Assembly (NCBI RefSeq): GCF_030813715.1
Contig: NZ_JAUSUZ010000001.1
Location: 2,852,001 to 2,916,000 of the forward strand
DNA length: 64,000 nucleotides
Reading direction: 5' to 3'
Source of the DNA: Catenuloplanes indicus
GTDB lineage: Bacteria > Actinomycetota > Actinomycetes > Mycobacteriales > Micromonosporaceae
Positions 1 through 64,000 of the stretch are shown here, piece after piece (within the stretch, counting starts at the first letter, position 1; each line of letters starts with the position of its first letter). Both the position numbers and the translations under genes were made by a program. The notes beneath the pieces are model-generated. The model was not told the origin of the DNA. It ran no database searches and saw nothing but the letters and a program-made list of their open reading frames with translations.

Positions 1-331
1 CCAGCAGGTGCGCCTCGGTGTTGTCGGAGAACGTCTCCGCGCAGTCGCCACCCTGGAGCAGGAACGCCTTGCCCTCGGCGACCAGCGCGAGCCGGGCGCG
101 CAGGTCGTCCACCTCGTACGGCGCGACGATCGGCGGCACGGTGTCGAGGACCTTGCAGACCTCGGCGACCTCGTCCATGTCCGGCCACGGCGGCATCTGC
201 ACGCGCGGCAGCGCGCGCCAGTGGTCGAGGCCCAGCGCCTCGGCCTCCTCCGCGTCGGTGGTGGGGCGGCTGGTCTGCAGGGCGACCGAGCCGACGGCGG
301 GATGACTGAGCTGATGCCACTCCTGGCGCAT
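1..331 (-). CDS. Class II DAHP synthase, 5' part only
   Basis: The first 110 codons of a gene that continues beyond the left edge. The product condenses phosphoenolpyruvate with erythrose 4-phosphate, the first step of the shikimate pathway, in the cytoplasm. Diagnostic class II stretches are DHWRALPRVQMPPWPD (about residues 36-51), PPIVAPYEVDDLRARLA (66-82) and LLQGGDCAETF (91-101) with the conserved cysteine at 97. The ATG at 331-329 is the only sensible start because the family signature begins shortly after it. No Shine-Dalgarno is visible; a TAATGT hexamer ends 7 bases before the ATG, so the mRNA may be leaderless. A perfect hairpin at 374-408 separates it from the EF-Tu gene upstream. 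The family call is secure; the isoenzyme cannot be named from this fragment. Confidence 0.9.
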   Translation of the reverse strand, partial: MRQEWHQLSHPAVGSVALQTSRPTTDAEEAEALGLDHWRALPRVQMPPWPDMDEVAEVCKVLDTVPPIVAPYEVDDLRARLALVAEGKAFLLQGGDCAETFSDNTEAHLL

Positions 332-338
332 GACGACC

Positions 339-344
339 ACATTA
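339..344 (-). promoter_or_regulatory. Possible -10 box of a leaderless DAHP synthase mRNA
   Basis: TAATGT on the minus strand ends 7 bases before the ATG. This spacing would put the transcription start at or next to the start codon. No convincing -35 box is seen. Confidence 0.4.
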
Positions 345-373
345 CGGCGGCCGGTTGATCATCGGAAAACGGA

Positions 374-408
374 GGGCCGCGCTTCCTGTTGACTGGGAAG
401 CGCGGCCC
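374..408 (-). terminator. Terminator hairpin after EF-Tu
   Basis: A perfect 13-bp stem (374-386 with 396-408; arm GGGCCGCGCTTCC) has a 9-base loop. It starts 7 bases beyond the EF-Tu stop codon. There is no long T-tract. It should stop EF-Tu transcription before the DAHP synthase gene on the same strand. Confidence 0.75.
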
Positions 409-415
409 CGGCCCG

Positions 416-1603
<1,188 letters not shown>

Positions 1604-1930
1604 GACCTTTCCCAATTCATTGGAATGCTTTTCGAAGGCGGACAGCAAAACGCGGGCGGACGCCACTCCGCGGCCATTGTGAAATAGCATGGCTCCGCGC
1701 CAGAACCGCGCGACAGAACCCCCAGGGAATCAACACCACACGGGGGTACGACGAGAGCACCCTTCTCCTCCGGTCCTGCTGGAGCGGGAGAAGGGTCAGC
1801 TATCCAGTCGTCCGGGCACGGCGGCGAGCGCGCCGGACCGGCAACCGCCGGTGCGCACCTCAAGCCCATTCATGCCGAACATGAGCAACACGATAGCGCG
1901 CGGAATCGCGCGCTGCCACCCGATAAAAGG
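1604..1930 (-). promoter_or_regulatory. EF-Tu upstream region with leader hairpin
   Basis: This gap lies between the EF-Tu start and the chitinase terminator and holds no credible gene. It contains a perfect 10-bp inverted repeat (1759-1768 with 1787-1796, ACCCTTCTCC/GGAGAAGGGT) about 155 bases upstream of the EF-Tu ATG. The repeat could be a leader structure or an operator. The bases just before the ATG read GGGAAAGGTC, a weak ribosome-binding site. Confidence 0.4.
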
Positions 1931-1970
1931 GCCTGCCCTCACCACCGGGTGGACGGTGGTGAGGGCAGGC
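1931..1970 (-). terminator. Rho-independent terminator of the chitinase gene
   Basis: A perfect 16-bp stem (1931-1946 with 1955-1970) with an 8-base loop is followed on the minus strand by CCTTTTATC. It lies 20 bases past the chitinase stop codon. Confidence 0.9.
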
Positions 1971-1989
1971 GTCCTTGCGAAGGGAATAC

Positions 1990-3603
<1,614 letters not shown>

Positions 3604-3619
3604 GGCGTCTCCAGATCGA

Positions 3620-3636
3620 TTAGGAAACTTTCCTAA
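3620..3636. promoter_or_regulatory. Palindromic operator upstream of the chitinase gene
   Basis: TTAGGAAA-C-TTTCCTAA, a perfect 8-1-8 palindrome, lies 16 bases upstream of the chitinase start. Symmetry and position suggest a repressor or activator site overlapping the promoter or leader. It does not resemble the DasR consensus (ACTGGTCTAGACCAGT), so a different regulator is likely. Confidence 0.6.
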
Positions 3637-3731
3637 GAGTGAAGGCCGGTGTCAGGTTTCCGTCAAGATGCCGATACATGGATTTATCAATTTCTTAGGG
3701 CAACGGACGTTCCGGACGCCTACTCGGCGTA

Positions 3732-4232
3732 ATGTCCAGTTCCATGACCGTCTTCGACGTGGAGATCAACTCGCTCTCCGGCGACCCCGCCAACCTCGCC
3801 CGCTTCCGCGGAAGCGCCCTGCTCATCGTCAACGTCGCCTCCAAGTGCGGCTCCACCCCGCAGTACAGCGCCCTGGAGTCCCTCGCCGAGGAGTACGCCA
3901 GCCGCGGCCTGGTCGTCCTCGGCGCCCCGTGCAACCAGTTCGGCGGCCAGGAACCCGGCACCGCCGAGGAGATCGCCGAATTCTGCGCCACCACCTACGG
4001 CGTCACGTTCCCGATGACGGAGAAGGTCGAGGTCAACGGCCCCCACCGCCACCCCCTCTTCGCCGAGCTGGTCCCGGCCCCCGACCCCGACGGCGAGGCC
4101 GGCGACGTCCGCTGGAACTTCGAGAAGTTCCTCGTCACCCCCGACGGCACGGTCGCCGCCCGCTTCCGCACCGCCACCCAGCCGGACGCCCCCGAGGTCC
4201 GCGAGGCCATCGAGAAGGCACTCCCTCGCTAG
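3732..4232 (+). CDS. Glutathione peroxidase family thiol peroxidase
   Basis: A 166-residue cytoplasmic peroxidase of the thioredoxin fold that reduces hydrogen or organic peroxides. In bacteria such enzymes usually take electrons from thioredoxin. The peroxidatic cysteine is Cys39 in NVASKCGSTPQY. Gln73 (CNQFGGQEPG) and Trp128-Asn129 (RWNFEKFLV) complete the family's catalytic tetrad. Cys85 (EFCATTYGVTFP) sits where the resolving cysteine of thioredoxin-dependent members lies. The start is uncertain: ATG 3732 (MSSSMTVFD) or ATG 3744 (MTVFD); no good ribosome-binding site precedes either. The gene stands alone, divergent from the chitinase gene. Confidence 0.92.
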   Translation: MSSSMTVFDVEINSLSGDPANLARFRGSALLIVNVASKCGSTPQYSALESLAEEYASRGLVVLGAPCNQFGGQEPGTAEEIAEFCATTYGVTFPMTEKVEVNGPHRHPLFAELVPAPDPDGEAGDVRWNFEKFLVTPDGTVAARFRTATQPDAPEVREAIEKALPR

Positions 4233-4550
4233 CCCCGGGCGTCACCTGCCGCGCAATCGAGACGTCAGCGGCCCGCGTCGAGAATGGCAACCGCCCTGAA
4301 TCCACCCTTTCGAGGACCGTTCAGGGCGGCCACGCCACCCCGACATAATGCGATACCGGCCGTCGTGACGCTACTGAAGCATCATGTGGAATTCCGCAAG
4401 GCGATCCCACGCCGGGCCCTTCTCGCCTATGACCGCTCTTACGGTAGCACTTCATCACTGCCGATATTCTCCGGCGGCAGATCGTGCCTTTCGGCGAGTT
4501 GTCGATCCCGGCGCGGCTGCGAATGGCCGATTCTCGGAATGCCCTCGTTC

Positions 4551-4622
4551 GGAATCACTTCCGGCAACGACGGCGGCCCGCGAGCCGGAATTACTTTCGG
4601 CAGCGGCGGCGGCCTGCGAGCA
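4551..4622. repeat. Two adjacent 36-bp direct repeats
   Basis: 4551-4586 and 4587-4622 are near-identical. Both begin GGAAT(C/T)ACTT and share CGGCGGCC(C/T)GCGAGC, with five substitutions. The unit length equals that of the larger array downstream, so both may come from one expansion process. Confidence 0.85.
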
Positions 4623-4729
4623 GGGCCGGGCAGCAGGAATTCCGCGCTGGCGCCGCCGATCAGGATTTGCCGAGGACTCGGCGAAGACACTGGAGGCCTT
4701 CCGGCGCCCGGAGGGCATGTGATCGCCGG

Positions 4730-5135
4730 CGACAAACGCGCGGCCACACGAAGACACCGGCGAAGCAGCAGCCACGCGACCATCCGAAAACACCGGCGAC
4801 GCCGCCGGTGGGTGATCATCCCGAGATTCTGACGGCGTGGCAGACACGTGATCGTCCCAGGACGCCGGCGGTCTCACGGAAACGCAATCCCCAGGCGGCA
4901 CCGGCAACGCGGCAAGCAGGTGATCGCTCCGGGACGCCGGCCGTTCCGCAGAAACACGACCACCGGGCGACACCGCCGGTGAGGCGTGATCACCTCGGGA
5001 CACCGACGGCTTCGTAGGCAGAGGACCGCCCAGCGACACCGGCGGCGCAGGCCGCAGCTGATCCTCCCGGGACACCGGCGGATCCGCACACACACGACCA
5101 CCCAGCGACACCGGCGGCACGGTCAGCAGAATGTT
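4730..5135. repeat. Degenerate 36-bp tandem array, about 11-12 units
   Basis: Read on the minus strand, units of mostly 36 bases alternate between two types. One contains CCGGTGTCGCTGGGTGGTCG, the other GGTGTCCCGGGATGATCAC, giving a 72-bp higher-order period. Some units are 30 or 39 bases long, always a multiple of three, so a minus-strand frame stays open through the array with a 12-residue repeat (P-V-S-x-G-G-R-V / P-V-S-R-D-D-H). Whether it is translated is unclear. Confidence 0.75.
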
Positions 5136-5192
5136 CCGTGAAGCGTTTCGATCCCGCATCACGGCCAATTCTGCCGACGTGAACAGCTGCAT
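5120..5192 (-). pseudogene. Possible remnant of a small actinobacterial protein
   Basis: From ATG 5192 the minus strand encodes MQLFTSAELAVMRDRNASRN and then runs into the 36-bp array. From memory, this start resembles a small conserved actinobacterial hypothetical protein that begins with a LFT..(E/Q)(L/V)AVMRDRT.SRN pattern. If so, its C-terminal part has been replaced by repeats. The full open frame runs from 5231 to 4455 (258 codons). The resemblance was not checked by a search. Confidence 0.3.
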
Positions 5193-5433
5193 CTGGCGCA
5201 CAGGGAAAGCTTTCCACGGAATAGCGATCATTGCAGACCCAGATACGGCGTCCGGCCTACATGCGATCGTGCACCATTCGCAATACGAGACCTTCCCGCC
5301 TCGCCAGGCATTTCCAGCGGCACCAGCCCGTCACTTCGACAGAATCGTTAGCGACTACAAATAGAACACAACTCACGGAAACGGCGACGGTATCGATTTT
5401 CGCTTTCGTGCACCAGCACAGACCGGCACCGCC

Positions 5434-5618
5434 GGGATGCACCGTCTGCCGTCGACCACCCCTGGGGTGCAGATCTTCGGCAGAGCCGCCGCACACGACG
5501 CAGCCGCAACGAAGGCACGGACGGCGCGTAGCGACGACCCTGCCGACCTAGACCAAAGCCGGCGGCCCTGCCGAAGATCTGCTCGGCTTCGCCCGGGCGA
5601 CGGCAGGCGGTGCATCCC
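5434..5618. repeat. 57-bp imperfect inverted repeat with 70-bp spacer
   Basis: The left arm 5434-5490 and the right arm 5561-5618 are reverse complements over two blocks of about 21 bases each. The outer block is GGGATGCACCG(T/C)CTGCCGTCG and the inner block GCAGATCTTCGGCAG(A/G)GCCGCC. About 15 unmatched bases lie between the blocks. It could fold as a large cruciform or RNA hairpin, or be a small non-autonomous element. No transposase or target duplication is seen. Confidence 0.8.
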
Positions 5619-5790
5619 GGCCCACAGACGCAACCCATCCCACCCACGAAAAAACAGCCGGCCCCACGGACCCCGCACCCGCCGAAAGCCCCGCCATGCA
5701 CCGGAGCCCGAGACCCGCCGGAGGCACCGCACTACAACGCAACCCACCACACCACAGCACCCCACGGACGCCACCGATATACCGAAATAT

Positions 5791-5807
5791 CGGGCGCGCA
5801 GCGCCCG
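5791..5807. other. GC-rich triloop hairpin
   Basis: CGGGCGC-GCA-GCGCCCG, a 7-bp stem with a GCA loop. The same core recurs at 22722-22740 after the cyclase gene. No identifiable gene ends here. Confidence 0.5.
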
Positions 5808-5900
5808 ATCACGCCCAGCGTGAACGAGACCAAGCCGACCGCCGCTCCGGATCAAGCAATGCTGCGCAACGCACGAGAAGCAGCACGACCAGAGGAACGA

Positions 5901-5954
5901 GCGACGCGGAAGCAACCAGCGACGCGGAAGCAACCAGCGACGCGGAAGCAACCG
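5901..5954. repeat. 18-bp unit repeated three times
   Basis: GCGACGCGGAAGCAACCA occurs three times head to tail; the last copy ends in G instead of A. It lies in non-coding-looking DNA. If translated in one plus frame it would give a six-residue ATRKQP repeat. Confidence 0.9.
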
Positions 5955-6075
5955 GTTGACGCAGCCCGAGCCAGCCGCCGCCAAGACAAGCGGGCCACGT
6001 CAGAGAAGCCGGGCACCGCACGGCAGGACGCCCTTGTCGCCTCGGACCCCGCAGGGAGGAGCGCCGGCGACGACC

Positions 6076-6122
6076 GTTGCCCGCGGGAGCATGCGGAACT
6101 CACCCGGCCGGAAGCGGGCACA
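6076..6122 (-). repeat. Dispersed 3'-end element, copy 1
   Basis: It contains TTGCCCGCGGGAGCATGC and GCCGGAAGCGGG and ends at the stop codon of the DUF2203 gene. Related copies follow the acyltransferase gene (22755-22813) and the glycosyltransferase gene (40792-40851). It may act as a terminator or mRNA 3' structure. Confidence 0.5.
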
Positions 6123-6473
6123 TCACGTCGGCCGGCGGCCGGCGAAGCCGCACTCCAGCCGGTGGTACCAGTCGATGCTGCGGTCGCCTTCGAGCCAGCA
6201 CCAGAGGATCGGCCGGCCGTCCAGTTCGCCAGGGAAGTCCAGTAGAACCGGGGCCAGGTTCTTGATCTGGATGCCGTGTTGTTCGAGGAGTTCGACCGTG
6301 GCGTAGATCCGGGCGTCGAGTGCCTTGATCTCGGCGACGCCGCCGAACGGGCTTTCCAGACCGTCGGCCAGGTCGGCCTTCAGCTCCGCCAGGTCGGCGC
6401 GGAGCGTGATCAGTTCGTCGATGCGGGGACGCAGGGTGGCGATCAGCTGCCGGGCCTCGGCCAGTGTGAACAC
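6123..6473 (-). CDS. DUF2203 family protein
   Basis: A 116-residue cytoplasmic protein of unknown biochemical role. It begins with a GTG (MFTLAEARQLIATLRPRIDEL). The first half is a charged helix likely to form a coiled coil. The second half carries the DUF2203 pattern: GIQIKNLAPVLLDFPGELDG, then ILWCWLEGDRSIDWYH and a final GFAGRRP. The length is normal for the family. It is transcribed divergently from the gene at 6507, 33 bases away. A dispersed repeat abuts its stop codon. Confidence 0.8.
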   Translation of the reverse strand: MFTLAEARQLIATLRPRIDELITLRADLAELKADLADGLESPFGGVAEIKALDARIYATVELLEQHGIQIKNLAPVLLDFPGELDGRPILWCWLEGDRSIDWYHRLECGFAGRRPT

Positions 6474-6506
6474 GACCCTCAGTATGGGGCATTCGTTGAT
6501 CAGGAC

Positions 6507-6995
6507 ATGCTCCTGCCCGATCTATCCCTCTTCTCGCCGCATCGTGTCGTGGCGGACGCGGACCTCGACGGCGTGGTCGTGCCGGGTCTGCGGGCCGAGT
6601 TTCACCGGCGGGCGGGCGCGGATGGGATCGAGTCGGTCGGCGTCTACAGCTACGCGGGCGAGACGATCTTCATGGCCTGGGGGTTCGTCGGTGAGGCGCA
6701 CTGCCGGTTCACCGCGCTGCGGGACCGGTCCGGCCGGTGGGGTGTGCCGGCGCCGGGATGTCCGCCGGTTCGGGAGCACCGGGACGGCGGGCGGGTCACT
6801 GCCCTCACGGTCGGGGATCACGTGCTCCCCATGGACCTCAGTGACTCGCCCGCCGCCGACCCGTGCGGTTCCGGTCCGGATGTGCCGCCGCCGGCCACAG
6901 AGGATGTCGGCCAGTCGATGCCCAGGGACTGGCCGGCCTCCGCAGCCGACAGCGGGGTTCACTCCGGGACCCTCAATCCCGGAATTCGCCGGTGA
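6507..6995 (+). CDS. Hypothetical protein
   Basis: 162 residues, not recognised. The first 110 residues have high third-position GC and plausible mixed alpha/beta composition (VVPGLRAEFHRRAGADGIESVGVYSYAGETIFMAWGF), which argues for a real gene. The last 50 residues are Pro/Asp/Gly-rich and low in complexity. There is no signal peptide and no membrane segment. The ATG lies directly after AGGAC with poor spacing, so the start is uncertain. A hairpin overlapping the stop codon probably serves as terminator between this gene and the convergent membrane protein gene. Confidence 0.5.
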   Translation: MLLPDLSLFSPHRVVADADLDGVVVPGLRAEFHRRAGADGIESVGVYSYAGETIFMAWGFVGEAHCRFTALRDRSGRWGVPAPGCPPVREHRDGGRVTALTVGDHVLPMDLSDSPAADPCGSGPDVPPPATEDVGQSMPRDWPASAADSGVHSGTLNPGIRR

Positions 6996-7021
6996 GTGCC
7001 GGTGGCAGCCGGTCACTCACC
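6991..7021. terminator. Hairpin between convergent genes
   Basis: GGTGAGTG-CCGG pairs with CCGG-(bulged T)-CACTCACC around a 6-base loop. It overlaps the stop codons of both flanking genes. There is no T-tract, so the call is moderate. Confidence 0.5.
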
Positions 7022-7409
7022 CACGGGACGGTTCGGTCGCGGCCGCGGGGGAAGGGACGGATCCGCGCACGAACCTGATGGAACCGATGGTGAGGCCGAC
7101 CGCGACGCCGAACAGCAGCAGGTGTACGGCGGGCGGCACGATCGGCAGGAACGCGATGACGGCGACCGGGATCTGGACCAGGCCGGCCAGGGCCATCAGC
7201 AGGCCCCGGCGCCGGGCACCCCAGAGGTACGCCGAGACGACGGGCGAGATCACGACGGCCAGGCTCAGCACGTCCAGCAGTGCGTGGAGGTAGGGGTTCG
7301 TGACCTTGTCGTGAGCGAACGCGGAGGCGGGGGTGGCCACCCAGAGCATCGCGGTCGTCGCGCCAAGGGCCGCCCCACCGAGGGTCAGGCTTCGTCCGGT
7401 TGCTCGCAT
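7017..7409 (-). CDS. Small membrane protein
   Basis: 130 residues, not assigned to a family. The N-terminus is signal-like (MRATGRSLTLGGAALGATTAMLWVATPASAFAHDK) with an apparent cleavage site after ASA-FA. Three further hydrophobic segments follow (LLDVLSLAVVISPVVSAYLW, GLLMALAGLVQIPVAVIAFLP, VHLLLFGVAVGLTIGSI). The tail is short and hydrophilic. A strong ribosome-binding site (GGGGAGGTG) precedes the ATG. It may be a polytopic membrane protein; the residues AHDKVTNPYLHALLD after the first segment include two histidines that could bind metal, but nothing confirms that. Confidence 0.75.
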   Translation of the reverse strand: MRATGRSLTLGGAALGATTAMLWVATPASAFAHDKVTNPYLHALLDVLSLAVVISPVVSAYLWGARRRGLLMALAGLVQIPVAVIAFLPIVPPAVHLLLFGVAVGLTIGSIRFVRGSVPSPAAATEPSRG

Positions 7410-7505
7410 GGTGCACCTCCCCGGTCAGCAGTCAATTACTCGCTGTCATTTGACCGTAACGGGGAGGAGTGAGGGTGCGATAGCCCTACCTGGATGAATG
7501 AATAA

Positions 7506-7525
7506 ACGGCCCGGTGAATGGCCGT
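7506..7525 (-). terminator. Terminator after proC
   Basis: ACGGCC / GGCCGT stem (7506-7511 with 7520-7525) and an 8-base loop, followed on the minus strand by TTATTCATTC. It lies 37 bases past the proC stop. Confidence 0.6.
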
Positions 7526-7561
7526 GCATCTTTCCGGTGTGCAGCTTCCACACCTACCTGA

Positions 7562-8374
7562 TCAGGTGTTTTGCTGCGCCAGCGCGGTCGCCCGGTCACG
7601 GGCCGCACCAAGAGCATCCAGCACCGCGGCGCGCAGCCCATGGCGTTCCAGCTCGGCCAGCGCGGCGGCCGTGGTGCCGCCCGGCGACGTAACCGCCTCG
7701 CGCAGCGTGACCGGATGCTCGCCGGACTCCCGCAGCATGGTGGCGGAGCCGAGCGCGGTCTGCACGGCCAGCTCGCGTGCGGTCGCCCGAGGCAGGCCGA
7801 GCAGCACACCGGCCTCGATCATCGCCTCGACGAAGAGGTAGACGTACGCGGGACCGGAGCCGGAGACGGCGGTGACCGCGTCCTGCTGCTTCTCCGGCAC
7901 CCGGAGCACGGCGCCGAGCGGCCGGAACAGCTCCTCGGCCAGCGCCACGTGCGCGTCGGCCGCATGGACACCCGGCGAGATCGCCGAGATAGCGGCACCG
8001 GCCAGCGCGGGGGTGTTGGTCATGACCCGGACCACCGGCGTGCCCTCGGGCAGTCGACGCGCGAAGAACGCGGTGGTCAGACCGGCGCAGAGGGACACGA
8101 CGAGCGTGCCGGGCCGCACCGCGCCGGCGATCTCGGCCAGCAGCGCGGCCGCGTCCTGCGGTTTCACGCCGATGACCAGGACCTCGGCCTCGGCCGCGGC
8201 GGTGGCGTTGTCCACCACCCGGACGCCGTGCCGGGCGCGCAGTTCATCGGCGCGTTCCGGGCGGCGCGCGGTGGCCAGCGCACGATCGGCCGGGTGGCCG
8301 CCGCGCAGCAGGCCGGCCAGCACCAGCCCGCCCATCGTCCCGGTGCCCAGCACCGCGATGGTCCGCTCGCTCAT
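7562..8374 (-). CDS. proC: Pyrroline-5-carboxylate reductase
   Basis: 270 residues, normal for the family. It reduces 1-pyrroline-5-carboxylate to proline with NAD(P)H in the cytoplasm. The N-terminal Rossmann fold begins IAVLGTGTMGGLVLAGL, and VIGVKPQDAAALL and VSLCAGLTT follow. The C-terminal dimerisation domain carries the family signature DAVTAVSGSGPAYVYLFVEA and REAVTSPGGTTAAAL. The ATG was chosen because the dinucleotide-binding strand starts six residues later. It is read in the same direction as pfkA upstream but separated from it by a strong terminator, so it probably has its own promoter. Confidence 0.96.
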   Translation of the reverse strand: MSERTIAVLGTGTMGGLVLAGLLRGGHPADRALATARRPERADELRARHGVRVVDNATAAAEAEVLVIGVKPQDAAALLAEIAGAVRPGTLVVSLCAGLTTAFFARRLPEGTPVVRVMTNTPALAGAAISAISPGVHAADAHVALAEELFRPLGAVLRVPEKQQDAVTAVSGSGPAYVYLFVEAMIEAGVLLGLPRATARELAVQTALGSATMLRESGEHPVTLREAVTSPGGTTAAALAELERHGLRAAVLDALGAARDRATALAQQNT

Positions 8375-8394
8375 CGGTCGCTCCCCGCAGACGG

Positions 8395-8429
8395 GCGTCC
8401 CCCGTGCCGGCGGACGGCACGGGGGACGC
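8395..8429 (-). terminator. Terminator after pfkA
   Basis: A perfect 14-bp stem (8395-8408 with 8416-8429, arm GCGTCCCCCGTGCC) with a 7-base loop, 16 bases past the pfkA stop. Confidence 0.8.
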
Positions 8430-8445
8430 CTGAACAGATGGACAA

Positions 8446-9474
8446 TCAGCTGCCGAAGAAGACCTCGGCCTCGGTGTAGCGCTCCAGCGGGACGGTCTTG
8501 AGCTCGCCGGTGCCCTCGATCAGCGGGATGCGCACGATGTCGGTGCCGCGCAGCGCGACCATCTTGCCGAAGTCGCCCTCGTTGACCGCGTCGATCGCGG
8601 AGAGGCCGAAGCGGGTGGAGAGCACCCGGTCGAACGCGGTCGGCGTGCCACCGCGCTGGATGTGACCGAGCACGACCGTGCGGGCCTCCTTGCCGGTCTT
8701 CGCCTCCAGCTGCTCGGCGAGCCACTGGCCGATGCCGCCGAGACGGACATGGCCGAAGCTGTCCAGCTCCTGGTTCTGCAGCACCATCTGGCCCGCGAGC
8801 GGCTGGGCGCCCTCGGCGACGACCACGATCGGCGCGTACTCGTGCTGGAAGCGCTTCTCCACGTACGCCGCTACCTGGTCGACGTCGAACTCGCGCTCCG
8901 GCAGCAGGATGACGTTGGCGCCACCGGCGAGACCGGCGTGCAGCGCGATCCAGCCCGCGTGGCGGCCCATGACCTCGACGATCAGCGTGCGGTGGTGCGA
9001 CTCGGCGGTGGTGTGCAGCCGGTCGATCGCCTCCATCGCGATGTTGACCGCGGTGTCGAAGCCGAACGTGTAGTCCGTGCCGTTCAGGTCGTTGTCGATC
9101 GTCTTCGGCACGCCGACGACGTTCACGCCCAGGTCGGCCAGCTTGGTGGCGACGCCGAGCGTGTCCTCGCCGCCGATCGCGATCAGCGCGTCCACGCCGA
9201 GGTTGGCCAGGTTCTCCTTGACCCGCTCGACACCGTTCTCGATCTTGAACAGGTTGGTCCGGGACGAGCCGAGGATGGTGCCGCCGCGCGGCAGGATGCC
9301 ACGGACCTGCGGGATGCCGAGCGGCATGGTCAGACCCTCGAGCGGGCCCTTCCAGCCGTCACGGAAACCCACGAACTCGTGGCCGTAGACCGTGACGCCC
9401 TTACGGACCACGCCGCGGATGACCGCGTTCAGGCCGGGGCAGTCGCCGCCACCGGTGAGCACGCCGATACGCAT
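8446..9474 (-). CDS. pfkA: ATP- or PPi-type 6-phosphofructokinase
   Basis: 342 residues, like actinomycete PfkA. It phosphorylates fructose 6-phosphate to the 1,6-bisphosphate in glycolysis. Visible motifs are GVLTGGGDCPGLNAVIRG at the start, GGTILGSSRTN, IGGEDTLGVA, PKTIDNDLNGTDYTFGFDTA (catalytic Asp region) and EVMGRHAGWIA. The GGED motif, where ATP-dependent E. coli PfkA has GGDGS, is also found in other actinomycete enzymes. Phosphoryl donor choice cannot be fixed by eye. The ATG is preceded by GGAGGGACGAG. It is followed by its own terminator. Confidence 0.95.
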   Translation of the reverse strand: MRIGVLTGGGDCPGLNAVIRGVVRKGVTVYGHEFVGFRDGWKGPLEGLTMPLGIPQVRGILPRGGTILGSSRTNLFKIENGVERVKENLANLGVDALIAIGGEDTLGVATKLADLGVNVVGVPKTIDNDLNGTDYTFGFDTAVNIAMEAIDRLHTTAESHHRTLIVEVMGRHAGWIALHAGLAGGANVILLPEREFDVDQVAAYVEKRFQHEYAPIVVVAEGAQPLAGQMVLQNQELDSFGHVRLGGIGQWLAEQLEAKTGKEARTVVLGHIQRGGTPTAFDRVLSTRFGLSAIDAVNEGDFGKMVALRGTDIVRIPLIEGTGELKTVPLERYTEAEVFFGS

Positions 9475-9644
9475 ATTGGCTCGTCCCTCCACACAACGTG
9501 CAAGCTTTTCGGCACCGAACCCCGGAAGCCACGTTGCCGGCCGGGGGCGGGCCGTCATCGCAGACTGTAGTCGGCGTCACTTCGCACCCCCGCAGCAGAC
9601 CCCGGCTACACCCCGATGTCACGCGCGCTACGCCTTTGCTTCAG

Positions 9645-9750
9645 CCAAAACCCGGACGCCCGGAACGCGATGCCAAAACCGGGCATCACGTCAGAAACCA
9701 AGACCAAAACCCGGACGCCCGGAACGCGATGCCAAAACCGGGCATCACGT
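9645..9750. repeat. Two identical 47-bp repeats, 59-bp period
   Basis: Copies at 9645-9691 and 9704-9750 are identical and are separated by 12 bases. Each holds an inverted repeat; on the minus strand the second copy reads AACGTGATGCC-CGGTTTT-GGCATCGCGTT, an 11-bp stem with one G-T pair. The exoribonuclease stop codon (9745-9747) lies inside the second copy. They may be duplicated terminators. Confidence 0.85.
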
Positions 9751-10248
9751 TCCGGGCTTGGTCATCGCTCTCCACCGCGCAAGGTTGTGGCGCGCGTCGA
9801 CCAGGGCGTCGTGGCGGTCGGCCTCGGCGTCGGGCAGCGGTGGGCGGCCCCTGTCGTCCCACAGCTGGCGCAGGTCCTTGGTGAAGCGCGGGATCGCTCG
9901 CGGCAGCGCCGGCATCGCGCCCCAGAGCTGGGCCAGGACCACGTGGTCGTACGCGGCGAACCAGGCCCACAGGTCGAGCTGCTCGCCGGTGCGGCCGCGG
10001 ATCGGCTGGACCAGGAACTCGTAGAGCTCGTCGCGGATCCGTTCGCGTGACTTCCAGGCGGGGTCACCCGGAGAGGGGAGGCGGTCGAGGACGTTGCGGC
10101 GCACCCACGGCGTGGCCCGCGTACCGTCGAATTCCGTGGAGATCGCGTAGAACTCCCGGCCGTTCTCGTCCACCACGCCGATCGAGACCAGGTCGATCGT
10201 TCGACCATCCTCGATGAATTCACAGTCATAGAAGTAGCGGTATGTCAT
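9745..10248 (-). CDS. Rv2179c-like 3'-5' exoribonuclease
   Basis: 167 residues. It matches the small DnaQ-fold exoribonuclease family of Mycobacterium Rv2179c, which trims 3' overhangs of RNA. The acidic active-site motifs are visible: YDCEFIEDG (first Asp and Glu), the middle Asp in WFAAYDHVVL, and RHDALVDARHNL (His and last Asp). The start MTYRYFYDCEF places the first catalytic Asp at residue 8, as in the family. The stop codon falls inside one of two identical 47-bp repeats, so the last few codons have been shaped by the repeat. It is divergent from the ligase gene at 10424. Confidence 0.88.
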   Translation of the reverse strand: MTYRYFYDCEFIEDGRTIDLVSIGVVDENGREFYAISTEFDGTRATPWVRRNVLDRLPSPGDPAWKSRERIRDELYEFLVQPIRGRTGEQLDLWAWFAAYDHVVLAQLWGAMPALPRAIPRFTKDLRQLWDDRGRPPLPDAEADRHDALVDARHNLARWRAMTKPGT

Positions 10249-10423
10249 CGCGCACCATCCTCACCCATGCTGATGGTGGCGCCCCATCCAGGGGGTGCGT
10301 GCGGCGACCCATGATCGGGTAAAGAGGGCCAGCGGGTCGCGCACCTTAACCGGCCCGAAACACAGTCGGCATGTGCCCTGGGAACAGTTCCCGAACAGTC
10401 GGCACCACGAGGTGGGAACGAGA

Positions 10424-13009
10424 ATGGTCGATACTCCGCAAGACGCCACGACGCTTGCCCTGCCGGACCCGAAACCGGGTTCGAACGCCCTCACGCTCGG
10501 GGTCGAGGAGGAGTTCCACGTCATCGACCTGGAGACGCGGGAGTTGGTGCCACGTGCCGGTGAACTGCTGGACCGGCTGCCGTCCGACTCCTTCACGGCC
10601 GAGCTGCAGCGCTCCGTGGTGGAGACGAACACCGCGGTCACCGGTACGCTCGACGACCTCCGCGAGGAGATCGTCCGGTTGCGCCGGCTCGCGGTCGGCG
10701 TGGCGGACGCGGCCGGCCTGGGCATCGCCGCGGCCGGCACCGTACCGCTGCTGAACGGCGACGACCTGGACATCACGCCCACCGCGCGTTTCCGGCACAT
10801 GCTCGACGAGTACCAGATGCTCGCCCGCGAGCAACTGATCTGCGGCGCCCAGGTGCACGTCGGCATCGACGACCGCGACCTGGCCGTGGCCGTGGCGCAG
10901 CGGGTCCAGCCGGTGCTGCCGTCGCTGCTCGCGCTCTCCGCCAGCTCGCCGTACTGGATGGGTCAGGACAGCGGGTACGCGAGCGTGCGCTCGCTGGTCT
11001 GGCAGCGCTGGCCCACGGCCGGCGACCCCGGGCAGGTGACCAGCGCGGCCGACCACGACGCGCTGGTCCGCGAGCTGATCGCGACCGAGACGATCAGCGA
11101 CCCGGCGATGATCTACTTCGACGTACGGCCGTCCGCGCACGTGCCCACGGTCGAGCTGCGGATCACCGACGCCAGCTCGGACGTGGAGACCGTGGTGCTG
11201 CTGGCCGGCCTGTTCCGGGCCGTGGTCCGGCAGGAGATCGACCGGGTGCGCGCGGGTACGCCGTACACGCCGGCCCGGCCGCCGGTGCTGCGCGCCGCGC
11301 TCTGGCGGGCCGCGCGCTCCGGCCTGGAGGGCGACCTGATCGACCTGCCGCGCGGACCGAAGCCGGTGCCCGCGGCCGAGGCGCTACGCCGGCTGACCGC
11401 CGGTCTGCGGCCCTACCTGGAGGAGACCGGCGACTGGGACCAGGTCACCCATCTGCTGGAGCGCGCGCTGCGGCAGAGCAGCGCGGCGGCCCGGCAGCGG
11501 CGCGCGTTCACCCGTCGCGGACGGCTGGCGGACGTGGTCGATCTGGTCCTGGCGGAGACGCGCGGCGGCGAGCCGGTACGCGAGGCCAGCGGCCCGGGCG
11601 CCCGGCTGGCCGACTACGCCAGCGCGGCCGACGAGATGTTCCCGGACACCGGGCCGCCCGCGGCGTACCGCGAGATCGTCGGCGCGCTGGACCGGCTCGG
11701 CGCGCAGGAGCTGCGGCAGCGCGAACAGCTGCGGGACGAGGAGCAGCGGGCGCGCGGCGTGACGTTCAGCGTGGCCGGTGAGGCCAGCACCCGGCTGTTC
11801 CCGTTCGACCTGGTGCCACGGCTGGTCGCCGCGGACGAGTGGGCGACGCTGCGCGCCGGGCTCACCCAGCGCGCCCGCGCGCTGGACGCGTTCCTGCGCG
11901 ACGTCTACGACGAGCGGTGGGTGGTCAAGGACGGCATCATCCCGGCCTGGGTGGTGGACGGCTCCCCCGGCCTGAAGCCGACCGGCGCGCTGATGCGGCG
12001 GCAGTCCACCCGCGTCCAGGTGGCCGGCATGGACCTGGTCAAGGACCGGCAGACCGGCTGGCACGTGCTGGAGGACAACCTGCGGGTGCCGTCCGGCATC
12101 GGGTACGCGATCCAGAACCGCCGCCTGACCCTCTCCGTGCTGCCGGAGCTGCCGCTGCCGGACAACCTGCTGCCGGTCGACGACACACCGGCCATGCTGC
12201 GCCGCGCGCTGGTCGCGGCCGCGCCACCGGCCGCGGGCAACGACCCGTCGATCGTGGTGCTGAGCCGGGGCCCGGAGGATTCGGCCTGGTTCGAGCACCG
12301 GCTGCTGGCGCTGGAGATGGGCGTGCCCGCCGCGGTCAGCACGGACCTCCAGGTCGAGGACGGCGCGGTGTTCCTGGTCCAGCACGGCCGGCGGCAGCGG
12401 GTGGACGTGATCTACCTGCGGATGGACGAGGACGAGCTGTTGCACGCGCCCGGCGCGGACGGCATGCCGCTGGGCTGGCCGATCCTCTCCGCGGTGCACA
12501 CCGGCCGGGTGGCGGTGGCGAACGCGCTGGGCAACGGCGTCGGCGACGACAAGGCGATCTACGCATACGTGCCGAAGTTCATCGAGTATTACCTGAGCGA
12601 GAAGCCGCTGCTCGCGGACGTGCCCACCTACCTGGGCGGCGTGCCGGAGCAGTGCGAGGAGATCCTCGGCCGGCTCGGCGAGCTGGTGGTCAAGCCGGTC
12701 GACGGATACGGCGGCGACCGCGTCGTGATCGGTCCGTACGCGTCGGACAGCGAGCTCACCGCGCTGCGCCGGCAGATCACGGCCGCGCCGCACCGGTGGA
12801 TCGCGCAGGAGGTGGTCTCGCTCTCCACGCACCCGGTCTTCGACGGTCACCGGCTCACACCGCGCCACGTGGACCTGCGCGCGTTCGTCTTCCTCGGCGA
12901 CGGCGCCGAGGTGGGCTCGGCCGCGCTGACCCGGGTGGCGCCGGAGGACAGCCTGATCGTCAACTCGTCCCGCGGCGGCGGCGCGAAGGACACCTGGCTG
13001 CTCGGATAA
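10424..13009 (+). CDS. GCS2-like carboxylate-amine ligase fused to circularly permuted ATP-grasp
   Basis: 861 residues with two ATP-dependent ligase domains. Residues about 22-370 are a glutamate-cysteine-ligase-type carboxylate-amine ligase of the YbdK group (LGVEEEFHVID, CGAQVHVGIDD, VPTVELRITD). Residues about 385-861 are a circularly permuted ATP-grasp of the DUF404/DUF407 type: FPFDLVPRLVAADEW, EDNLRVPSG (550-558), PVDGYGGDRVVIGP after Lys757, and SSRGGGAKDTWLL at the end. Each domain is normally a separate protein; such ATP-grasps usually neighbour alpha-E and transglutaminase genes, absent here. Both activities form amide bonds, so the protein may build a short peptide in two steps. 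The ATG has GAGGTGGGA before it; an open frame continues upstream but lacks family sequence. Substrates cannot be told. It heads a block with an amidotransferase and a peptidase. Confidence 0.9.
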   Translation: MVDTPQDATTLALPDPKPGSNALTLGVEEEFHVIDLETRELVPRAGELLDRLPSDSFTAELQRSVVETNTAVTGTLDDLREEIVRLRRLAVGVADAAGLGIAAAGTVPLLNGDDLDITPTARFRHMLDEYQMLAREQLICGAQVHVGIDDRDLAVAVAQRVQPVLPSLLALSASSPYWMGQDSGYASVRSLVWQRWPTAGDPGQVTSAADHDALVRELIATETISDPAMIYFDVRPSAHVPTVELRITDASSDVETVVLLAGLFRAVVRQEIDRVRAGTPYTPARPPVLRAALWRAARSGLEGDLIDLPRGPKPVPAAEALRRLTAGLRPYLEETGDWDQVTHLLERALRQSSAAARQRRAFTRRGRLADVVDLVLAETRGGEPVREASGPGARLADYASAADEMFPDTGPPAAYREIVGALDRLGAQELRQREQLRDEEQRARGVTFSVAGEASTRLFPFDLVPRLVAADEWATLRAGLTQRARALDAFLRDVYDERWVVKDGIIPAWVVDGSPGLKPTGALMRRQSTRVQVAGMDLVKDRQTGWHVLEDNLRVPSGIGYAIQNRRLTLSVLPELPLPDNLLPVDDTPAMLRRALVAAAPPAAGNDPSIVVLSRGPEDSAWFEHRLLALEMGVPAAVSTDLQVEDGAVFLVQHGRRQRVDVIYLRMDEDELLHAPGADGMPLGWPILSAVHTGRVAVANALGNGVGDDKAIYAYVPKFIEYYLSEKPLLADVPTYLGGVPEQCEEILGRLGELVVKPVDGYGGDRVVIGPYASDSELTALRRQITAAPHRWIAQEVVSLSTHPVFDGHRLTPRHVDLRAFVFLGDGAEVGSAALTRVAPEDSLIVNSSRGGGAKDTWLLG

Positions 13010-13119
13010 CCATCGAGCCGGGGAGGAACAGCTCACACACCGGACTGCCGGAGCCCGGTCACGGGTAGACGAACCGTTCTGAACAGCGACAACGCTGCGC
13101 TGCGTGTTCGACCATTTAC

Positions 13120-13186
13120 GGCACCGTCATATTCCGGTAATGCGGTCTACCCAGTCTGAACAGGTCGGCCGCACCATGACGGTGCC
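13120..13186 (+). promoter_or_regulatory. Inverted repeat in the amidotransferase leader
   Basis: GGCACCGTCAT (13120-13130) pairs with ATGACGGTGCC (13176-13186), 24 bases before the ATG at 13211. The ribosome-binding site GGGAGG lies at 13199-13204, outside the stem. The 201-base gap from the ligase gene leaves room for a promoter, so the repeat may be a leader structure or operator. Confidence 0.4.
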
Positions 13187-13210
13187 CATCGCTCGCATGG
13201 GAGGTCTGTC

Positions 13211-14983
13211 ATGTGCGGAATAGGTGGCGAGTTCAGATACGACGGCACCGCGCCGGACCCCGAGGCGGTCCGGCGCATGCTGCCGTGCCTGGAGTCCCGG
13301 GGCCCGGACGGGGCGGGCCTCTGGGCCGAGGGCCCCGCCGCGCTCGGCCACCGCCGCCTCGCCATCATCGACCTGTCCGACGAGGGCGCGCAGCCGATGG
13401 TCGACGACGAGCTCGGCCTGGCCATGGTGTTCAACGGCTGCGTCTACAACTACCGGCAGCTGCGCACCGAGCTGCAGCAGGCCGGCTACACGTTCCGCTC
13501 CACCTCGGACACCGAGGTGATCATGAAGGCGTACCACCGGTGGGGTGTGCGCTGCGTCGAGCGCTTCTACGGCATGTTCGCGTTCGCGATCGTCGAGCGG
13601 GAGACCGGCACGCTGGTGCTCGGCCGCGACCGGCTCGGCATCAAGCCGCTCTACTACGCGGAGACCGCGCGCGGCCTGCGGTTCGCCTCCACGCTTCCGG
13701 CGCTGCTCGCGGCCGGTGGCGTGGACACCGAGCTGGACCCGGTGGCGCTGCACCACTACATGACGTTCCACTCGGTGGTGCCGGCGCCGATGACCATCCT
13801 GCGCGGCGTCCGGAAGCTGCCGCCGGCCACGGTCCGGGTGATCACCTCGGACGGGCGGCGCACGGACACGGTCTACTGGGAGCCGGTGCACGCCCGGACC
13901 TCGATCATGACGCCGGACGAGTGGCAGGACGCGCTGATGTCACGCCTGCGCACCGCGGTCGAGCGCCGGATGGTCGCGGACGTGCCGGTCGGCGTGCTGC
14001 TCTCCGGCGGCCTCGACTCCAGCCTGATCGTCGCGCTGCTGGCCGAGCAGGGCCAGACCGGGCTGACCACGTTCAGCATCGGCTTCGAATCGGCCGGCGG
14101 CGAGAGCGGCGACGAGTTCTTCTACTCCGACCTGATGGCACGCCGGTTCGGCACCACGCACCACAAGATCAAGATAGGTGCGGACCGGTTCCAGCCCGCG
14201 GTCCACGACACCATCGCGGCCATGAGCGAGCCGATGGTCAGCCACGACTGCGTCGCGTTCTTCCTGCTCAGCCAGGAGGTCGCGAAGCACATCAAGGTGG
14301 TCCAGTCCGGGCAGGGCGCGGACGAGATCCTGGCCGGCTACGACTGGTACCCGCCGCTCGCCGGCGTGCCCCGGGGGCAGGCCGCCGAGGCGTACGCGCG
14401 GGTGTTCTTCGACCGGCGGCACACCGAGCTGATGGAACAGCTGTCCCCCGAATGGGCGCTGGGTGCGGACGCCAGCCTGGAGTTCGTACGGTCGCACTTC
14501 GCCCGGCCCGGCGCGGAGACCGCGCTGGACGCGGCGTTGCGCCAGGACAGCACGGTCATGCTGGTGGACGATCCGGTCAAACGGGTCGACAACATGACTA
14601 TGGCGTGGGGGCTGGAGGCCCGCGTACCCTTCCTGGATCACGAGGTGGTCGAACTCGCGGCGGCCATGCCGGGAGAGCTCAAGCTGGCCGACGGCGGCAA
14701 GGGCATCCTGAAGGCCGCTGCCCGGGGCGTGGTCCCGGACGAGGTGATCGACCGGCCGAAGGGTTATTTCCCGGTGCCGGCGATCCGCCACCTCTCGGGC
14801 CCCCTGCTCGACGACGTGCGGGACGCCCTCTCCGCGCCGGCCGCGCGCCAGCGGGGACTCTTCCGCAAGGAATACGTGACCGAGCTGCTCGACGCGCCGA
14901 ACGAGACGCGCACGACGCTCGGCTCGAACGCGCTGTGGCAACTGGGATTGCTGGAGCTATGGCTCCAGCGGATCGGGGTGTAG
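13211..14983 (+). CDS. Asparagine-synthetase-type amidotransferase (NAGGN amidotransferase-like)
   Basis: 590 residues. The N-terminal glutaminase starts with catalytic Cys2 (MCGIGGEF), followed by RGPDGAGLW and the Gln-binding SDTEV. The C-terminal synthetase has the ATP pyrophosphatase loop LLSGGLDSSLIVALL, then QGADEILAGYDWY and EARVPFLDHEVVEL. It should use glutamine nitrogen and ATP to amidate a carboxylate. Where ordinary AsnB has NGEIYNY, this has NGCVYNY. Overall it looks more like the amidotransferase of N-acetylglutaminylglutamine amide synthesis (TIGR03104-type 'trio' proteins) than housekeeping AsnB. The canonical partner, a GNAT/ATP-grasp synthase, is replaced here by the fused ligase upstream. 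Its stop codon touches the start of the peptidase gene, so the two are probably translationally coupled. Confidence 0.88.
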   Translation: MCGIGGEFRYDGTAPDPEAVRRMLPCLESRGPDGAGLWAEGPAALGHRRLAIIDLSDEGAQPMVDDELGLAMVFNGCVYNYRQLRTELQQAGYTFRSTSDTEVIMKAYHRWGVRCVERFYGMFAFAIVERETGTLVLGRDRLGIKPLYYAETARGLRFASTLPALLAAGGVDTELDPVALHHYMTFHSVVPAPMTILRGVRKLPPATVRVITSDGRRTDTVYWEPVHARTSIMTPDEWQDALMSRLRTAVERRMVADVPVGVLLSGGLDSSLIVALLAEQGQTGLTTFSIGFESAGGESGDEFFYSDLMARRFGTTHHKIKIGADRFQPAVHDTIAAMSEPMVSHDCVAFFLLSQEVAKHIKVVQSGQGADEILAGYDWYPPLAGVPRGQAAEAYARVFFDRRHTELMEQLSPEWALGADASLEFVRSHFARPGAETALDAALRQDSTVMLVDDPVKRVDNMTMAWGLEARVPFLDHEVVELAAAMPGELKLADGGKGILKAAARGVVPDEVIDRPKGYFPVPAIRHLSGPLLDDVRDALSAPAARQRGLFRKEYVTELLDAPNETRTTLGSNALWQLGLLELWLQRIGV

Positions 14984-16861
14984 ATGACCGCTGAGCTCGG
15001 GGGCGCGACCACGCTGCCCGGACCCGTCGTTCCCGCATTGGCAGTGCCGCCGCCCGGCGGTCCCGCGCCGATGCCGCCCGGCTGGTCCCCGACGACCTGT
15101 GACAGCTGGTCACCGAGCCCGGCGCCGGACGGCGGCCGGGTGGTGTTCGTCTCCGATCTCAGCGGTGCGCCGCGGGTCTGGGTGCGGGACACCCGGACCG
15201 TGGGCGCGGGCCCGACACTCCTGCCCACCGGCGACGAACCCGTCGCCCGGGTCACCTGGTCGCCGGACGGCGCGTGGATCGTCTACGTGTCGAACCCGGG
15301 CGGGGCGCCGCGCGCGGAAGCGTGGGCGATCCGCCCGGACGGCAGTGACAACCACCAGATCGCCGGATTCGACGGTACGACCGTGCTGCTCGGCGACTGG
15401 GTCCCCGGCTCGTCGCGGCTGGCCGTCACGGAGACCGGCGCCACCGCGTGCGCGATGGTGCTGGACGTGGCCACCGGCGCGCGGCACGAGCTGTGCACCG
15501 GCGAGATGCTCTACCTGCTGGACGTGACCGCGGACGGGTCCCGGGCGCTGCTGCGCCGTGGGCCGCGCAGTGCCCGCTGGCTGGAGGTGCTGGACGTCGC
15601 GACCGGCAAGGCCGAGCCGCTGCCGCTGACCGGCGGCAACACCGACCGCGGGTGGTTCGCGGACGGCGGCGCGACCGTGCTGGCCCGTACCGACGCGAAC
15701 TCCGATCTGGCGACGCTGGTCGCGGTGACCGGCGGCGAGGTGGTCGAGCTGGCCCGGCGCCCGGACGCGGAACTGGAGGACTTCGCGGTCACCCAGGACC
15801 GGAGCGCGGTCGCGCTCCTCTGGAACCGGTACGGCGGCGTGAGCGAGCTGGCACTGCTGGACCTGGCCACCCGTGAGCAGCGGGCGCTGCCGTCTCCGGC
15901 CGGCGACGTCTTCGAGGGCTGCGCGTTCGCCGGGGACGGCCGGCTGCTGGCGCTGGTGGTGCAGAGCGCGATCCAGCCGCGGACGATCTGGCTGCTCGAC
16001 CCGGCGCTCGGCGAGGGCCACGCGCTCGGCGACGACCCGACCGCACCGGCCACGCCGGTGCCGGGCGAGCCGAGCTGGCCGGTGGTGATCGCGCCGCAGC
16101 TGTGCGACCTGCGCTCCGGCGACGGGCTGGCGATCTCCGGGTGGCTCTACCGGCCGGACGGCGACCACGACGGGCCGTGGCCGACCGTGATCAGCCTGCA
16201 CGGCGGGCCGGAGTGGCAGTGGCGGCCCGGCCACAACCCGCTGTTCCAGGCGCTGCTGGCGCGCGGGCTGGCCGTGTTCGCGCCGAACGTGCGCGGGTCG
16301 ACCGGGTTCGGGCGCAGCTTCGTGGACGCGGACAACCGGGCCGGCCGGTACGGCGCGATCGCGGACGTCGCGGCCTGTGTGGAGTACCTGGTGAGCAGCG
16401 GGATCGCGGACCCGGACCGGATCGGGTGCATCGGCCGGTCGTACGGCGGCTATCTCACGCTGGCCGCGCTGACCACGTTCCCGGAGCTGTTCGCGGCCGG
16501 GGTGAGCGAGTGCGGGATGTCCGACTTCGCGTCGTTCTACGAGCGCACCGAGCCGTGGATCGCGGCCGCCGCGGTCAGCAAGTACGGGCACCCGGAGCAC
16601 GACCGGGAACTGCTGCGCGACCTGTCGCCGCTGCACCGGATGGACCGGCTGCGCGCGCCGCTGCTGCTGGTGCACGGCGCGAACGACACGAACGTCCCGG
16701 TGTACGAGTCGGAGCAGGTGCTGGAGGCGCTGCGCGGGCGCGACGACGTGCCGCACGACTACCTGCTGCTGCCCGGTGAGGGCCACGACTTCCTGGCCCG
16801 CACGTCCCGGTGGACCGCGATCGACGCGACGGCCCAGTGGCTGTCGACGCACCTCTCATGA
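14984..16861 (+). CDS. S9C-type prolyl oligopeptidase family peptidase
   Basis: 625 residues, cytoplasmic (no signal peptide). Residues about 25-360 form a beta-propeller of TolB-like repeats (SPAPDGGRVVFVSDLSG, WSPDGAWIVYVSNPG). The alpha/beta hydrolase follows: LHGGPEWQWRPGHNPLFQ, nucleophile Ser in IGRSYGGYLTLAAL, Asp in HGANDTNVP, and His in GEGHDFLA. Such enzymes cleave small peptides. The start codon is immediately adjacent to the amidotransferase stop. Peptidases accompany known peptide-amide (NAGGN) gene sets, where they are thought to recycle the product, so this one probably acts on the compound made by the two genes upstream. The last six bases overlap the convergent phosphotransferase gene. 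Confidence 0.92.
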   Translation: MTAELGGATTLPGPVVPALAVPPPGGPAPMPPGWSPTTCDSWSPSPAPDGGRVVFVSDLSGAPRVWVRDTRTVGAGPTLLPTGDEPVARVTWSPDGAWIVYVSNPGGAPRAEAWAIRPDGSDNHQIAGFDGTTVLLGDWVPGSSRLAVTETGATACAMVLDVATGARHELCTGEMLYLLDVTADGSRALLRRGPRSARWLEVLDVATGKAEPLPLTGGNTDRGWFADGGATVLARTDANSDLATLVAVTGGEVVELARRPDAELEDFAVTQDRSAVALLWNRYGGVSELALLDLATREQRALPSPAGDVFEGCAFAGDGRLLALVVQSAIQPRTIWLLDPALGEGHALGDDPTAPATPVPGEPSWPVVIAPQLCDLRSGDGLAISGWLYRPDGDHDGPWPTVISLHGGPEWQWRPGHNPLFQALLARGLAVFAPNVRGSTGFGRSFVDADNRAGRYGAIADVAACVEYLVSSGIADPDRIGCIGRSYGGYLTLAALTTFPELFAAGVSECGMSDFASFYERTEPWIAAAAVSKYGHPEHDRELLRDLSPLHRMDRLRAPLLLVHGANDTNVPVYESEQVLEALRGRDDVPHDYLLLPGEGHDFLARTSRWTAIDATAQWLSTHLS

Positions 16862-17671
16862 GGCGCGGATGACCGGGCGCCGGGCGGCCAGCACGGCCCG
16901 GCGCAGCTCGATCAGCACCGGCAGCGCGATCTCGATCTCGTCGCGGTGCACCGGGCCGGCTCGCGCGTACGCATCGATCAGCTCGGCCCTGGCCTCCGGG
17001 CCGTCCGCGGAGAGGACCGCGGCGGCCAGGTCGTAGACGAGCGGGCCGGTGCCGGCCGGGCCCCAACCGAGCACGCCGGTCCGGCCGGTCGCCGGGTCGA
17101 TCAGGAACAGCGGCGCGGACGGGTCCCGGTGCAGCACGCCGTAGGTCAGCCGGTCGGTGACACACAGACGGGTGACGGCCGCGACCGCGCGGGCCACCGC
17201 GTCCCGGGTTGCCGGTGGCAGGTGCGGCGCGCCCGGGTCCAGCCCGTGCCAGCCGGCCGGGTGGTGTTGCAGGCCGGGGTGGTCGAAGCCGTCCAGCGCC
17301 CGGTGCGCGGCGCCGAGCAGGCCGCCCCACCAGCGAGCGTCGACCGGATCGGCCGGGTGCAGCGGCCGGCCCTCGGCGCGGCGGGCCAACGCCAGCACGG
17401 TGATCGCGTTCTCGCTGGTCAGCCCGCCGTGCACGGTGCGCTCGGCCGGCCCGGTGCCGATCCCCCACTCGGCCAGCCGGTCCAGTGCGCCCAGACCGGC
17501 CTCCAGCGCGGCGCGGGCGTGCGCCGGTGCGCGGGTCAGCGTGAACCGTTCTCCCCCGGCGGTCACCTCCCAGCGGCTCGCGTGCGCACCGCGGCAGATC
17601 GCGCGCATGTCGTCGACCGGGTGGTGCCACGCACGGCGTACCGTCGTGATAAGGACTTTCGGTTTTGGCAT
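16856..17671 (-). CDS. Degenerate aminoglycoside-phosphotransferase-fold protein
   Basis: 271 residues from ATG 17671; a GTG at 17710 would add 13 residues. The C-terminal half resembles the APH/choline kinase fold: GVLHRDPSAPLFLID aligns with the catalytic loop and GVLGWGPAGTGPLVYDLAAAV with the metal-binding segment. Typical members have HGDLHPGN and IDW. Here the catalytic Asp is kept (HRD), but the Asn is gone and the metal-binding Asp is Gly202. The N-terminal ATP-binding region is also weakly conserved. It may be a pseudokinase or a small-molecule binder. It is convergent with the peptidase gene (6-bp overlap) and could belong to the same function, but that is a guess. Confidence 0.6.
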   Translation of the reverse strand: MPKPKVLITTVRRAWHHPVDDMRAICRGAHASRWEVTAGGERFTLTRAPAHARAALEAGLGALDRLAEWGIGTGPAERTVHGGLTSENAITVLALARRAEGRPLHPADPVDARWWGGLLGAAHRALDGFDHPGLQHHPAGWHGLDPGAPHLPPATRDAVARAVAAVTRLCVTDRLTYGVLHRDPSAPLFLIDPATGRTGVLGWGPAGTGPLVYDLAAAVLSADGPEARAELIDAYARAGPVHRDEIEIALPVLIELRRAVLAARRPVIRAS

Positions 17672-17986
17672 TGCCCGCCGATCGTCCGAGGCTGCATTGG
17701 AGAATGGCACTGCGCGATTGTGTCGGCGACTGTCCTGGTTTCGACCTGAATCGCCGGGAGGTTCCCACTAAGGGGTCGTTACACACGGCGACGACGAATG
17801 CGTATACCATCCGGCGTCGACTGTGACAGCACAGTCACGAACACGGGCACAGGGGTGTACAGAGCGCGACACACAGGCCATGATCTGGGTGGCAGCGCAG
17901 CGGAAGCGTTGACCGTTTATGTCACGTCGGTCCGGCCGAGCGCGGGGTGGGCGCGACGCCGGTGCCGACCGGGGAGGGGTTGGACC
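17672..17986 (+). promoter_or_regulatory. Upstream region of the Crp gene with a palindrome
   Basis: No gene is seen in these 315 bases. A perfect palindrome, GACTGTG-ACAG-CACAGTC (17819-17836), lies about 150 bases before the Crp start. It shares TGTGA with Crp sites but has different spacing from the TGTGA-N6-TCACA consensus. Autoregulation is possible. Confidence 0.35.
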
Positions 17987-18679
17987 GTGGAGGTTCGCCT
18001 GCCGGATCCCGGCGATGCGCTCACGGGCGTCGAGATGTTCGCCGGCCTGGAGCAGGAGGTACGACAGCGGGTGATCGCCGCGGCGGTCCCACGCACGTAC
18101 CGTAAGGGTCAGATTCTGTTCGTGGAGAACGACCCCGGAGAGTCACTCATAGTGCTCAAGCGGGGCGCCGTCGCGGTCTTCCGGACCGCACCGACCGGCG
18201 AGCGGGCCGTGCTGACCGTGGTGCGGCCGCCCGACGTGCTCGGCGAGCTGTCGCTGCTGGACGGCTCGGGGCGTTCCGCCTCCGCGGAGGCGATCGAGGA
18301 CTGCACCGCACTGGCGCTGTCCCGGGCCGCGTTCATGGAGCTGGTGCATTCCAATCCACGAATTCTGGACGCGGTGATGCGGGCGCTGGGGGCGTTGATC
18401 CGCCGGCTCACCGAGCAGAACGCGGATCACGTCTTCCTCGACCTGCCCGGGCGGGTGGCGAAGACGCTGGTCCGGCTGGCCGGTGAGAGCCAGGCACCGA
18501 TGATCACGATCGAGCTCAACCAGAGCCAGCTGGCCGAGATGGCCGGCGGGTCGCGGCAGAGCGTGAACCAGGCGATCGGGTCCTTCGCCAGCCGGGGGTG
18601 GCTGCGCACCGAGGGGCGCCGGATCGTGGTGACCGACGTGGCCGCGCTGCGCCGCCGCGCCGGGATGGTCGACAAGTAA
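17987..18679 (+). CDS. Crp/Fnr-family transcription regulator
   Basis: 230 residues, a dimeric DNA-binding regulator. The GTG start was chosen over an in-frame upstream ATG because GGGGAGGGG lies 7 bases before it and the protein then has the usual length. Residues about 10-125 form a cyclic-nucleotide-binding domain whose phosphate cassette GELSLLDGSGRSASAEA keeps the Gly-Glu and Arg expected for cAMP binding. The central dimer helix follows (LIRRLTEQNADHVFLDLPGRVAKTL). A winged helix-turn-helix is at about 165-215 (QSQLAEMAGGSRQSVNQAI). There is no Cys cluster, so it is not an oxygen-sensing Fnr. An adenylate-cyclase-type gene lies 0.7 kb downstream. A strong bidirectional terminator follows the stop. 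Confidence 0.93.
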   Translation: MEVRLPDPGDALTGVEMFAGLEQEVRQRVIAAAVPRTYRKGQILFVENDPGESLIVLKRGAVAVFRTAPTGERAVLTVVRPPDVLGELSLLDGSGRSASAEAIEDCTALALSRAAFMELVHSNPRILDAVMRALGALIRRLTEQNADHVFLDLPGRVAKTLVRLAGESQAPMITIELNQSQLAEMAGGSRQSVNQAIGSFASRGWLRTEGRRIVVTDVAALRRRAGMVDK

Positions 18680-18683
18680 CGCG

Positions 18684-18720
18684 TACGGCCCCCGTGCCCG
18701 AGGAGGGCACGGGGGCCGTA
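18684..18720. terminator. Bidirectional terminator, Crp / small repeat protein
   Basis: A perfect 16-bp stem (18684-18699 with 18705-18720, arm TACGGCCCCCGTGCCC) with loop GAGGA lies between convergent stop codons. Confidence 0.85.
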
Positions 18721-18730
18721 GCGTGCGATG

Positions 18731-19015
18731 TCACTCCACCTTGCCCGGGCCGATGTAGTCGCCCTGCGTGGCGGGCTGCTCGTCCCTGTCGACCTTGCCG
18801 GGACCGATGTAGCCGTCCTCGGCCTTCTCCGTCTTGCCAGGCCCGATGTAGCCGTCCTGCGCGGTCGCGCCCTTGCCGTCCGTCGTCTGCTCCGGGTCCA
18901 CCATCTGGTGCTCCTCCAGCTCGGCGAGCGTGATCGGGTCGACGTCGACGACGTCGCCGGCACTGTGCCGTACCCCCGCTCGATCGACCCACGCGACCGT
19001 CAGCTTCACATCCAC
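18731..19015 (-). CDS. Small protein with three (D)GYIGPGK-type motifs
   Basis: 94 residues; no known family recognised. The GTG start has GGGAGGA six bases upstream and an open frame beyond it lacks coding character. Residues 1-40 look folded (VKLTVAWVDRAGVRHSAGDVVDVDPI) and recall the small beta-rich domains of phage structural proteins. The C-terminal half carries DGYIGPGK, DGYIGPGK and GDYIGPGK, separated by short charged spacers (TEKAE; VDRDEQPATQ), and ends KVE two residues after the last motif. Such a regular motif suggests repeated binding or modification sites. Function is unknown. It is divergent from the cyclase gene and convergent with Crp. Confidence 0.7.
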   Translation of the reverse strand: MDVKLTVAWVDRAGVRHSAGDVVDVDPITLAELEEHQMVDPEQTTDGKGATAQDGYIGPGKTEKAEDGYIGPGKVDRDEQPATQGDYIGPGKVE

Positions 19016-19345
19016 CGTCGGTCCTCCCACTCGCGTCCGTATGACTGGCGCCGACTCTAATCGGCCGGCGAGTCCTGTCAGGACAGTTGTCGCCATCTGT
19101 ACAGGTCGGACAATCCGCTGGTGACGGCGGCGGATGACGGCCGGTCGGGGGTCACGTGAGGCACGGCATCCGCCACGCCCTTGCACCTCCGGACGACCGT
19201 CCGTGACGATGGGTTGCGTCGATAGCTGGAAGCATTCACGACTCGGGAGCACCCCATCGGACCCGTATGCCTCGCCTGTGGACGGGCCGCCGCGCCCGAC
19301 GACCGATTCTGTGGCGGTTGCGGGGCGAGCCTTCAGACCTCCTGC
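19016..19345. promoter_or_regulatory. Divergent promoter region with palindrome; also encodes an in-frame zinc ribbon
   Basis: It contains GTCCTG-T-CAGGAC (19072-19084), a perfect 6-1-6 palindrome suited to control either divergent gene. From 19226 onward the cyclase reading frame is open and encodes a CLACG...FCGGCG zinc ribbon, but no ATG, GTG or TTG precedes it in frame. The true cyclase start may therefore lie here. Confidence 0.45.
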
Positions 19346-22300
19346 GTGCACTGCGGGCGGGCGCACCAGTCCGGCGTGCTCTACTGCACCGGCTGCGGGC
19401 GGCCGCTGACCGACGCGCAGCCGGTCGTGCAGGAGGAGCGACGCCGGATCAGCGTGCTGTTCATCGACCTGGTCGGGTTCACGCCGTACACCGAGCGGAT
19501 CGACCCGGAACAGGTCCGGATCATGCAGAACGACTACTTCAGCTCCGTGCGGCGGATCGTCCGGCAGTACGGCGGCGTGGTGGAGAAGTACATCGGCGAC
19601 GCGGTCATGGTGCTGTTCGGCGCGCCGGTCGCCACCGAGGCCGACCCGCTGCGCAGCGTGCGCGCCGGGCTGGAGCTGCAGCGCGTGCTGCCGAAACAGG
19701 GCCGCGCCCAGCAGGCCGGCCTGCGCTTCCGGGTCGGCATCACCACCGGCGAGGCGCTGGTCAACCTGACCGCCGCGCACGACGGCGGCCAGGCGATCGT
19801 GGCCGGTGACCTGGTCAACACCGCGTCCCGGCTACAGGCCGCCGCGCCGGTCGACGGCGTGCTCACCGACGACGAGACCTACCAGGCCACCAAGAACGAG
19901 ATCGAGTACGTGTCGCAGCCGACCACCACGCTGCGCGGCCGCTCCCGGCCGAGTGACGTGTGGCTGGCCGTGGCGCCGCGCCCGCCCCGCCCGGCCGGTG
20001 CGGAACGCGAGCAGACCCCGATGGTCGACCGAGAGCACGAGCTGGCGCTGCTGGTCAACGCGCTGCGGCGGACCGTGAGCAGCCGTACCCCGCAGCTGGT
20101 GACGATTTTCGGCTCGGCCGGGATCGGAAAGTCCCGGCTGCTGCGCGAACTGGCCCGGCACGCCGGGCGGATCACCGGCGAGCAGGTGTGCTGGCGGGTC
20201 GGTCAGTGCCGGCCGTTCGGCGAGAACGTCACGTACGCCGCGCTCGCCGACATCGTCAAGGCGCAGGCCGGCATCCTGGACACCGACGACGAGGCGACCG
20301 CGCGGCGGCGGCTCGGCGACGCGCTGGCCGGCCTGACCAGCACGGAGGACGCGCAGCGGCTCGCCGACGCACTCGGCCCGCTGCTCGGCCTGCCCGGCAC
20401 CCGGCTCACGCCCGGCGAGTCCGAGTCCGCGTGGCGGCGGTTCATCGTCCGGTTCAGCTCCGGGCAGGCGACCGTGCTGGTCTTCGAGGACCTGCACTGG
20501 GCGGACGCGCCGATGCTCCGGTTCATCGAGTCGCTCGGCGCGGCCACCCGGCGCATCCCGCTGCTGATCGTCTGCACCGCCCGTCCCGAGCTGCGCGAAC
20601 GGTACCCGCAATGGACCAGCGCGATGACCGGCACCACGTCGATCTCGCTGCCGCCGATGCGGGAGAGCGACATCAGCACGATGTACTCGCTGATGTTCGG
20701 CAAGGCCGCGTTCACGCCCGACCTGCTCGCGCCGCTGGTCGAGCTGGCCGACGGCAACCCGCTCTACGCACACGAGTACGTGCGGATGCTGGTCGACCAC
20801 GGCAGCCTCCGGCCGACCGGCGGCCCCGGCTGGCGGCTCGACGCGCACGAGGCACCGCCGATGCCGGACAACGTGCGCGCCGTCATCGCGAACCGGCTCG
20901 ACCTCCTCGACCCCGCGGACCGGGCCGTGCTCCAGGCCGCGGCCGTGGTCGGCATGCAGTTCTGGCCCGGCGCGGTCGCCACCGCGGTCGGCCAGCCGGT
21001 CGAGGAGGTCGAGCGCACGCTGCTCCGGCTCGAACAGCGCGACCTGGTCGAGGAGCGCGGCAACTCGAGCATGGCCGGGCAGCTGGAGTACGCGTTCCGG
21101 CACGTGCTGGTCCGCGACGTCTGCTACCAGCGGCTGCCCCGCGCCGAACGGGTCGCCCGGCACGAGCGCACCGCGGACTGGCTGGAACGCGTCTCGGCCG
21201 GCCGGCAGACCGACCTGGCCGAGGTGCTGGCCAACCACCGGTGGGCCGCGCACGAGATCGCCCGCACGCTCGGGCTCGACCCGGCGCCGTACGCCGCACC
21301 CGCGCGGGAGGCGCTGCTGCGGGCCGCGCGCCGGGCGTACTCACTGCACGCGCTGGACGCCGCGCAGGAACTGGTCCGGCGTGCCAGCTCGCTGCTGGCC
21401 GCGCCGGACCCGGCCGTCGAGCTGTTCGCGTCCGAGCTCGCGTTCTTCCGCGACGCGGACGCGTTCCTGGACGGCGGGGGCGAAGAACGGCTCACCGCCC
21501 TCGCACACGTGCTGCAGGACTCCGGCCGGCTGGACGGCGCCGGACGCGCCTGGACGCTGCTCGGCAGCGCCGCGCTGTCCCGCGCCGACCGGCCCGCCTG
21601 CCTGGCGTACCTCGCCCGGGCGATCGCGCTGTACGAGAAGCTGCCGCCGAGCGAGGAGGCCGCGCTCGCGCTGCTCGAGTACGCCCGCGTTCACATGATC
21701 GACTACGAGACCGCGACCGCGATCGCCGCGGCCGAGACCGCGGCGGAGGCGGCGAACCGGCTCGGGCTGACCGAGGTCCGGGCCAACGCGCTGATCACCT
21801 CCGCCGTGGCGCAGTACCTGCAGGGCGAGCAGGAGGGCCTGCGCCGGCTCCAGGAGATCACCCAGCACTGCCGTGAACAGCAGCTGACCAGCCTCCGGCG
21901 GGCGATCCACAACCTGGGCTTCGTCATGCAGGAGGAGGGCGACATCACCGGCTCGCAGAAGCTGATCGACGAGTTCACGCCGCTCGAGGCGGCCAGCGGG
22001 CTCACGCTCGCCACGAACTTCGTCGACGGCGCGGCCCGGGCGTACTTCGCCGGCGACTGGGCCGCGATGCTGCGCGCCGCGGACGACCACATGCGGCTGC
22101 CGACGATCGAGTGGGACCTGCACTGGGTCGCCCAGACCGGGTGGATGGGCGTGCTCCGCGAGGACTCCCCGCCGGTCGAGGACCCGGTGGAGGAGGCGGT
22201 CCGCACCGCGCGGCGCAGTGGCTTCCACAAGGTGCTGCGCTCCACGCTGGCGCACGCGGCGCTGTGCCGGGCCGTCCAGGGCCGCACGGCGGAGGCCGGC

Positions 22301-22705
22301 GCACTGCTGGACGAGCTGGCGGCGGACTACGGTGACTCGCGGACGCTGGCGTTCGCCGAGTGGGTGTTCGCGGCGGCGTACGCGGCGTGGCTGCTCGGCC
22401 CGGACCGTTCCCGGCAGATCCGCACACTGCTGGAACGCTCACCACGCCGGACCCCGTGGGTGGACGCCGCCATCCTGACCTGCACCGGCACGTCCGCGGC
22501 CCACCGGGCGGCACTGACCGTCCTCGACGGCATCGGCGCGGTCAGCGACCAGGCCCTGTCCCGGGCCGCCCTGGTCCGCGCGCTCCGGGCGGAGGGCGAC
22601 GCGGACGGGGCCGCGGAGGCAATGGTCGCATTGACCGCTTTCAGCGATCGCAACGGCGCCCCCGGCCTGCTGCGGCTCGCCTCACCACCGTCCTCCGCCA
22701 CGTGA
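19346..22705 (+). CDS. Class III adenylate cyclase with AAA-type ATPase and helical-repeat C-terminus
   Basis: 1119 residues from the first usable start (GTG). Residues about 3-18 are the second half of a double zinc ribbon (CGRAHQ...YCTGCG); its first half is encoded upstream in frame. Residues about 35-195 are a class III cyclase: FIDLVGFT and GDAVMVLFG give the two metal aspartates, Lys in VEKYIGD and Asp in AGDLVNTASR specify adenine, and Asn and Arg of VNTASR stabilise the transition state. All appear present, so it is probably active. An ATPase follows with Walker A FGSAGIGKSR and Walker B VLVFEDLHWAD. The rest, from about residue 600, is alpha-helical repeat typical of TPR sensors. Similar cyclase-ATPase proteins exist in mycobacteria (Rv0386/Rv1358 type, without HTH here). 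Input signal is unknown. A Crp gene is close by. Confidence 0.9.
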   Translation: MHCGRAHQSGVLYCTGCGRPLTDAQPVVQEERRRISVLFIDLVGFTPYTERIDPEQVRIMQNDYFSSVRRIVRQYGGVVEKYIGDAVMVLFGAPVATEADPLRSVRAGLELQRVLPKQGRAQQAGLRFRVGITTGEALVNLTAAHDGGQAIVAGDLVNTASRLQAAAPVDGVLTDDETYQATKNEIEYVSQPTTTLRGRSRPSDVWLAVAPRPPRPAGAEREQTPMVDREHELALLVNALRRTVSSRTPQLVTIFGSAGIGKSRLLRELARHAGRITGEQVCWRVGQCRPFGENVTYAALADIVKAQAGILDTDDEATARRRLGDALAGLTSTEDAQRLADALGPLLGLPGTRLTPGESESAWRRFIVRFSSGQATVLVFEDLHWADAPMLRFIESLGAATRRIPLLIVCTARPELRERYPQWTSAMTGTTSISLPPMRESDISTMYSLMFGKAAFTPDLLAPLVELADGNPLYAHEYVRMLVDHGSLRPTGGPGWRLDAHEAPPMPDNVRAVIANRLDLLDPADRAVLQAAAVVGMQFWPGAVATAVGQPVEEVERTLLRLEQRDLVEERGNSSMAGQLEYAFRHVLVRDVCYQRLPRAERVARHERTADWLERVSAGRQTDLAEVLANHRWAAHEIARTLGLDPAPYAAPAREALLRAARRAYSLHALDAAQELVRRASSLLAAPDPAVELFASELAFFRDADAFLDGGGEERLTALAHVLQDSGRLDGAGRAWTLLGSAALSRADRPACLAYLARAIALYEKLPPSEEAALALLEYARVHMIDYETATAIAAAETAAEAANRLGLTEVRANALITSAVAQYLQGEQEGLRRLQEITQHCREQQLTSLRRAIHNLGFVMQEEGDITGSQKLIDEFTPLEAASGLTLATNFVDGAARAYFAGDWAAMLRAADDHMRLPTIEWDLHWVAQTGWMGVLREDSPPVEDPVEEAVRTARRSGFHKVLRSTLAHAALCRAVQGRTAEAGALLDELAADYGDSRTLAFAEWVFAAAYAAWLLGPDRSRQIRTLLERSPRRTPWVDAAILTCTGTSAAHRAALTVLDGIGAVSDQALSRAALVRALRAEGDADGAAEAMVALTAFSDRNGAPGLLRLASPPSSAT

Positions 22706-22721
22706 CCGGTGGAAGCCGGTG

Positions 22722-22740
22722 CCGGGCGCGCAGCGCCCGG
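22722..22740 (+). terminator. Triloop hairpin after the cyclase
   Basis: CCGGGCGC-GCA-GCGCCCGG, an 8-bp perfect stem 17 bases past the cyclase stop. The same core is at 5791-5807. Confidence 0.6.
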
Positions 22741-22754
22741 TGTGCAGCCACGCC

Positions 22755-22813
22755 GGAACCGGTGCCCGCGGGAGCACGCCCGACGCGACCACGCCGGAAG
22801 CGGGAAGAGGAAT
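22755..22813 (-). repeat. Dispersed 3'-end element, copy 2
   Basis: It contains CCGGTGCCCGCGGGAGCAC and CGCCGGAAGCGGGAAGAGG and ends at the acyltransferase stop codon. It shares order and sequence with 6076-6122 and 40792-40851. Confidence 0.55.
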
Positions 22814-23515
22814 TCAGGCTTTGATCTCCGGCGCCGCGGGCTCGGGGGTGGTCTTCAGTTTGGAGGCGTACACGTCGACGTATTCGCGGCCGCTCAGTTC
22901 CATGATCCGGTACATGATCTGGTCGGTGATGGCGCGCTCGACGTACCGGTCCCCGGCCATCCCGGCGTAGCGGGAGAACTCCAGCGGCTCGCCCACGTTG
23001 ATCCTTACCCGGCGGACCTTCCACATCAGTTTGCCGGTCGGCTGGATGTCGTCCGTGTTCAGCATGGCGATCGGGATGACCGGTGCGCCGCTCTCCAGGG
23101 CCAGCCGGGCCACGCCGGTCTTGCCGCGGTAGAGGCGGCCGTCCGGGGAGCGCGTGCCCTCCGGGTAGATGCCGGCGATGTTGCCGGCCCGGAGCACGCG
23201 CAGCTGGGTGTCGAGCGCGGCACGCGCGGCGCGGCCGCCGGAGCGGTCGACCGGGATGGTGCCGGTGCCGGCGAAGAAGGCCTTCATGAACCAGCCCTTG
23301 ATGCCCTTGCCGGTGAAGTATTCCGCCTTGGCGACGAACGTCACTTTCCGGCGCATGATCAGTGGCATGAAGATCGAGTCGGAGAAGGACAGGTGATTGC
23401 TCGCCAGGATGACCGGGCCGGTGGCGGGCACGTTGGCCAGTCCCTGGACGCGCGGGCGGAACACGACGCGCAGCAGCGGGCCGAGGAAGACCCATTTGAG
23501 CAGCCAGTAGAGCAC
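22814..23515 (-). CDS. 1-acyl-sn-glycerol-3-phosphate acyltransferase family protein
   Basis: 233 residues, membrane-associated. PlsC-type enzymes add the second acyl chain to lysophosphatidic acid in phospholipid synthesis. The catalytic NHLSFSD (His-x4-Asp) follows a hydrophobic N-terminal segment (MLYWLLKWVFLGPLLRVVF). The glycerophosphate-binding block is YPEGTRSPDG, and GAPVIPIAM is the fourth family motif. The GTG start has GGAAGGACC upstream. The C-terminal tail is short and proline-rich. It is a single gene, convergent with the cyclase. Confidence 0.92.
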   Translation of the reverse strand: MLYWLLKWVFLGPLLRVVFRPRVQGLANVPATGPVILASNHLSFSDSIFMPLIMRRKVTFVAKAEYFTGKGIKGWFMKAFFAGTGTIPVDRSGGRAARAALDTQLRVLRAGNIAGIYPEGTRSPDGRLYRGKTGVARLALESGAPVIPIAMLNTDDIQPTGKLMWKVRRVRINVGEPLEFSRYAGMAGDRYVERAITDQIMYRIMELSGREYVDVYASKLKTTPEPAAPEIKA

Positions 23516-23660
23516 CGAGGTCCTTCCGAGGGGTGCCGGCGCCGACGGTCGGTGCCGGTGCCGAGCCTACGAAGCGCGAGCGGCACGCCACAACGCACTC
23601 CCCGAACCGGCCTGCGTCGTGTCACCATTCAGAGCACGGTGAGAACAGGGGGTGAGTCTA

Positions 23661-24506
23661 ATGTCAGCGGGTGGTGCCCGTCGCGGGCGGCGGGACAACG
23701 GACTGCACGTGGCGGAGTACGCCGTCGCGGGCGACGTCGACCCTCGGGTCGGTGAGCACCTGCTGGACGTACTCGCCGCCGGTGGCATCGCCGCCTACCT
23801 GCAGCCCTCCGCGGATCTTGATCCGGTGACGCGGACCACGAACCTGCCGTCCCGGCCGACGGACCGGCTGTTCGTGGACCGGGCTCACCTGGACCTCGCG
23901 CGGGAGTACCTGGCGAAGCTGTCCGCGGAGGCGGGCGGCGAGTCGATCACGCCGGAGGAGCCGGTCCGGAAGAAGGAGCCGGACGTCGACGCGGAGTGGG
24001 CGCGGATCGTGGCCGGCTTCGACACCGCGGTGGATCCGGCGTCGACCCCGTGGCCGGAGTCGGAGAACGTCACCGACAAGCCGCAGGAGCACAACCGCCG
24101 CAAGACGGACAAGGTGAACGGGCACGACCCGATGGCGCCGCCGCCGGAGAAGCGGCGCGGGCTGGCCTCGGCGACCGAGTTCAGCGGCGTGACCGTGCCG
24201 CGGGAGGAACCGTCGCTGCTGGACGGCCTGGACACGTTCGGCGCGGACCTGCCGGTCGACGACGACGAGCGGTACGTGCCGCCGCCCCCACCGCCGATGC
24301 CGCGCATCTCGACGCCGGCACTGCTCGGCGTACTGGGGATCTTCGCCGGTTTCGTGCTGTTCGTCTTCCCGGGCGTGCTGCCGATCCAGCGGAACTACGC
24401 GATGCTGATCGGCTTCGGCGCGATCATCGCTGGCTTCGTGACGCTGGTCTGGCGGCTGCGGACCGGCGACGACGATGACGCGCCGGGAGACGGCGCCGTC
24501 GTCTGA
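23661..24506 (+). CDS. Membrane protein with DUF2007-like N-terminus
   Basis: 281 residues. Residues about 15-90 (HVAEYAVAGDVDPRVGEHLL, LFVDRAHLDLAREYLAKL) resemble the small signal-transducing-like DUF2007 fold, a tentative call. A long charged, proline-containing linker follows, including PPPPPPMPR. Two transmembrane helices lie at about 218-238 and 247-266, with an acidic tail (TGDDDDAPGD). The N-terminus is probably cytoplasmic. ATG 23661 has GGGGGTGAG just before it; a GTG at 23652 is an alternative. Function is unknown. Confidence 0.8.
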   Translation: MSAGGARRGRRDNGLHVAEYAVAGDVDPRVGEHLLDVLAAGGIAAYLQPSADLDPVTRTTNLPSRPTDRLFVDRAHLDLAREYLAKLSAEAGGESITPEEPVRKKEPDVDAEWARIVAGFDTAVDPASTPWPESENVTDKPQEHNRRKTDKVNGHDPMAPPPEKRRGLASATEFSGVTVPREEPSLLDGLDTFGADLPVDDDERYVPPPPPPMPRISTPALLGVLGIFAGFVLFVFPGVLPIQRNYAMLIGFGAIIAGFVTLVWRLRTGDDDDAPGDGAVV

Positions 24507-24542
24507 GTGACACAACTCACCGGCCCTTTTGCCCGGGATTCG

Positions 24543-24612
24543 CCGGATAGACATTGATGTCGATCAGCGTCCGGCAATAGACATGTAACCTTGCGTCAGT
24601 AGAAATACTGAC
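24543..24612 (+). promoter_or_regulatory. Regulatory repeats upstream of otsA
   Basis: It contains two direct copies of CCGG-(CA)-ATAGACAT (24543-24554 and 24571-24584), 28 bases apart. Then comes GTCAGTA-GAAA-TACTGAC (24595-24612), a perfect 7-bp inverted repeat closed by a GAAA tetraloop. The latter fits an operator or a stable leader hairpin 66 bases before the chosen ATG. Confidence 0.45.
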
Positions 24613-24678
24613 ACCCCTAGATCCATGCGCACAATCCGCACAGCTCCCGCGACAGTGAACGCGAAACGAGGCTCCCGG

Positions 24679-26091
24679 ATGCGTCAAAGCTCGCTCGTGG
24701 TGGTGGCCAACCGGCTGCCGGTCGACGACAACATCGCCCCGGACGGGGCCTGCGAGTGGCGGCGAAGTCCGGGCGGGCTGGTCAGTGCGCTGCACGCGAT
24801 CCTCGAGCACACGACCGCGACCTGGGTGGGCTGGGCCGGCACGACCGGCCCGGCGCCGGAGCTGCCGGACATCGGCGGTATCAGCATGCGCCCGGTCCCG
24901 CTCAGCGAGGACGATTTCGCGCACTTCTACGAGGGCTTCGCGAACTCGACGCTCTGGCCGCTGTTCCACGACGCGGTGGAGCAGCCGACCTACCACCGCA
25001 GCTGGTGGGATGCGTACCAGCGGGTCAATCGGCGCTTCGCGGAGGCCGCGGCCGAGGTCGCGGCGGAGAACGCGGTGGTCTGGGTGCAGGACTACCACCT
25101 GCAGCTGGTGCCGGCGCTGCTCCGCGAGCTGCGGCCGGACCTGCTGATCGGGTTCTTCATGCACGTGCCGTTCCCGCCGCCGGAGCTGTTCATGCAGCTG
25201 CCGCGCCGCGCGGAGCTGCTGCGCGGGCTGCTCGGCGCGGACCTGGTGGGCTTCCAGCGCGCGCAGGCCGCGCACAACTTCGCGCAGCTCTGCACGAAGG
25301 TGCTGGGCCTGCCGGCCACCGACCGGCGGATCGCGGTCGGCGAGCGTTTCGTGCGGACCGGCGCGTTCCCGGTCTCGATCGACGTGGCCGAGATGGAGGC
25401 GCTGTCCGGCCGGCCGGACGTGCAGGCCCGGGCCCGGCAGATCCGCACCGACCTGGGCGATCCGAAGTACGTGCTGCTCAGCGTGGACCGGCTGGACTAC
25501 ACCAAGGGTATCGAGCACCGGCTCAAGGCGTACAGCGAGCTGCTGGAGGACGGCCTGGTCAAGGTGCGGGACACCGTGATGGTGCAGGTCGCGGTGCCGA
25601 GCCGGGAGCGGGTCGAGCACTACGCGATCCTGCGCGACCGGGTGGAGCGCGAGGTCGGCCGGATCAACGGCGAGTTCGGCCGGGTCGGCGAGCCCGCGAT
25701 CCACTACCTGAACCAGCAGTTCGACCGGTCCGAGCTGGCCGCGCTCTACCAGGCCGCGGACGTGATGGTGGTGACGCCGCTGCGCGACGGGATGAACCTG
25801 GTCGCGAAGGAGTACGTGGCCGCCCGGGTGGACGGCGGCGGCGTGCTGGTGCTCTCCGAGTTCGCCGGTGCGGCCGACGAACTGGACCGCGCGTTCCTGG
25901 TCAACCCGCACGACCTGGAGGGGTTGAAGCGGTCGCTGATCGACGCGATCGACTGCCCGAAGCCGGAACTGGCCGAGCGGATGAGCGCGATGCGCACCCA
26001 CCTCCGCGACCACGACATCCGCGACTGGGCGCGCAACTACCTGACCGCGCTGGAGAACACCGGCACGCTGGCCGACCGGCTCACCGCCTGA
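24679..26091 (+). CDS. otsA: Trehalose-6-phosphate synthase
   Basis: 470 residues, a GT20 glycosyltransferase that joins glucose from UDP- or GDP-glucose to glucose 6-phosphate. Trehalose protects spores and mycelium from stress. Motifs: VVVANRLPVD at the start, RRSPGGLVSAL, WVGWAGT, VWVQDYHLQLVPALLR, SVDRLDYTKGIEHRLKA (substrate binding), and TPLRDGMNLVAKEYVAA near the C-terminus. There is no phosphatase domain; an otsB gene is not in the window. ATG 24679 is preferred to ATG 24625 because the family begins here and GAGG precedes it. Repeats upstream suggest stress control. Its stop lies one base from the convergent hydrolase stop. Confidence 0.95.
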   Translation: MRQSSLVVVANRLPVDDNIAPDGACEWRRSPGGLVSALHAILEHTTATWVGWAGTTGPAPELPDIGGISMRPVPLSEDDFAHFYEGFANSTLWPLFHDAVEQPTYHRSWWDAYQRVNRRFAEAAAEVAAENAVVWVQDYHLQLVPALLRELRPDLLIGFFMHVPFPPPELFMQLPRRAELLRGLLGADLVGFQRAQAAHNFAQLCTKVLGLPATDRRIAVGERFVRTGAFPVSIDVAEMEALSGRPDVQARARQIRTDLGDPKYVLLSVDRLDYTKGIEHRLKAYSELLEDGLVKVRDTVMVQVAVPSRERVEHYAILRDRVEREVGRINGEFGRVGEPAIHYLNQQFDRSELAALYQAADVMVVTPLRDGMNLVAKEYVAARVDGGGVLVLSEFAGAADELDRAFLVNPHDLEGLKRSLIDAIDCPKPELAERMSAMRTHLRDHDIRDWARNYLTALENTGTLADRLTA

Positions 26092-26092
26092 A

Positions 26093-26884
26093 CTAGTTCT
26101 TCTCCAGCCAGTCCAGGATCGCGTCGATCGGCTCGCGCCAGCGGGTGTCCAGCATCAGGTCGTGGCCCATGCCGGGGAAGAGCAGCGGTGCGCCGCCGAA
26201 ACGCTGGGCGGCGCGGTTCAGCGCGGCCGGGGAGACGATCCCGTCGTGCTGACTGCCGATCACCAGCACCGGCGGCGCACCGGCCGGTGGTTCCGGCGCT
26301 CGGTGCGTGATCAGCTGGTACTGCGCGCGGCGGCTGGTGAAGCGCACCCGGGAGGCGTACTCCCGCGCGGTGGCGTCCGGCAGCTCCCGGCCGAACAGCT
26401 GGCGGCGGCTGACCCGCAGCCGGGCACCGGCCAGCGCCGGGATCGTGCCGCCCGGATTGCGGCGCAGCGCCTCGCCCAGCGTGCCCCAGCCGCCGAGCAC
26501 CGGCGCGACCAGCACCGCGGCCCGCGCGGCGTAGCGGGCCAGCGCGTGCGCGACGACCAGCGCACCGGCGCCGTGCCCGATCAGCACGGCCTGGCGCGGC
26601 AGCGACGCCGCGACCTGCACCACGTCGTGGGCGTAGGCGCGCAGCCCGGCACCGGGCGCGTCGCCGGACCGGCCGTGCCCGCGCAGGCTGAGCGCGTGCG
26701 CGCCGAAGCCGCGACCGGCCGCGTGCTCCAGCCAGTGCTCGGCGAAGAGCCAGGCGCCGTGGCCGTAGCCGGGCACGAAGAGCAGCGGCGGGCGGCCCTC
26801 GTCGGTCTCCGGCGTGGCGCTGAGCACCTCGCGCCGTACCGGCGGGATCGGGTCCGCCCAGTCCGCCGAGCGGTCGATCCTCAC
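26093..26884 (-). CDS. Alpha/beta hydrolase-fold protein lacking the nucleophile
   Basis: 263 residues. The GTG start overlaps the upstream monooxygenase stop (GTGA), so the two genes are co-translated. The fold is clear: LLFVPGYGHGAWLFAEHWLE, HALSLRGHGRSGDAPG, VLIGHGAGALVVAHALA, LVIGSQHDGIVSPA and GMGHDLMLDTRW. The elbow should read G-x-S-x-G but is GHGAG, with Gly105 in place of the serine; the Asp and His of the triad appear present. Either it has lost hydrolysis or it uses another chemistry. Linked to a flavin monooxygenase, it might bind or process that enzyme's product. There is no signal peptide. Confidence 0.8.
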   Translation of the reverse strand: MRIDRSADWADPIPPVRREVLSATPETDEGRPPLLFVPGYGHGAWLFAEHWLEHAAGRGFGAHALSLRGHGRSGDAPGAGLRAYAHDVVQVAASLPRQAVLIGHGAGALVVAHALARYAARAAVLVAPVLGGWGTLGEALRRNPGGTIPALAGARLRVSRRQLFGRELPDATAREYASRVRFTSRRAQYQLITHRAPEPPAGAPPVLVIGSQHDGIVSPAALNRAAQRFGGAPLLFPGMGHDLMLDTRWREPIDAILDWLEKN

Positions 26885-28254
26885 GCCGGCACCTCCGTCT
26901 CGTCCAGCAGCCGTTGCAGGGCCGTCAGGTAGTTGCGGTAGCCGACCTCGAACCAGTGCCGCGGCGAGCCGGTGACCCGGGTCGCGGTGAGCGGCCGGTC
27001 CGCCTCGGCCTGCAGGCGCTGCCACACGCGGGCGGCCCGGTCCGGGTCGGCGGCGCGCAACCGGAGCCAGCGCGCGAACGCCACCGCCTGCCAGTGCACC
27101 AGTGGGCCCAGGCCGGAGTCCGGCTGGAGCAGCCCGGCCACCGCGAGCGTGGGATGCCGCGGCGCGAACGCGTGCAGCAGCAGGTGCGGGCGGCCGTCCG
27201 CGTCCGTGCCGGTCAGCGCCGGGTCCAGGAACTCGAACCGGGGCTGGTAGCCGGTCGCGAACACCACCAGATCCGGGTCGATCGTCCTGCCGTCGGTCAG
27301 CTCGACCTCGGTGCGGTGGAACCGGGCCACGTCCGGCACCGGCGTGATGTCGCCGTGCCCGATCGCGGGCAGCAGCTGGCCGTTGAGCACCGGGTGCGAC
27401 TCGTAGGGCCGGTGGTCCGGCACCGGCAGCCCGAACCGGGCCGGGTCACCGGCCGTCTTCGTGACCAGCAGCCGGTGCAGCCACTGCCGCACCCGCAGCG
27501 GCAGGCCCTGGGTGCGCGCGTGCAGCTGGTCGGCCGGGCGGCCGAGCAGGTACTTCGGCGTGTACCAGTACCCGCGCCGGGTCGAGTGCCACGTGCGGGC
27601 GGCCTGCGCGCCGGCCTCGACCGCAAGGTCCGCGCCGGTGTTGCCGCCGCCGACCACCAGTACCTTCCGCCCGCGCAGCTCCGCCGGATCCTTGTAGCCG
27701 GACGCGTGGATGACCTTGCCGCGGTAGTCGTCCAGGCCGTCGATCCGCGGCATGCGCGGCGCCCAGTTGTGCCCGTTCGCCACCACGACCGCGAGGTAGC
27801 GGTGGGTGCGGGTGCCGCCGGCCCGGCCGGTGCTCTGTGTGGTCACGTCCCAGCGGCCGGCCTCGTCGGCGGGCCGTACGGAGACGACCTCGGTGCCGAA
27901 CCAGACGTGCGGACGCAGGCCGAAGTGGTCGGCGTAGCGCTCCAGATAGGTCAGGTAGCGGGCGTGGTCCGGGTAGTCCGGCCAGTCGTCCGGCATCGGG
28001 AAGTCCGGGAACTCCGTGGTCGTCCGGGACGAGATCAGGTGCGTGCTGGCGAACATCGGGCTGCGGTCGTTCCGCCAGTTCCATGCGCCGCCGACGGTGG
28101 TCTCCCGCTCGTAGCAGTCGACGCCGAAACCGTGCTCCTTCAGGTTCTTCACGGCCGCGAGACCGCTCAGCCCGGCACCGATCACGCAGACCGTGTCGTC
28201 CCCCCGGTCGTAGACGGGACTGGACGCGCTGTCGAACTCGGTGGAGCTGGGCAC
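26881..28254 (-). CDS. Flavin-containing monooxygenase
   Basis: 457 residues. It uses FAD, NADPH and oxygen to oxygenate soft nucleophiles or ketones. FAD-binding VCVIGAGLSGLAAVKNL comes first, then ERETTVGGAWNW, the NADPH site KVLVVGGGNTGADLAVEAG, and FATGYQPRFEF. The FMO fingerprint is represented by VIHASGYKDP. The GTG at 28254 has GAGAGGA 8 bases upstream; the alternative GTG at 28290 would add 12 residues and has no such site. It is the first gene of a two-gene operon with the defective-looking hydrolase. Substrate is unknown. Confidence 0.9.
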   Translation of the reverse strand: MPSSTEFDSASSPVYDRGDDTVCVIGAGLSGLAAVKNLKEHGFGVDCYERETTVGGAWNWRNDRSPMFASTHLISSRTTTEFPDFPMPDDWPDYPDHARYLTYLERYADHFGLRPHVWFGTEVVSVRPADEAGRWDVTTQSTGRAGGTRTHRYLAVVVANGHNWAPRMPRIDGLDDYRGKVIHASGYKDPAELRGRKVLVVGGGNTGADLAVEAGAQAARTWHSTRRGYWYTPKYLLGRPADQLHARTQGLPLRVRQWLHRLLVTKTAGDPARFGLPVPDHRPYESHPVLNGQLLPAIGHGDITPVPDVARFHRTEVELTDGRTIDPDLVVFATGYQPRFEFLDPALTGTDADGRPHLLLHAFAPRHPTLAVAGLLQPDSGLGPLVHWQAVAFARWLRLRAADPDRAARVWQRLQAEADRPLTATRVTGSPRHWFEVGYRNYLTALQRLLDETEVPA

Positions 28255-28352
28255 CGCGAAATCCTCTCGATTTCCGCTATACCTGTCCACCCCAGGAGCA
28301 AAAAATCAAAACCATCAGCGGGTACGTCGTGCGCGTCCCTGGATGCACGGGG

Positions 28353-28367
28353 CGCGGCTTCGCCGCG
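28353..28367 (-). terminator. Hairpin after the endonuclease/phosphatase-family gene
   Basis: CGCGGC-TTC-GCCGCG, 37 bases past the stop codon at 28404. The stem is 6 bp and there is no T-tract. Confidence 0.4.
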
Positions 28368-28403
28368 GTCCGGTGCCTTCTGCTCGGCCGGGCGCGGTGC
28401 GGC

Positions 28404-29093
28404 TCACTCTGGGATGATCAGGTCCGCGATCACCGGGAAGTGGTCGCTCGCGCGCCGGGTGAGCGGCGTGTCCACCACGTCGTAGCGGGCCACCTCGATC
28501 CGCGGATCGGTGAAGATCCCGTCGATCCGGCCGGTCGGGCCGTGCAACGGGAACGTGCAGCGGTCCGTCGCGTCCGCCGCCACCGCCGCGTCGGTCAGGC
28601 CGTCCGCCAGCGTGCGCCAGGCCGCGCCGCCGGACGTCTCGTTCACGTCCGCACCGATGACGACCGGCGTCTCCACCGCGGCCAGCGCCGCGCGCAGCAG
28701 CTCGGCCTGACTGGCCCGCTCCGCCGCGTCCAGCGACAGGTGGGTGCCGGCCACCGTGAACCGCCGCCGGCCCACCGAGCACTCCGCGAACGCGGCGCCG
28801 CGCATGTGCCGGCCGGGCACCAGTGGGAACCGTGTCACCCAGGTGCGGTGCACGTGGACGCGCATGTCGGTCAGGATCAGGTTGCCCAGCGACGGCAGAC
28901 CGCCGACGGCCAGCACCGCGCCGAACGCGCGGGCCAGGTTCGCGGTCCTGTTCCGCCAGCCGAACCGGCGCGGGCCCTCCTGCACGATCACCACGTCCGC
29001 GGCGACGGCCCGGACCACCTCGGCCAGCGCGGCCCGGTCGTCCCGCTGCCCGTGCACGTTGTAGGTGAGCACGCGCAGTGCGCCCTCCGTCAT
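28404..29093 (-). CDS. Endonuclease/exonuclease/phosphatase family protein
   Basis: 229 residues, a metal-dependent phosphodiesterase or phosphatase of the DNase I-like superfamily. Motifs: LRVLTYNVHGQRDD, VVIVQEGPRR (metal Glu), GTHLSLD, VVIGADVNET (catalytic Asp/Asn), RIDGIFTD and SDHFPVIADL (terminal Asp-His). ATG 29093 follows GGGAGGGG with good spacing. No signal peptide, so it is cytoplasmic. Substrate could be nucleic acid, inositol phosphate or lipid. It lies downstream of glucokinase on the same strand, beyond a terminator-like hairpin. Confidence 0.88.
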   Translation of the reverse strand: MTEGALRVLTYNVHGQRDDRAALAEVVRAVAADVVIVQEGPRRFGWRNRTANLARAFGAVLAVGGLPSLGNLILTDMRVHVHRTWVTRFPLVPGRHMRGAAFAECSVGRRRFTVAGTHLSLDAAERASQAELLRAALAAVETPVVIGADVNETSGGAAWRTLADGLTDAAVAADATDRCTFPLHGPTGRIDGIFTDPRIEVARYDVVDTPLTRRASDHFPVIADLIIPE

Positions 29094-29134
29094 CGCCGAC
29101 CCCTCCCTGCTGCGTTCGCTGCCTGGCACTCCGG

Positions 29135-29163
29135 TGATCGAGGCGGCACCGACGCCTCGATCA
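29135..29163 (-). terminator. Terminator after glucokinase
   Basis: TGATCGAGGC (29135-29144) pairs with GCCTCGATCA (29154-29163) around a 9-base loop, 14 bases past the glucokinase stop. Confidence 0.65.
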
Positions 29164-29177
29164 TGGTCCGGTGCGCG

Positions 29178-30128
29178 CTACTCGGCCAGGCGGGCGAGGT
29201 CCGCGGCGCCGATCACACCGGCGGTGTTGCCCATCTCGGCCGGGCGCAGCTCCGCGACCGGGAAGCGGCCGCGCTGGCCGAGCGACTCCGCGTACGCCTT
29301 GCGGACCGGTGCCATCAGCAGGTCACCGGCGTCGGCCACGCCGCCGCCGACCACCAGCACCTGCGGGTCCAGCATCTGCACCAGGTCGGTCATCACGGTC
29401 CCGAGCCAGTAGCCGATCTGGCCGAACGCCTCACCGGCGACCGGGTCACCGGCCTGCGCGGCCCGGGTGACCATCGGGCCGGTGATCCGGTCGGCGTCGC
29501 CACCCGCCAGCGCGAGCAGCGCCTCCGCGCGGTGCGGGTCCTGCCGCGCGCCGGACCGGGCGAACCGGACCAGCGCGGTGCCGCTCGCGTACTGCTCGAT
29601 GCAGCCGAGCCGGCCGCAGCCGCACGGGTGGCCGTCCGGGACCGCGGTCATGTGGCCCAGCTCGGCCGCGATGCCGTGGGTGCCGCGGACCAGCCGGCCG
29701 CCGGTGACCAGGCCTCCGCCGATGCCGGTGCCGACCGTGAACATCACCATCGAGGCGTCCGCGTGCCGGGCCGCGCCGAACCGGAACTCGGCCCAGGCCG
29801 CCACGTTCGCGTCGTTCTCCACCACCACGGGAAGGCCGGTCGCGTCCGAGATGTACTTCTGCAGCGGCTCGTCCCGCCAGGCCAGGTTCGGCGCGAACAG
29901 CACGGTCGAGCGGCCCGCGTCCACGAATCCGGCCGCACCGATCCCGACCGCGGTGATCGCGTGACCGGCGGCCAGCTCGCGCACCACGTCGATGATCACG
30001 TCGCGGGTCTTGGCGACGTCGTCCGCCGGCGTGTCCCGGCGCGTCTGGGCCAGCACCTCGCCGTGGGGATCGACGACCCCACCGGCCACCTTCGTGCCGC
30101 CGATGTCGACTCCGATGGTCAGCGTCAC
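29178..30128 (-). CDS. glk: ROK-family glucokinase
   Basis: 316 residues, the length of Streptomyces GlkA. It phosphorylates glucose with ATP and in actinomycetes also takes part in carbon catabolite repression. ATP loop LTIGVDIGGTKVAGGVVD is at the N-terminus; ENDANVAAWAE holds the catalytic Asp; GTGIGGGLV and the ROK zinc motif CGCGRLGCIEQYASG follow. The GTG start has GAGGGGAG 8 bases before it; an open frame extends upstream to 30251 but is not family sequence. Gene order with the following DUF5304-like and SRPBCC genes recalls the Streptomyces glkA region. Confidence 0.95.
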   Translation of the reverse strand: MTLTIGVDIGGTKVAGGVVDPHGEVLAQTRRDTPADDVAKTRDVIIDVVRELAAGHAITAVGIGAAGFVDAGRSTVLFAPNLAWRDEPLQKYISDATGLPVVVENDANVAAWAEFRFGAARHADASMVMFTVGTGIGGGLVTGGRLVRGTHGIAAELGHMTAVPDGHPCGCGRLGCIEQYASGTALVRFARSGARQDPHRAEALLALAGGDADRITGPMVTRAAQAGDPVAGEAFGQIGYWLGTVMTDLVQMLDPQVLVVGGGVADAGDLLMAPVRKAYAESLGQRGRFPVAELRPAEMGNTAGVIGAADLARLAE

Positions 30129-30296
30129 CGCCGCCGCTCCCCTCATAACCGTCCGTACCGGGTGTATTACCCAGTACGCGCTCGCGCCATCCCGGACACG
30201 TGCGACCGGCGGACGCCCCTCGGCGCCCGCTTGATCACTACCTGACCCCATCCTCCGCCGACGCGCGGCGCGCCGGGTTGAGACCGCGTCATCCCG

Positions 30297-31268
30297 TCAG
30301 ACGCCGTCGCGGGACTCCCGCTCATGATCGCCGGTGCCCCGCGCGCCACTGCTGCCGGGGTCACCACCGCCGTTGCCCGCGGCTGCGGCGCGGGTCGCGG
30401 CGGACCACGGGTCCTCCCCCGGCCAGCCGGTGCCGGAGTCCTCGTGCGGCGCCTTCTCCCCGGACTTCGCCGCGGTCCCCGCGCTGGCGCGGGTCGCGGT
30501 ACCGGCGGCAGCGGACCGGGCCGGGCCGGACCAGGTGGCGGGGTCGGCCGCGGCGGTGGAGAACGCGCGGAGCAGGCCGGCGACACCGGCGGCGAGGTCA
30601 CCCGCGCTGGTGGCCAGCTGCTCGGCGAACTCGGGCGTGGGGTTGCGGACCATGGTGATCGCGCGGCAGACCGGGCAGACGCAGCACTCCGCGCTGCCGG
30701 TGGCCCACCCGGCGTGCGCGGCACCGCCCTGCGAGTCGCCGGCCGAGAATCCGCGGCCGTCCCGCACGCCGCCGGGCACGAAGTCGCGGTCCGCCCGCGG
30801 GCCGCCGTCCGGGAACGCGCGGCCGTCGCCGGCCGGGGAGTCGTGGTCGTCGCCCGGCCGGTCAGTGGCCGATCCCGGGTCGGCCTGAGGCCCGTCGCCG
30901 GGCGTGGCGGGCCGCGTGCCGGGCGCGTCGGCCCGAGGAGCTGCCGCGGTCGTGGCCGGGCCGGAGGGGCCGGCGGGTTCCCGCGGTGGCCGGGCCGCGG
31001 GGCGGGCGCCGGCCGTACCCTCGGAATGTCTGTGCAGGTCCTCGCTGAAGCCGGAGGCGGTCTTCGCGACGCCGCGCAACGCGTCGCCGAGCAGGCCGAG
31101 GCCCGCACCGGTGGTCTCGTGGCCGGAGGCGCGGGCGGCGAACTTCGCGCCCTGCGCCATCCACGCGGCCTGGCTCGCGCCCTGCGACGCGCGGGCGAGC
31201 ACGGCCGCGACCAGGCGCTCCGCCTCCTCGCGTGCCGAGCCGGTGCCGGACGGGTCCGGAGTCGCCAT
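30297..31268 (-). CDS. DUF5304-like protein with CxxC motif
   Basis: 323 residues, no assigned function. Residues 1-75 are helical (EEAERLVAAVLARASQG...ALRGVAKTASGFSEDLHRH). A long Pro/Ala/Gly/Asp-rich, probably disordered region follows. At about residue 200-240 lies a conserved-looking block CCVCPVCRAITMVRNPTPEF, with two cysteine pairs able to bind metal, and a helix LATSAGDLAAGVAGLLRAF. The tail is again low in complexity. In Streptomyces a protein of this kind sits beside glkA. The ATG is preceded by GGGGG. It lies 23 bases after the SRPBCC gene and is probably co-transcribed. Confidence 0.75.
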   Translation of the reverse strand: MATPDPSGTGSAREEAERLVAAVLARASQGASQAAWMAQGAKFAARASGHETTGAGLGLLGDALRGVAKTASGFSEDLHRHSEGTAGARPAARPPREPAGPSGPATTAAAPRADAPGTRPATPGDGPQADPGSATDRPGDDHDSPAGDGRAFPDGGPRADRDFVPGGVRDGRGFSAGDSQGGAAHAGWATGSAECCVCPVCRAITMVRNPTPEFAEQLATSAGDLAAGVAGLLRAFSTAAADPATWSGPARSAAAGTATRASAGTAAKSGEKAPHEDSGTGWPGEDPWSAATRAAAAGNGGGDPGSSGARGTGDHERESRDGV

Positions 31269-31291
31269 GATCAAGCCCCCTGTGCGGTGTG

Positions 31292-31744
31292 TCAGCCGGC
31301 CGGCAGGCTCTCCACCCGCCGCTTGAGCTCCTTGAGCGCCGTATCCATGATGCGCTTCTCCGCCTTGCGCCGGATCATGCCGATCGTGGTGATCGACAGA
31401 TCCACCTCCAGCGTGTACGTCACGGTGGTGCCGCCGTCCGCGTTCGGCGTGATGTCGTAGGAGCCGCGCTGTGCCTTCTGCATCTTCGACGGTGCGACCA
31501 GGTGCCACTCGATGCGGGACAGGTCGTCGGCGTACTCGTACTGCAGGGTGTACTCGTCGGCCAGCACGCCCGCGTCGATGACGAACCGGACCTGGCTGGC
31601 ATATCCGTCCTCGTACTCCTCGAGGACCTCGACCTGCTTGAACGCGTCGGCCCACTCGGGGTAGCTGCCGAAGTCGGAGACGACCTCGGCCACACGCTCG
31701 GCCGGCGCGGCGATAACGATCGACTGGGTGGAGGAGTCCGCCAT
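31292..31744 (-). CDS. SRPBCC (START-like) family protein
   Basis: 150 residues, a small lipid- or polyketide-binding fold. MADSSTQSIVIAAPAERVAEVVSDFGSYPEWADAFKQVEV is a typical START-like N-terminus. The curved sheet continues with VRFVIDAGVLADEYTLQYEY, GSYDITPNADGGTTVTYTLEVDL, and ends in the long helix (KAEKRIMDTALKELKRRVESL). It has no signal peptide. It is divergent from the acyl-CoA synthetase gene, suggesting a shared lipid role, as in the corresponding Streptomyces region. Ligand unknown. Confidence 0.88.
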   Translation of the reverse strand: MADSSTQSIVIAAPAERVAEVVSDFGSYPEWADAFKQVEVLEEYEDGYASQVRFVIDAGVLADEYTLQYEYADDLSRIEWHLVAPSKMQKAQRGSYDITPNADGGTTVTYTLEVDLSITTIGMIRRKAEKRIMDTALKELKRRVESLPAG

Positions 31745-31886
31745 GCGGGCAGGCTACCGCGCGGGTGCGACAGTCCCGGCGGGGGTTGGCGACGGGGACC
31801 GGATGTGTCGGCGAACCGTCACGGGCGGTACGTTTCTGCTGTATCAGGGCCGTGACACGGGGCCCCACAGTCCGAGGAGCTGTCAG

Positions 31887-33680
31887 GTGCGCGAGTTCTC
31901 CGTCCCTCCGGTCGTCACGATCGCCGACACCACGACCCTTACCGATGCGATCTGGGACAACGCGCGCATCGCACCGCAGAACGTGTCGTTCCTCCGCCGC
32001 ACCGACGCCACCACCTGGTCGCCGGTGACCGCGGCCGAGTTCCACGCCGAGGTGGTCGCGGTGGCCCGGGGCCTGATCGGCGCCGGTGTCCAGCCCGGCG
32101 ACCGGGTCGCCCTGATGAGCCGGACGCGGTACGAGTGGACCCTGATCGACTACGCCATCTGGGCGGCCGGCGCGGTCACCGTGCCGATCTACGAGACGTC
32201 CAGCGCGGAGCAGGTCTCCTGGATCCTCTCCGACTCCGGCGCGGTCGCCGTGTTCGTCGAGACGAACGCGCACGCGCTGCTCGTGTCCGGCCTGCGCGAG
32301 GACCTGGCGGACCTGCGCGAGCTGTGGCAGATCGACGCCGGCGGCCTGGCCACGGTGACCGCCGCGGGCGAGCCGGTCGGCGCGGAGGCGGTCGAGGAGC
32401 GCCGCCGGGCCGCTCGCGCCGCGGACGTCGCCACGATCATCTACACCAGCGGCACCACCGGGCGGCCGAAGGGCTGCTCGCTGACCCACCGCAACCTGCT
32501 GGCCGAGGTGCTGAACGCGGTGGTCGCGTTCGACCACATGTTCAAGGGCGAGTCCCGCACGCTGCTGTTCCTGCCGCTGGCGCACGCGTTCGCCCGGCTG
32601 ATCCAGATCGCGGTGGTGACCACCCGGGCCACGCTGGCGCACTCGCCGGACACCCGCACGCTGCTGCCCGACCTGGCCGCGGTGAAGCCGACGTTCCTGC
32701 TCTCCGTGCCGCGCGTGTTCGAGAAGGTCTACACCGGCGCGAAGACGAAGGCGGAGGCCGGCGGCAAGGGCGCGATCTTCACACGCGCCGAGGCGACCGC
32801 GATCGCGTACAGCGAGGCGCTCGACAACGGCGGCCCGGGCCTGCTGCTGCGTGCCCGGCACGCGCTGTTCGACCGGCTGGTCTACGGCAAGCTGCGCGCC
32901 GCGATGGGCGGCCGGTGCACGGACGCGGTCTCCGGCGGCGCGCCGCTCGGCGCCCGGCTGGCGCACTTCTTCCGCGGCGTCGGCGTGCTGGTGATGGAGG
33001 GCTACGGCCTGACCGAGACGTCGCCGGCCGTGGCGGCGAACATCCCGAGCGCGATCCGGATCGGCTCGGTCGGGCGGCCGCTGCCCGGCGTCACGATCCG
33101 GATCGCGGACGACGGCGAGATCCTGGTGCAGGGCGACATCGTGTTCGGCGGGTACTGGAACAACCCGGACGCGTCCCGCGAGGTGCTGGAGGACGGCTGG
33201 TTCCGCACCGGCGACCTGGGCGCGCTGGACGACGACGGCTACCTGACGATCACCGGCCGGAAGAAGGAGATCATCGTGACCGCGGGCGGCAAGAACGTCG
33301 CCCCGGCCGTGCTCGAGGACCGGCTCCGCGCGCACCCGCTGGTCAGCCAGAGCGTGCTGGTCGGCGACCGGCAGCCGTTCATCGCCGCGCTGATCACGAT
33401 CGACGAGGAGGCCTGGCCGGGCTGGCTCGCGGCGAACGGTCGGGATGCCGACAGCACGGTGGCCGCGCTGGCCGCCGACCCGGCGCTGCGGGCCGAGATC
33501 CAGAAGGCGGTGGACGAGGCGAACAAGGCCGTGTCCAGCGCGGAGGCCATCAAGGTGTTCCGGATCCTGGGCCGCGACTTCACCGAGGCGACCGGCGAGC
33601 TGACCCCGTCGCTCAAGGTCAAGCGCAACGTGGTGCACAAGACGTACGCGGACGACATCGCTGCCATCTACACCAAGTGA
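31887..33680 (+). CDS. Long-chain fatty acid-CoA ligase (AMP-binding)
   Basis: 597 residues of the FadD15 type. It activates fatty acids to acyl-AMP and then acyl-CoA. Motifs: the P-loop IIYTSGTTGRPKGC, the fatty-acid gate region LFLPLAHAFARL, EGYGLTETSP, and DGWFRTGDLGALDDDGYLTITGRKKEI with the hinge and catalytic C-terminal domain (TPSLKVKRNVV). The GTG start follows GAGGAGCTGTCAG. Earlier in-frame GTG/ATG codons give non-family sequence. Not secreted. The two-component genes follow 34 bases later but have their own promoter-like box. Confidence 0.94.
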   Translation: MREFSVPPVVTIADTTTLTDAIWDNARIAPQNVSFLRRTDATTWSPVTAAEFHAEVVAVARGLIGAGVQPGDRVALMSRTRYEWTLIDYAIWAAGAVTVPIYETSSAEQVSWILSDSGAVAVFVETNAHALLVSGLREDLADLRELWQIDAGGLATVTAAGEPVGAEAVEERRRAARAADVATIIYTSGTTGRPKGCSLTHRNLLAEVLNAVVAFDHMFKGESRTLLFLPLAHAFARLIQIAVVTTRATLAHSPDTRTLLPDLAAVKPTFLLSVPRVFEKVYTGAKTKAEAGGKGAIFTRAEATAIAYSEALDNGGPGLLLRARHALFDRLVYGKLRAAMGGRCTDAVSGGAPLGARLAHFFRGVGVLVMEGYGLTETSPAVAANIPSAIRIGSVGRPLPGVTIRIADDGEILVQGDIVFGGYWNNPDASREVLEDGWFRTGDLGALDDDGYLTITGRKKEIIVTAGGKNVAPAVLEDRLRAHPLVSQSVLVGDRQPFIAALITIDEEAWPGWLAANGRDADSTVAALAADPALRAEIQKAVDEANKAVSSAEAIKVFRILGRDFTEATGELTPSLKVKRNVVHKTYADDIAAIYTK

Positions 33681-33702
33681 CGGCGGGACTCCGGGCAGGC
33701 GA

Positions 33703-33708
33703 TAGCAT
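33703..33708 (+). promoter_or_regulatory. Possible -10 box of leaderless histidine kinase mRNA
   Basis: TAGCAT ends 6 bases before the GTG start. No ribosome-binding site is present. The identical hexamer occurs before ctaG. Confidence 0.45.
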
Positions 33709-33714
33709 CCCGGA

Positions 33715-35409
33715 GTGGCCGCCTCACCCCCCGTCGCACCACGTCCGCACCCGTTGGCGGTCGCGGCTCGCTTCGTGATGCTGGCGCTCGTCGCGCTGCT
33801 CACGCTCATCGCGACCCGGGACCCGGACCGCCTCTGGTGGATCGTGGTCCTGCTGTTCCTGAGCATCCCGGGCGTGGTCGCGCCCCGGCATCCGGTCCTC
33901 GCGCCCGCCGCCCGGTTCGCCGAGGTGGTCGTGGTCGGCCTGGCCGCCAGCGACGTGGCCGCGGCGGCCAGCGCGGTCGGCAGCCTGGGGCTGGGCGTCG
34001 GGGCCGAGGTGATCCTGCCGTACCTGGCGGTGCCGCTCACGGTCGCGGCGCTGCAACGGCGGTCCCGCGAGGGCGCGGTGCTGCTCGGCGCGGCCGCGGG
34101 CACGCTGCTGGCCAGCGGCGCGGTCACCATGACGTCGGGCGGCCCGCAGATCATGCAGATCGGGTACCTCGCGGTGTGCGCGCAGTGGCTGATCCTGGGC
34201 GGGCTCGGCACGTTCGCGGCGGACACGCTGCGGCGATGGATGCTGGTGCGGGAGACGAAACCCCAGCCGTACGCGGAGGCGACGCGCCTGCTCACCCAGC
34301 TGCGCAGCGTCGCCCGTCAGCTGCCCGGTGCCACGCTGGACCCGGGCGGCATCGCGGAGCACCTGCTGGAGGAGCTGCGCGCGGTCGCACCGGCGGACCG
34401 CGCCGCGGTGCTCACCGCCAGCGGCGGCGGGCGGCTGGTGGTGCTGGCCCAATCCGCGATGGAGCGCGTCGACTGGGAGACCACGCTGGACGCGGACTCC
34501 GCGATCGCGGACGCGTGGGCCAGCCAGCAGCCGGCCACGGCCAGCCGCTCGCAGTCCCGTTCGCACCGTGGCGCGGAGGTGTCCGCGCTGGTGGTGCCGC
34601 TGGTCGCGGGCGTGCGGTCGATCGGGCTGGTGGTGGTGGAGAGCAACACCAGCCTGGCGTACCCGGCGCCGGTGGTGGCGAAGGTGACCTCGGTGACCGG
34701 CCCGGCCGCGCTGCGGCTGGAGGCCGCGCTGCTGTTCGACGAGGTGCGCTCGCTGGCCACCAACGAGGAGCGGCAGCGCCTGGCCCGGGAGATCCACGAC
34801 GGCGTCGCGCAGGAGCTGGTGATGGTCGGCTACGGCATCGACAATGCGCTGGCCACGCTGCCGGAGGACGCGAAGGAGACCGCGGAGGAGCTGCGCACGC
34901 TGCGCGGCGAGGTCACCCGCGTGATCACCGAGCTACGGTTGTCCCTGTTCGAGCTGCGTTCCGAGGTCGACCGGCACGGCGGCCTGGCCGGTGCGATCGC
35001 GGAGTACGCGCGGACCGTCGGCTCGGCCGCGGGCCTGCGCGTGCACTACACGCTGGACGAGTCCACGGCCCGGCTGCCGGCCGCGACCGAGGCGGAGCTG
35101 CTGCGCATCGCGCAGGAGGCGATCACGAACGCGCGCAAGCACGCCGGCGCCTCGAACCTGTGGGTCACCTGCGAGGTGGACCCCCCTTACGCCCGCATCG
35201 AGGTGACGGACGATGGTCAGGGAATGGCGGATAAGCGACCGGATGGCCGTTACGGTCTTGCGATCATGAATGAGAGAGCGGAACGTATCCGTGGCCGCCT
35301 GGAGATTAGGCCGCGGAATCCGAGTGGAACGACGGTGGCGGTGGTGCTCGGAGCCTCGCCCCGACGCGATAGCGTGCGCGATAGCGGCAACGCATTAGAA
35401 GGGGAGTAA
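33715..35409 (+). CDS. NarL-type sensor histidine kinase
   Basis: 564 residues. Residues about 15-165 hold several membrane helices (FVMLALVALLTLIA, LWWIVVLLFLSIPGVV, and others), forming a membrane-embedded sensor. Residues about 185-340 are GAF-like. The HisKA_3 phospho-acceptor is in RQRLAREIHDGVAQELVMVGYG, with the DGVAQEL motif typical of NarL-type kinases. The ATPase has NARKHAGAS (N box) and TDDGQGM (G box). The partner regulator lies 8 bases downstream, so both form one operon. The input signal cannot be told. Confidence 0.94.
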   Translation: MAASPPVAPRPHPLAVAARFVMLALVALLTLIATRDPDRLWWIVVLLFLSIPGVVAPRHPVLAPAARFAEVVVVGLAASDVAAAASAVGSLGLGVGAEVILPYLAVPLTVAALQRRSREGAVLLGAAAGTLLASGAVTMTSGGPQIMQIGYLAVCAQWLILGGLGTFAADTLRRWMLVRETKPQPYAEATRLLTQLRSVARQLPGATLDPGGIAEHLLEELRAVAPADRAAVLTASGGGRLVVLAQSAMERVDWETTLDADSAIADAWASQQPATASRSQSRSHRGAEVSALVVPLVAGVRSIGLVVVESNTSLAYPAPVVAKVTSVTGPAALRLEAALLFDEVRSLATNEERQRLAREIHDGVAQELVMVGYGIDNALATLPEDAKETAEELRTLRGEVTRVITELRLSLFELRSEVDRHGGLAGAIAEYARTVGSAAGLRVHYTLDESTARLPAATEAELLRIAQEAITNARKHAGASNLWVTCEVDPPYARIEVTDDGQGMADKRPDGRYGLAIMNERAERIRGRLEIRPRNPSGTTVAVVLGASPRRDSVRDSGNALEGE

Positions 35410-35417
35410 ACCGAGCT

Positions 35418-36086
35418 ATGTCGACCAGCCCTGCGCCGACGACGCGCACCAAGGTCCTTCTTGTCGACGATCACGACCTGATCCGAAAGGGACTGCGGCA
35501 CGCATTCGAGCGCGACCGGCAGTTCGAGGTGGTCGGTGAGGCCGCCACGGCCGCCGAGGCGGTCCGTCAGGCCGGCGCGCTCCAGCCCGACGTGGTGATC
35601 ATGGATCTTCGCCTGCCGGACGGCAGCGGCCTGGAGGCCACCCGGGCACTGCGGAAGAACAGCTCCACCATGGGCATCGTGGTCCTGACCATGTATGCGG
35701 GGGACGACCAGCTGTTCGGCGCGCTGGAGGCGGGCGCCTCCGCGTTCGTGCCGAAGACCGCACCGGCCGACGAGGTGGTGGCCGCCGCGCGGCACGCCGC
35801 GTCCGCGCCGAGCGCGTTCACCGCGGCCGATCTGGCCGAGGCGATGAAGCGGCGGCTCGCGCCGTCCGGCCCACAGCTGTCTCCGCGCGAGGGTCAGGTG
35901 CTGCGCCTCCTGGCGGACGGCATGAGCGTCGCCGGCATCGCGAAGCAGCTGTTCGTCAGCGAGTCCACGGCCAAGACGCACATTTCCAAGCTGTACGAGA
36001 AGCTCGGCGCGGCAAATCGCGCCCAGGCACTGATGACCGCGCTCCGGCTCGGCCTTCTCGAGGCGCCGGACGCACCGAAGTTCTGA
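35418..36086 (+). CDS. NarL/FixJ-family response regulator
   Basis: 222 residues. The receiver domain (about 12-130) has the acidic pair VDDHD and phospho-acceptor Asp in VVIMDLRLPDGSG; Thr and Lys follow in VLTMY and VPKTA. The LuxR helix-turn-helix (about 155-215) reads LSPREGQVLRLLADGMSVAGIAKQ and SESTAKTHISKLYEKLGAANR. It is the cognate regulator of the kinase just upstream. GGGGAG is 12 bases before the ATG, slightly far. A strong terminator with T-tract ends the operon. Confidence 0.95.
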   Translation: MSTSPAPTTRTKVLLVDDHDLIRKGLRHAFERDRQFEVVGEAATAAEAVRQAGALQPDVVIMDLRLPDGSGLEATRALRKNSSTMGIVVLTMYAGDDQLFGALEAGASAFVPKTAPADEVVAAARHAASAPSAFTAADLAEAMKRRLAPSGPQLSPREGQVLRLLADGMSVAGIAKQLFVSESTAKTHISKLYEKLGAANRAQALMTALRLGLLEAPDAPKF

Positions 36087-36099
36087 CCATTCTCTTTCC

Positions 36100-36138
36100 G
36101 GCGGGCGCTCCTTTCCCATGAGGAGCGCTCGCCTTTTT
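36100..36138 (+). terminator. Rho-independent terminator of the two-component operon
   Basis: GGCGGGCGCTCCT (36100-36112) pairs with AGGAGCGCTCGCC (36121-36133), one G-T pair, followed by TTTTT. Confidence 0.92.
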
Positions 36139-36315
36139 GGTGCCACCTTTCAGCCGATCGGTGGATGTCCTTTGTGTTCACCCGCGCCGACCTGCCCCCG
36201 GGCGCACCGTGTTGATCTTCGCTGGAAGGGATATTCCGTACGGTCTGGATAGCCGGGCACGGAACGGGCAGAATAGCAGCGGCCTTGACCCAGCCATCGT
36301 CATTGAGGGGCGTGC

Positions 36316-37119
36316 ATGCATCGGCCCGAGTGGGCACCGGAGACCATCGACATCGAACGGCCCAGCGTCGCCCGGATGTACGACTACTACCTCGGCGGGT
36401 CGCACAACTTCGCGGTGGACCGCTCCGCCGCGCAGGCGATGATCGCGGCCGTTCCCGAGGCGCCGCTGATGGCCCAGGCGAACCGCGCGTTCATGCGCCG
36501 CGCCGTGCGCTACCTGGCCGCCCAGGGCGTGCGGCAGTTCCTGGACATCGGCTCCGGCATCCCGACCGTGGGCAACGTGCACGAGATCGCGCCGGCCGGT
36601 GCCCGGGTGGCCTACGTGGACATCGACCCGATCGCGGTGGCGCACGCACGGGAGATCCTGGCCGGCAACGACCGCACCGTGGTCGTCCAGGCCGACCTGC
36701 GCGAGCCGGAGAGGATCGTGCACGACCCGGGCATCCGCGCGCTGCTCGACTTCGACGCGCCGATCGCGGTGCTGATCGTCGCGGTCACCCACTTCATCCC
36801 GGACACGGACGACCCCGCCGGCCTGATCGCCCGGCTCCGGGACGCACTCGCACCCGGCAGTTACCTGGTGCTCTCCCAGGCCAGCGACGAGGGCCGCACG
36901 GACGAGGAGCGGGCCGAGGGCCAGGCGGTCTACCGGCAGACCGACAACCCGCTGAGCGCGCGCGACCGGGCCACGCTGCTGCCCTGGTTCGACGGCTTCG
37001 AGCTGATCCACCCGGGGCTGGTCTGGGTGCCGCTGTGGCGCCCCGACCCGACGGACGACATCGAGGACGCGGAGCGCGTGGTCTTCCTCGGCGGCGTGGG
37101 CAGACTGGGGCCCGCGTGA
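36316..37119 (+). CDS. DUF574-family SAM-dependent methyltransferase
   Basis: 267 residues. DUF574 proteins are abundant in actinomycetes and have a class I methyltransferase fold; their substrates are mostly unknown. Typical start: PSVARMYDYYLGGSHNFAVDR. The SAM site is QFLDIGSGIPTVGNVHEIA, with acidic residues in VAYVDIDPIAV. VLIVAVTHFIPDTDDPAGLI is also characteristic. TTGAGGGGCGTGC precedes the ATG. Its stop overlaps the start of the GGDEF-EAL gene (GTGA), so the two are co-translated. Confidence 0.92.
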   Translation: MHRPEWAPETIDIERPSVARMYDYYLGGSHNFAVDRSAAQAMIAAVPEAPLMAQANRAFMRRAVRYLAAQGVRQFLDIGSGIPTVGNVHEIAPAGARVAYVDIDPIAVAHAREILAGNDRTVVVQADLREPERIVHDPGIRALLDFDAPIAVLIVAVTHFIPDTDDPAGLIARLRDALAPGSYLVLSQASDEGRTDEERAEGQAVYRQTDNPLSARDRATLLPWFDGFELIHPGLVWVPLWRPDPTDDIEDAERVVFLGGVGRLGPA

Positions 37120-38834
37120 CCGAGCCGGACAGGGGGGTCGCCGCGTTCGCCCGCGCCTGGGCCAAGGCGATCTCCGGGACGAGTTACATCCCGATGAGCC
37201 AGGGCGAGCTGGAGGAGCGCCTCTGCGCGCTCACGCTGGAGCTGCGCGACGCGCTGCTGGCCGAGCCGTTCAGCCTGCGGCGCGGCTACCGGGTCGGCGG
37301 CGCGCTGGTCCGCGCGCACGTGGTCTCCGCGGAAGGGCTCGGCCGTACCGTCGAGGTCCTCGAACAGCGCTTCGTGCGCGACCTCGGCCTGACCGACACC
37401 GGCGGGCGGCTGGCCCGGCTGCTCGGCACGGTCGCGACCGGCTACGCCCGCGCCCTGCGCGACCGCACACTGGACGAGCAGGAGTCGATACGGCGGGCCG
37501 CGATGGTCTCCCGGGAGGAGGCCGAGGCCGCGCTGCGGGAGAGCGAGTCACGGTTCCGGCACCAGGCCACGCACGACTCGCTGACCAGCCTGCCGAACCG
37601 GGCGCTGTTCACCGACCGGCTGCACACCGCGTTCGCCGGTGCGCCGCAACGGCTGGCGGTCTGCTTCGTGGACCTGGACGGCTTCAAGATGGTCAACGAC
37701 TCGCTCGGCCATCACGCCGGCGACCTGCTGCTGGTCGAGGTGGCCCGGCGGTTGCGGCGCAGCGTCGCCGAGCACCTGGTGGCGCGGCTGGGCGGCGACG
37801 AGTTCGTCATCCTGGTCGAGGGCACCACCTGCACCGAGGACGCGGTCAAGGTCGCGGACGCGGCGCTGAACGCGATCAACGAGCCGGTCGAGGTGGACGG
37901 CCAGCGGCTGGCCGTCTCCGCCAGCATCGGCATCGTGGAACGGGAGACCGGCGGCTCCTCCCCCAGCGACGTGATGCGCGCGGCCGACATCACGCTGCAC
38001 TGGGCCAAGGAGAGCGGCAAGCGGCGCTGGGCGCTCTACGACGAGGACCGCAACGCCACCGAGATCGCGCGGTACACGCTGGCCGCGTCGATGCCGGCCG
38101 CGCTGGAACGCGGCGAGTTCTTCGTCGACTACCAGCCGCTGGTCGCGCTGGACGGCGGCCGGCTGCGTGGCGTGGAGGCGCTGGTCCGGTGGCGGCACCC
38201 GAGCCTCGGCGTGCTGCGGCCGGACCGGTTCGTCGGGCTCGCCGAGGAGACCGGGCTGATCGTCCGGCTCGGCGCCTGGGTGCTCGGCGAGGCGTGCGCG
38301 CAGGCCCGCCGCTGGCTGGACGCCAGCCCGGACGCGCCGTTCGTCAGCGTCAACCTGGCCGTCCGGCAGGTCGGCGATCCCGGCCTGATCGCCGAGGTGG
38401 CCGAGATCCTGGAGCGCACCGGGCTACCGCCGGACCGGTTGCAGCTGGAGATCACCGAGAGCGACGCGATGGCCGGTGTGGACGTCGGCGTGCTCGACGC
38501 GCTCGCCTCGATGGGCGTCCGGCTGGCGATCGACGACTTCGGCACCGGCTACTCCAACCTGGCCTACCTGCGGCACCTGCCGGTGCGCGAGCTGAAGGTG
38601 GCCGGCGCGTTCGTCGAGGGGCTGCGCACCGGCGACTCCCCGGTCGACGAGAAGATCATGGCGACGCTGGTGACGCTGGCGCACACGCTGGACCTGACCG
38701 TCACCGCGGAGAACGTGGAGACCGCCGGTCAGGCCGCCCGGCTGCGCGCGATCGGCTGCGACTCCGCGCAGGGCTGGCACTTCGGCCACCCCGGCCCGCC
38801 CTCCGCGATCGACGACCATCTAGGAGCGGCGTGA
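37116..38834 (+). CDS. GGDEF-EAL cyclic-di-GMP protein
   Basis: 572 residues, no membrane segment. Residues about 1-140 are a helical domain without a known match. GGDEF domain: RLGGDEFVILVEG is canonical, but the RxxD product-inhibition site five residues before GGDEF is absent. EAL domain: GVEALVRWRHP, VNLAVRQ, LEITESDAM, IDDFGTGYSNLAYL, TAENVETAGQ and SAQGWHFGHP, so most catalytic residues are present. It may make or break c-di-GMP, which controls development in actinomycetes. The GTG start overlaps the methyltransferase stop. Its 3' end overlaps the convergent ABC gene by 15 bases. Confidence 0.93.
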   Translation: MTEPDRGVAAFARAWAKAISGTSYIPMSQGELEERLCALTLELRDALLAEPFSLRRGYRVGGALVRAHVVSAEGLGRTVEVLEQRFVRDLGLTDTGGRLARLLGTVATGYARALRDRTLDEQESIRRAAMVSREEAEAALRESESRFRHQATHDSLTSLPNRALFTDRLHTAFAGAPQRLAVCFVDLDGFKMVNDSLGHHAGDLLLVEVARRLRRSVAEHLVARLGGDEFVILVEGTTCTEDAVKVADAALNAINEPVEVDGQRLAVSASIGIVERETGGSSPSDVMRAADITLHWAKESGKRRWALYDEDRNATEIARYTLAASMPAALERGEFFVDYQPLVALDGGRLRGVEALVRWRHPSLGVLRPDRFVGLAEETGLIVRLGAWVLGEACAQARRWLDASPDAPFVSVNLAVRQVGDPGLIAEVAEILERTGLPPDRLQLEITESDAMAGVDVGVLDALASMGVRLAIDDFGTGYSNLAYLRHLPVRELKVAGAFVEGLRTGDSPVDEKIMATLVTLAHTLDLTVTAENVETAGQAARLRAIGCDSAQGWHFGHPGPPSAIDDHLGAA

Positions 38835-40709
38835 GTACGCCTCCGCCTGCAGCGTGAACAGCTCCGCGTAACGGCCGGCGCGGGCCATCAGCTCGTCGTG
38901 GTCGCCCTGCTCGGCCAGCGCGCCGTGATCGAAGACCAGGATCAGGTCGGCGTTGCGGACGCTGGCCAGGCGGTGGGTGATCAGCACGACCGTGCGCCCC
39001 TCGGCCAGCTCGCGCAGCCGCTGATACACGTCGTGTTCCGCGCGCGCGTCCAGGTTCGCCGTGGGCTCGTCGCAGATCAGCAGCGACGCGTCGCGGAAGA
39101 ACGCGCGGCTCACCGCGAGCCGCTGCCACTGGCCGCCGGACAGATCCACGCCGTCCGTGAAGTGCCGGGACAGCAGCGTCCCGTACTTCCGCGGCAGCTC
39201 GACGATGAACTCGTGCGCGTCACCGGCCCGGGCGGCTCGCTCCACGTCCTCCGGGCCGGCCCGCCGGTCGTACCGTCCGATGGTGATGTTCTCCCGCGCG
39301 GTCAGCGGCCAGTGCGTCGGCTCCTGCATCACCACCGCGACTCCCTCCCGCACGCTGTCCGTCCGGTAGTCGTCGAGCACCACGCCGTCCCAGCTCACCG
39401 TGCCGCTCTCCGGCCGGTAGAGGCCGGCCAGGATCTTCGCCAGCGTGGACTTGCCGGAGCCGTTCTCGCCGACCAGCGCGACCGTCTGGCCGCGCTTGAC
39501 GGTCAGGCTGACGCGGTCGACCGCGAGCTTGTCCGCGCCCGGGTATCGGAAGCTCACGTTCTCCAGCCGCAATTCCTCGAAGCCGCGCGGCGCCGCCCGG
39601 GCGCGCTCCGGCTCCGCGTGCTCCCGGGCCAGCGCGCAGAACGCCTGGTAGTCCGCGAAGTACAGGCCCTCCTCGTAGAGGTGCCGGACGGTGAACGCGA
39701 CCTGGGAGAGCGCGCCGATCCCGGTGCCGATCGCGTAGGCCGCGGCACCACCGACCGCCAGCTCCATCCGGCCGGTCATCAACAGCCAGATCATCACCGC
39801 GTACGTGACACCGGTGGCCGCGGCGCCGAGCGCGGTGCCGAGGAGCGTGGTCCACACCTGCCGTTCCATCACCCGGATGTGCGCCCGGGTCTCCGCGTCG
39901 AGTAGCCGCCGCACCTCGGCCAGCAGGAACTCGCGCAGCGTGAACGCGCGCAGCTCCGGCGCCGCGTCCCGGTCGGCGAGCAGGTCGGACAGCATGTACC
40001 GGCGACGGTAGAGCGAGGTCAGCCTCAGCCGCTGCCGGTAGCCCAGCCGGGCCGAGCGGACCGCGGCCCACGCGGTCGGCACCACGGCCAGCACCAGCAG
40101 CGGCAGCAGCACCGGGTGCAGCACGGCCAGCACACCGGCCGCGGCGACCAGCGAGATCACGTTCGTGCCGAGCGTGATCGCCTGATCCACCAGCGACTGG
40201 GACGCGAACGTGCCCCGGTCCCGCGCCCGGTACATGGTGTCCCGCCAGGCCGCGTCGTCGAACACGGCCAGGTCCGCGCGCGTGGTCAGCTCCAGTAAGC
40301 GCAGCTCCGCGGCGCGGCTGACCAGCGGCGACAGCCGGCCGTGCGCGGCCGTGGCGGCGGACGACAGCAGCGTGCGGGCCGCGCTCGCGCCCGCGAACAC
40401 CAGCACGGACGGGATCGCGGCCCGGACCCGTTCCGGGGTCGGGCCGGCCGCCAGCAGCCCGTCCAGCACGCCGACCACGCTGACCAGCCCGACCGCGCCG
40501 ACCGCGCCGCCGGCGAGCTGGAGGAACACCACGGCCAGCGTGATCCGCGGGCTGCTCTCCCAGGCCAGCCGCCAGGCCTGCGCGAGCAGGCTCGGCAGCC
40601 GGCGCAGCATGCGCCAGAAACCGGCGCTGGCCGCCTCGGCGCTGCTCTTCAGCCAGTAGGGGACGTCGAGTTCCGGCTCGGTCTCATCGGAGTCATCGGC
40701 GCTCGCCAC
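38820..40709 (-). CDS. ABC exporter, fused permease-ATPase
   Basis: 629 residues, a half-transporter of the inner membrane that should dimerise. The N-terminal ~370 residues hold the helices of the exporter fold. The nucleotide-binding domain has Walker A VGENGSGKSTLAKIL, signature VDLSGGQWQRLAVSRAF, Walker B LLICDEPTANLD and the H-loop VVLITHRLAS. GTG start. The long cytoplasmic N-terminus (MASADDSDETEPELDVPYWL) is acidic. Substrate is unknown; no biosynthetic genes adjoin it. It is a single gene, convergent with GGDEF-EAL. Confidence 0.93.
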   Translation of the reverse strand: MASADDSDETEPELDVPYWLKSSAEAASAGFWRMLRRLPSLLAQAWRLAWESSPRITLAVVFLQLAGGAVGAVGLVSVVGVLDGLLAAGPTPERVRAAIPSVLVFAGASAARTLLSSAATAAHGRLSPLVSRAAELRLLELTTRADLAVFDDAAWRDTMYRARDRGTFASQSLVDQAITLGTNVISLVAAAGVLAVLHPVLLPLLVLAVVPTAWAAVRSARLGYRQRLRLTSLYRRRYMLSDLLADRDAAPELRAFTLREFLLAEVRRLLDAETRAHIRVMERQVWTTLLGTALGAAATGVTYAVMIWLLMTGRMELAVGGAAAYAIGTGIGALSQVAFTVRHLYEEGLYFADYQAFCALAREHAEPERARAAPRGFEELRLENVSFRYPGADKLAVDRVSLTVKRGQTVALVGENGSGKSTLAKILAGLYRPESGTVSWDGVVLDDYRTDSVREGVAVVMQEPTHWPLTARENITIGRYDRRAGPEDVERAARAGDAHEFIVELPRKYGTLLSRHFTDGVDLSGGQWQRLAVSRAFFRDASLLICDEPTANLDARAEHDVYQRLRELAEGRTVVLITHRLASVRNADLILVFDHGALAEQGDHDELMARAGRYAELFTLQAEAYSRRS

Positions 40710-40791
40710 GCTTACCAGTACGACACATGGACATGCGTCGCGCCATGGCGCTCACCTACCCGTTCACGCAGCCCGCTCGGCCACCGCGACA

Positions 40792-40851
40792 CCGGTGCCC
40801 GCTCCGAGCAGCCCGAACGTGACCTCGCCGGACGCGGGAAAGAGAGGGTTT
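40792..40851 (-). repeat. Dispersed 3'-end element, copy 3
   Basis: It contains CCGGTGCCCGCTCCGAGCA and CGCCGGACGCGGGAAAGAG and abuts the glycosyltransferase stop codon. Similar order to the copies at 6076 and 22755. Confidence 0.5.
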
Positions 40852-41976
40852 CTAGGGTTCGAGCAGTGCGCTCAGGCGGGCGGCCTGCTGCTCCCAGCGC
40901 CACTCCTTCGCCACCCAGTCGCGGCCCGCGGTGCCGAGCCGGCGTGCGAGGTCGCGGTCGGTCAGCAGCGTGACCGCGCGCTCGGTCAGCGCGGTGACGT
41001 CCAGGCCGGGCACGACGTAGCCGGTCTCGCCCTGGAGCACCGCGTCCGGCGCGCCCCCGGAGTCACCCGCGATGACCGGCAGGCCGGTGGCGGACGCCTC
41101 CAGGTAGACGATGCCGAGGCCCTCCACGTCGAGCCCGCGGTTGCGGGTGCGGCACGGCATGGCGTAGACGTCACCGGCCGCGTAGTGCGCGGGCAGCTCC
41201 GCCCAGGACACGCTGCCGGTGAAGACCACGTCCCGCGCGACGCCGTGCTCGCGGGCGAGCCGTTCCAGCACCGGCCGGTACGGCCCGCCGCCGACCAGCA
41301 GCAGCGCCGCGTCCGGCACCCGGCGGCGGATCTCGGGGAACGCGCGGATCAGCGTGTCCTGCCCCTTGCGCGCGACCAGCCGGGACACGCAGACCAGCAC
41401 CGGGCGGCCGGTGAGCCCGTGCCGGGCGCGGATCTCGTCGCCGCCGGCCTCCGGGTGGTAGGCGTCGACGTCGACGCCGGGCGCGAGCCGCTGCAGGTCG
41501 GTGAGGCCGTGCAACGCGCGGTTCAGCCGGGTGCGGGTGTACTCCCCCAGATAGGTGATCACGTCGTTGCCGCGGGCGATGCGGCGGAGCAGGCCCCGCG
41601 CGCCGGGCAGCGCGGCCCAGCCGACCTCGTGGCCGTGGGTCAGCGCGACCGCGCGGCCGATCCCGGCCCGGCGGCGCAGCCCGTCGGCGAGCAGGCCGAG
41701 CGGTGCCGCCGCGCCGAACCAGACCGTGTCGCAGTCGTGCGCGCGGGCCAGCTCGGCGGCGCGGCGCGCGACCGCGGGCGTGGGCAGCAGCACGGACGTG
41801 TCCTCGCGGATCACCGGGAACGGCTGGGCGGCGTCGAACTCGGGCGTGCCCTTCCACCGGGACGCGTAGACGACCACGCTGCCGGCCGGCTGGCGGACCG
41901 CGAGATTGTGCACGAACGACTGGATGCCGCCCGGCCGGGGCGGGAAGTCGTTCGTGATCAGCAGGGTCCTGGTCAA
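40852..41976 (-). CDS. GT4 glycosyltransferase, PimB-like
   Basis: 374 residues. It resembles the actinobacterial mannosyltransferase that adds the second mannose to phosphatidylinositol mannoside. N-terminal LLITNDFPPRPGGIQSFVHNLA and THGHEVGWAALPG; C-terminal donor domain VCVSRLVARKGQDTLI, and the EGLGIVYLEASATGLPVIAGDSGGAPDAV acidic motif for the nucleotide sugar. The start is TTG with GAGGGGAG 11 bases upstream, because no ATG or GTG fits the conserved N-terminus. It is the last gene of a minus-strand run, 5 bases after the M48 protease. Confidence 0.88.
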   Translation of the reverse strand: MTRTLLITNDFPPRPGGIQSFVHNLAVRQPAGSVVVYASRWKGTPEFDAAQPFPVIREDTSVLLPTPAVARRAAELARAHDCDTVWFGAAAPLGLLADGLRRRAGIGRAVALTHGHEVGWAALPGARGLLRRIARGNDVITYLGEYTRTRLNRALHGLTDLQRLAPGVDVDAYHPEAGGDEIRARHGLTGRPVLVCVSRLVARKGQDTLIRAFPEIRRRVPDAALLLVGGGPYRPVLERLAREHGVARDVVFTGSVSWAELPAHYAAGDVYAMPCRTRNRGLDVEGLGIVYLEASATGLPVIAGDSGGAPDAVLQGETGYVVPGLDVTALTERAVTLLTDRDLARRLGTAGRDWVAKEWRWEQQAARLSALLEP

Positions 41977-41981
41977 CGCGG

Positions 41982-43238
41982 TCAGCGCTCCCCTCGTGCG
42001 TACGCGCGGGCCGCGGCCATCCGCTCCACGGTGGAAGGATGGGTGGCGCCGTAGAGATATTCCCAGCGTGGCGGGTCCGGGTCGCCGAGGTTGACCGTGG
42101 ACAGCCGGGCCTGCATGGCCTCGAACGTGGCCGGGTCGCCGGTGAGCGCGAGCGCGTGCGCGTCCGCCCGGGCCTCGATGCGCCGGCTGACGAACGCCTG
42201 GAACGGCGACGTGACCAGGCCGGCGACCGCGACCACGGCCAGCACCAGCGCGATCGCGCGCGGCTCACCGATGTCACCGGCACCGGCCGCGCGGAGCAGG
42301 CCGGTCCACGCGCCGAGCAGGTAGAGCGCGACGACCGCGGCGGCGGTGCCGAGCGCGCCCAGCGCGGTGCCGATCAGGACGTCGTTGTCCCTGGCGTGAC
42401 CGAGCTCGTGGGCGACGACGGAGGTGACCTCGCCGGGCGTGGCCTCCTCGAGCAGCGTGTCGTAGACCACGATGCGACGGGTCGGGCCGAGACCGGACAC
42501 GTACGCGTTCACCGCGCGGGTACGCCGGGATGCGTCCGCGACCAGCACCTCCCGCACCGGGACACCGTCGCGCGCGGCGAGCTGCATCAGCTCGGTGCGC
42601 AGCGGGCCGCCGGCCATCGGGGTGAACCGGTTGAAGACCGGCTCGACCAGCACCGGCACCACGAACGAGAGCAGCACGACGAGTGTGGCCGCACCGGCCG
42701 CGCCGAACGCCCACCACCACTGCGGCGCGAACCGGGTCAGCGCGTAGAAGCCGAGCAGCACCAGGCCGCCGATCACGGCGCTCACCGCGTACGACCTCGC
42801 GAGGTCGGCGGCCCAGCCGGCCCAGCCCTGGGTGGAGAGGCCGTAGCGGACCAGCACGGTGTGCCGCCAGGCCGCGATCGGCAGCGTGAACACGTCGGCG
42901 ACCAGGACCACGGCGAAGCCGCCGAGCAGCGCCTGCGCGACCCAGTGACCGTCGAACGGGCGGCCGCACAGCTCGACCAGGCGGGCGCCGAGCGGGGTCA
43001 GGCCGAGCAGCAGCGCCACGACCAGGCCCAGCGCCAGGCCGCCCCAGGTGGCCGGGCGCAGCGTGGACCGGAACTCACGGGCCTGCGCCACCCGGTCCTG
43101 GGGCAGCGTGGCGAGCGCGTCGACCTGGTCGGCGCGCGGCGCGGGCGGGCGCTGCCACGGGATCACCAGCAGCGCGACGGCGAGCAGTGCCACGGCGAGG
43201 ACGCCGAGCGTGAGCACGGCCCACCAGCGAGGGGTCAT
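41982..43238 (-). CDS. M48-family membrane metallopeptidase (Ste24-like)
   Basis: 418 residues. An integral-membrane zinc protease. The N-terminus is a long hydrophobic helix (AVLTLGVLAVALLAVALLVIP), with several further membrane segments. Zinc motif VAHELGHARD (HExxH) is followed by the third ligand region SRRIEARADAHAL. The length and layout match CAAX-type prenyl proteases, though bacterial substrates are mostly unknown. ATG 43238 chosen (MTPRWW); the open frame upstream overlaps the small Cys protein gene and is not family-like. It is probably in an operon with the glycosyltransferase. Confidence 0.92.
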   Translation of the reverse strand: MTPRWWAVLTLGVLAVALLAVALLVIPWQRPPAPRADQVDALATLPQDRVAQAREFRSTLRPATWGGLALGLVVALLLGLTPLGARLVELCGRPFDGHWVAQALLGGFAVVLVADVFTLPIAAWRHTVLVRYGLSTQGWAGWAADLARSYAVSAVIGGLVLLGFYALTRFAPQWWWAFGAAGAATLVVLLSFVVPVLVEPVFNRFTPMAGGPLRTELMQLAARDGVPVREVLVADASRRTRAVNAYVSGLGPTRRIVVYDTLLEEATPGEVTSVVAHELGHARDNDVLIGTALGALGTAAAVVALYLLGAWTGLLRAAGAGDIGEPRAIALVLAVVAVAGLVTSPFQAFVSRRIEARADAHALALTGDPATFEAMQARLSTVNLGDPDPPRWEYLYGATHPSTVERMAAARAYARGER

Positions 43239-43261
43239 GGCGACCCATCCTAGGCGGGTGG

Positions 43262-43495
43262 TCAGGCCACGTCGCGGCGGAGCGGGACCAGGCGCAGCGG
43301 CGTGCGTGGGACGACGGCCTCGTCCGGCACCTCGACGACCTCGGGCTCGAGGCCGGCGCGGGCGAACATCTCGATGGCGTTGATCTCGTCGGGGGTGAGC
43401 CGCTCGATCTCCGGCGGGGTGTGGAACAGGACGTGGATGGCGCAGTCGGCACAGCCGGTGCCACGGACGGCACAGGTGTCGCAGTCGACGATCAT
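43262..43495 (-). CDS. Small cysteine-containing actinobacterial protein
   Basis: 77 residues. MIVDCDTCAVRGTGCADCAIHVLFHTP carries four cysteines in a C-x2-C-x6-C-x2-C pattern suited to bind zinc or an iron-sulfur cluster. The middle is a helix (LTPDEINAIEMFARAGL). This looks like a short protein conserved in actinomycetes beside the NYN and M48 genes; function unknown. GAGGAGGAGCG directly precedes the ATG. It lies 23 bases before the M48 gene. Confidence 0.85.
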   Translation of the reverse strand: MIVDCDTCAVRGTGCADCAIHVLFHTPPEIERLTPDEINAIEMFARAGLEPEVVEVPDEAVVPRTPLRLVPLRRDVA

Positions 43496-43554
43496 CGCTC
43501 CTCCTCACGGATACCACGTACACGCTAGGTGAGGGGTATGACAAAAACCGGCGT

Positions 43555-44964
43555 CTATGATCTCGAGAGGCGTCGCAGCAGCGAATCCGCAGCCAGCGGG
43601 TAGGCGCCGTGCCGCCGGACGCCGTCCGCCACCTCCCGGTCCGAGGAGATGACGATCACCGGGCGTCCGGACGGCTCCGCCCGGACCAGGCGGCGGATCA
43701 CCTCGTCCGCGGTCTCGCCCTTGCGGGAGAAGAGCACGCGCACGCCGCGCGGCGCCGGTGGCAGCCCGTGCTGCCGCTCCGCGCCGTCGAAGACGCAGGT
43801 GACCTCGTCGCCGGTCTGCGCCGCTATCCCGCCGAGGCCGGTGATGAGGCGTTTGCGCTGGTGTTCCAGCGACATCTCGGACCAGCCGCGCTTGGTGACG
43901 TTGTAACCGTCCACGATCAGGTGCGCCTTCGGCAGCGCGAGCAGCTGGTCGAGGCGGGCCGGGTCATCGTTGTCGGTGGCGCGCGCGCCGACCCGGTCCG
44001 GCGCCTCCGGACGGTCCGCGGTGGCGTCCGCGACCAGGTCGGCCGGGAGCCGGTCGGCCGGGCCGATCGCCAGCTCGCGGCGCAGCCCGTTGGCGGCCTG
44101 CCCGATCGTCTCCAGCAGCAGCCAGAGCCGGGCGTCGTCGGCCGTGCGGGAGTCGCGGACCGCGGACCGGGCGCCGCTCGCCGCCGCCTCCGCGTCGGCC
44201 AGCTTGGACCGGAGTTTGCGCAGCTCCTGGTCGTGCCGGTCGGCCGCGCTCTTGGCCCGGCCCTTCTCGGTGGCGAGCATCTCCGCCGCCTTCCGCTCGC
44301 GGGCCTGCGTCTCGCGCAGTGCGCGGGCCGTGGTGCGGTGCTCCTCGCGGAGCTGGCCGAGCTCCTCACGGACCCGGGCCAGCTCGTCGCGAAGCTTGTC
44401 CGCCTCGACGCGGGCGACCGCGCGATCGTGCTCGGCGCGGGCCGCACGCTGCTCGGCCGCGCGCACGGCCTCGCTGACCGCGGCGCTGTCCGCCTCCGCC
44501 CGGACCGCCTCGCCGGCGGCCGCGACCAGGTCGAACCAGCCGGCCGGGCGGACCAGGTAGGCCAGCGCGGCCACTTCGACCGGGTCGGCCGCGCCCACGG
44601 CCGTGCCCTCGGCGATCGCGGTGCCCAGGTCACCGGCCTCGGCCGAGGCCTTGCGGCCGATCCGCTGGCGGAACAGCGGGTCCGCGGCGAGCTGGGTGGC
44701 TATCGCGGTGCCGCCGAGCCGGGCACGCCGGTTCGGCGCGAACCGGGCCACCTTGCGCAGCACGTCGGGGATCTCGTCGTACGGCAGCCCCGGCAGCAGC
44801 GCGGCGGTGAGCTGGATCACCCGCTGGCGGACCTGCTCCGGCAGGATCGGCTCGGCCGATTCGCCCAGGTCATGGGACTCGACGGAGTCGGGGAGCCGAA
44901 TGATCGCAGGGTACGGCGCCGCTTCCCCGGGGGAGCGGTCGTCGGGCGGCGCCGGTACGGACAT
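43555..44964 (-). CDS. NYN-domain (YacP-like) RNA-binding/nuclease protein
   Basis: 469 residues. The C-terminal ~170 residues form a NYN (PIN-like) domain: HLIVDGYNVTKRGWSEMSLEHQRKRLI, TCVFDGAERQ, VRVLFSRKGETADEVI and VIVISSDREVADGVRRHGA, with the acidic residues of the metal site. Residues about 170-300 are a strong coiled coil (ARVREELGQLREEHRTTARAL). The N-terminus is an actinomycete-specific extension. YacP relatives act in rRNA and mRNA maturation. It faces the DEDDh nuclease gene, 126 bases away. Confidence 0.9.
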   Translation of the reverse strand: MSVPAPPDDRSPGEAAPYPAIIRLPDSVESHDLGESAEPILPEQVRQRVIQLTAALLPGLPYDEIPDVLRKVARFAPNRRARLGGTAIATQLAADPLFRQRIGRKASAEAGDLGTAIAEGTAVGAADPVEVAALAYLVRPAGWFDLVAAAGEAVRAEADSAAVSEAVRAAEQRAARAEHDRAVARVEADKLRDELARVREELGQLREEHRTTARALRETQARERKAAEMLATEKGRAKSAADRHDQELRKLRSKLADAEAAASGARSAVRDSRTADDARLWLLLETIGQAANGLRRELAIGPADRLPADLVADATADRPEAPDRVGARATDNDDPARLDQLLALPKAHLIVDGYNVTKRGWSEMSLEHQRKRLITGLGGIAAQTGDEVTCVFDGAERQHGLPPAPRGVRVLFSRKGETADEVIRRLVRAEPSGRPVIVISSDREVADGVRRHGAYPLAADSLLRRLSRS

Positions 44965-45078
44965 ACGTCAAGTCTCCCACTGTCCGGCCCCCGACCGCGC
45001 GACAGCGGCTTTTGATCTCTCCTGGTCCGCCCAGGCTACTCCTGGGTCACCCGGTGCAGAAGTGTCGGACCCTCCGCC

Positions 45079-45084
45079 TACCGT
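45079..45084 (+). promoter_or_regulatory. Possible -10 box of leaderless exonuclease mRNA
   Basis: TACCGT ends 6 bases before the GTG start, with no ribosome-binding site. The same hexamer precedes the cysteine desulfurase gene. Confidence 0.4.
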
Positions 45085-45090
45085 GCCCTG

Positions 45091-46851
45091 GTGGCACAAA
45101 CCGAAAACTTCGTCCAGGGCCTGCTGCTCGACGACGACGACCCCGGGTCCATGCCGCTGTCCGGGGTGACGTTCGTGGTGGTGGACCTGGAGACGACCGG
45201 CGGCGCCCCGGCCAAGCCGGACGGCAGCAACGCCATCGGCATCACCGAGATCGGCGCGGTGAAGGTGCGTGGCGGCGAGGAGCTGGGCGTCTTCGGCACG
45301 CTGGTCAACCCGGGCGAGGCGATCCCGCCGTTCATCACGGTGCTGACCGGCATCACCGAGGCGATGCTGGCACCGGCGCCGCCGATCGAGGAGGTGCTGC
45401 CCGCGTTCCTGGAGTTCGTCCGGGGCGCCGTGCTGGTCGCGCACAACGCGCCGTACGACGTGGGTTTCCTGAAGGCCGCCTGCGCCCGGCTCGGCTACGA
45501 CTGGCCGCCGGTGAAGGTGCTGGACACGGCCGCACTGGCCCGGCGCGCGCTGACCCGCGACGAGGTGCCGAACCGGAAACTCGGCACGCTGGCCGCGTTC
45601 TTCCGTGCGCAGACCACGCCGACGCACCGTGCGCTGGACGACGCACGCGCCACCGTGGAGGTCCTGCACGGCCTGTTCGACCGGATGGGCAGCCACAACG
45701 TGTCCACGCTGGGCGAGGCGATCGAGTTCGGGAAGGCGGTGACGCCCACCCAGCGCCGCAAGAAGCATCTGGCCGAGGACCTGCCCAAGGTCCCGGGGGT
45801 GTACGTGTTCCGCGCCGCCGACGACCGCCCGCTCTACGTCGGCACCTCGGTGGACATCGCGACCCGGGTGCGCAGCTACTTCACGGCCGCGGAGAAGCGT
45901 GCGCGGATGTCCGAGATGCTCAACGCGGCGGTCCGGGTCGAGGCGATCGAGTGCGCGCACGGGCTGGAGGCGGAGGTGCGCGAGCTGCGGCTGATCGCGG
46001 CGCACGCCCCGCCGTACAACCGGCGGTCGAAGTTCCCCGAACGGGTGGTCTGGCTGAAGCTGACCACGGAGGTGTTCCCGCGGCTGTCCATGGTCCGCGC
46101 GCTGGCCGACGACGGCGGCACCTACCTCGGCCCGTTCTCGTCACGGCGGGCCGCGGAGCTGGCCGCGTCCGGCGTCTACGACGCGATCCCGGTCCGGCAG
46201 TGCGGGCACAAGCTCTCGGTGCGCGTCCCGATGCCCGCCTGCGCGCTGGCCGAGCTGGGCAAATGCCCGGCGCCGTGCGAGCACCGGGTCACCGTGGACG
46301 AGTACGACGCGATGGCCGCCACGCCGTTCCGGACCGCGGTCACCGGCGACCCCGGCCCGCTGATCACCGCGCTGATGACCAGGATCGAGAATTTCTCCAG
46401 CGCCCAGCGGTACGAGGAGGCCGCCGTGCTGCGGGGCCGGATGGCCGCGCTGCTGCGCGCGCTGATCCGCATGCAGCGGCTGTCCGGCCTCACCTCGCAG
46501 GCCGAGCTGGTCGCGGCCCGGCCGCACGCCGGCGGCGGCTGGGACCTGGCGATCGTCCGGCACGGACGGCTGGCCGCGGCCGGGGTGTCGCCGCCCCGGG
46601 TGCACCCGCGGCCGACGATCGAGTCGTTGCGGCTGACCGCGGAGACGGTGCTGCCCGGCCCGGGGCCGACCCCGGCCGCGACCGCCGAGGAGTCGGAGCG
46701 CATCCTTGCGTGGCTGGAACGCCCGGAGACCCGGTTGGTGGAGATGACGGACACGTGGTCGTCTCCGGTACGGGGCGCCGCGCGCTTCGGCGAGCTCCTG
46801 GCCAGGGCGGAAGGGGCCTTGTCGGCAAATAACTCAGCCGTTCGGTCATAG
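45091..46851 (+). CDS. DEDDh exonuclease fused to GIY-YIG/UvrC-like nuclease
   Basis: 586 residues with two nuclease modules, as in mycobacterial Rv2191. Residues about 25-190: DnaQ-type 3'-5' exonuclease with VVVDLETTGG, VAHNAPYDVGFL and HRALDDARATVEVL. Residues about 225-310: GIY-YIG endonuclease like the N-terminus of UvrC and Cho (PGVYVFRAADDRPLYVGTSVDI; MLNAAVRVEAIECAHGLEAEVREL). A UVR-like helix pair follows (NFSSAQRYEEAAVLRGRM), then a less conserved C-terminus. It probably incises and trims damaged DNA in repair. The GTG start is supported by family sequence. Confidence 0.93.
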   Translation: MAQTENFVQGLLLDDDDPGSMPLSGVTFVVVDLETTGGAPAKPDGSNAIGITEIGAVKVRGGEELGVFGTLVNPGEAIPPFITVLTGITEAMLAPAPPIEEVLPAFLEFVRGAVLVAHNAPYDVGFLKAACARLGYDWPPVKVLDTAALARRALTRDEVPNRKLGTLAAFFRAQTTPTHRALDDARATVEVLHGLFDRMGSHNVSTLGEAIEFGKAVTPTQRRKKHLAEDLPKVPGVYVFRAADDRPLYVGTSVDIATRVRSYFTAAEKRARMSEMLNAAVRVEAIECAHGLEAEVRELRLIAAHAPPYNRRSKFPERVVWLKLTTEVFPRLSMVRALADDGGTYLGPFSSRRAAELAASGVYDAIPVRQCGHKLSVRVPMPACALAELGKCPAPCEHRVTVDEYDAMAATPFRTAVTGDPGPLITALMTRIENFSSAQRYEEAAVLRGRMAALLRALIRMQRLSGLTSQAELVAARPHAGGGWDLAIVRHGRLAAAGVSPPRVHPRPTIESLRLTAETVLPGPGPTPAATAEESERILAWLERPETRLVEMTDTWSSPVRGAARFGELLARAEGALSANNSAVRS

Positions 46852-46956
46852 GCAAGTAACCATTCGCATGACGAAGCCTCGCATAGGCTGTAGAGCAACA
46901 CTGTTCCGGGCCGCGCTCGTTTTAGGGCAGAAGCGGCTTATTGAGGAGGTGTCCGG

Positions 46957-48729
46957 GTGGACGTCGACGCCGGCCACGGCGCCGCACTGGGACGTGCACT
47001 GCCCTCCCCCGACGTGCCCTTGACCCGGAGGCTGCGTGCGCTGCTCTCCTGGCAGCCACCGGAGAACGACCCGGTCACCAAGCTGGTCAAGTTGCACAAG
47101 TCGGTCCATCCGTCCGGCGACATCGCGGTTCTGCGGCACGCCTACCGGGTCGCGGACAACTGTCACCGGGGGCAGATGCGCAAGAGCGGCGATCCGTACA
47201 TCACGCATCCGCTCGCGGTCGCGGAGATCCTGGCCGAGATGGGCATGGACACGACCACGCTGATCGCGGCGCTGCTGCACGACACGGTCGAGGACACGTC
47301 GTACACGCTGGAGGCGCTGCGGGGTGACTTCGGCGACGAGGTGGCCCATCTGGTCGACGGCGTGACCAAGTTCGACAAGTCGTTCTACGGCAAGGCCGCG
47401 GAGTCGGAGACGATCCGCAAGATGATCGTGGCGGCCGGCAAGGACGTCCGGGTGCTGATCATCAAGCTGGCCGACCGGGTGCACAACATGCGCACGCTGG
47501 GCGCGCGCTCCAACGCGTCCCGCGAGCGGATCGCCAAGGCCACGCTGGACGTGCTGGTACCGCTCTGCGACAAGCTCGGCATCCAGTGGCTCAAGCGCGA
47601 GCTGGACGACGTGGTGCTGCTGCACCTCCAGCCGGACGCGCACGAGCGCATCTCGGCGTACGTGGCCAACCGCCGCGGCTGGGACGACTACCTCGACGAC
47701 GTGGTCAAGCAGTCCCGGACCGCGCTGCGCCGGCAGCGGGTGACCGCCTCGGTCTCGCCCCGGCCCCGGCATCTCTACTCGATCTGGAAGGACACGGTCC
47801 GCGGGGAGTACGCGGAGCCGTTCGACCTGCCCCGGATCGCGATCGTGGTGGACGGCACGGACACCGACTGCTACATGGCGCTCGGCGCGATCCACACGAA
47901 GTGGCGCCCGGTGGCCGGCCGGTTCAAGGACTTCATCGCCTCGCCGAAGAACAACCTCTACCGCTCGCTGCACACCACGGTCACCGGGCCGCACGGGCGC
48001 ACGGTGGAGGTACTGATCCGGACCGAGGCGATGCACCGGCTGGCCGAGTTCGGCGTGGCCGCGCCGTACCGGTTCCCCAAGCTCGTCGCGCACGGCGAGG
48101 GGGCGGAGCAGCTGGACTGGCTGCATCGCGTGCTCGACTGGGAGCCCGAGGCGAAGGACGCCGCGGTCTTCCTCGACTCGCTCCGATGTGAGCTGGCCGA
48201 GTCACAGATCCAGGTTTTCTGCGAGGGGCGGCCGGTGGTGCTGCCCCTCGGTGCTACCTCCGTCGACCTGGCCTACGAGGTGGGCACGGACGCGGGCGAG
48301 CGCTGCGTGGCCGTGACGATCAACGGGCGTACCGCGCCGATGCTCTCCGAGCTGGCCGAGGGCGACGTGGTCGAGCTGTTCCTCGACGACGACGGCGACT
48401 CCGACCCGCTGCACCGCGGCCCGCACCGCGACTGGTTGCAGTACGTCAAGACGTCGCACGCGCAGTTGCAGCTCAACCGCCGGTTCGCGGAGAAGGACGC
48501 GCCCGGCATGACGATCACGGACAAGGTACGGCTGGGCCGCGCCACGATCGGGCTGACGCTGCTGCGCAAGCACAACCGCGGGCTGGCCAGCGAGCGCCCG
48601 CTGCTGCGCCTGGCCGAGCAGCTCGGCTACCCCGACCTGGAGACGCTGCTGGTGGCGGTCTTCGATCGGACGCTCGACCCGGACGACCTCGCACAGAAGC
48701 TGGTCGCCTCGGTCGATCATCCTGACTGA
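46957..48729 (+). CDS. RelA/SpoT homologue, short form with altered synthetase site
   Basis: 590 residues, shorter than the usual ~720-850-residue Rel, with HD, synthetase and TGS domains but no C-terminal ACT domain. The hydrolase looks intact: HAYRVADNCHRGQMRKSGDPYITHP, LLHDTVEDT (H108, D109) and LADRVHNMRTL. The synthetase fold is kept (RFKDFIASPKNNLYRSLHTTV), but normal EVQIRT is EVLIRT (Leu353 for Gln), the usual AAHW is AAPY, and the RPKH loop is RPRH. TGS: VVLPLGATSVDLAYEVG. It may mainly degrade (p)ppGpp. GAGGAGG precedes the GTG. A main Rel is expected elsewhere. It may influence the tuf3-like gene. Confidence 0.9.
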   Translation: MDVDAGHGAALGRALPSPDVPLTRRLRALLSWQPPENDPVTKLVKLHKSVHPSGDIAVLRHAYRVADNCHRGQMRKSGDPYITHPLAVAEILAEMGMDTTTLIAALLHDTVEDTSYTLEALRGDFGDEVAHLVDGVTKFDKSFYGKAAESETIRKMIVAAGKDVRVLIIKLADRVHNMRTLGARSNASRERIAKATLDVLVPLCDKLGIQWLKRELDDVVLLHLQPDAHERISAYVANRRGWDDYLDDVVKQSRTALRRQRVTASVSPRPRHLYSIWKDTVRGEYAEPFDLPRIAIVVDGTDTDCYMALGAIHTKWRPVAGRFKDFIASPKNNLYRSLHTTVTGPHGRTVEVLIRTEAMHRLAEFGVAAPYRFPKLVAHGEGAEQLDWLHRVLDWEPEAKDAAVFLDSLRCELAESQIQVFCEGRPVVLPLGATSVDLAYEVGTDAGERCVAVTINGRTAPMLSELAEGDVVELFLDDDGDSDPLHRGPHRDWLQYVKTSHAQLQLNRRFAEKDAPGMTITDKVRLGRATIGLTLLRKHNRGLASERPLLRLAEQLGYPDLETLLVAVFDRTLDPDDLAQKLVASVDHPD

Positions 48730-48732
48730 GGC

Positions 48733-48738
48733 TAGCCT
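48733..48738 (+). promoter_or_regulatory. Possible -10 box of leaderless Nudix mRNA
   Basis: TAGCCT ends 7 bases before the GTG start; no ribosome-binding site is seen. Confidence 0.35.
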
Positions 48739-48745
48739 TGCAAAT

Positions 48746-49288
48746 GTGAATCTCCGCCACTCCACCGCGCTCCGTGCCGTCGCCTACGGCACGTTCTACC
48801 GGCTGCCGCTGGTCCTCCGACGCCGCATCGTGCGCGCGGTCGTGCCGAAGTACGTCGTCGGTTCCGTGGTGTTCGTGCACGACTCCGAGGCGCCCGCACC
48901 CGGCCGCCTGCTGCTGCTCCGCCAGCCCCCAGGCGTGAGCTGGACGCTGCCGGCCGGCCTGTTGCAGCGGAGGGAGGCGCCGATCGACGGCGCGCTGCGC
49001 GAGCTGCACGAGGAGACCGGCCTGAAGCTCTCCCGTGCCGACCTGGTCCCGGCCACGCCGAACGCGATCGTGCACGCGAAGGGCTGGGTGGACATGTGCT
49101 ACCACGCGTTCGTGCCCGCCTCGACCGCGCCGGTGCGCGCGGACGGCGCGGAGGTGCTGGAACTGCGCTGGTTCGCGCTGGACGACCTGCCGAAGCTCTC
49201 CCCCGCGACCGGCCGGCTGCTCGGCATGTTCGGCATCGGCCCGGCCGCCGCGCCCGGCGCGGTCCCGGCGATCCCGGCCCGCGGATGA
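48746..49288 (+). CDS. Nudix hydrolase
   Basis: 180 residues. Nudix enzymes cleave nucleoside diphosphates linked to another group. The Nudix box is complete: GLLQRREAPIDGALRELHEETGL, read as G-x5-E-x7-REL-x-EE-x-GL (quoted here with gaps at the variable residues). A basic N-terminal helix (RHSTALRAVAYGTFYRLPLVLRRR is the region) could associate with membrane or nucleic acid. Its stop overlaps the start of the nucleotidyltransferase gene (ATGA), so the two are translated together. A role in nucleotide-sugar or lipid metabolism is likely from that link. Confidence 0.92.
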   Translation: MNLRHSTALRAVAYGTFYRLPLVLRRRIVRAVVPKYVVGSVVFVHDSEAPAPGRLLLLRQPPGVSWTLPAGLLQRREAPIDGALRELHEETGLKLSRADLVPATPNAIVHAKGWVDMCYHAFVPASTAPVRADGAEVLELRWFALDDLPKLSPATGRLLGMFGIGPAAAPGAVPAIPARG

Positions 49289-50112
49289 GCGACATAGCCG
49301 CGGTCATCCTGGCCGCCGGAGAGGGACAGCGCCTGCGCCCGCTGACGCTGAACGTGCCGAAGGCGCTCTGCCCGGTCGGCAACGTCCCGCTGCTGGACCG
49401 TGCGCTGGCCCGGGTGGACGCGCTCGGCCTGCCGGCCGCCGTGAACGCCGCATACCTGGGCGAGGCGGTGGCCCGGCACGCGGAGGGCCGCGCACACGTC
49501 TCGGTGGAGCCGGACGGCCCGCTCGGCACCGGCGGCGGCCTGGCCCGGCTGCGGTCCTGGGTGGACGGCCGTGGCGTGCTGCTCGGCAACGCGGACGCGT
49601 ACCTGCACGATCCGGTGCTGGGCCCGGGGCCGGACATCGCCGCGCTGATCGACGGCTGGGACGGCACGTCCGTGCGCATGCTGGGCCGCCCGGCCGCGTC
49701 CGGCAAGGGCGAGTTCGGGGACTACGACTTCGCCGGCTTCTCGCTGATCCCGTGGCGGTTCGTGGCGTCGCTGCCGGACGAGAAGCACGAGGTGGTGCGC
49801 TCGGTGTGGCGCCCGGCCGAGCGAGAGGGCGCGCTCACCGTGGTGCCCTACGCCGGAACGTACCTGGACACCGGTACGCCGTCGCTCTACCTGGCCGCGA
49901 ACCTGCACGCGGCCGGCGGCGCGAGCCTCGTCGCACCGGACGCGACCGTGCGCGGCACGGTGGAACGCGCGGTCGTCGGCGCCGGCGCGCGCATCGACGG
50001 CGATGTCCGCGACGCCGTGGTCTGGCCGGGCGGGCGGGTGCACGCCGGTGAGACGCTGACGTCCGCGATCCGGGTCGGCGACGACCTCACCGTCCCGGCT
50101 AGCATGAGCTGA
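49285..50112 (+). CDS. Sugar-phosphate nucleotidyltransferase
   Basis: 275 residues. Makes an NDP-sugar from an NTP and a sugar 1-phosphate. Motifs: VILAAGEGQRLRPLTLNVPKALCPV (nucleotide loop with catalytic Arg and Lys), LGTGGGLARL, GVLLGNADAYL and GTYLDTGTPSLYLAAN. A short left-handed-helix-like tail follows (VERAVVGAGARIDGDV). It resembles mannose-1-phosphate guanylyl- and MurNAc-1-P uridylyltransferase relatives; the sugar cannot be told. Start ATG overlaps the Nudix stop. Confidence 0.92.
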   Translation: MSDIAAVILAAGEGQRLRPLTLNVPKALCPVGNVPLLDRALARVDALGLPAAVNAAYLGEAVARHAEGRAHVSVEPDGPLGTGGGLARLRSWVDGRGVLLGNADAYLHDPVLGPGPDIAALIDGWDGTSVRMLGRPAASGKGEFGDYDFAGFSLIPWRFVASLPDEKHEVVRSVWRPAEREGALTVVPYAGTYLDTGTPSLYLAANLHAAGGASLVAPDATVRGTVERAVVGAGARIDGDVRDAVVWPGGRVHAGETLTSAIRVGDDLTVPASMS

Positions 50113-50143
50113 CCCGATTTCCGCTGATCAAGGGAGCCGTCCG

Positions 50144-50431
50144 GTGATCACCGCGATCGTCCTCATCGACTGTGCCACCGACTCGATCCCGGAGGTGGCC
50201 GAGACGCTGGCCGCGCTGCCGGGCGTCAGCGAGGTCTACTCCACCGCCGGCCACGTCGACCTGATCGCGATCATCCGCGTCCGGCAGTTCGAGCAGATCG
50301 CCGAGGTGATCGCGGGCGGCATCTCCAAGGTCCCCGGCGTGCTCAACACGGAGTCGCACATCGCCTTCCGGGCCTACTCCCAGCACGACCTCGAGGAGGC
50401 GTTCGCGATCGGCCTGCCGGAGACGGACTGA
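50144..50431 (+). CDS. Stand-alone Lrp/AsnC effector-binding (RAM) domain protein
   Basis: 95 residues, consisting only of the C-terminal effector domain of Lrp/AsnC regulators, with no DNA-binding part. VITAIVLIDCATDSIPEVAETLAAL, then GVSEVYSTAGHVDLIAIIRV and YSQHDLEEAFAIGL. Such proteins form rings and may bind amino acids or another regulator. Similar small proteins are common near actinobacterial qcr genes. GGGAGCCGTCCG precedes the GTG. It follows the nucleotidyltransferase gene by 31 bases. A bidirectional terminator ends it. Confidence 0.9.
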   Translation: MITAIVLIDCATDSIPEVAETLAALPGVSEVYSTAGHVDLIAIIRVRQFEQIAEVIAGGISKVPGVLNTESHIAFRAYSQHDLEEAFAIGLPETD

Positions 50432-50434
50432 GCA

Positions 50435-50463
50435 CGGGGTGGGCGGCCGGGCCGCCCACCCCG
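50435..50463. terminator. Bidirectional terminator
   Basis: CGGGGTGGGCGGC (50435-50447), loop CGG, GCCGCCCACCCCG (50451-50463): a perfect 13-bp stem between convergent genes. Confidence 0.82.
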
Positions 50464-50470
50464 CGGCCCG

Positions 50471-52039
50471 TCAGCGCGGGGAAGAGAGCGGGTAGGACAG
50501 CCGGTCGAGCGTGTCCGCCCGGCGCTGCTGCGACCGCGCGTCCAGCGCCCGCGCACCGGCACCGCAGTGCGTGTCCCGGGGCAGAACACCGCTGATCAGG
50601 TACTCGGTGGCCACGGTCAGCGCGCAGGCGTTGTCGCCGTAGACGTAGACGCCGTGGCCGCTGCCGTCCACGGTCAGCAGCGACGAGCGCTTGCCGAAGT
50701 CGGACCGGATCATCTCGCCGCCCCGGAGCGGCGTGGCCGGGTCACGCTCGTTCTGAATGACCAGCACGTTGCGCGGGCCGTTACGGTTGATCTTCACGGT
50801 CGGCTCGGACTGCTCGTACGGCCAGAACGCGCACGGCGTGATGTTGGCGGACGCGGCGCCGAACAGCGGGTACCGCTTCCGGTCCTGCGCCACCGCCCGC
50901 CGGTACGTCGCCACATCCTCGGCCCAGTCGGTGTCGTTGCAGGTCACGGCCAGGAACGCGGAGAAGAAGTTGTCGCTCGGGATCGGTTCCGCGGCGGTGG
51001 CCGCCAGCCGGGTGACCGCGGCCTCGTCCGCGTTCTGCAGCGCCTGCCACAGCTGAGCGGCCGCCGCGTAGCGGGCCTCGGTGTAGAGCGTGCCGAAGAT
51101 GACCGCCCGGAACATCCAGCCGCTGAAGCCGTCCACCGGTGTCGCGTCGAGCCGCTCCGCCAGCGTGACGTAGTTCCGCCGCACCTCCGCCGCGGTCCGC
51201 CCGATGCCGTAGGCGCCGTGCCGCGCCGCCGCCCAGGTCGCGAAGTCCGGGAATGTCTGCTCCATGCCCAGGCCGAACCGCCGGAGCGCGTCCCGGTCGA
51301 TCGCGGTGGTGCCGAGGTTGCTGTCGATGATGATCCGGTCCGTGGTGTGCGGGAACATCGATGCGTACGCCGCGCCCAGTGCGGTGCCGTAGGACAGGCC
51401 GAAGAAGCTGGCCTTGGTCTCGCCGAGCGCGGCCCGGATCGAGTCCAGGTCGCGTGACGTGTTCGCGGTGGTCATGTGCGCCATCCGGCCGTCCGGGTCG
51501 TTGGCCGCGCACCGCTCCGCGACCGACCGCGCAACCGCGGCGTGTGCGTCGACCGCGGCCTCGTCCACCGCGTACGGCGGGATGTTCGACAGGTAGCCCA
51601 GGTCCGCCGTGATCCCGCAGTGCACCGGTGCGGAATGGCCGACGCCACGCGGATCCATGCCGATGATGTCGTACATGTCCAGCAGCGACGACGGGATGCC
51701 CAGGTTGGCCAGGTCCGCCGGCATGGACAGCCCGGAGCCGCCCGGACCGCCCGGATTGGTCAGCAGGATGCCGTGCCGCTTCGCCGGGGCCGTGCTGGCC
51801 AGGCGGGACACCATGATCTCGATCTGGGTGCCCTCGGGGTCGCGGTAGTCCAGCGGCACCGGCACGGTCCCGCACTCCAGCACGACCGGCGCGGTCACCG
51901 CGCCCACGTCGTCCGGGCAGTCCGCCCACGCCACCCGGGACACGGGCGCCGCCACCCCGGCCGGCGCCGCCAGCAGCGACGCGGTCACCGCGGTGACGAG
52001 CGACAGGGCCACCAGACCCAGGCTCCGACTTCGATTCAT
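50471..52039 (-). CDS. Secreted tripeptidyl aminopeptidase-like alpha/beta hydrolase
   Basis: 522 residues. A signal peptide at 1-30 (LGLVALSLVTAVTASLLAAPAG, cleavage near GVAA-PV) sends it out of the cell. The family is that of Streptomyces SlpD/Tap peptidases. Motifs: ILLTNPGGPGGSGL (oxyanion region), IGMDPRGVGHSAPVHC, nucleophile Ser in FFGLSYGTALGAAYA, Asp in IQNERDPATPL and His in DGSGHGVYV. Five or more cysteines (WADCPDD, LECGT, VHCG, ERCA, HCGAG) fit extracellular disulfides. It should cut short peptides from the N-terminus. Single gene; ATG start. Confidence 0.92.
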   Translation of the reverse strand: MNRSRSLGLVALSLVTAVTASLLAAPAGVAAPVSRVAWADCPDDVGAVTAPVVLECGTVPVPLDYRDPEGTQIEIMVSRLASTAPAKRHGILLTNPGGPGGSGLSMPADLANLGIPSSLLDMYDIIGMDPRGVGHSAPVHCGITADLGYLSNIPPYAVDEAAVDAHAAVARSVAERCAANDPDGRMAHMTTANTSRDLDSIRAALGETKASFFGLSYGTALGAAYASMFPHTTDRIIIDSNLGTTAIDRDALRRFGLGMEQTFPDFATWAAARHGAYGIGRTAAEVRRNYVTLAERLDATPVDGFSGWMFRAVIFGTLYTEARYAAAAQLWQALQNADEAAVTRLAATAAEPIPSDNFFSAFLAVTCNDTDWAEDVATYRRAVAQDRKRYPLFGAASANITPCAFWPYEQSEPTVKINRNGPRNVLVIQNERDPATPLRGGEMIRSDFGKRSSLLTVDGSGHGVYVYGDNACALTVATEYLISGVLPRDTHCGAGARALDARSQQRRADTLDRLSYPLSSPR

Positions 52040-52114
52040 ACCGACCCTCCCGGTTGGTGAGTTTCACCCCCATCCCAAACCGTGTGCTTACGGCACAGTC
52101 AACCCGGAGGACGA

Positions 52115-52150
52115 AAAGCCCGCCGGCCTCCACAGAGACCGGCGGGCTTT
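52115..52150 (-). terminator. Rho-independent terminator of the ctaE-qcrCAB operon
   Basis: A 12-bp stem (52115-52126 with 52139-52150, arm AAAGCCCGCCGG) and a 12-base loop, followed on the minus strand by TTTTC. It lies 14 bases past the qcrB stop. Confidence 0.88.
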
Positions 52151-52163
52151 CGGGACGCGTACG

Positions 52164-53792
52164 TCAGTGGCTGCTGCCGACTTCCTCGCGCTTGGCGGCG
52201 GGGTCGACCGGCGGGTGACCGGGCGAGACCGGGGCCTCGACCGGCTTCTCGATCGGGAAGAAGAAGCCCTTGATCGCCGGCCCGAGCGCGCCGACCCGGT
52301 TCATCTTCTTCGGCACGACCCAGCCCGTGTACTCCAGGTGGGTGTGGCCGTGCTCGTCCGGCGCCGCCAGCGGCTGGTGCACCTCGACGAACCGGCCGTC
52401 CGGCAGGCGCTTGATGATGCCGGTCTCGACACCGTGCGCCAGCACCTCGCGGTCGTGCTGCTGGAGGCCCAGGCAGATGCGGTACGTCACCCAGTACGCG
52501 ATCGGCGGGACGATCAGCAGACCGATGCGGCCCACCCAGGTCATCGCGTTCAGGCTGATGTGGAACTTGTCCGCCACCACGTCGTTGCCGCCGGAGATGG
52601 TGGCGATGATGTAGAACGAGACCGCCATCATGCCGAGCGCGGTGCGGTGCGGGTTGTCGCGCGGGCGCTCCAGCAGATTGTGGATGCGCTTGTCGCCGGT
52701 CAGCCGCGCCTCGATCGCCGGGTACAGCATCGGCAGCACGATCAGCACGCCGAGCAGCACACCGGCCGGCCAGAACATCGGCGGGATGACGTAGCCCTCA
52801 CCACCGCCGATCTTCAGCGGGATGAAGATGTCCCAGTCCGGCATCAGGCGGACCAGGCCGTCCATGAACATGACGTACCAGTCCGGCTGGGAGGCCGAGG
52901 AGACCTCGGACGCCCGGTACGGCCCGAACAGCCAGATCGGGTTGATCTGGAAGGCACCGGCCATGAACGCGATGACACCGAAGACGGCCATGAAGAAGCC
53001 GCCCTGCTTCATCGCGTAGCGCGGGAACATCCGCTCGCCGACCACGTTCTCGTTGGTCCGGCCCGGGCCCGGCCACTGCGTGTGCTTCTGCGCGAAGACC
53101 AGGCCGAGGTGCGCGGCGATCAGGCCGAGCAGCAGCGCCGGGATGATCAGCACGTGCGCGATGAAGAACCGCGGGATGATCAGCATGCCCGGGAACTCGC
53201 CGCCGAACACGGAGCTGGACAGCCACGAGCCGATGACCGGGAAGGACAGCATGATCGCCGAGGCGATGCGGAGACCGGTGCCGGAGAGGCCGTCGTCCGG
53301 GAGCGAGTAGCCGGTGAAGCCGGCGAAGAAGCCCAGGAGGAACAGCGTCACGCCGATGACCCAGTTGGTCTCGCGCGGCTTGCGGAACGCACCGGTGAAG
53401 AACACCCGGAACATGTGGATGACGATCGCGGCCATGAACATGAGCGCGGCCCAGTGGTGCATCTGCCGCATGATCAGGCCACCGCGGACGTCGAACGAGA
53501 TGTCCAGCGACGACGCGTACGCCGCGGACATCATCTGCCCGCGCAGGCCCGGGTAGGAGCCGTTGTAGACGACCTCGCGCATCGACGGGTCGAAGAAGAG
53601 GGTCAGGAACACGCCGGTCAGCAGCAGGACGACGAACGAGAACAGCGCGATCTCGCCCAGCAGGAACGACCAGTGGTCCGGGAAGACCTTGTTCAGCAGG
53701 CCGCGCAGAGGCGTGGAGGCCTGCAGGCGCTCATCGGCACCGCGTGCCACGTTGCCGGGCACGGCGCCGAGGTCAAGCTTCCGGCGTTTCAT
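52164..53792 (-). CDS. qcrB: Cytochrome bc1 complex cytochrome b subunit
   Basis: 542 residues. It carries two b hemes and the quinol sites of the actinobacterial bc1 complex in the plasma membrane. Heme ligand helices are visible: MRQMHHWAALMFMAAIVIHMFR and PRFFIAHVLIIPALLLGLIAAH (quoted as regions). GYSLPDDGLSGTG lies near the Qo site, and NPIWLFGPYRA is the PEWY-equivalent area. The long hydrophilic C-terminus is typical of actinobacteria. Its ATG overlaps the qcrA stop (ATGA). Last gene of the operon, with a strong terminator. Confidence 0.97.
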   Translation of the reverse strand: MKRRKLDLGAVPGNVARGADERLQASTPLRGLLNKVFPDHWSFLLGEIALFSFVVLLLTGVFLTLFFDPSMREVVYNGSYPGLRGQMMSAAYASSLDISFDVRGGLIMRQMHHWAALMFMAAIVIHMFRVFFTGAFRKPRETNWVIGVTLFLLGFFAGFTGYSLPDDGLSGTGLRIASAIMLSFPVIGSWLSSSVFGGEFPGMLIIPRFFIAHVLIIPALLLGLIAAHLGLVFAQKHTQWPGPGRTNENVVGERMFPRYAMKQGGFFMAVFGVIAFMAGAFQINPIWLFGPYRASEVSSASQPDWYVMFMDGLVRLMPDWDIFIPLKIGGGEGYVIPPMFWPAGVLLGVLIVLPMLYPAIEARLTGDKRIHNLLERPRDNPHRTALGMMAVSFYIIATISGGNDVVADKFHISLNAMTWVGRIGLLIVPPIAYWVTYRICLGLQQHDREVLAHGVETGIIKRLPDGRFVEVHQPLAAPDEHGHTHLEYTGWVVPKKMNRVGALGPAIKGFFFPIEKPVEAPVSPGHPPVDPAAKREEVGSSH

Positions 53793-54874
53793 GGCCGCTC
53801 CCAGAAGTCCGGCCCGACGGTCTCCTTGTAGTCCGACTTCGCCACGAAGAAGCCCTCGCTGTCGACGTCGATCGGCAGCATCGCGAGCCGCTTGTGCGCG
53901 GGGCCGAACACTGGCCGGGCGTTGTCAATGATAAGGAACTGCGACTGGTGGCAGGGGCACAGCAGCCGATTTGTCTGCTGCTCGTAGAGGCTGGCAGGGC
54001 AGCCGGCGTGCGAACAGATCTTGGTAAAAGCGACATAGTTCCCGTAGTACGCACCACGGTTGATCTCGTCGGCGTCGGCCGCGGCCGCCGCCTTCCGCGC
54101 GTCGTCCTCACGCAGGTGGATCAGCAGCGTGGGCGAGTCGGCCCACTCGTTCGTGTTGCCGTGCGCGATGCCCGGGAAGACCGTGATCTGACCGCCGGCG
54201 CTGACGTCCTCCGGGCGGACCGGCGAGCCGTCCAGCTGGACCAGCCGGACCAGGTTGCCGTCGTTGTAGACCGGGTTGAACCCGGTCTTGTACATCGACT
54301 GGCGCTCCTCGCCGTGCGGGTCCTTGATCAGGCCGCCGATCAGCGGCGCGGCCGCGACCACGGCGACCGGTGCGAGACCGAGCCCGATCGCGCCCTTCAG
54401 CAGCGGGCGGCGCTTGAGACCCAGCTCGTCGAGCATGTAGAGCGCGGTCTCGCCGGTCAGCTTCTGCGACTCCGGGTCCGTGCCGACGTGCCGGTCCTGC
54501 ACCGAGATCTCGTGCGGGAGCAGCTTCTTGGCCCAGGTCAGGATGCCGAAGCCGATGCCGAGCAGTGCGATGCCGAGCGTGACGCCGAGCAGCGGCGTGT
54601 AGAACTTGCTCAGCGTGTACGCGCCGTGCTCGTACTCCCAGGGCCAGAAGATGAAGACGCCGAGGAACGCGAGCGAGGCGACACCGGTGATCAGGAAGAA
54701 CGTGGCGACGATCCGGACCATCCGCTTCTCGGCCTTGCTGCCGGGCGGAAACTGCGGCTCGTAGTGCACGATCTCGATGTCGTCCCGCCGTGCACCCTCT
54801 CGGATGATCTCGAAGCGGGAGAGCTTCGGGTCGTTGATGTCCACCGCTTCCGTGGACGGAGTCTTAGTGCTCAC
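53789..54874 (-). CDS. qcrA: Rieske iron-sulfur subunit of cytochrome bc1
   Basis: 361 residues. Passes electrons from quinol to the diheme cytochrome c. The Rieske cluster motifs are CSHAGCPASLY and LLCPCHQSQF, giving the Cys-His pairs and the disulfide cysteines. The N-terminal half has three membrane helices (FFLITGVASLAFLGVFIFWPW, LLGVTLGIALLGIGFGILTW, and GLAPVAVVAAAPLIGGLI), as usual in actinobacteria. GTG start overlaps the qcrC stop by 4 bases. Confidence 0.97.
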   Translation of the reverse strand: MSTKTPSTEAVDINDPKLSRFEIIREGARRDDIEIVHYEPQFPPGSKAEKRMVRIVATFFLITGVASLAFLGVFIFWPWEYEHGAYTLSKFYTPLLGVTLGIALLGIGFGILTWAKKLLPHEISVQDRHVGTDPESQKLTGETALYMLDELGLKRRPLLKGAIGLGLAPVAVVAAAPLIGGLIKDPHGEERQSMYKTGFNPVYNDGNLVRLVQLDGSPVRPEDVSAGGQITVFPGIAHGNTNEWADSPTLLIHLREDDARKAAAAADADEINRGAYYGNYVAFTKICSHAGCPASLYEQQTNRLLCPCHQSQFLIIDNARPVFGPAHKRLAMLPIDVDSEGFFVAKSDYKETVGPDFWERP

Positions 54875-55737
54875 GACTTACCCGCAATCCAGAGGCACGT
54901 GAAGACCAGCGCCGTGATGCCGACCAGGAAGATGGCCAGCCCCTCGGTGATCGGGCCGAAGCGGCCGAGGTTGAAGCCGCCCGGGTCGCCGCCGTCCTGC
55001 AGCTGGCCGGTGATGTAGGTGATGATGTCCCGCTTCTCGTCCGGCGTCAGCTGGTTGTCACCGAAGACCGGCATGTTCTGCGGGCCGGAGAGCATGGCCG
55101 CGTAGATGTGCCGCTCACTGACGTCGGTGAGCGCCGGCGCGAACTTGCCGGACGAGAGCGCTCCGCCACCGCCGCCGAAGCCGTGGCAGGAGGTGCAGTT
55201 GAGCCGGAACAGCTCGCCACCGCGGGAGAGCGCGTCCGGGTCCGCGTCGATGTCGTGGGTCAGCGGGCCGTCCGGGATCTCCGGACCGCCGCCGAGCTCC
55301 TGGATGTACTGCGCGAGCTGCTGCGCCTGCTCGTCGTTGAACTGCGGCATCTTCTCCTCGGCCTGCGCCTCCTGGCGGACCATGGGCATGCGCCCGGTCT
55401 CCACCTGGAACTCGACGGAGGCGGAGCCGACGCCGATCAGGCTCGGGCCGCGGCCCTCGATGCCCTGGGCGTTGCGGCCGTGGCAGGTGATGCAGCTGTT
55501 GTCGAAGATCTCCTTGCCCTGCGCAGCCGCGGTGGAGAGCGCGACGTCCTCCTGCGCCTGGGCGCTCGGCGCGAGAAGCGTGTACACGCCTCCGGCCAGC
55601 ATCAGCGCGGCGACCATCCGCACCGCGGCACCGGCGCGGCGCCGGAGCTTGCTCGGCGGCGAGTTACGCCCACGGCGCCACCGCGAGCGGAAGCCGCCGC
55701 CGCGGCCCGCACGCCGGGCGGGGGAATCAGAAGTCAT
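54871..55737 (-). CDS. qcrC: Diheme cytochrome c subunit of the bc1 complex
   Basis: 288 residues. Two heme-binding motifs, CITCHGRNAQG and CTSCHGFGGG, replace a separate cytochrome c and hand electrons to the aa3 oxidase in the supercomplex. An N-terminal hydrophobic segment (AAVRMVAALMLAGGVYTLLAP) serves as signal or anchor, and a C-terminal helix (GLAIFLVGITALVFTCLWIAG) anchors it. Met ligands are plausible in QNMPVFGD and GRMPMVRQ. It follows ctaE after 78 bases. ATG start. Confidence 0.97.
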   Translation of the reverse strand: MTSDSPARRAGRGGGFRSRWRRGRNSPPSKLRRRAGAAVRMVAALMLAGGVYTLLAPSAQAQEDVALSTAAAQGKEIFDNSCITCHGRNAQGIEGRGPSLIGVGSASVEFQVETGRMPMVRQEAQAEEKMPQFNDEQAQQLAQYIQELGGGPEIPDGPLTHDIDADPDALSRGGELFRLNCTSCHGFGGGGGALSSGKFAPALTDVSERHIYAAMLSGPQNMPVFGDNQLTPDEKRDIITYITGQLQDGGDPGGFNLGRFGPITEGLAIFLVGITALVFTCLWIAGKS

Positions 55738-55815
55738 GGCAAGGAGTCCTTACGCGGTGGTAGACCGTTCGTGCTCAAGGGACGGGGCGGTGGCCCGGAA
55801 TGTGACGCTGGAGAT

Positions 55816-56412
55816 CTACTGGATCCAGTAGATCATCCCGAACAGGGCGATCCACACGACGTCGACGAAGTGCCAGTAGTAGGACACGACGATCGCGGCG
55901 GTGGCCTGCGCGGGGGTGAAGCGGCCCATGGTGGTGCGGATCATGAAGATGATGAACGCGATCAGACCGCCGGTGACGTGCAGGCCGTGGAAGCCCGTGG
56001 TCAGGTAGAACATCGAGCCGTACCCGTCAGCGTTGATCTTGATGCCGTGGCCGACGAGCGTGATGTACTCGTTCACCTGGCCGAGCACGAAGACCAGGCC
56101 CATCACAAAGGTAATGGTGAACCAGCGCCGCAGCGAGTGCACGTCGCCCCGCTCCGCCGCGAACACGCCCATCTGGCACGTGATCGACGACAGGACCAGG
56201 ATCACGGTGAACGTCGTCGCGTACGGGATGTTCAGCTCCGCGGTGTGGTGTTCCCACTGCTCGGGCGCCGCGGCCCGGATGGAGAAGTACATCGCGAAGA
56301 GGGCCGCGAAGAACATCAGTTCGCTGGAGAGCCACACGATCGTGCCGACGCTGACCATGTTGGGTCGGGTCAGCGAATGGATCCGGCTCTTGTCAATGGC
56401 TGCCGCAGTCAC
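55816..56412 (-). CDS. ctaE: Cytochrome c oxidase subunit III
   Basis: 198 residues with five predicted membrane helices, the usual actinobacterial length. Characteristic segments are [22 protein letters not shown] near the N-terminus, [20 protein letters not shown], and [20 protein letters not shown] at the end. It is part of the aa3 terminal oxidase. First gene of the operon ctaE-qcrC-qcrA-qcrB. The region between it and the divergent ctaG must hold the promoter. Confidence 0.96.
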
Positions 56413-56577
56413 GCCGTCATTATTGCCCTATACGTGGGGCGAAGAACGCCGGGGTGGCAATCTTGGGGCGTGTCGACCAGTTCCCCGGGCCGGAGGACGC
56501 TGCTCAGAGCGCTGGGCATAGCCTCGATGACGTGCCTGGAGTCGATCGGAATCCCCTCGCCACCTCGGCTTCCCCGA

Positions 56578-56583
56578 TAGCAT
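56578..56583 (+). promoter_or_regulatory. Possible -10 box of leaderless ctaG mRNA
   Basis: TAGCAT ends 5 bases before the GTG at 56589; no ribosome-binding site. The same hexamer precedes the histidine kinase gene. Confidence 0.4.
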
Positions 56584-56588
56584 CGGGT

Positions 56589-57530
56589 GTGGAGCCGCTG
56601 ACCGGGAGCAAGTTCTTCACCGAGGCCAGCGTGGACAGCTGGCTCGCCGCGGGCCTGGTCGTGGGCGCGGCGCTCTACCTCTACGGCGTGTACCGGCTGC
56701 GCCTGCGCGGCGACCACTGGCCGGCGCTGCGTACGTTCTGCTTCCTCGTGCTCGGCTTCGGCTCGGTCGCGGTGGTGACGCTGAGCGGCCTGCACGCGTA
56801 CGACACCTCGGTCATCTCGGTCCACATGATTCAGCACATGGTGCTGTCGATGGTGGCGCCGATCTTCCTGGCGCTGGGCGCGCCGGTCACGCTGGCGCTG
56901 CGGGTGCTGCCCAAGCGGCCCAAGGCCACGCTGCTGTCCGTGCTGCACAGCCGGTTCGCGAGGGTGGTGACGCACCCGCTCTACGCGTACGCGATCTTCG
57001 TGATCAACCCGTTCGTCCTGTACTTCACCGGGCTCTACCGGGTCAGCCTGGAGAACTCGTTCGTCCACGAGCTGGTCCACCTGCACTTCCTGGCGACCGG
57101 CTGCCTTTTCTTCTGGCCGCTGCTGGGGCTGGACCCGCTGCCGAACCGCTGGCCGTACCCGGGACGCGCGCTGCTGATGCTGCTCTCCGTGCCGTTCCAC
57201 ACCGTGCTCGGGCTGACGATCATGCAGAGCACCACGCTGCTGGGCGGCGACTGGTACCCGAACCGGGGCCTGACCTGGATCGATCCGTACACGGACCAGA
57301 AGACGGCCGGCGGCATCCTGTGGGCCGGCGGCGAGATCGTCAGCGTCACCATGCTCGGCGTGCTGATCCTGCAGTGGATCCGCCAGCAGGAGCGTGAGGC
57401 CCGCCGAGTGGACCGGCAGCTCGACCGCGAGGAGGCCGCGGCGGCCCGGGCCGGCCAAGATCAAGATCAGGAACCGGCCGAGGGTACGGGCGAGATCAGG
57501 CGTGCCGGGGCATCCCCTTCCGGCGGCTGA
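56589..57530 (+). CDS. ctaG: CtaG-family cytochrome c oxidase assembly protein
   Basis: 313 residues with about seven membrane helices. CtaG proteins help insert copper into cytochrome c oxidase. Metal-binding-type histidines are visible in SVHMIQHMVLSM, FVHELVHLHFLATG and SVPFHTVLGL. The C-terminus is hydrophilic (RQQEREARRVDRQLDREEA). GTG 56589 starts at VEPLTGSKFF, the family-like beginning; an open frame from 56454 adds a non-family extension. Divergent from ctaE, consistent with a shared task. Confidence 0.9.
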   Translation: MEPLTGSKFFTEASVDSWLAAGLVVGAALYLYGVYRLRLRGDHWPALRTFCFLVLGFGSVAVVTLSGLHAYDTSVISVHMIQHMVLSMVAPIFLALGAPVTLALRVLPKRPKATLLSVLHSRFARVVTHPLYAYAIFVINPFVLYFTGLYRVSLENSFVHELVHLHFLATGCLFFWPLLGLDPLPNRWPYPGRALLMLLSVPFHTVLGLTIMQSTTLLGGDWYPNRGLTWIDPYTDQKTAGGILWAGGEIVSVTMLGVLILQWIRQQEREARRVDRQLDREEAAAARAGQDQDQEPAEGTGEIRRAGASPSGG

Positions 57531-57629
57531 CGAGTAGCATCCGCACGACGGCTGCGACGCACCTCACAGGCGCCGCCGCCGCAGTGCACCTGCACCCGGA
57601 CCATGGCACGGAGCGGAGCGGAGCGGATC

Positions 57630-58061
57630 ATGAGTAGTGGCGAGAGCAACCCGCAGGCGGGCACCTACACGGTGCTGCTCTACAGCGACGACCAGAAGGT
57701 GCGCGACCACATGCGCCTCGCGATCGGCACCCGCCCCGCGCCCGGCCTGACCGTCGAGTTCGCGGACGCGGCCAGCTGGGAGGAGTGCCGCCGGCTGGTC
57801 GACGACTACGAGATCAGCCTGATGGTGCTGGACGGCGAGGCCAGCCCGGCCGGTGGTCTCGGCATCGCCCGGCAGGTCAAGGACGAGTACAAGACTCCCC
57901 CGCCGGTGATCGTCGTGATCGCCCGCGCGGCGGACCGATGGCTGGCCGCGTTCGCCGAGGTGGACGCCACCCTGGTGCACCCGCTCGACCCGGTGGAGAC
58001 CGGCCGGGCCGTGGCGGCGATGCTCCGCTCCGGCAAGGCGCCGCAGGTCACCAGCGCGTAA
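57630..58061 (+). CDS. Receiver-like single-domain protein
   Basis: 143 residues. The fold resembles a response-regulator receiver: YTVLLYSDDQKVRDHMRLAIG, then SLMVLDGEASPAGGLGIA with Asp in the phosphorylation position, VIVVIARAADRWLAA, and ATLVHPLDPVETGRAVAAML. The acidic pair is SDD and the Lys of true receivers is replaced (VHPLDP), so phosphorylation is doubtful. ATG 57630 has GGAGCGGAGCGG before it; ATG 57603 is an alternative. Located 41 bases before trpD. Conserved-looking in Micromonosporaceae; function unknown. Confidence 0.8.
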   Translation: MSSGESNPQAGTYTVLLYSDDQKVRDHMRLAIGTRPAPGLTVEFADAASWEECRRLVDDYEISLMVLDGEASPAGGLGIARQVKDEYKTPPPVIVVIARAADRWLAAFAEVDATLVHPLDPVETGRAVAAMLRSGKAPQVTSA

Positions 58062-58102
58062 GAACCGACATAACCCCCTAGATGACCCTCGGGAGGCCCA
58101 CG

Positions 58103-59161
58103 ATGGGCGAACGGACCTGGCCGAATCTGCTCTCCGCACTGCTGCGAGCCGACGAGCTGTCCACCGAGGACACCTGGTGGGCGATGAACGAGATCGTCAC
58201 GGGGAACGCGACGCCCGCGCAGGTGGCCGGCTTCGCCGTGGCGCTGCGGGCCAAGGGTGAGACGCCGGCCGAGCTGTCCGGCCTGGTCGACGCGATGCTG
58301 GCGAACGCGGTGCCGGTGACGCTGCCGGAGGAGATCAGGACCGGCGCGGTGGATATCGTCGGCACCGGCGGCGACCGCGCGCACACGGTGAACATCTCGA
58401 CGATGGCCGCGGTCGTGGTGGCCGCGGCCGGTGTGCCGGTGGTCAAGCACGGCAACCGGGCCGCCTCCTCCTCGTGCGGCGCGGCCGACCTGCTGGAACA
58501 CCTCGGCATCCCGCTCGACCTGGGGCCGGCCGGCGTGGCCCGGACCGTGCGCGAGGCCGGCATCGGCTTCTGCTTCGCGGCCCGGTTCCACCCCGGTTTC
58601 CGGTTCGTCGGCCCGCCGCGGCGTGAGCTGGGCGTGCCGACCGCGTTCAACTTCCTCGGCCCGCTGACCAACCCGGCGCGGCCGACCGCGGGCGCGGTGG
58701 GCTGCTTCGACACCCGGATGGCGCCGGTGATGGCCGGGGTGTTCGCCGCACGCGGCGACTCGGTGCTGGTCATGCGCGGCGAGGACGGGCTGGACGAGTT
58801 CAGCACCGCCGCGCCGACCCGGGTCTGGGTCGCGGCCGGCGGCACCGTCACCGAGCAGGTCATCGACGCGGTGGAGCTGGGCCTGCCCCGCTCCGGCCCG
58901 GGCGACCTGCGCGGCGGCGACGTGGCGTTCAACGGTGCGGCCGCGCGGCGCTTCTTCGCCGGTGAGACCGGCCCGGTCAGGGACGCCGTGCTGCTCAACG
59001 CGGCCGCGGGCCTGGCCGCCCGCACCGTGGGGGCCGGTGACGTGCGGGAGGCGCTCAGCGAGGGCCTGAAGCGGGCCGCCGAGGCCGTCGACTCCGGCGC
59101 CACCGAGTCCTTGCTGGCCAAGTGGGTCGACGCCGCCACCACTGCCAAGGCCGCCGAATAA
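58103..59161 (+). CDS. trpD: Anthranilate phosphoribosyltransferase
   Basis: 352 residues. Transfers phosphoribose from PRPP to anthranilate, the second step of tryptophan synthesis. Motifs: [21 protein letters not shown] (PRPP site), [38 protein letters not shown], and [12 protein letters not shown] with the following GCFDTRMAP. Ser/Asp metal-binding residues appear in [18 protein letters not shown] 58103 follows GGGAGG by 7 bases; ATG 58082 is an alternative. It lies apart from other trp genes. A strong terminator follows. Confidence 0.96.
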
Positions 59162-59183
59162 ACCTCACAGAATCAAAATCACA

Positions 59184-59223
59184 CGGGGGTACGGCGTGAG
59201 ATACGTCGTACCCCCGCCTTTTT
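59184..59223 (+). terminator. Rho-independent terminator of trpD
   Basis: CGGGGGTACG (59184-59193) pairs with CGTACCCCCG (59207-59216); the stem continues inward with G-T and CGT/ACG pairs. CCTTTTTG follows. Confidence 0.93.
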
Positions 59224-59332
59224 GTCCGTTTTGTTGTGACACGCCGGGCGGATGTCCCACTCTTTCGTGACCGGCAGTGGCACTTTGGAATCACATTCGG
59301 GTAATTCCCCACCCTTCCCCGAGGAGGTACCC

Positions 59333-59536
59333 GTGGAGGACCGTGAGATGCACTGCGTCATCTGCCAGCGAGAGATGACGTTCGAGGTCCCGCCGTGCGA
59401 GGACGATCACGAGGACTGCCCCGAGCTGGTCTGCACCGGCTGCGGGGCCGCCATCGTGCTCCAGCCGATCACCATGCGGGTCTGGCGGCGGACACCCGGC
59501 AACCGGGTCGCGCCCATGCAGCGCCGCGCTGCCTGA
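59333..59536 (+). CDS. Small zinc-ribbon protein
   Basis: 67 residues. MHCVICQREM and LVCTGCGAAI give two CxxC pairs, a probable zinc ribbon; CEDDHEDCPE between them adds more Cys and His. The C-terminus is basic (MRVWRRTPGNRVAPMQRRAA). GTG 59333 has GAGGAGG six bases before it. Unknown function; it could bind nucleic acid or protein. A bidirectional terminator separates it from ctaF. Confidence 0.75.
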   Translation: MEDREMHCVICQREMTFEVPPCEDDHEDCPELVCTGCGAAIVLQPITMRVWRRTPGNRVAPMQRRAA

Positions 59537-59551
59537 GTCAGGAGACAGCGA

Positions 59552-59580
59552 AGCGCCGCACCCCGGCGGGGTGCGGCGCT
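59552..59580. terminator. Bidirectional terminator, zinc-ribbon gene / ctaF
   Basis: AGCGCCGCACCCC (59552-59564), loop GGC, GGGGTGCGGCGCT (59568-59580): a perfect 13-bp stem between convergent stops. Confidence 0.85.
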
Positions 59581-59594
59581 CGCTCGTGCGAAAC

Positions 59595-60026
59595 CTAGAA
59601 CTCGACCGGCCGGCGGGTACCGGAGTAGTACTCGAACAGCAGGCCGCACGCGGAGAAGATCACCGCGATCAGGCCGATGCCGATCAGCCACCACATGAAG
59701 AAGACCAGGCCCAGCGCGGTCAGCGCGCAGGAGAGCGCCAGGCCGAACGGCCAGTAGCTGCCCGGGCTGAAGAAGCCGACCTCGCCCGCGCCCTCGGCGA
59801 TCTCCGCGTCCGCCCGGTCCTCCGGGCGCGGGTCGATGCGCCGCGAGACGAACCAGAAGAAGCCGGCGCACATCGAGCAGAGCAGGCCGGAGAGGATCAG
59901 CGCGACCGTGCCGACCCACTCCAGCTGGCCCGCGTCCGAGTCGCCCTGGGTCCAGAACCCGTAGAGCGCGGCCGCGAAGAAGAGGAAGAGGGCGACACCG
60001 CCGAACATCCGATATTCAGCCTTCAT
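59595..60026 (-). CDS. ctaF: Cytochrome c oxidase subunit IV (actinobacterial)
   Basis: 143 residues with four membrane helices (MFGGVALFLFFAAALYGFW, WVGTVALILSGLLCSMCAGFFW, SYWPFGLALSCALTALGLVFF, and GIGLIAVIFSACGLLFEYY). This is the small actinobacterial subunit of the aa3 oxidase. Between helices 2 and 3 a cytoplasmic loop (RRIDPRPEDRADAEIAEGAGEVG) is typical. ATG start. It lies 9 bases after ctaC; ctaD, often in between or nearby, is absent. Confidence 0.95.
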   Translation of the reverse strand: MKAEYRMFGGVALFLFFAAALYGFWTQGDSDAGQLEWVGTVALILSGLLCSMCAGFFWFVSRRIDPRPEDRADAEIAEGAGEVGFFSPGSYWPFGLALSCALTALGLVFFMWWLIGIGLIAVIFSACGLLFEYYSGTRRPVEF

Positions 60027-60035
60027 GGCTTACCC

Positions 60036-60986
60036 CTACCTTCCTTCGCCCTCGGCCTGCGAGCCGTTGAAGTTGTTGTTGTCGCGCTTGGTCTCGAACG
60101 GGAACGTCGTGATCGCGAACCGGTCGTCCCCGGTGAAGCCGATCGTGGCCATCGCCTCGGGCGTCGACTGACCGGCCTGCTTCGCGGCCAGGAACTGCTG
60201 GTAGCGCTCGGGCGAGACGGAGACCAGCTCGAAGTTCATCATCGAGTGGTACGTGCCGCACAGCTCGGCGCACCGGCCGACGTACCGGCCCTCGGTGTCG
60301 ATCGTGACCTCGAAGACGTTGCGCGCGCTGCCCGGGAGCACGTCGCGCTTGAACAGCAGCTCCGGCACCCAGAACGAGTGGATCACGTCGCGGCTGGTCT
60401 CCTCGAACCGGATCTTCTGCCCGGTCGGCAGGACCAGCAGCGGGATCTCGTCGGTCGAGCCGATCGTGGAGGCGAGCACCTCGGCGTCCTCACCCGGCTC
60501 GGCCAGGTAGTTGAACTGCCAGTTCCACTTGAACGCGACGACCTCGACGGTGACGTCCGGGTCCTTGGAGAGCCGGTCCACATCGGTCTGCACGATGGCG
60601 GTGTAGTAGAAGAGCACGCACACCACGAGCACCGGCGTGACCGTGTAGAGCACCTCCATCGGCATGTTGAACCGCGTCTGCGGAGGCAGCTCCTCGCCAC
60701 GCTTCCGGTAACGAATGACGCACCAGAAGATCAGGCCCCACACGAAGACGCCGACCACCAGGGCCGCGACCACGGAACCGATCCACAGGTCGTACATCCG
60801 CTCGCTCTGGGGCGTGATCCCGCCCTGCGGCCAGCCGAAGCCGCCGAAGGCCGCACCGACGTCACAGCCGCTCAGCAGGGCGACCAGCAACACGCCGCCG
60901 AAGCCGAGTCCGGCGATCCGCCGGTTGCGGGAGCCGTTGTCCCGTCCCGTGTCCGAGGCGCGCACGCCCGAACCCTTTGCGACCAC
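60036..60986 (-). CDS. ctaC: Cytochrome c oxidase subunit II
   Basis: 316 residues. It receives electrons from the bc1 diheme cytochrome at its CuA centre. The N-terminus is a lipoprotein signal (GGVLLVALLSGCDVG, lipobox LLSGC). Two membrane helices follow (IGSVVAALVVGVFVWGLIFW; YTVTPVLVVCVLFYYTAIV). The CuA motif is CAELCGTYHSMM, with the first His in DVIHSFWVPEL. GTG 60986 with GGAGAGG upstream gives the standard length; open frame continues to 61109. ctaF follows. Confidence 0.95.
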   Translation of the reverse strand: MVAKGSGVRASDTGRDNGSRNRRIAGLGFGGVLLVALLSGCDVGAAFGGFGWPQGGITPQSERMYDLWIGSVVAALVVGVFVWGLIFWCVIRYRKRGEELPPQTRFNMPMEVLYTVTPVLVVCVLFYYTAIVQTDVDRLSKDPDVTVEVVAFKWNWQFNYLAEPGEDAEVLASTIGSTDEIPLLVLPTGQKIRFEETSRDVIHSFWVPELLFKRDVLPGSARNVFEVTIDTEGRYVGRCAELCGTYHSMMNFELVSVSPERYQQFLAAKQAGQSTPEAMATIGFTGDDRFAITTFPFETKRDNNNFNGSQAEGEGR

Positions 60987-61214
60987 TGCTCCTGCCTCTC
61001 CTTCGCGGTACATGTTGCTCATTCGCGCACCATGCCTCACCGCCGTGTGATACAACCGGCCGCGTCGGTCTGTTAGGCCCCGTGGCCGGTCCCGCATGTC
61101 AGGTGCCACCGTTGAGGCCGCACCATCGACCGCAGATTACTCGACCTGGCCTCGGTGCAAGCCCCAGGGGTCCGCGTGTCCGGCGCTTTGTGATCACGGC
61201 GAACATCTGGACGA

Positions 61215-61220
61215 TACCGT
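61215..61220 (+). promoter_or_regulatory. Possible -10 box of leaderless cysteine desulfurase mRNA
   Basis: TACCGT ends 7 bases before the GTG at 61228. No ribosome-binding site is seen. Confidence 0.4.
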
Positions 61221-61227
61221 TTGGCAC

Positions 61228-62379
61228 GTGTCCTCAACCGCGCAACCCGGACCTTCGACGGCATACCTCGACGCCGCCTCCGCGGTTCCCCTGCATCCGG
61301 TCGCCAAACAGGCGATGATGGCCGCGCTCGCCGACGGCTGGGCCGACCCCGGCAAGCTCTACAGCCAGTCCCGCAAGGCCCGGCAGCTGGTGGAGGCCGC
61401 GCGCGCCACCGTCGCGGAGTGCCTCTCGGTCCGCCGCGAGGAACTCTTCTTCACCTCCAGCGGTACGACCGCGGCGCACGCGGCCGTGCTGGGCGGCCTG
61501 GCCGGGCGGCGCCGGGCCGGGCAGACCTTTGTGCACTCCGCGATCGAGCACTCCGCGGTGCTGCACGCCGCGACGTCCGCGGGCGCGCCCACGTCGAGCG
61601 TCGGCGTCTCGATGACCGGCCGGCTGGACCTGGCCGCCTGGGAGGCCGCGGTGCGCGCACCGGGCGTGGCGCTGGCCGCGCTGATCAGCGCCTCGCACGA
61701 GGCCGGGACCGTGCAGCCGGTCTCCGCGGCCGCGGAGATCTGCGCGGAGTCGGGCGTGCCGCTCTACGTGGACGCGGCGCAGTCGATCGGGCGGATGGGC
61801 GTGCCGCCGGGCTGGTCGCTGCTGTCCGGCAGCGCGCGCAAGTGGGGCGGGCCGTCCGGCGTGGGCGTGCTGGCGATCCGGAAGAGCATGCGCTGGGTGT
61901 CGCCCTATCCGGAGGACGAGCGGGCCTATGCCCGTACCCCCGGCGCCATTGATCTTCCGGCCATCGTCGGTGCCGCGGCCGCGCTGCGCGCGGTGACCAC
62001 GGACGCGACCGCGGAGGCGAAGCGGCAGTCCGCGCTGGTCGACCGGATCCGGACCGAGGTGCCGCGGCTGGTGCCGGACGTGGAGGTGGTCGGCGACCCG
62101 GTCGAGCGGCTGCCCCACCTGGTCACGTTCTCCTGTCTCTACGTGGACGGTGAGGCGCTGCTGCACGCGCTGGACCGGCGCGGCTTCGCGGTCTCGTCCG
62201 GCTCGTCGTGCACCTCGTCCACGCTGCGGCCGAGCCACGTCCTGGAGGCGATGGGCGTGCTGTCGCACGGCAACGTGCGGGTGTCGCTGCACCGCGACAC
62301 CACCGCGGCGGACGTGGACCGCTTCCTGGCCGAGTTGCCCGGCATCATCGCCGGCCTGCGCGCGGAGACCGGCCTATGA
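61228..62379 (+). CDS. Cysteine desulfurase (class V aminotransferase)
   Basis: 383 residues. A PLP enzyme that takes sulfur from cysteine for tRNA thiolation, Fe-S clusters or cofactors. YLDAASAVPLHP is the usual start. ASHEAGTVQPV and VDAAQSIGRM bind PLP; the Schiff-base Lys is in SGSARKWGGPSGVGVLAI (Lys after SAR). The catalytic Cys is in VSSGSSCTSSTLRPSHVL, a NifS/IscS-like loop. GTG start; in-frame codons upstream to 61096 look non-coding. It is divergent from ctaC. The branch (IscS or SufS) cannot be settled by eye, but the loop is of the longer IscS type. Confidence 0.92.
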   Translation: MSSTAQPGPSTAYLDAASAVPLHPVAKQAMMAALADGWADPGKLYSQSRKARQLVEAARATVAECLSVRREELFFTSSGTTAAHAAVLGGLAGRRRAGQTFVHSAIEHSAVLHAATSAGAPTSSVGVSMTGRLDLAAWEAAVRAPGVALAALISASHEAGTVQPVSAAAEICAESGVPLYVDAAQSIGRMGVPPGWSLLSGSARKWGGPSGVGVLAIRKSMRWVSPYPEDERAYARTPGAIDLPAIVGAAAALRAVTTDATAEAKRQSALVDRIRTEVPRLVPDVEVVGDPVERLPHLVTFSCLYVDGEALLHALDRRGFAVSSGSSCTSSTLRPSHVLEAMGVLSHGNVRVSLHRDTTAADVDRFLAELPGIIAGLRAETGL

Positions 62380-62411
62380 CCGCCGGCGACCGGGTCTCCG
62401 GTCACCGGCGG
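62380..62411. terminator. Terminator between convergent genes
   Basis: CCGCCGG-C-GACCGG pairs with CCGGTC-A-CCGGCGG around GTCT, immediately after the desulfurase stop and 12 bases from the propeller-gene stop. Confidence 0.7.
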
Positions 62412-62422
62412 TGCGGGCGGGC

Positions 62423-63658
62423 TCAGCGGAACGCGGCGACCGTGTCGCTGCCGCGGAGCAGGAAGACGCGGCCGACGCCGAGCGCGACCGCGCCGGCGCT
62501 GAACTCGCCGAGCGGCAGCCGGCGCAGCTCACGGCCGTCGCCGGCGCGCAGCCCGAGCAGGTACGTGACCGGCATGTCGGTGTTGCTCTGCAGCCAGACG
62601 ACGCCGTTGCCGACCGTGATCGGGCCGTACGGGTGCGCCCCCGGCGCGGTCCACAGCCGCCGGCCGGTCCGCGCGTCGAACGCCGCGACGCGGTGGTCGT
62701 CCGGCACCGTCAGGTCGTCGACGCCCGCGTAGACCCGGCCGTCCACCGCGGTCAGATGGTGGTGACGGTGGGTCTTCGGCGCGCACCAGAGCCGCTTGCC
62801 GTCCCGGGTCCGGTAGGCGCAGAACCGCTCACCCGCCACGTGCACCGCCCGCGCGTCCGCGGCCAGGTCGCCGCCGTCCCGGACCGGCTTCTGCCAGACC
62901 CGCCGGCCGGCCGGCGTGAGCACGGTGACCAGCGACGGTGAGTCGTCGACGAAGGACGGCGCCTCCTGCCCGGGCGGGACGACGTCGTCGCCGTAGAGGT
63001 CGTCGTCGTCCTGCCGGGTGCGGATCGCGATCCGGTTCCCGGCCACGGCCGAGGCCGGGCTGCCGCCGGCGATCTCGCTGGTCCAGGCCGGGCGGCCGGT
63101 ACCGGCCCGGAACGCGTGCAGCACGGTCCGCTCGCACACGTCACCCTCGTGGTGACCGCACCGGAACTCGGCCGCGGCCAGCACCAGGCCGCCGGTCGCC
63201 AGCACCCAGGAGGCGCGCTGGTCTCCGGGGAGCGCCGCGGTCCACCGTGGCCGGCCGTCCGGGCGGTAGGCGCGCACCGTACCGTCGCCCGGCGTGATCG
63301 TGAAGACCGAGTCGCCGTCGGTCACCGGTGTGGCGATGTCGAAGCCGGGCACGGCCCGGCCCGCGAACGGCAGCCGCCGGCCGGTGCCGGTGTCCCGGCG
63401 GACCAGGCCGACCCGGTCCGCGCCGCCGACCCGCGTCTCCGCGTGGTAGACCGCGCCGGCGAAGTAGAGCGCGTCGCCGGTGACGGTGCCGGCCGGCACG
63501 GTCCAGGCGGGCACGAGCCGCGCGGCCTGGGCCACGGTCGGGCCGTCCGTGTCGCTGACCGGCGGCGGCAGCGGCGGCGGCACCGGGTCGACCGGCACGG
63601 CGGCCGCGGGACCGGCGGGCAGCACCACGAGCGCGGCTGCGAGCACCATCTTTCGCAT
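62423..63658 (-). CDS. Secreted PQQ-like beta-propeller protein
   Basis: 411 residues. Signal peptide at 1-20 (MVLAAALVVLPAGPAAA), then a Pro-rich stretch (VDPVPPPLPPPV). The rest is a beta-propeller of WD/PQQ-like blades: TVTGDALYFAGAVYHAE, TVRAYRPDGRPRWTAALPG, VLHAFRAGTGRPAWTSEI, AAFDARTGRRLWTAPGAHP and TYLLGLRAGDGRELRRL. No enzyme residues for PQQ are evident, so it is likely a binding or scaffold protein outside the membrane. It is divergent from an ArsR regulator with shared control sequence. Function unknown. Confidence 0.85.
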   Translation of the reverse strand: MRKMVLAAALVVLPAGPAAAVPVDPVPPPLPPPVSDTDGPTVAQAARLVPAWTVPAGTVTGDALYFAGAVYHAETRVGGADRVGLVRRDTGTGRRLPFAGRAVPGFDIATPVTDGDSVFTITPGDGTVRAYRPDGRPRWTAALPGDQRASWVLATGGLVLAAAEFRCGHHEGDVCERTVLHAFRAGTGRPAWTSEIAGGSPASAVAGNRIAIRTRQDDDDLYGDDVVPPGQEAPSFVDDSPSLVTVLTPAGRRVWQKPVRDGGDLAADARAVHVAGERFCAYRTRDGKRLWCAPKTHRHHHLTAVDGRVYAGVDDLTVPDDHRVAAFDARTGRRLWTAPGAHPYGPITVGNGVVWLQSNTDMPVTYLLGLRAGDGRELRRLPLGEFSAGAVALGVGRVFLLRGSDTVAAFR

Positions 63659-63736
63659 TGAGAGCCTTTCGTCGGATTTGCGGCCTCAGTATCCGCCCCT
63701 TCGGCCGCCGAATCCGGCCTTCTCGTACACAGAAAT

Positions 63737-63769
63737 TGTGCATAGGTCTTGTGCACATTTACTGTGCAA
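63737..63769. promoter_or_regulatory. Three 13-bp-spaced TGTGCA repeats
   Basis: TTGTGCA (63737-63743), TTGTGCA (63750-63756) and CTGTGCA (63763-63769) recur every 13 bases right before the ArsR start. They probably bind the ArsR-type regulator or another factor and could control both divergent genes. Confidence 0.55.
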
Positions 63770-63773
63770 GGCA

Positions 63774-64000
63774 TGACCGAAGCTTCCTGGACCGGCGTCC
63801 GGATCGACGCGCGGCAGCTGAAGGTGCTGGCTCACCCGCTGCGCGCCCGGCTGCTCGCGGCGCTGCGCGTGGACGGCGCCGCGACCGCGACCCGGCTCGC
63901 CGAGCGGCTCGGCACGAACACCGGCGCCACCAGCTACCACCTGCGGCAACTCGCCGGGGCCGGGCTGGTGTTCGAGGAGGACCGGCCCGGCTCCGGCAAG
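63774..64000 (+). CDS. ArsR-type winged-helix regulator, 5' part only
   Basis: 75 codons and one extra base before the right edge. IDARQLKVLAHPLRARLLAALRVDGAATATRLAERLG followed by TGATSYHLRQLAGAGLVFEEDRPG is a typical ArsR/HTH_20 winged helix (helices 2-4 and start of the wing); no metal-binding cysteines are seen in the fragment. It sits divergent from the secreted propeller gene and three direct repeats cover its start, suggesting autoregulation. The remainder lies outside the window. Confidence 0.88.

Follow-up and report, generated by a model that had tools for sequence, protein, structure and literature searches.

Three adjacent genes on the plus strand of a 64,000-nucleotide stretch of the Catenuloplanes indicus genome (the window) encode a fused ligase, an amidotransferase and a peptidase (Table 1). 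The fusion gene starts with an ATG at 10424, closely preceded by the purine-rich run GAGGTGGG, and its open frame reaches back to a GTG at 10295. The gap to the amidotransferase gene, asnO, is 201 bases; no base lies between the asnO stop and the ATG of the peptidase gene, as an earlier note on this DNA had observed. We found no sigma-70 promoter or terminator pattern within positions 10000–17900 of the window.

Table 1 Genes and domains of the cassette, in window coordinates.
Feature	Position	Strand	Details and basis
Fused ligase, GCS2 (YbdK-type) plus circularly permuted ATP-grasp type 2	10424..13009	+	861 aa; open reading frame and domain profiles; kept fused in 80 named loci
GCS2 carboxylate-amine ligase domain	10496..11326 (residues 25-301)	+	PF04107 187 bits; TIGR02050 268 bits; YbdK 1r8g/1tt4 by sequence and fold
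Circularly permuted ATP-grasp domain	11816..12940 (residues 465-839)	+	CP_ATPgrasp_2 PF14403 403 bits; fold match to 3n6x (37% identity), with glutathione synthetases next
AsnO-type glutamine amidotransferase	13211..14983	+	590 aa, starts Met-Cys (Cys2); SGGLDS 265-270, GADE 369-372; TIGR03104; tree
S9-family serine peptidase	14984..16861	+	625 aa; PF00326 157 bits; catalytic residues by pattern

The first protein had been credited with two amide-ligase domains, and the domain profiles bear this out. Its GCS2 domain scores above the cut-off of the YbdK family model TIGR02050 (268 against 176 bits). Residues E28, E30, H145, R235, E244 and R246, which make up the GCS2 core and are common to YbdK in the alignment, are invariant in 29 of 29 fusions, which suggests that the domain is active. 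The motifs EDNLRVPSG (residues 550–558) and GGGAKDTW (851–858) are present as claimed and are invariant or nearly so across the 29 aligned fusions, the exception being residue 854, which is A or S. We modelled the fusion using AlphaFold2 (pLDDT 81, pTM 0.60), and the best fold matches returned by Foldseek were YbdK (1r8g/1tt4) and the circularly permuted (CP) ATP-grasp protein 3n6x, with TM-scores by target of 0.83–0.87, followed by eukaryotic glutathione synthetases. The GCS2 half is like the YbdK family in subfamily score and fold, but differs from it in being joined to a CP-ATP-grasp domain. In a tree, it groups with asnO-linked standalone GCS2 proteins of f15, apart from sampled paralogues; this tree does not include the GCS2 of locus L164, which the window GCS2 query did not recover.

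In glutathione synthesis, by the bifunctional GshF or the GshA–GshB pair, a gamma-glutamyl-ligase-type domain is followed by an ATP-grasp ligase. The combination of GCS2 and a glutathione-synthetase-like fold resembles this two-step logic, the CP-ATP-grasp half matching the eukaryotic synthetases in fold only. The fusion differs from GshF in its GCS family (GCS2/YbdK), its permuted ATP-grasp and its linked amidotransferase. According to PMC4360819, actinomycetes rely on mycothiol.

The amidotransferase had been likened to the enzyme of NAGGN synthesis, and its best model is indeed the NAGGN amidotransferase family TIGR03104 (953.4 bits, cut-off 570.1), of which it is a full-length member with Asn_synthase (PF00733, 307 bits) and GATase (PF13522) domains. 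It scores under the cut-off of the AsnB model PRK09431 (286 against 499 bits) and clears that of TIGR01536, the general model for asparagine synthases (435 bits, cut-off 267). This last result would fit an AsnO that is simply the cell's asparagine synthetase, beside a fusion making gamma-glutamyl-cysteine or an unrelated amide, as would the census of the window's genome, where PF00733 has just two further matches: C1:122790, which is partial with an internal TGA, and C1:1575202, for which the best model is the macrolactam cyclase family NF033561 (245 bits, under the cut-off of 300). An ordinary AsnB was not seen in this genome, so the asparagine explanation, though weakened, is not closed. We nevertheless regard it as very improbable: TIGR03104 far outscores TIGR01536, matches in 14 of 14 control genomes fall under the TIGR03104 cut-off, three fusion genomes are without such an AsnO, and asnO remains next to ligases at the loci examined.

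In the peptidase, pattern searches located the catalytic triad at Ser486 (in GRSYGG), Asp568 (HGANDTNV) and His601 (GHDF), and acylamino-acid-releasing enzymes are among its best PDB sequence matches. Inspection by eye revealed no signal peptide; the peptidase is presumably cytosolic.

Linkage was counted at the best 80 of 447 fusion relatives, all at loci in named genomes. At 77 of the 80, asnO lies downstream of the fusion on the same strand, with a gap of 8 to 2607 bases (median 62); an S9 gene is present at 74, and both partners at 72, always on the same strand. Fusion, asnO and S9 gene form one conserved unit, as the earlier note had proposed, and its co-occurrence check did not find the fusion to be rarely near asnO. 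Exceptions are loci L095, L104 and L124, where asnO is absent near the fusion and the genomes hold no TIGR03104 match at E ≤ 1e-100; L095 and L104 belong to MAGs, and the L104 sequence ends 1 kb past the fusion. Genomes G481 and G507 likewise carry a fusion without asnO. Because of these cases, either amidation is not obligatory or the asnO-less fusions are remnants. No further gene family travels with the trio: among 41 selected loci the next family reaches just 10, counting open reading frames of at least 90 aa, so that a shorter precursor peptide would escape. This pattern counts against a cassette that makes a specialised peptide metabolite, or modifies a small peptide, instead of an osmolyte, as does the fact that the AsnO family is known from an osmolyte pathway. 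The variety of asnO partners described below speaks for such a role, and Iyer et al. 2009 is said to have placed CP-ATP-grasp and GCS2 families in other peptide-ligation operons too; on balance we consider it quite unlikely.

The cassette shares several features with the NAGGN pathway (asnO–ngg–peptidase; Ngg is TIGR03103), namely an AsnO of the same equivalog family, adjacency of synthase and peptidase genes, and a two-domain synthase with an N-cap domain and a ligase domain. It differs in that the synthase is GCS2 plus CP-ATP-grasp, whereas Ngg is GNAT plus RimK-like ATP-grasp; that the peptidase is of the S9 type and not the M42 type found at the Ngg locus L169; and that the order is synthase–asnO–peptidase, compared with asnO–synthase–peptidase at L169. 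Domain profiles identify the asnO neighbour in the window as the fusion, not Ngg. We found no TIGR03103 match in the window's genome at E ≤ 1e-80 (4 of 23 first-look candidates scored), and at E ≤ 1e-60 none of 49 named genomes with the fusion had one; in other samples the same model does detect Ngg, in 21 genomes out of 296 and in 108 out of 151. The latter 151 are of the genus Micromonospora, in which 24 genomes carry the fusion and 1 carries both synthases, where about 17 would be expected under independence (Fisher p 2e-14, a value that ignores shared ancestry and is not usable as a probability). This near-exclusion may reflect one clade, and strict mutual exclusion was dropped, as genome G457 has both.

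The two classes of AsnO are nearly the same. The 31 fusion-linked proteins retain 96.1% of the 210 columns that are fixed in 19 Ngg-linked ones, compared with 97.8% in 7 Micromonospora Ngg-linked proteins and 33% in the macrolactam-cyclase-like paralogue; 158 of the 210 are kept by all members of the fusion-linked group, fewer than the 190–201 of the smaller groups, which is a point against the replaced-synthase reading given below, though the fusion-linked group is also the largest. Mean identity between the fusion-linked and Ngg-linked classes is about 64–65%. Merely three columns (119, 525 and 567) separate them at the thresholds used, and a pocket difference was set aside as a clue to the product. 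The earlier description of a new system holds for the synthase, which differs from Ngg, but the nearly unchanged AsnO argues against a wholly separate system.

Across the phylum, asnO was found in 31 of 296 sampled genomes and lies beside Ngg in 21. The other 10 genes, with no Ngg match in the genome, all adjoin a GCS2 and/or a CP-ATP-grasp ligase; the partners of asnO are modular. Some of these systems have GCS2 alone and others CP-ATP-grasp alone; a second ligation is therefore not required in every case. Genomes of f29 carry CP-ATP-grasp, asnO and DUF1028 as separate genes, preceded in two of three by a separate GCS2 gene. Their CP-ATP-grasp is a clade of its own in the tree, and the GCS2 proteins have diverged, the L164 copy scoring 68.8 bits with TIGR02050, under the cut-off; the GCS2 and CP-ATP-grasp pair was probably assembled more than once. 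G457 keeps Ngg, the fusion and a third asnO–GCS2 pair in one genome, and the products of fusion and Ngg may therefore not be interchangeable. Two tree rows that appeared to represent a separate partner class of CP-ATP-grasp plus S9 (L008 and L154) were rejected as partial copies of fusion loci, the window's own and L166, respectively.

Gene content, linkage, domains, conservation and the tree pattern lead us to lean towards a NAGGN-like pathway with its synthase replaced, in which a capped short peptide is made, amidated and recycled. We infer the following order of steps. The fusion would take over the task of Ngg, using two ligase domains instead of an acetyltransferase and an ATP-grasp. Its GCS2 domain would cap the first amino acid, plausibly with a gamma-glutamyl group, as the chemistry of the family implies, and the glutathione-synthetase-like CP-ATP-grasp would join a second amino acid to the alpha-carboxyl of the first. 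AsnO would then amidate the C terminus with glutamine nitrogen, and the S9 peptidase would degrade the peptide once it is no longer needed. The conservation of AsnO suggests that the residue is Gln, and the peptide would most likely act as a compatible solute or a store of nitrogen; the earlier note had suggested an osmolyte or a redox or storage compound, possibly gamma-linked. In a tentative and more specific form, the acetyl cap is swapped for gamma-glutamyl: GCS2 would cap Gln, CP-ATP-grasp would add Gln and AsnO would amidate. The product would be gamma-Glu-Gln-Gln-NH2 ([M+H]+ 403.194) in genomes with the fusion and, where GCS2 alone lies beside asnO, gamma-Glu-Gln-NH2 ([M+H]+ 275.135). 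On this reading, capped glutaminyl amides would form a modular class that includes NAGGN, and the annotation 'N-acetylglutaminylglutamine amidotransferase' would be wrong for many asnO genes.

In five Frankia/Parafrankia loci the gene just downstream of S9 encodes a GNAT, an arrangement that would suit an acetyl cap instead. The fusion could be a non-homologous Ngg in a cassette that makes NAGGN itself, with acetyl-Gln supplied by a GNAT elsewhere, Gln added by one ligase domain, AsnO amidating and GCS2 having another role or none. The near identity of AsnO in fixed columns and the rarity of fusion and Ngg in one genome are consistent with this, and NAGGN is a genuine actinomycete product, isolated from Micromonospora provocatoris (excerpts of PMC8146288). 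The asnO and ngg genes that the same excerpts name, and the presence of Ngg in 108 of the 151 Micromonospora genomes, account more simply for that isolation, which has no bearing on the fusion; we rejected it as proof of the fusion product. Searching 101 sequences including the window with the Frankia GNAT recovered clear relatives in those five loci only, with L053 marginal (E 0.008), although an unrelated GNAT would escape this search. The conserved GCS2 core, which points to an active domain, and the retention of Ngg alongside the fusion in G457 also count against NAGGN as the product, and we judge that outcome unlikely.

The replaced synthase has a partial precedent in Frankia, where excerpts of PMC5563000 describe an asnO–peptidase–'ngg' locus with an 'Ngg' less than 15% identical to known Ngg. 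That cluster is like ours in having asnO, a nearby peptidase and a highly divergent 'Ngg'; it differs in that those excerpts neither describe nor name the fusion. The study partly foresaw the system. Judged from loci in strains other than the paper's, the GNAT located here downstream of S9 is probably what that paper calls 'Ngg'. Full-text searches of an open-access library found no paper on the fusion beside asnO. In the portions consulted, PMC9967187 names Micromonospora among the carriers of NAGGN clusters and gives no details of the genes, PMC5768760 reports Frankia alni FRAAL1888 and FRAAL2171 as PEG-induced, and PMC10252897 tabulates FRAAL4489 as a 'carboxylate-amine ligase'; these locus tags could not be matched to the loci examined and were not used as evidence of cassette expression.

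A curated 'equivalog' model labels all of these amidotransferases NAGGN enzymes, yet 10 of the 31 asnO genes in the phylum sample adjoin other ligases, without Ngg. LC-MS could tell the outcomes apart because NAGGN has an expected [M+H]+ of 316.1615, distinct from the masses of the gamma-glutamyl amides given above. Should the product be NAGGN, one metabolite would be made by two unrelated two-domain synthases. If it differs, Frankia, some Micromonospora, Actinoplanes and others would hold an overlooked class of compatible solutes, and NAGGN calls made from asnO alone would be wrong there.

An earlier note had described three plus-strand genes at 10424-16861 as one unit proposed to make a peptide amide, and ORFs, domain matches and model matches confirmed the set. 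The first product (hereafter the fusion) joins a GCS2-type ligase to a circularly permuted (CP) ATP-grasp, and the S9 peptidase ORF begins on the base that directly follows the AsnO stop. AsnO clears TIGR03104, the NAGGN amidotransferase model, with asparagine synthase models well below; it also exceeds the general asparagine synthase model TIGR01536 (435 bits, cut-off 267) and falls short of the AsnB model (286 bits versus a cut-off of 499). It is the only TIGR03104 protein over the cut-off in this 9.2-Mb genome, in which the NAGGN synthase Ngg had no match at E <= 1e-80 (4 of 23 first-look candidates scored). That AsnO simply makes asparagine is unlikely, and keeps some room because a search for Asn_synthase-domain matches revealed no ordinary AsnB in the genome. 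The two remaining matches of that search were L213 and L214. Modelled with AlphaFold2 (pLDDT 81, pTM 0.60, domain placement uncertain), the fusion resembles the GCS2-type ligase YbdK in one half; its other half matches 3n6x first and eukaryotic glutathione synthetases next. Proteins similar to the S9 peptidase include, among others, acylamino-acid-releasing enzymes, which attack N-blocked peptides. Upstream of the cassette, the reductase-like ORF is probably called too long, because it overlaps the phosphofructokinase ORF.

Features of the cassette, its surroundings and related loci (window positions unless a locus or contig is named)
Feature	Position	Strand	Remark
Pyrroline-5-carboxylate reductase-like ORF	7562-8725	-	upstream of cassette
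Phosphofructokinase ORF	8446-9558	-	upstream of cassette
Fusion: GCS2-type carboxylate-amine ligase + type 2 CP ATP-grasp	10424-13009	+
AsnO-type amidotransferase	13211-14983	+	TIGR03104 953 bits, cut-off 570
S9 peptidase	14984-16861	+
Crp-type regulator	17798-18679	+	downstream of cassette
Long protein, adenylate/guanylate cyclase domain + AAA ATPase domain	19346-22705	+	farther downstream
L213, partial Asn_synthase match	G000:C1:122790-123350		internal TGA
L214, Asn_synthase match	G000:C1:1575202-1576353		macrolactam-cyclase-like
GNAT acetyltransferase gene	L112:15720-16265		just downstream of S9
GNAT acetyltransferase gene	L118:10911-11456		just downstream of S9
DUF1028 protein	L162:7061-7783		after CP-ATP-grasp - asnO
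DUF1028 protein	L164:4999-5787		after CP-ATP-grasp - asnO

A scan of named genomes gave 447 relatives. Among the best 80, the closest is from Catenuloplanes japonicus (89%), which makes a host in or close to Catenuloplanes probable, and the others come from Micromonosporaceae, Frankia/Parafrankia, Pseudonocardia, Sphaerisporangium, Planomonospora, Motilibacter, some MAGs and further taxa. The proposal that the three genes form one unit was borne out in these 80 loci: asnO accompanies the fusion in 77, an S9 gene in 74 (some matches being partial) and both in 72, always on the same strand. Fusion and asnO are separated by a median of 62 bases (range 8 to 2607), and by no more than 300 in 71 of the 77 loci. 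No asnO was found at L095, L104 (where the sequence stops 1 kb past the fusion) or L124, and the genomes of these loci gave no TIGR03104 match at E <= 1e-100 in a search that detected three positive genomes. S9 was not found at L056, L059, L095, L126, L111 or L122, the last two sequences stopping within 0.5 kb of asnO; at L059 the asnO match stops at residue 430, and at L097 asnO is split in two. In 41 hand-picked loci the commonest families were the fusion (41), asnO (36) and S9 (31), followed by one with 10, as counted with a simple ORF caller that overlooks some genes detected by tblastn. The trio is a real, conserved and modular unit.

The partners of asnO are themselves modular. TIGR03104 matched at E <= 1e-150 in 31 of 296 genomes sampled from the phylum; Ngg (TIGR03103) occurs in 21 and adjoins asnO by coordinates in all of them, in pieces or incomplete in G307 and G218. 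The other ten carry the fusion (two, G000 and G115), standalone GCS2 - asnO - S9 (four, class f15), CP-ATP-grasp - asnO - DUF1028 (three, class f29) or divergent GCS2 - asnO (one, G150). Of the three f29 genomes, two also have a separate GCS2 gene ahead of the CP-ATP-grasp gene, at L163 in two reading frames. The different arrangements in which GCS2 and CP-ATP-grasp adjoin asnO suggest that the two chemistries belong to the same pathway. In f29 (L162, L163, L164) the DUF1028 protein, of a family of unknown function (PF06267, shown for L162), takes the peptidase's place.

Within Micromonospora, taken as the genus of G333, M. chokoriensis, TIGR03104 matched in 150 of 151 genomes, Ngg in 108 and the fusion in 24 (as two pieces in G408). 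Fusion and Ngg occur together in G457 only, where about 17 such genomes would be expected under independence, shared ancestry being uncorrected. An asnO sequence adjoins the fusion by coordinates in 22 of the 24, truncated in G334 and in two frames in G400; in G481 and G507 neither asnO nor S9 was found within 6.7-7 kb past the fusion. Signs of cassette decay with the fusion kept (asnO truncated or in two frames, or asnO and/or S9 missing) were seen at L059/L222, L221, L219, L220 and L056. Of 40 asnO loci fetched from the genus, 8 (L190, L191, L193-L195, L197, L198 and L200; about 905 bits with TIGR03104) show a third context, in which asnO and a standalone, more distant GCS2 gene are convergent. 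This context shares genomes with the fusion (G333 and G469 among them) and, in G457, with fusion and Ngg. The one canonical locus viewed downstream, L169, has an M42 peptidase.

In an AsnO tree of 80 hand-picked rows (72 distinct), each partner type matches its own AsnO lineage. Fusion-linked AsnO form a clade (80/92) that joins the standalone-GCS2 - S9 clade weakly (88/61); Ngg-linked AsnO split into two groups, one united with the f29 type (82/95), and the third-context sequences included form their own clade. The fusion and f15 GCS2 domains unite at 100/98, apart from the remaining sampled GCS2, and the fusion CP-ATP-grasp domains form a single clade with standalone paralogues as neighbours and f29 separate. 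A simple history would be an ancestral GCS2 - asnO - S9 unit with later ATP-grasp gain, or loss in one line. Ngg-linked AsnO of non-Micromonospora origin (n=19) share 210 invariant columns, of which the mean proportion kept was 97.8% in Micromonospora Ngg-linked AsnO (n=7; 201 columns in every member), 96.1% in fusion-linked (n=31; 158), 93.2% in standalone-GCS2-type (n=4; 193), 92.2% in convergent-GCS2-class (n=7; 190) and 33% in the macrolactam-cyclase-like paralogue; only three columns cleanly divide fusion-linked from Ngg-linked AsnO. Judged from this conservation across partner types, the peptide end that AsnO amidates is probably similar whatever the context.

In NAGGN synthesis, as PMC8070244 describes it, Ngg acetylates one Gln and joins another to it, with AsnO amidating the end. 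The fusion shares Ngg's plan of an N-cap domain followed by a ligase domain, with GCS2 and a glutathione-synthetase-like CP-ATP-grasp where Ngg has GNAT and a RimK-like ATP-grasp. GCS2 enzymes couple Glu through its gamma-carboxyl to an amine, and glutathione-synthetase relatives of CP-ATP-grasps lengthen gamma-Glu-Cys at its alpha-carboxyl. By analogy, the GCS2 domain would supply a gamma-glutamyl N-cap, the CP-ATP-grasp would extend the capped residue at its alpha-carboxyl and AsnO would amidate the peptide end, making a gamma-glutamyl-capped dipeptide amide the natural prediction from this plan and these chemistries.

It is possible that the product is instead NAGGN itself, a reading favoured by AsnO conservation and by the Frankia GNAT. 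Of ten Frankia/Parafrankia loci, five (L110, L112, L113, L114 and L118) have a GNAT gene after S9; GNAT searches gave no match at L116 and L125, and L108, L111 and L122 stop too soon to tell. A LysR regulator lies upstream of the fusion in Frankia/Parafrankia loci (Pfam shown for L112; family in six loci). TIGR03103 searches of the fusion-bearing named genomes found no Ngg in the Frankia members. A survey, PMC5563000, reports for Casuarina Frankia that asnO clusters with a peptidase and, beyond the peptidase, an 'Ngg' with <15% identity to known Ngg. Most likely the 'Ngg' of that cluster is the GNAT, and the true ligase the upstream fusion. NAGGN and the gamma-glutamyl product predicted here are distinguishable by mass.
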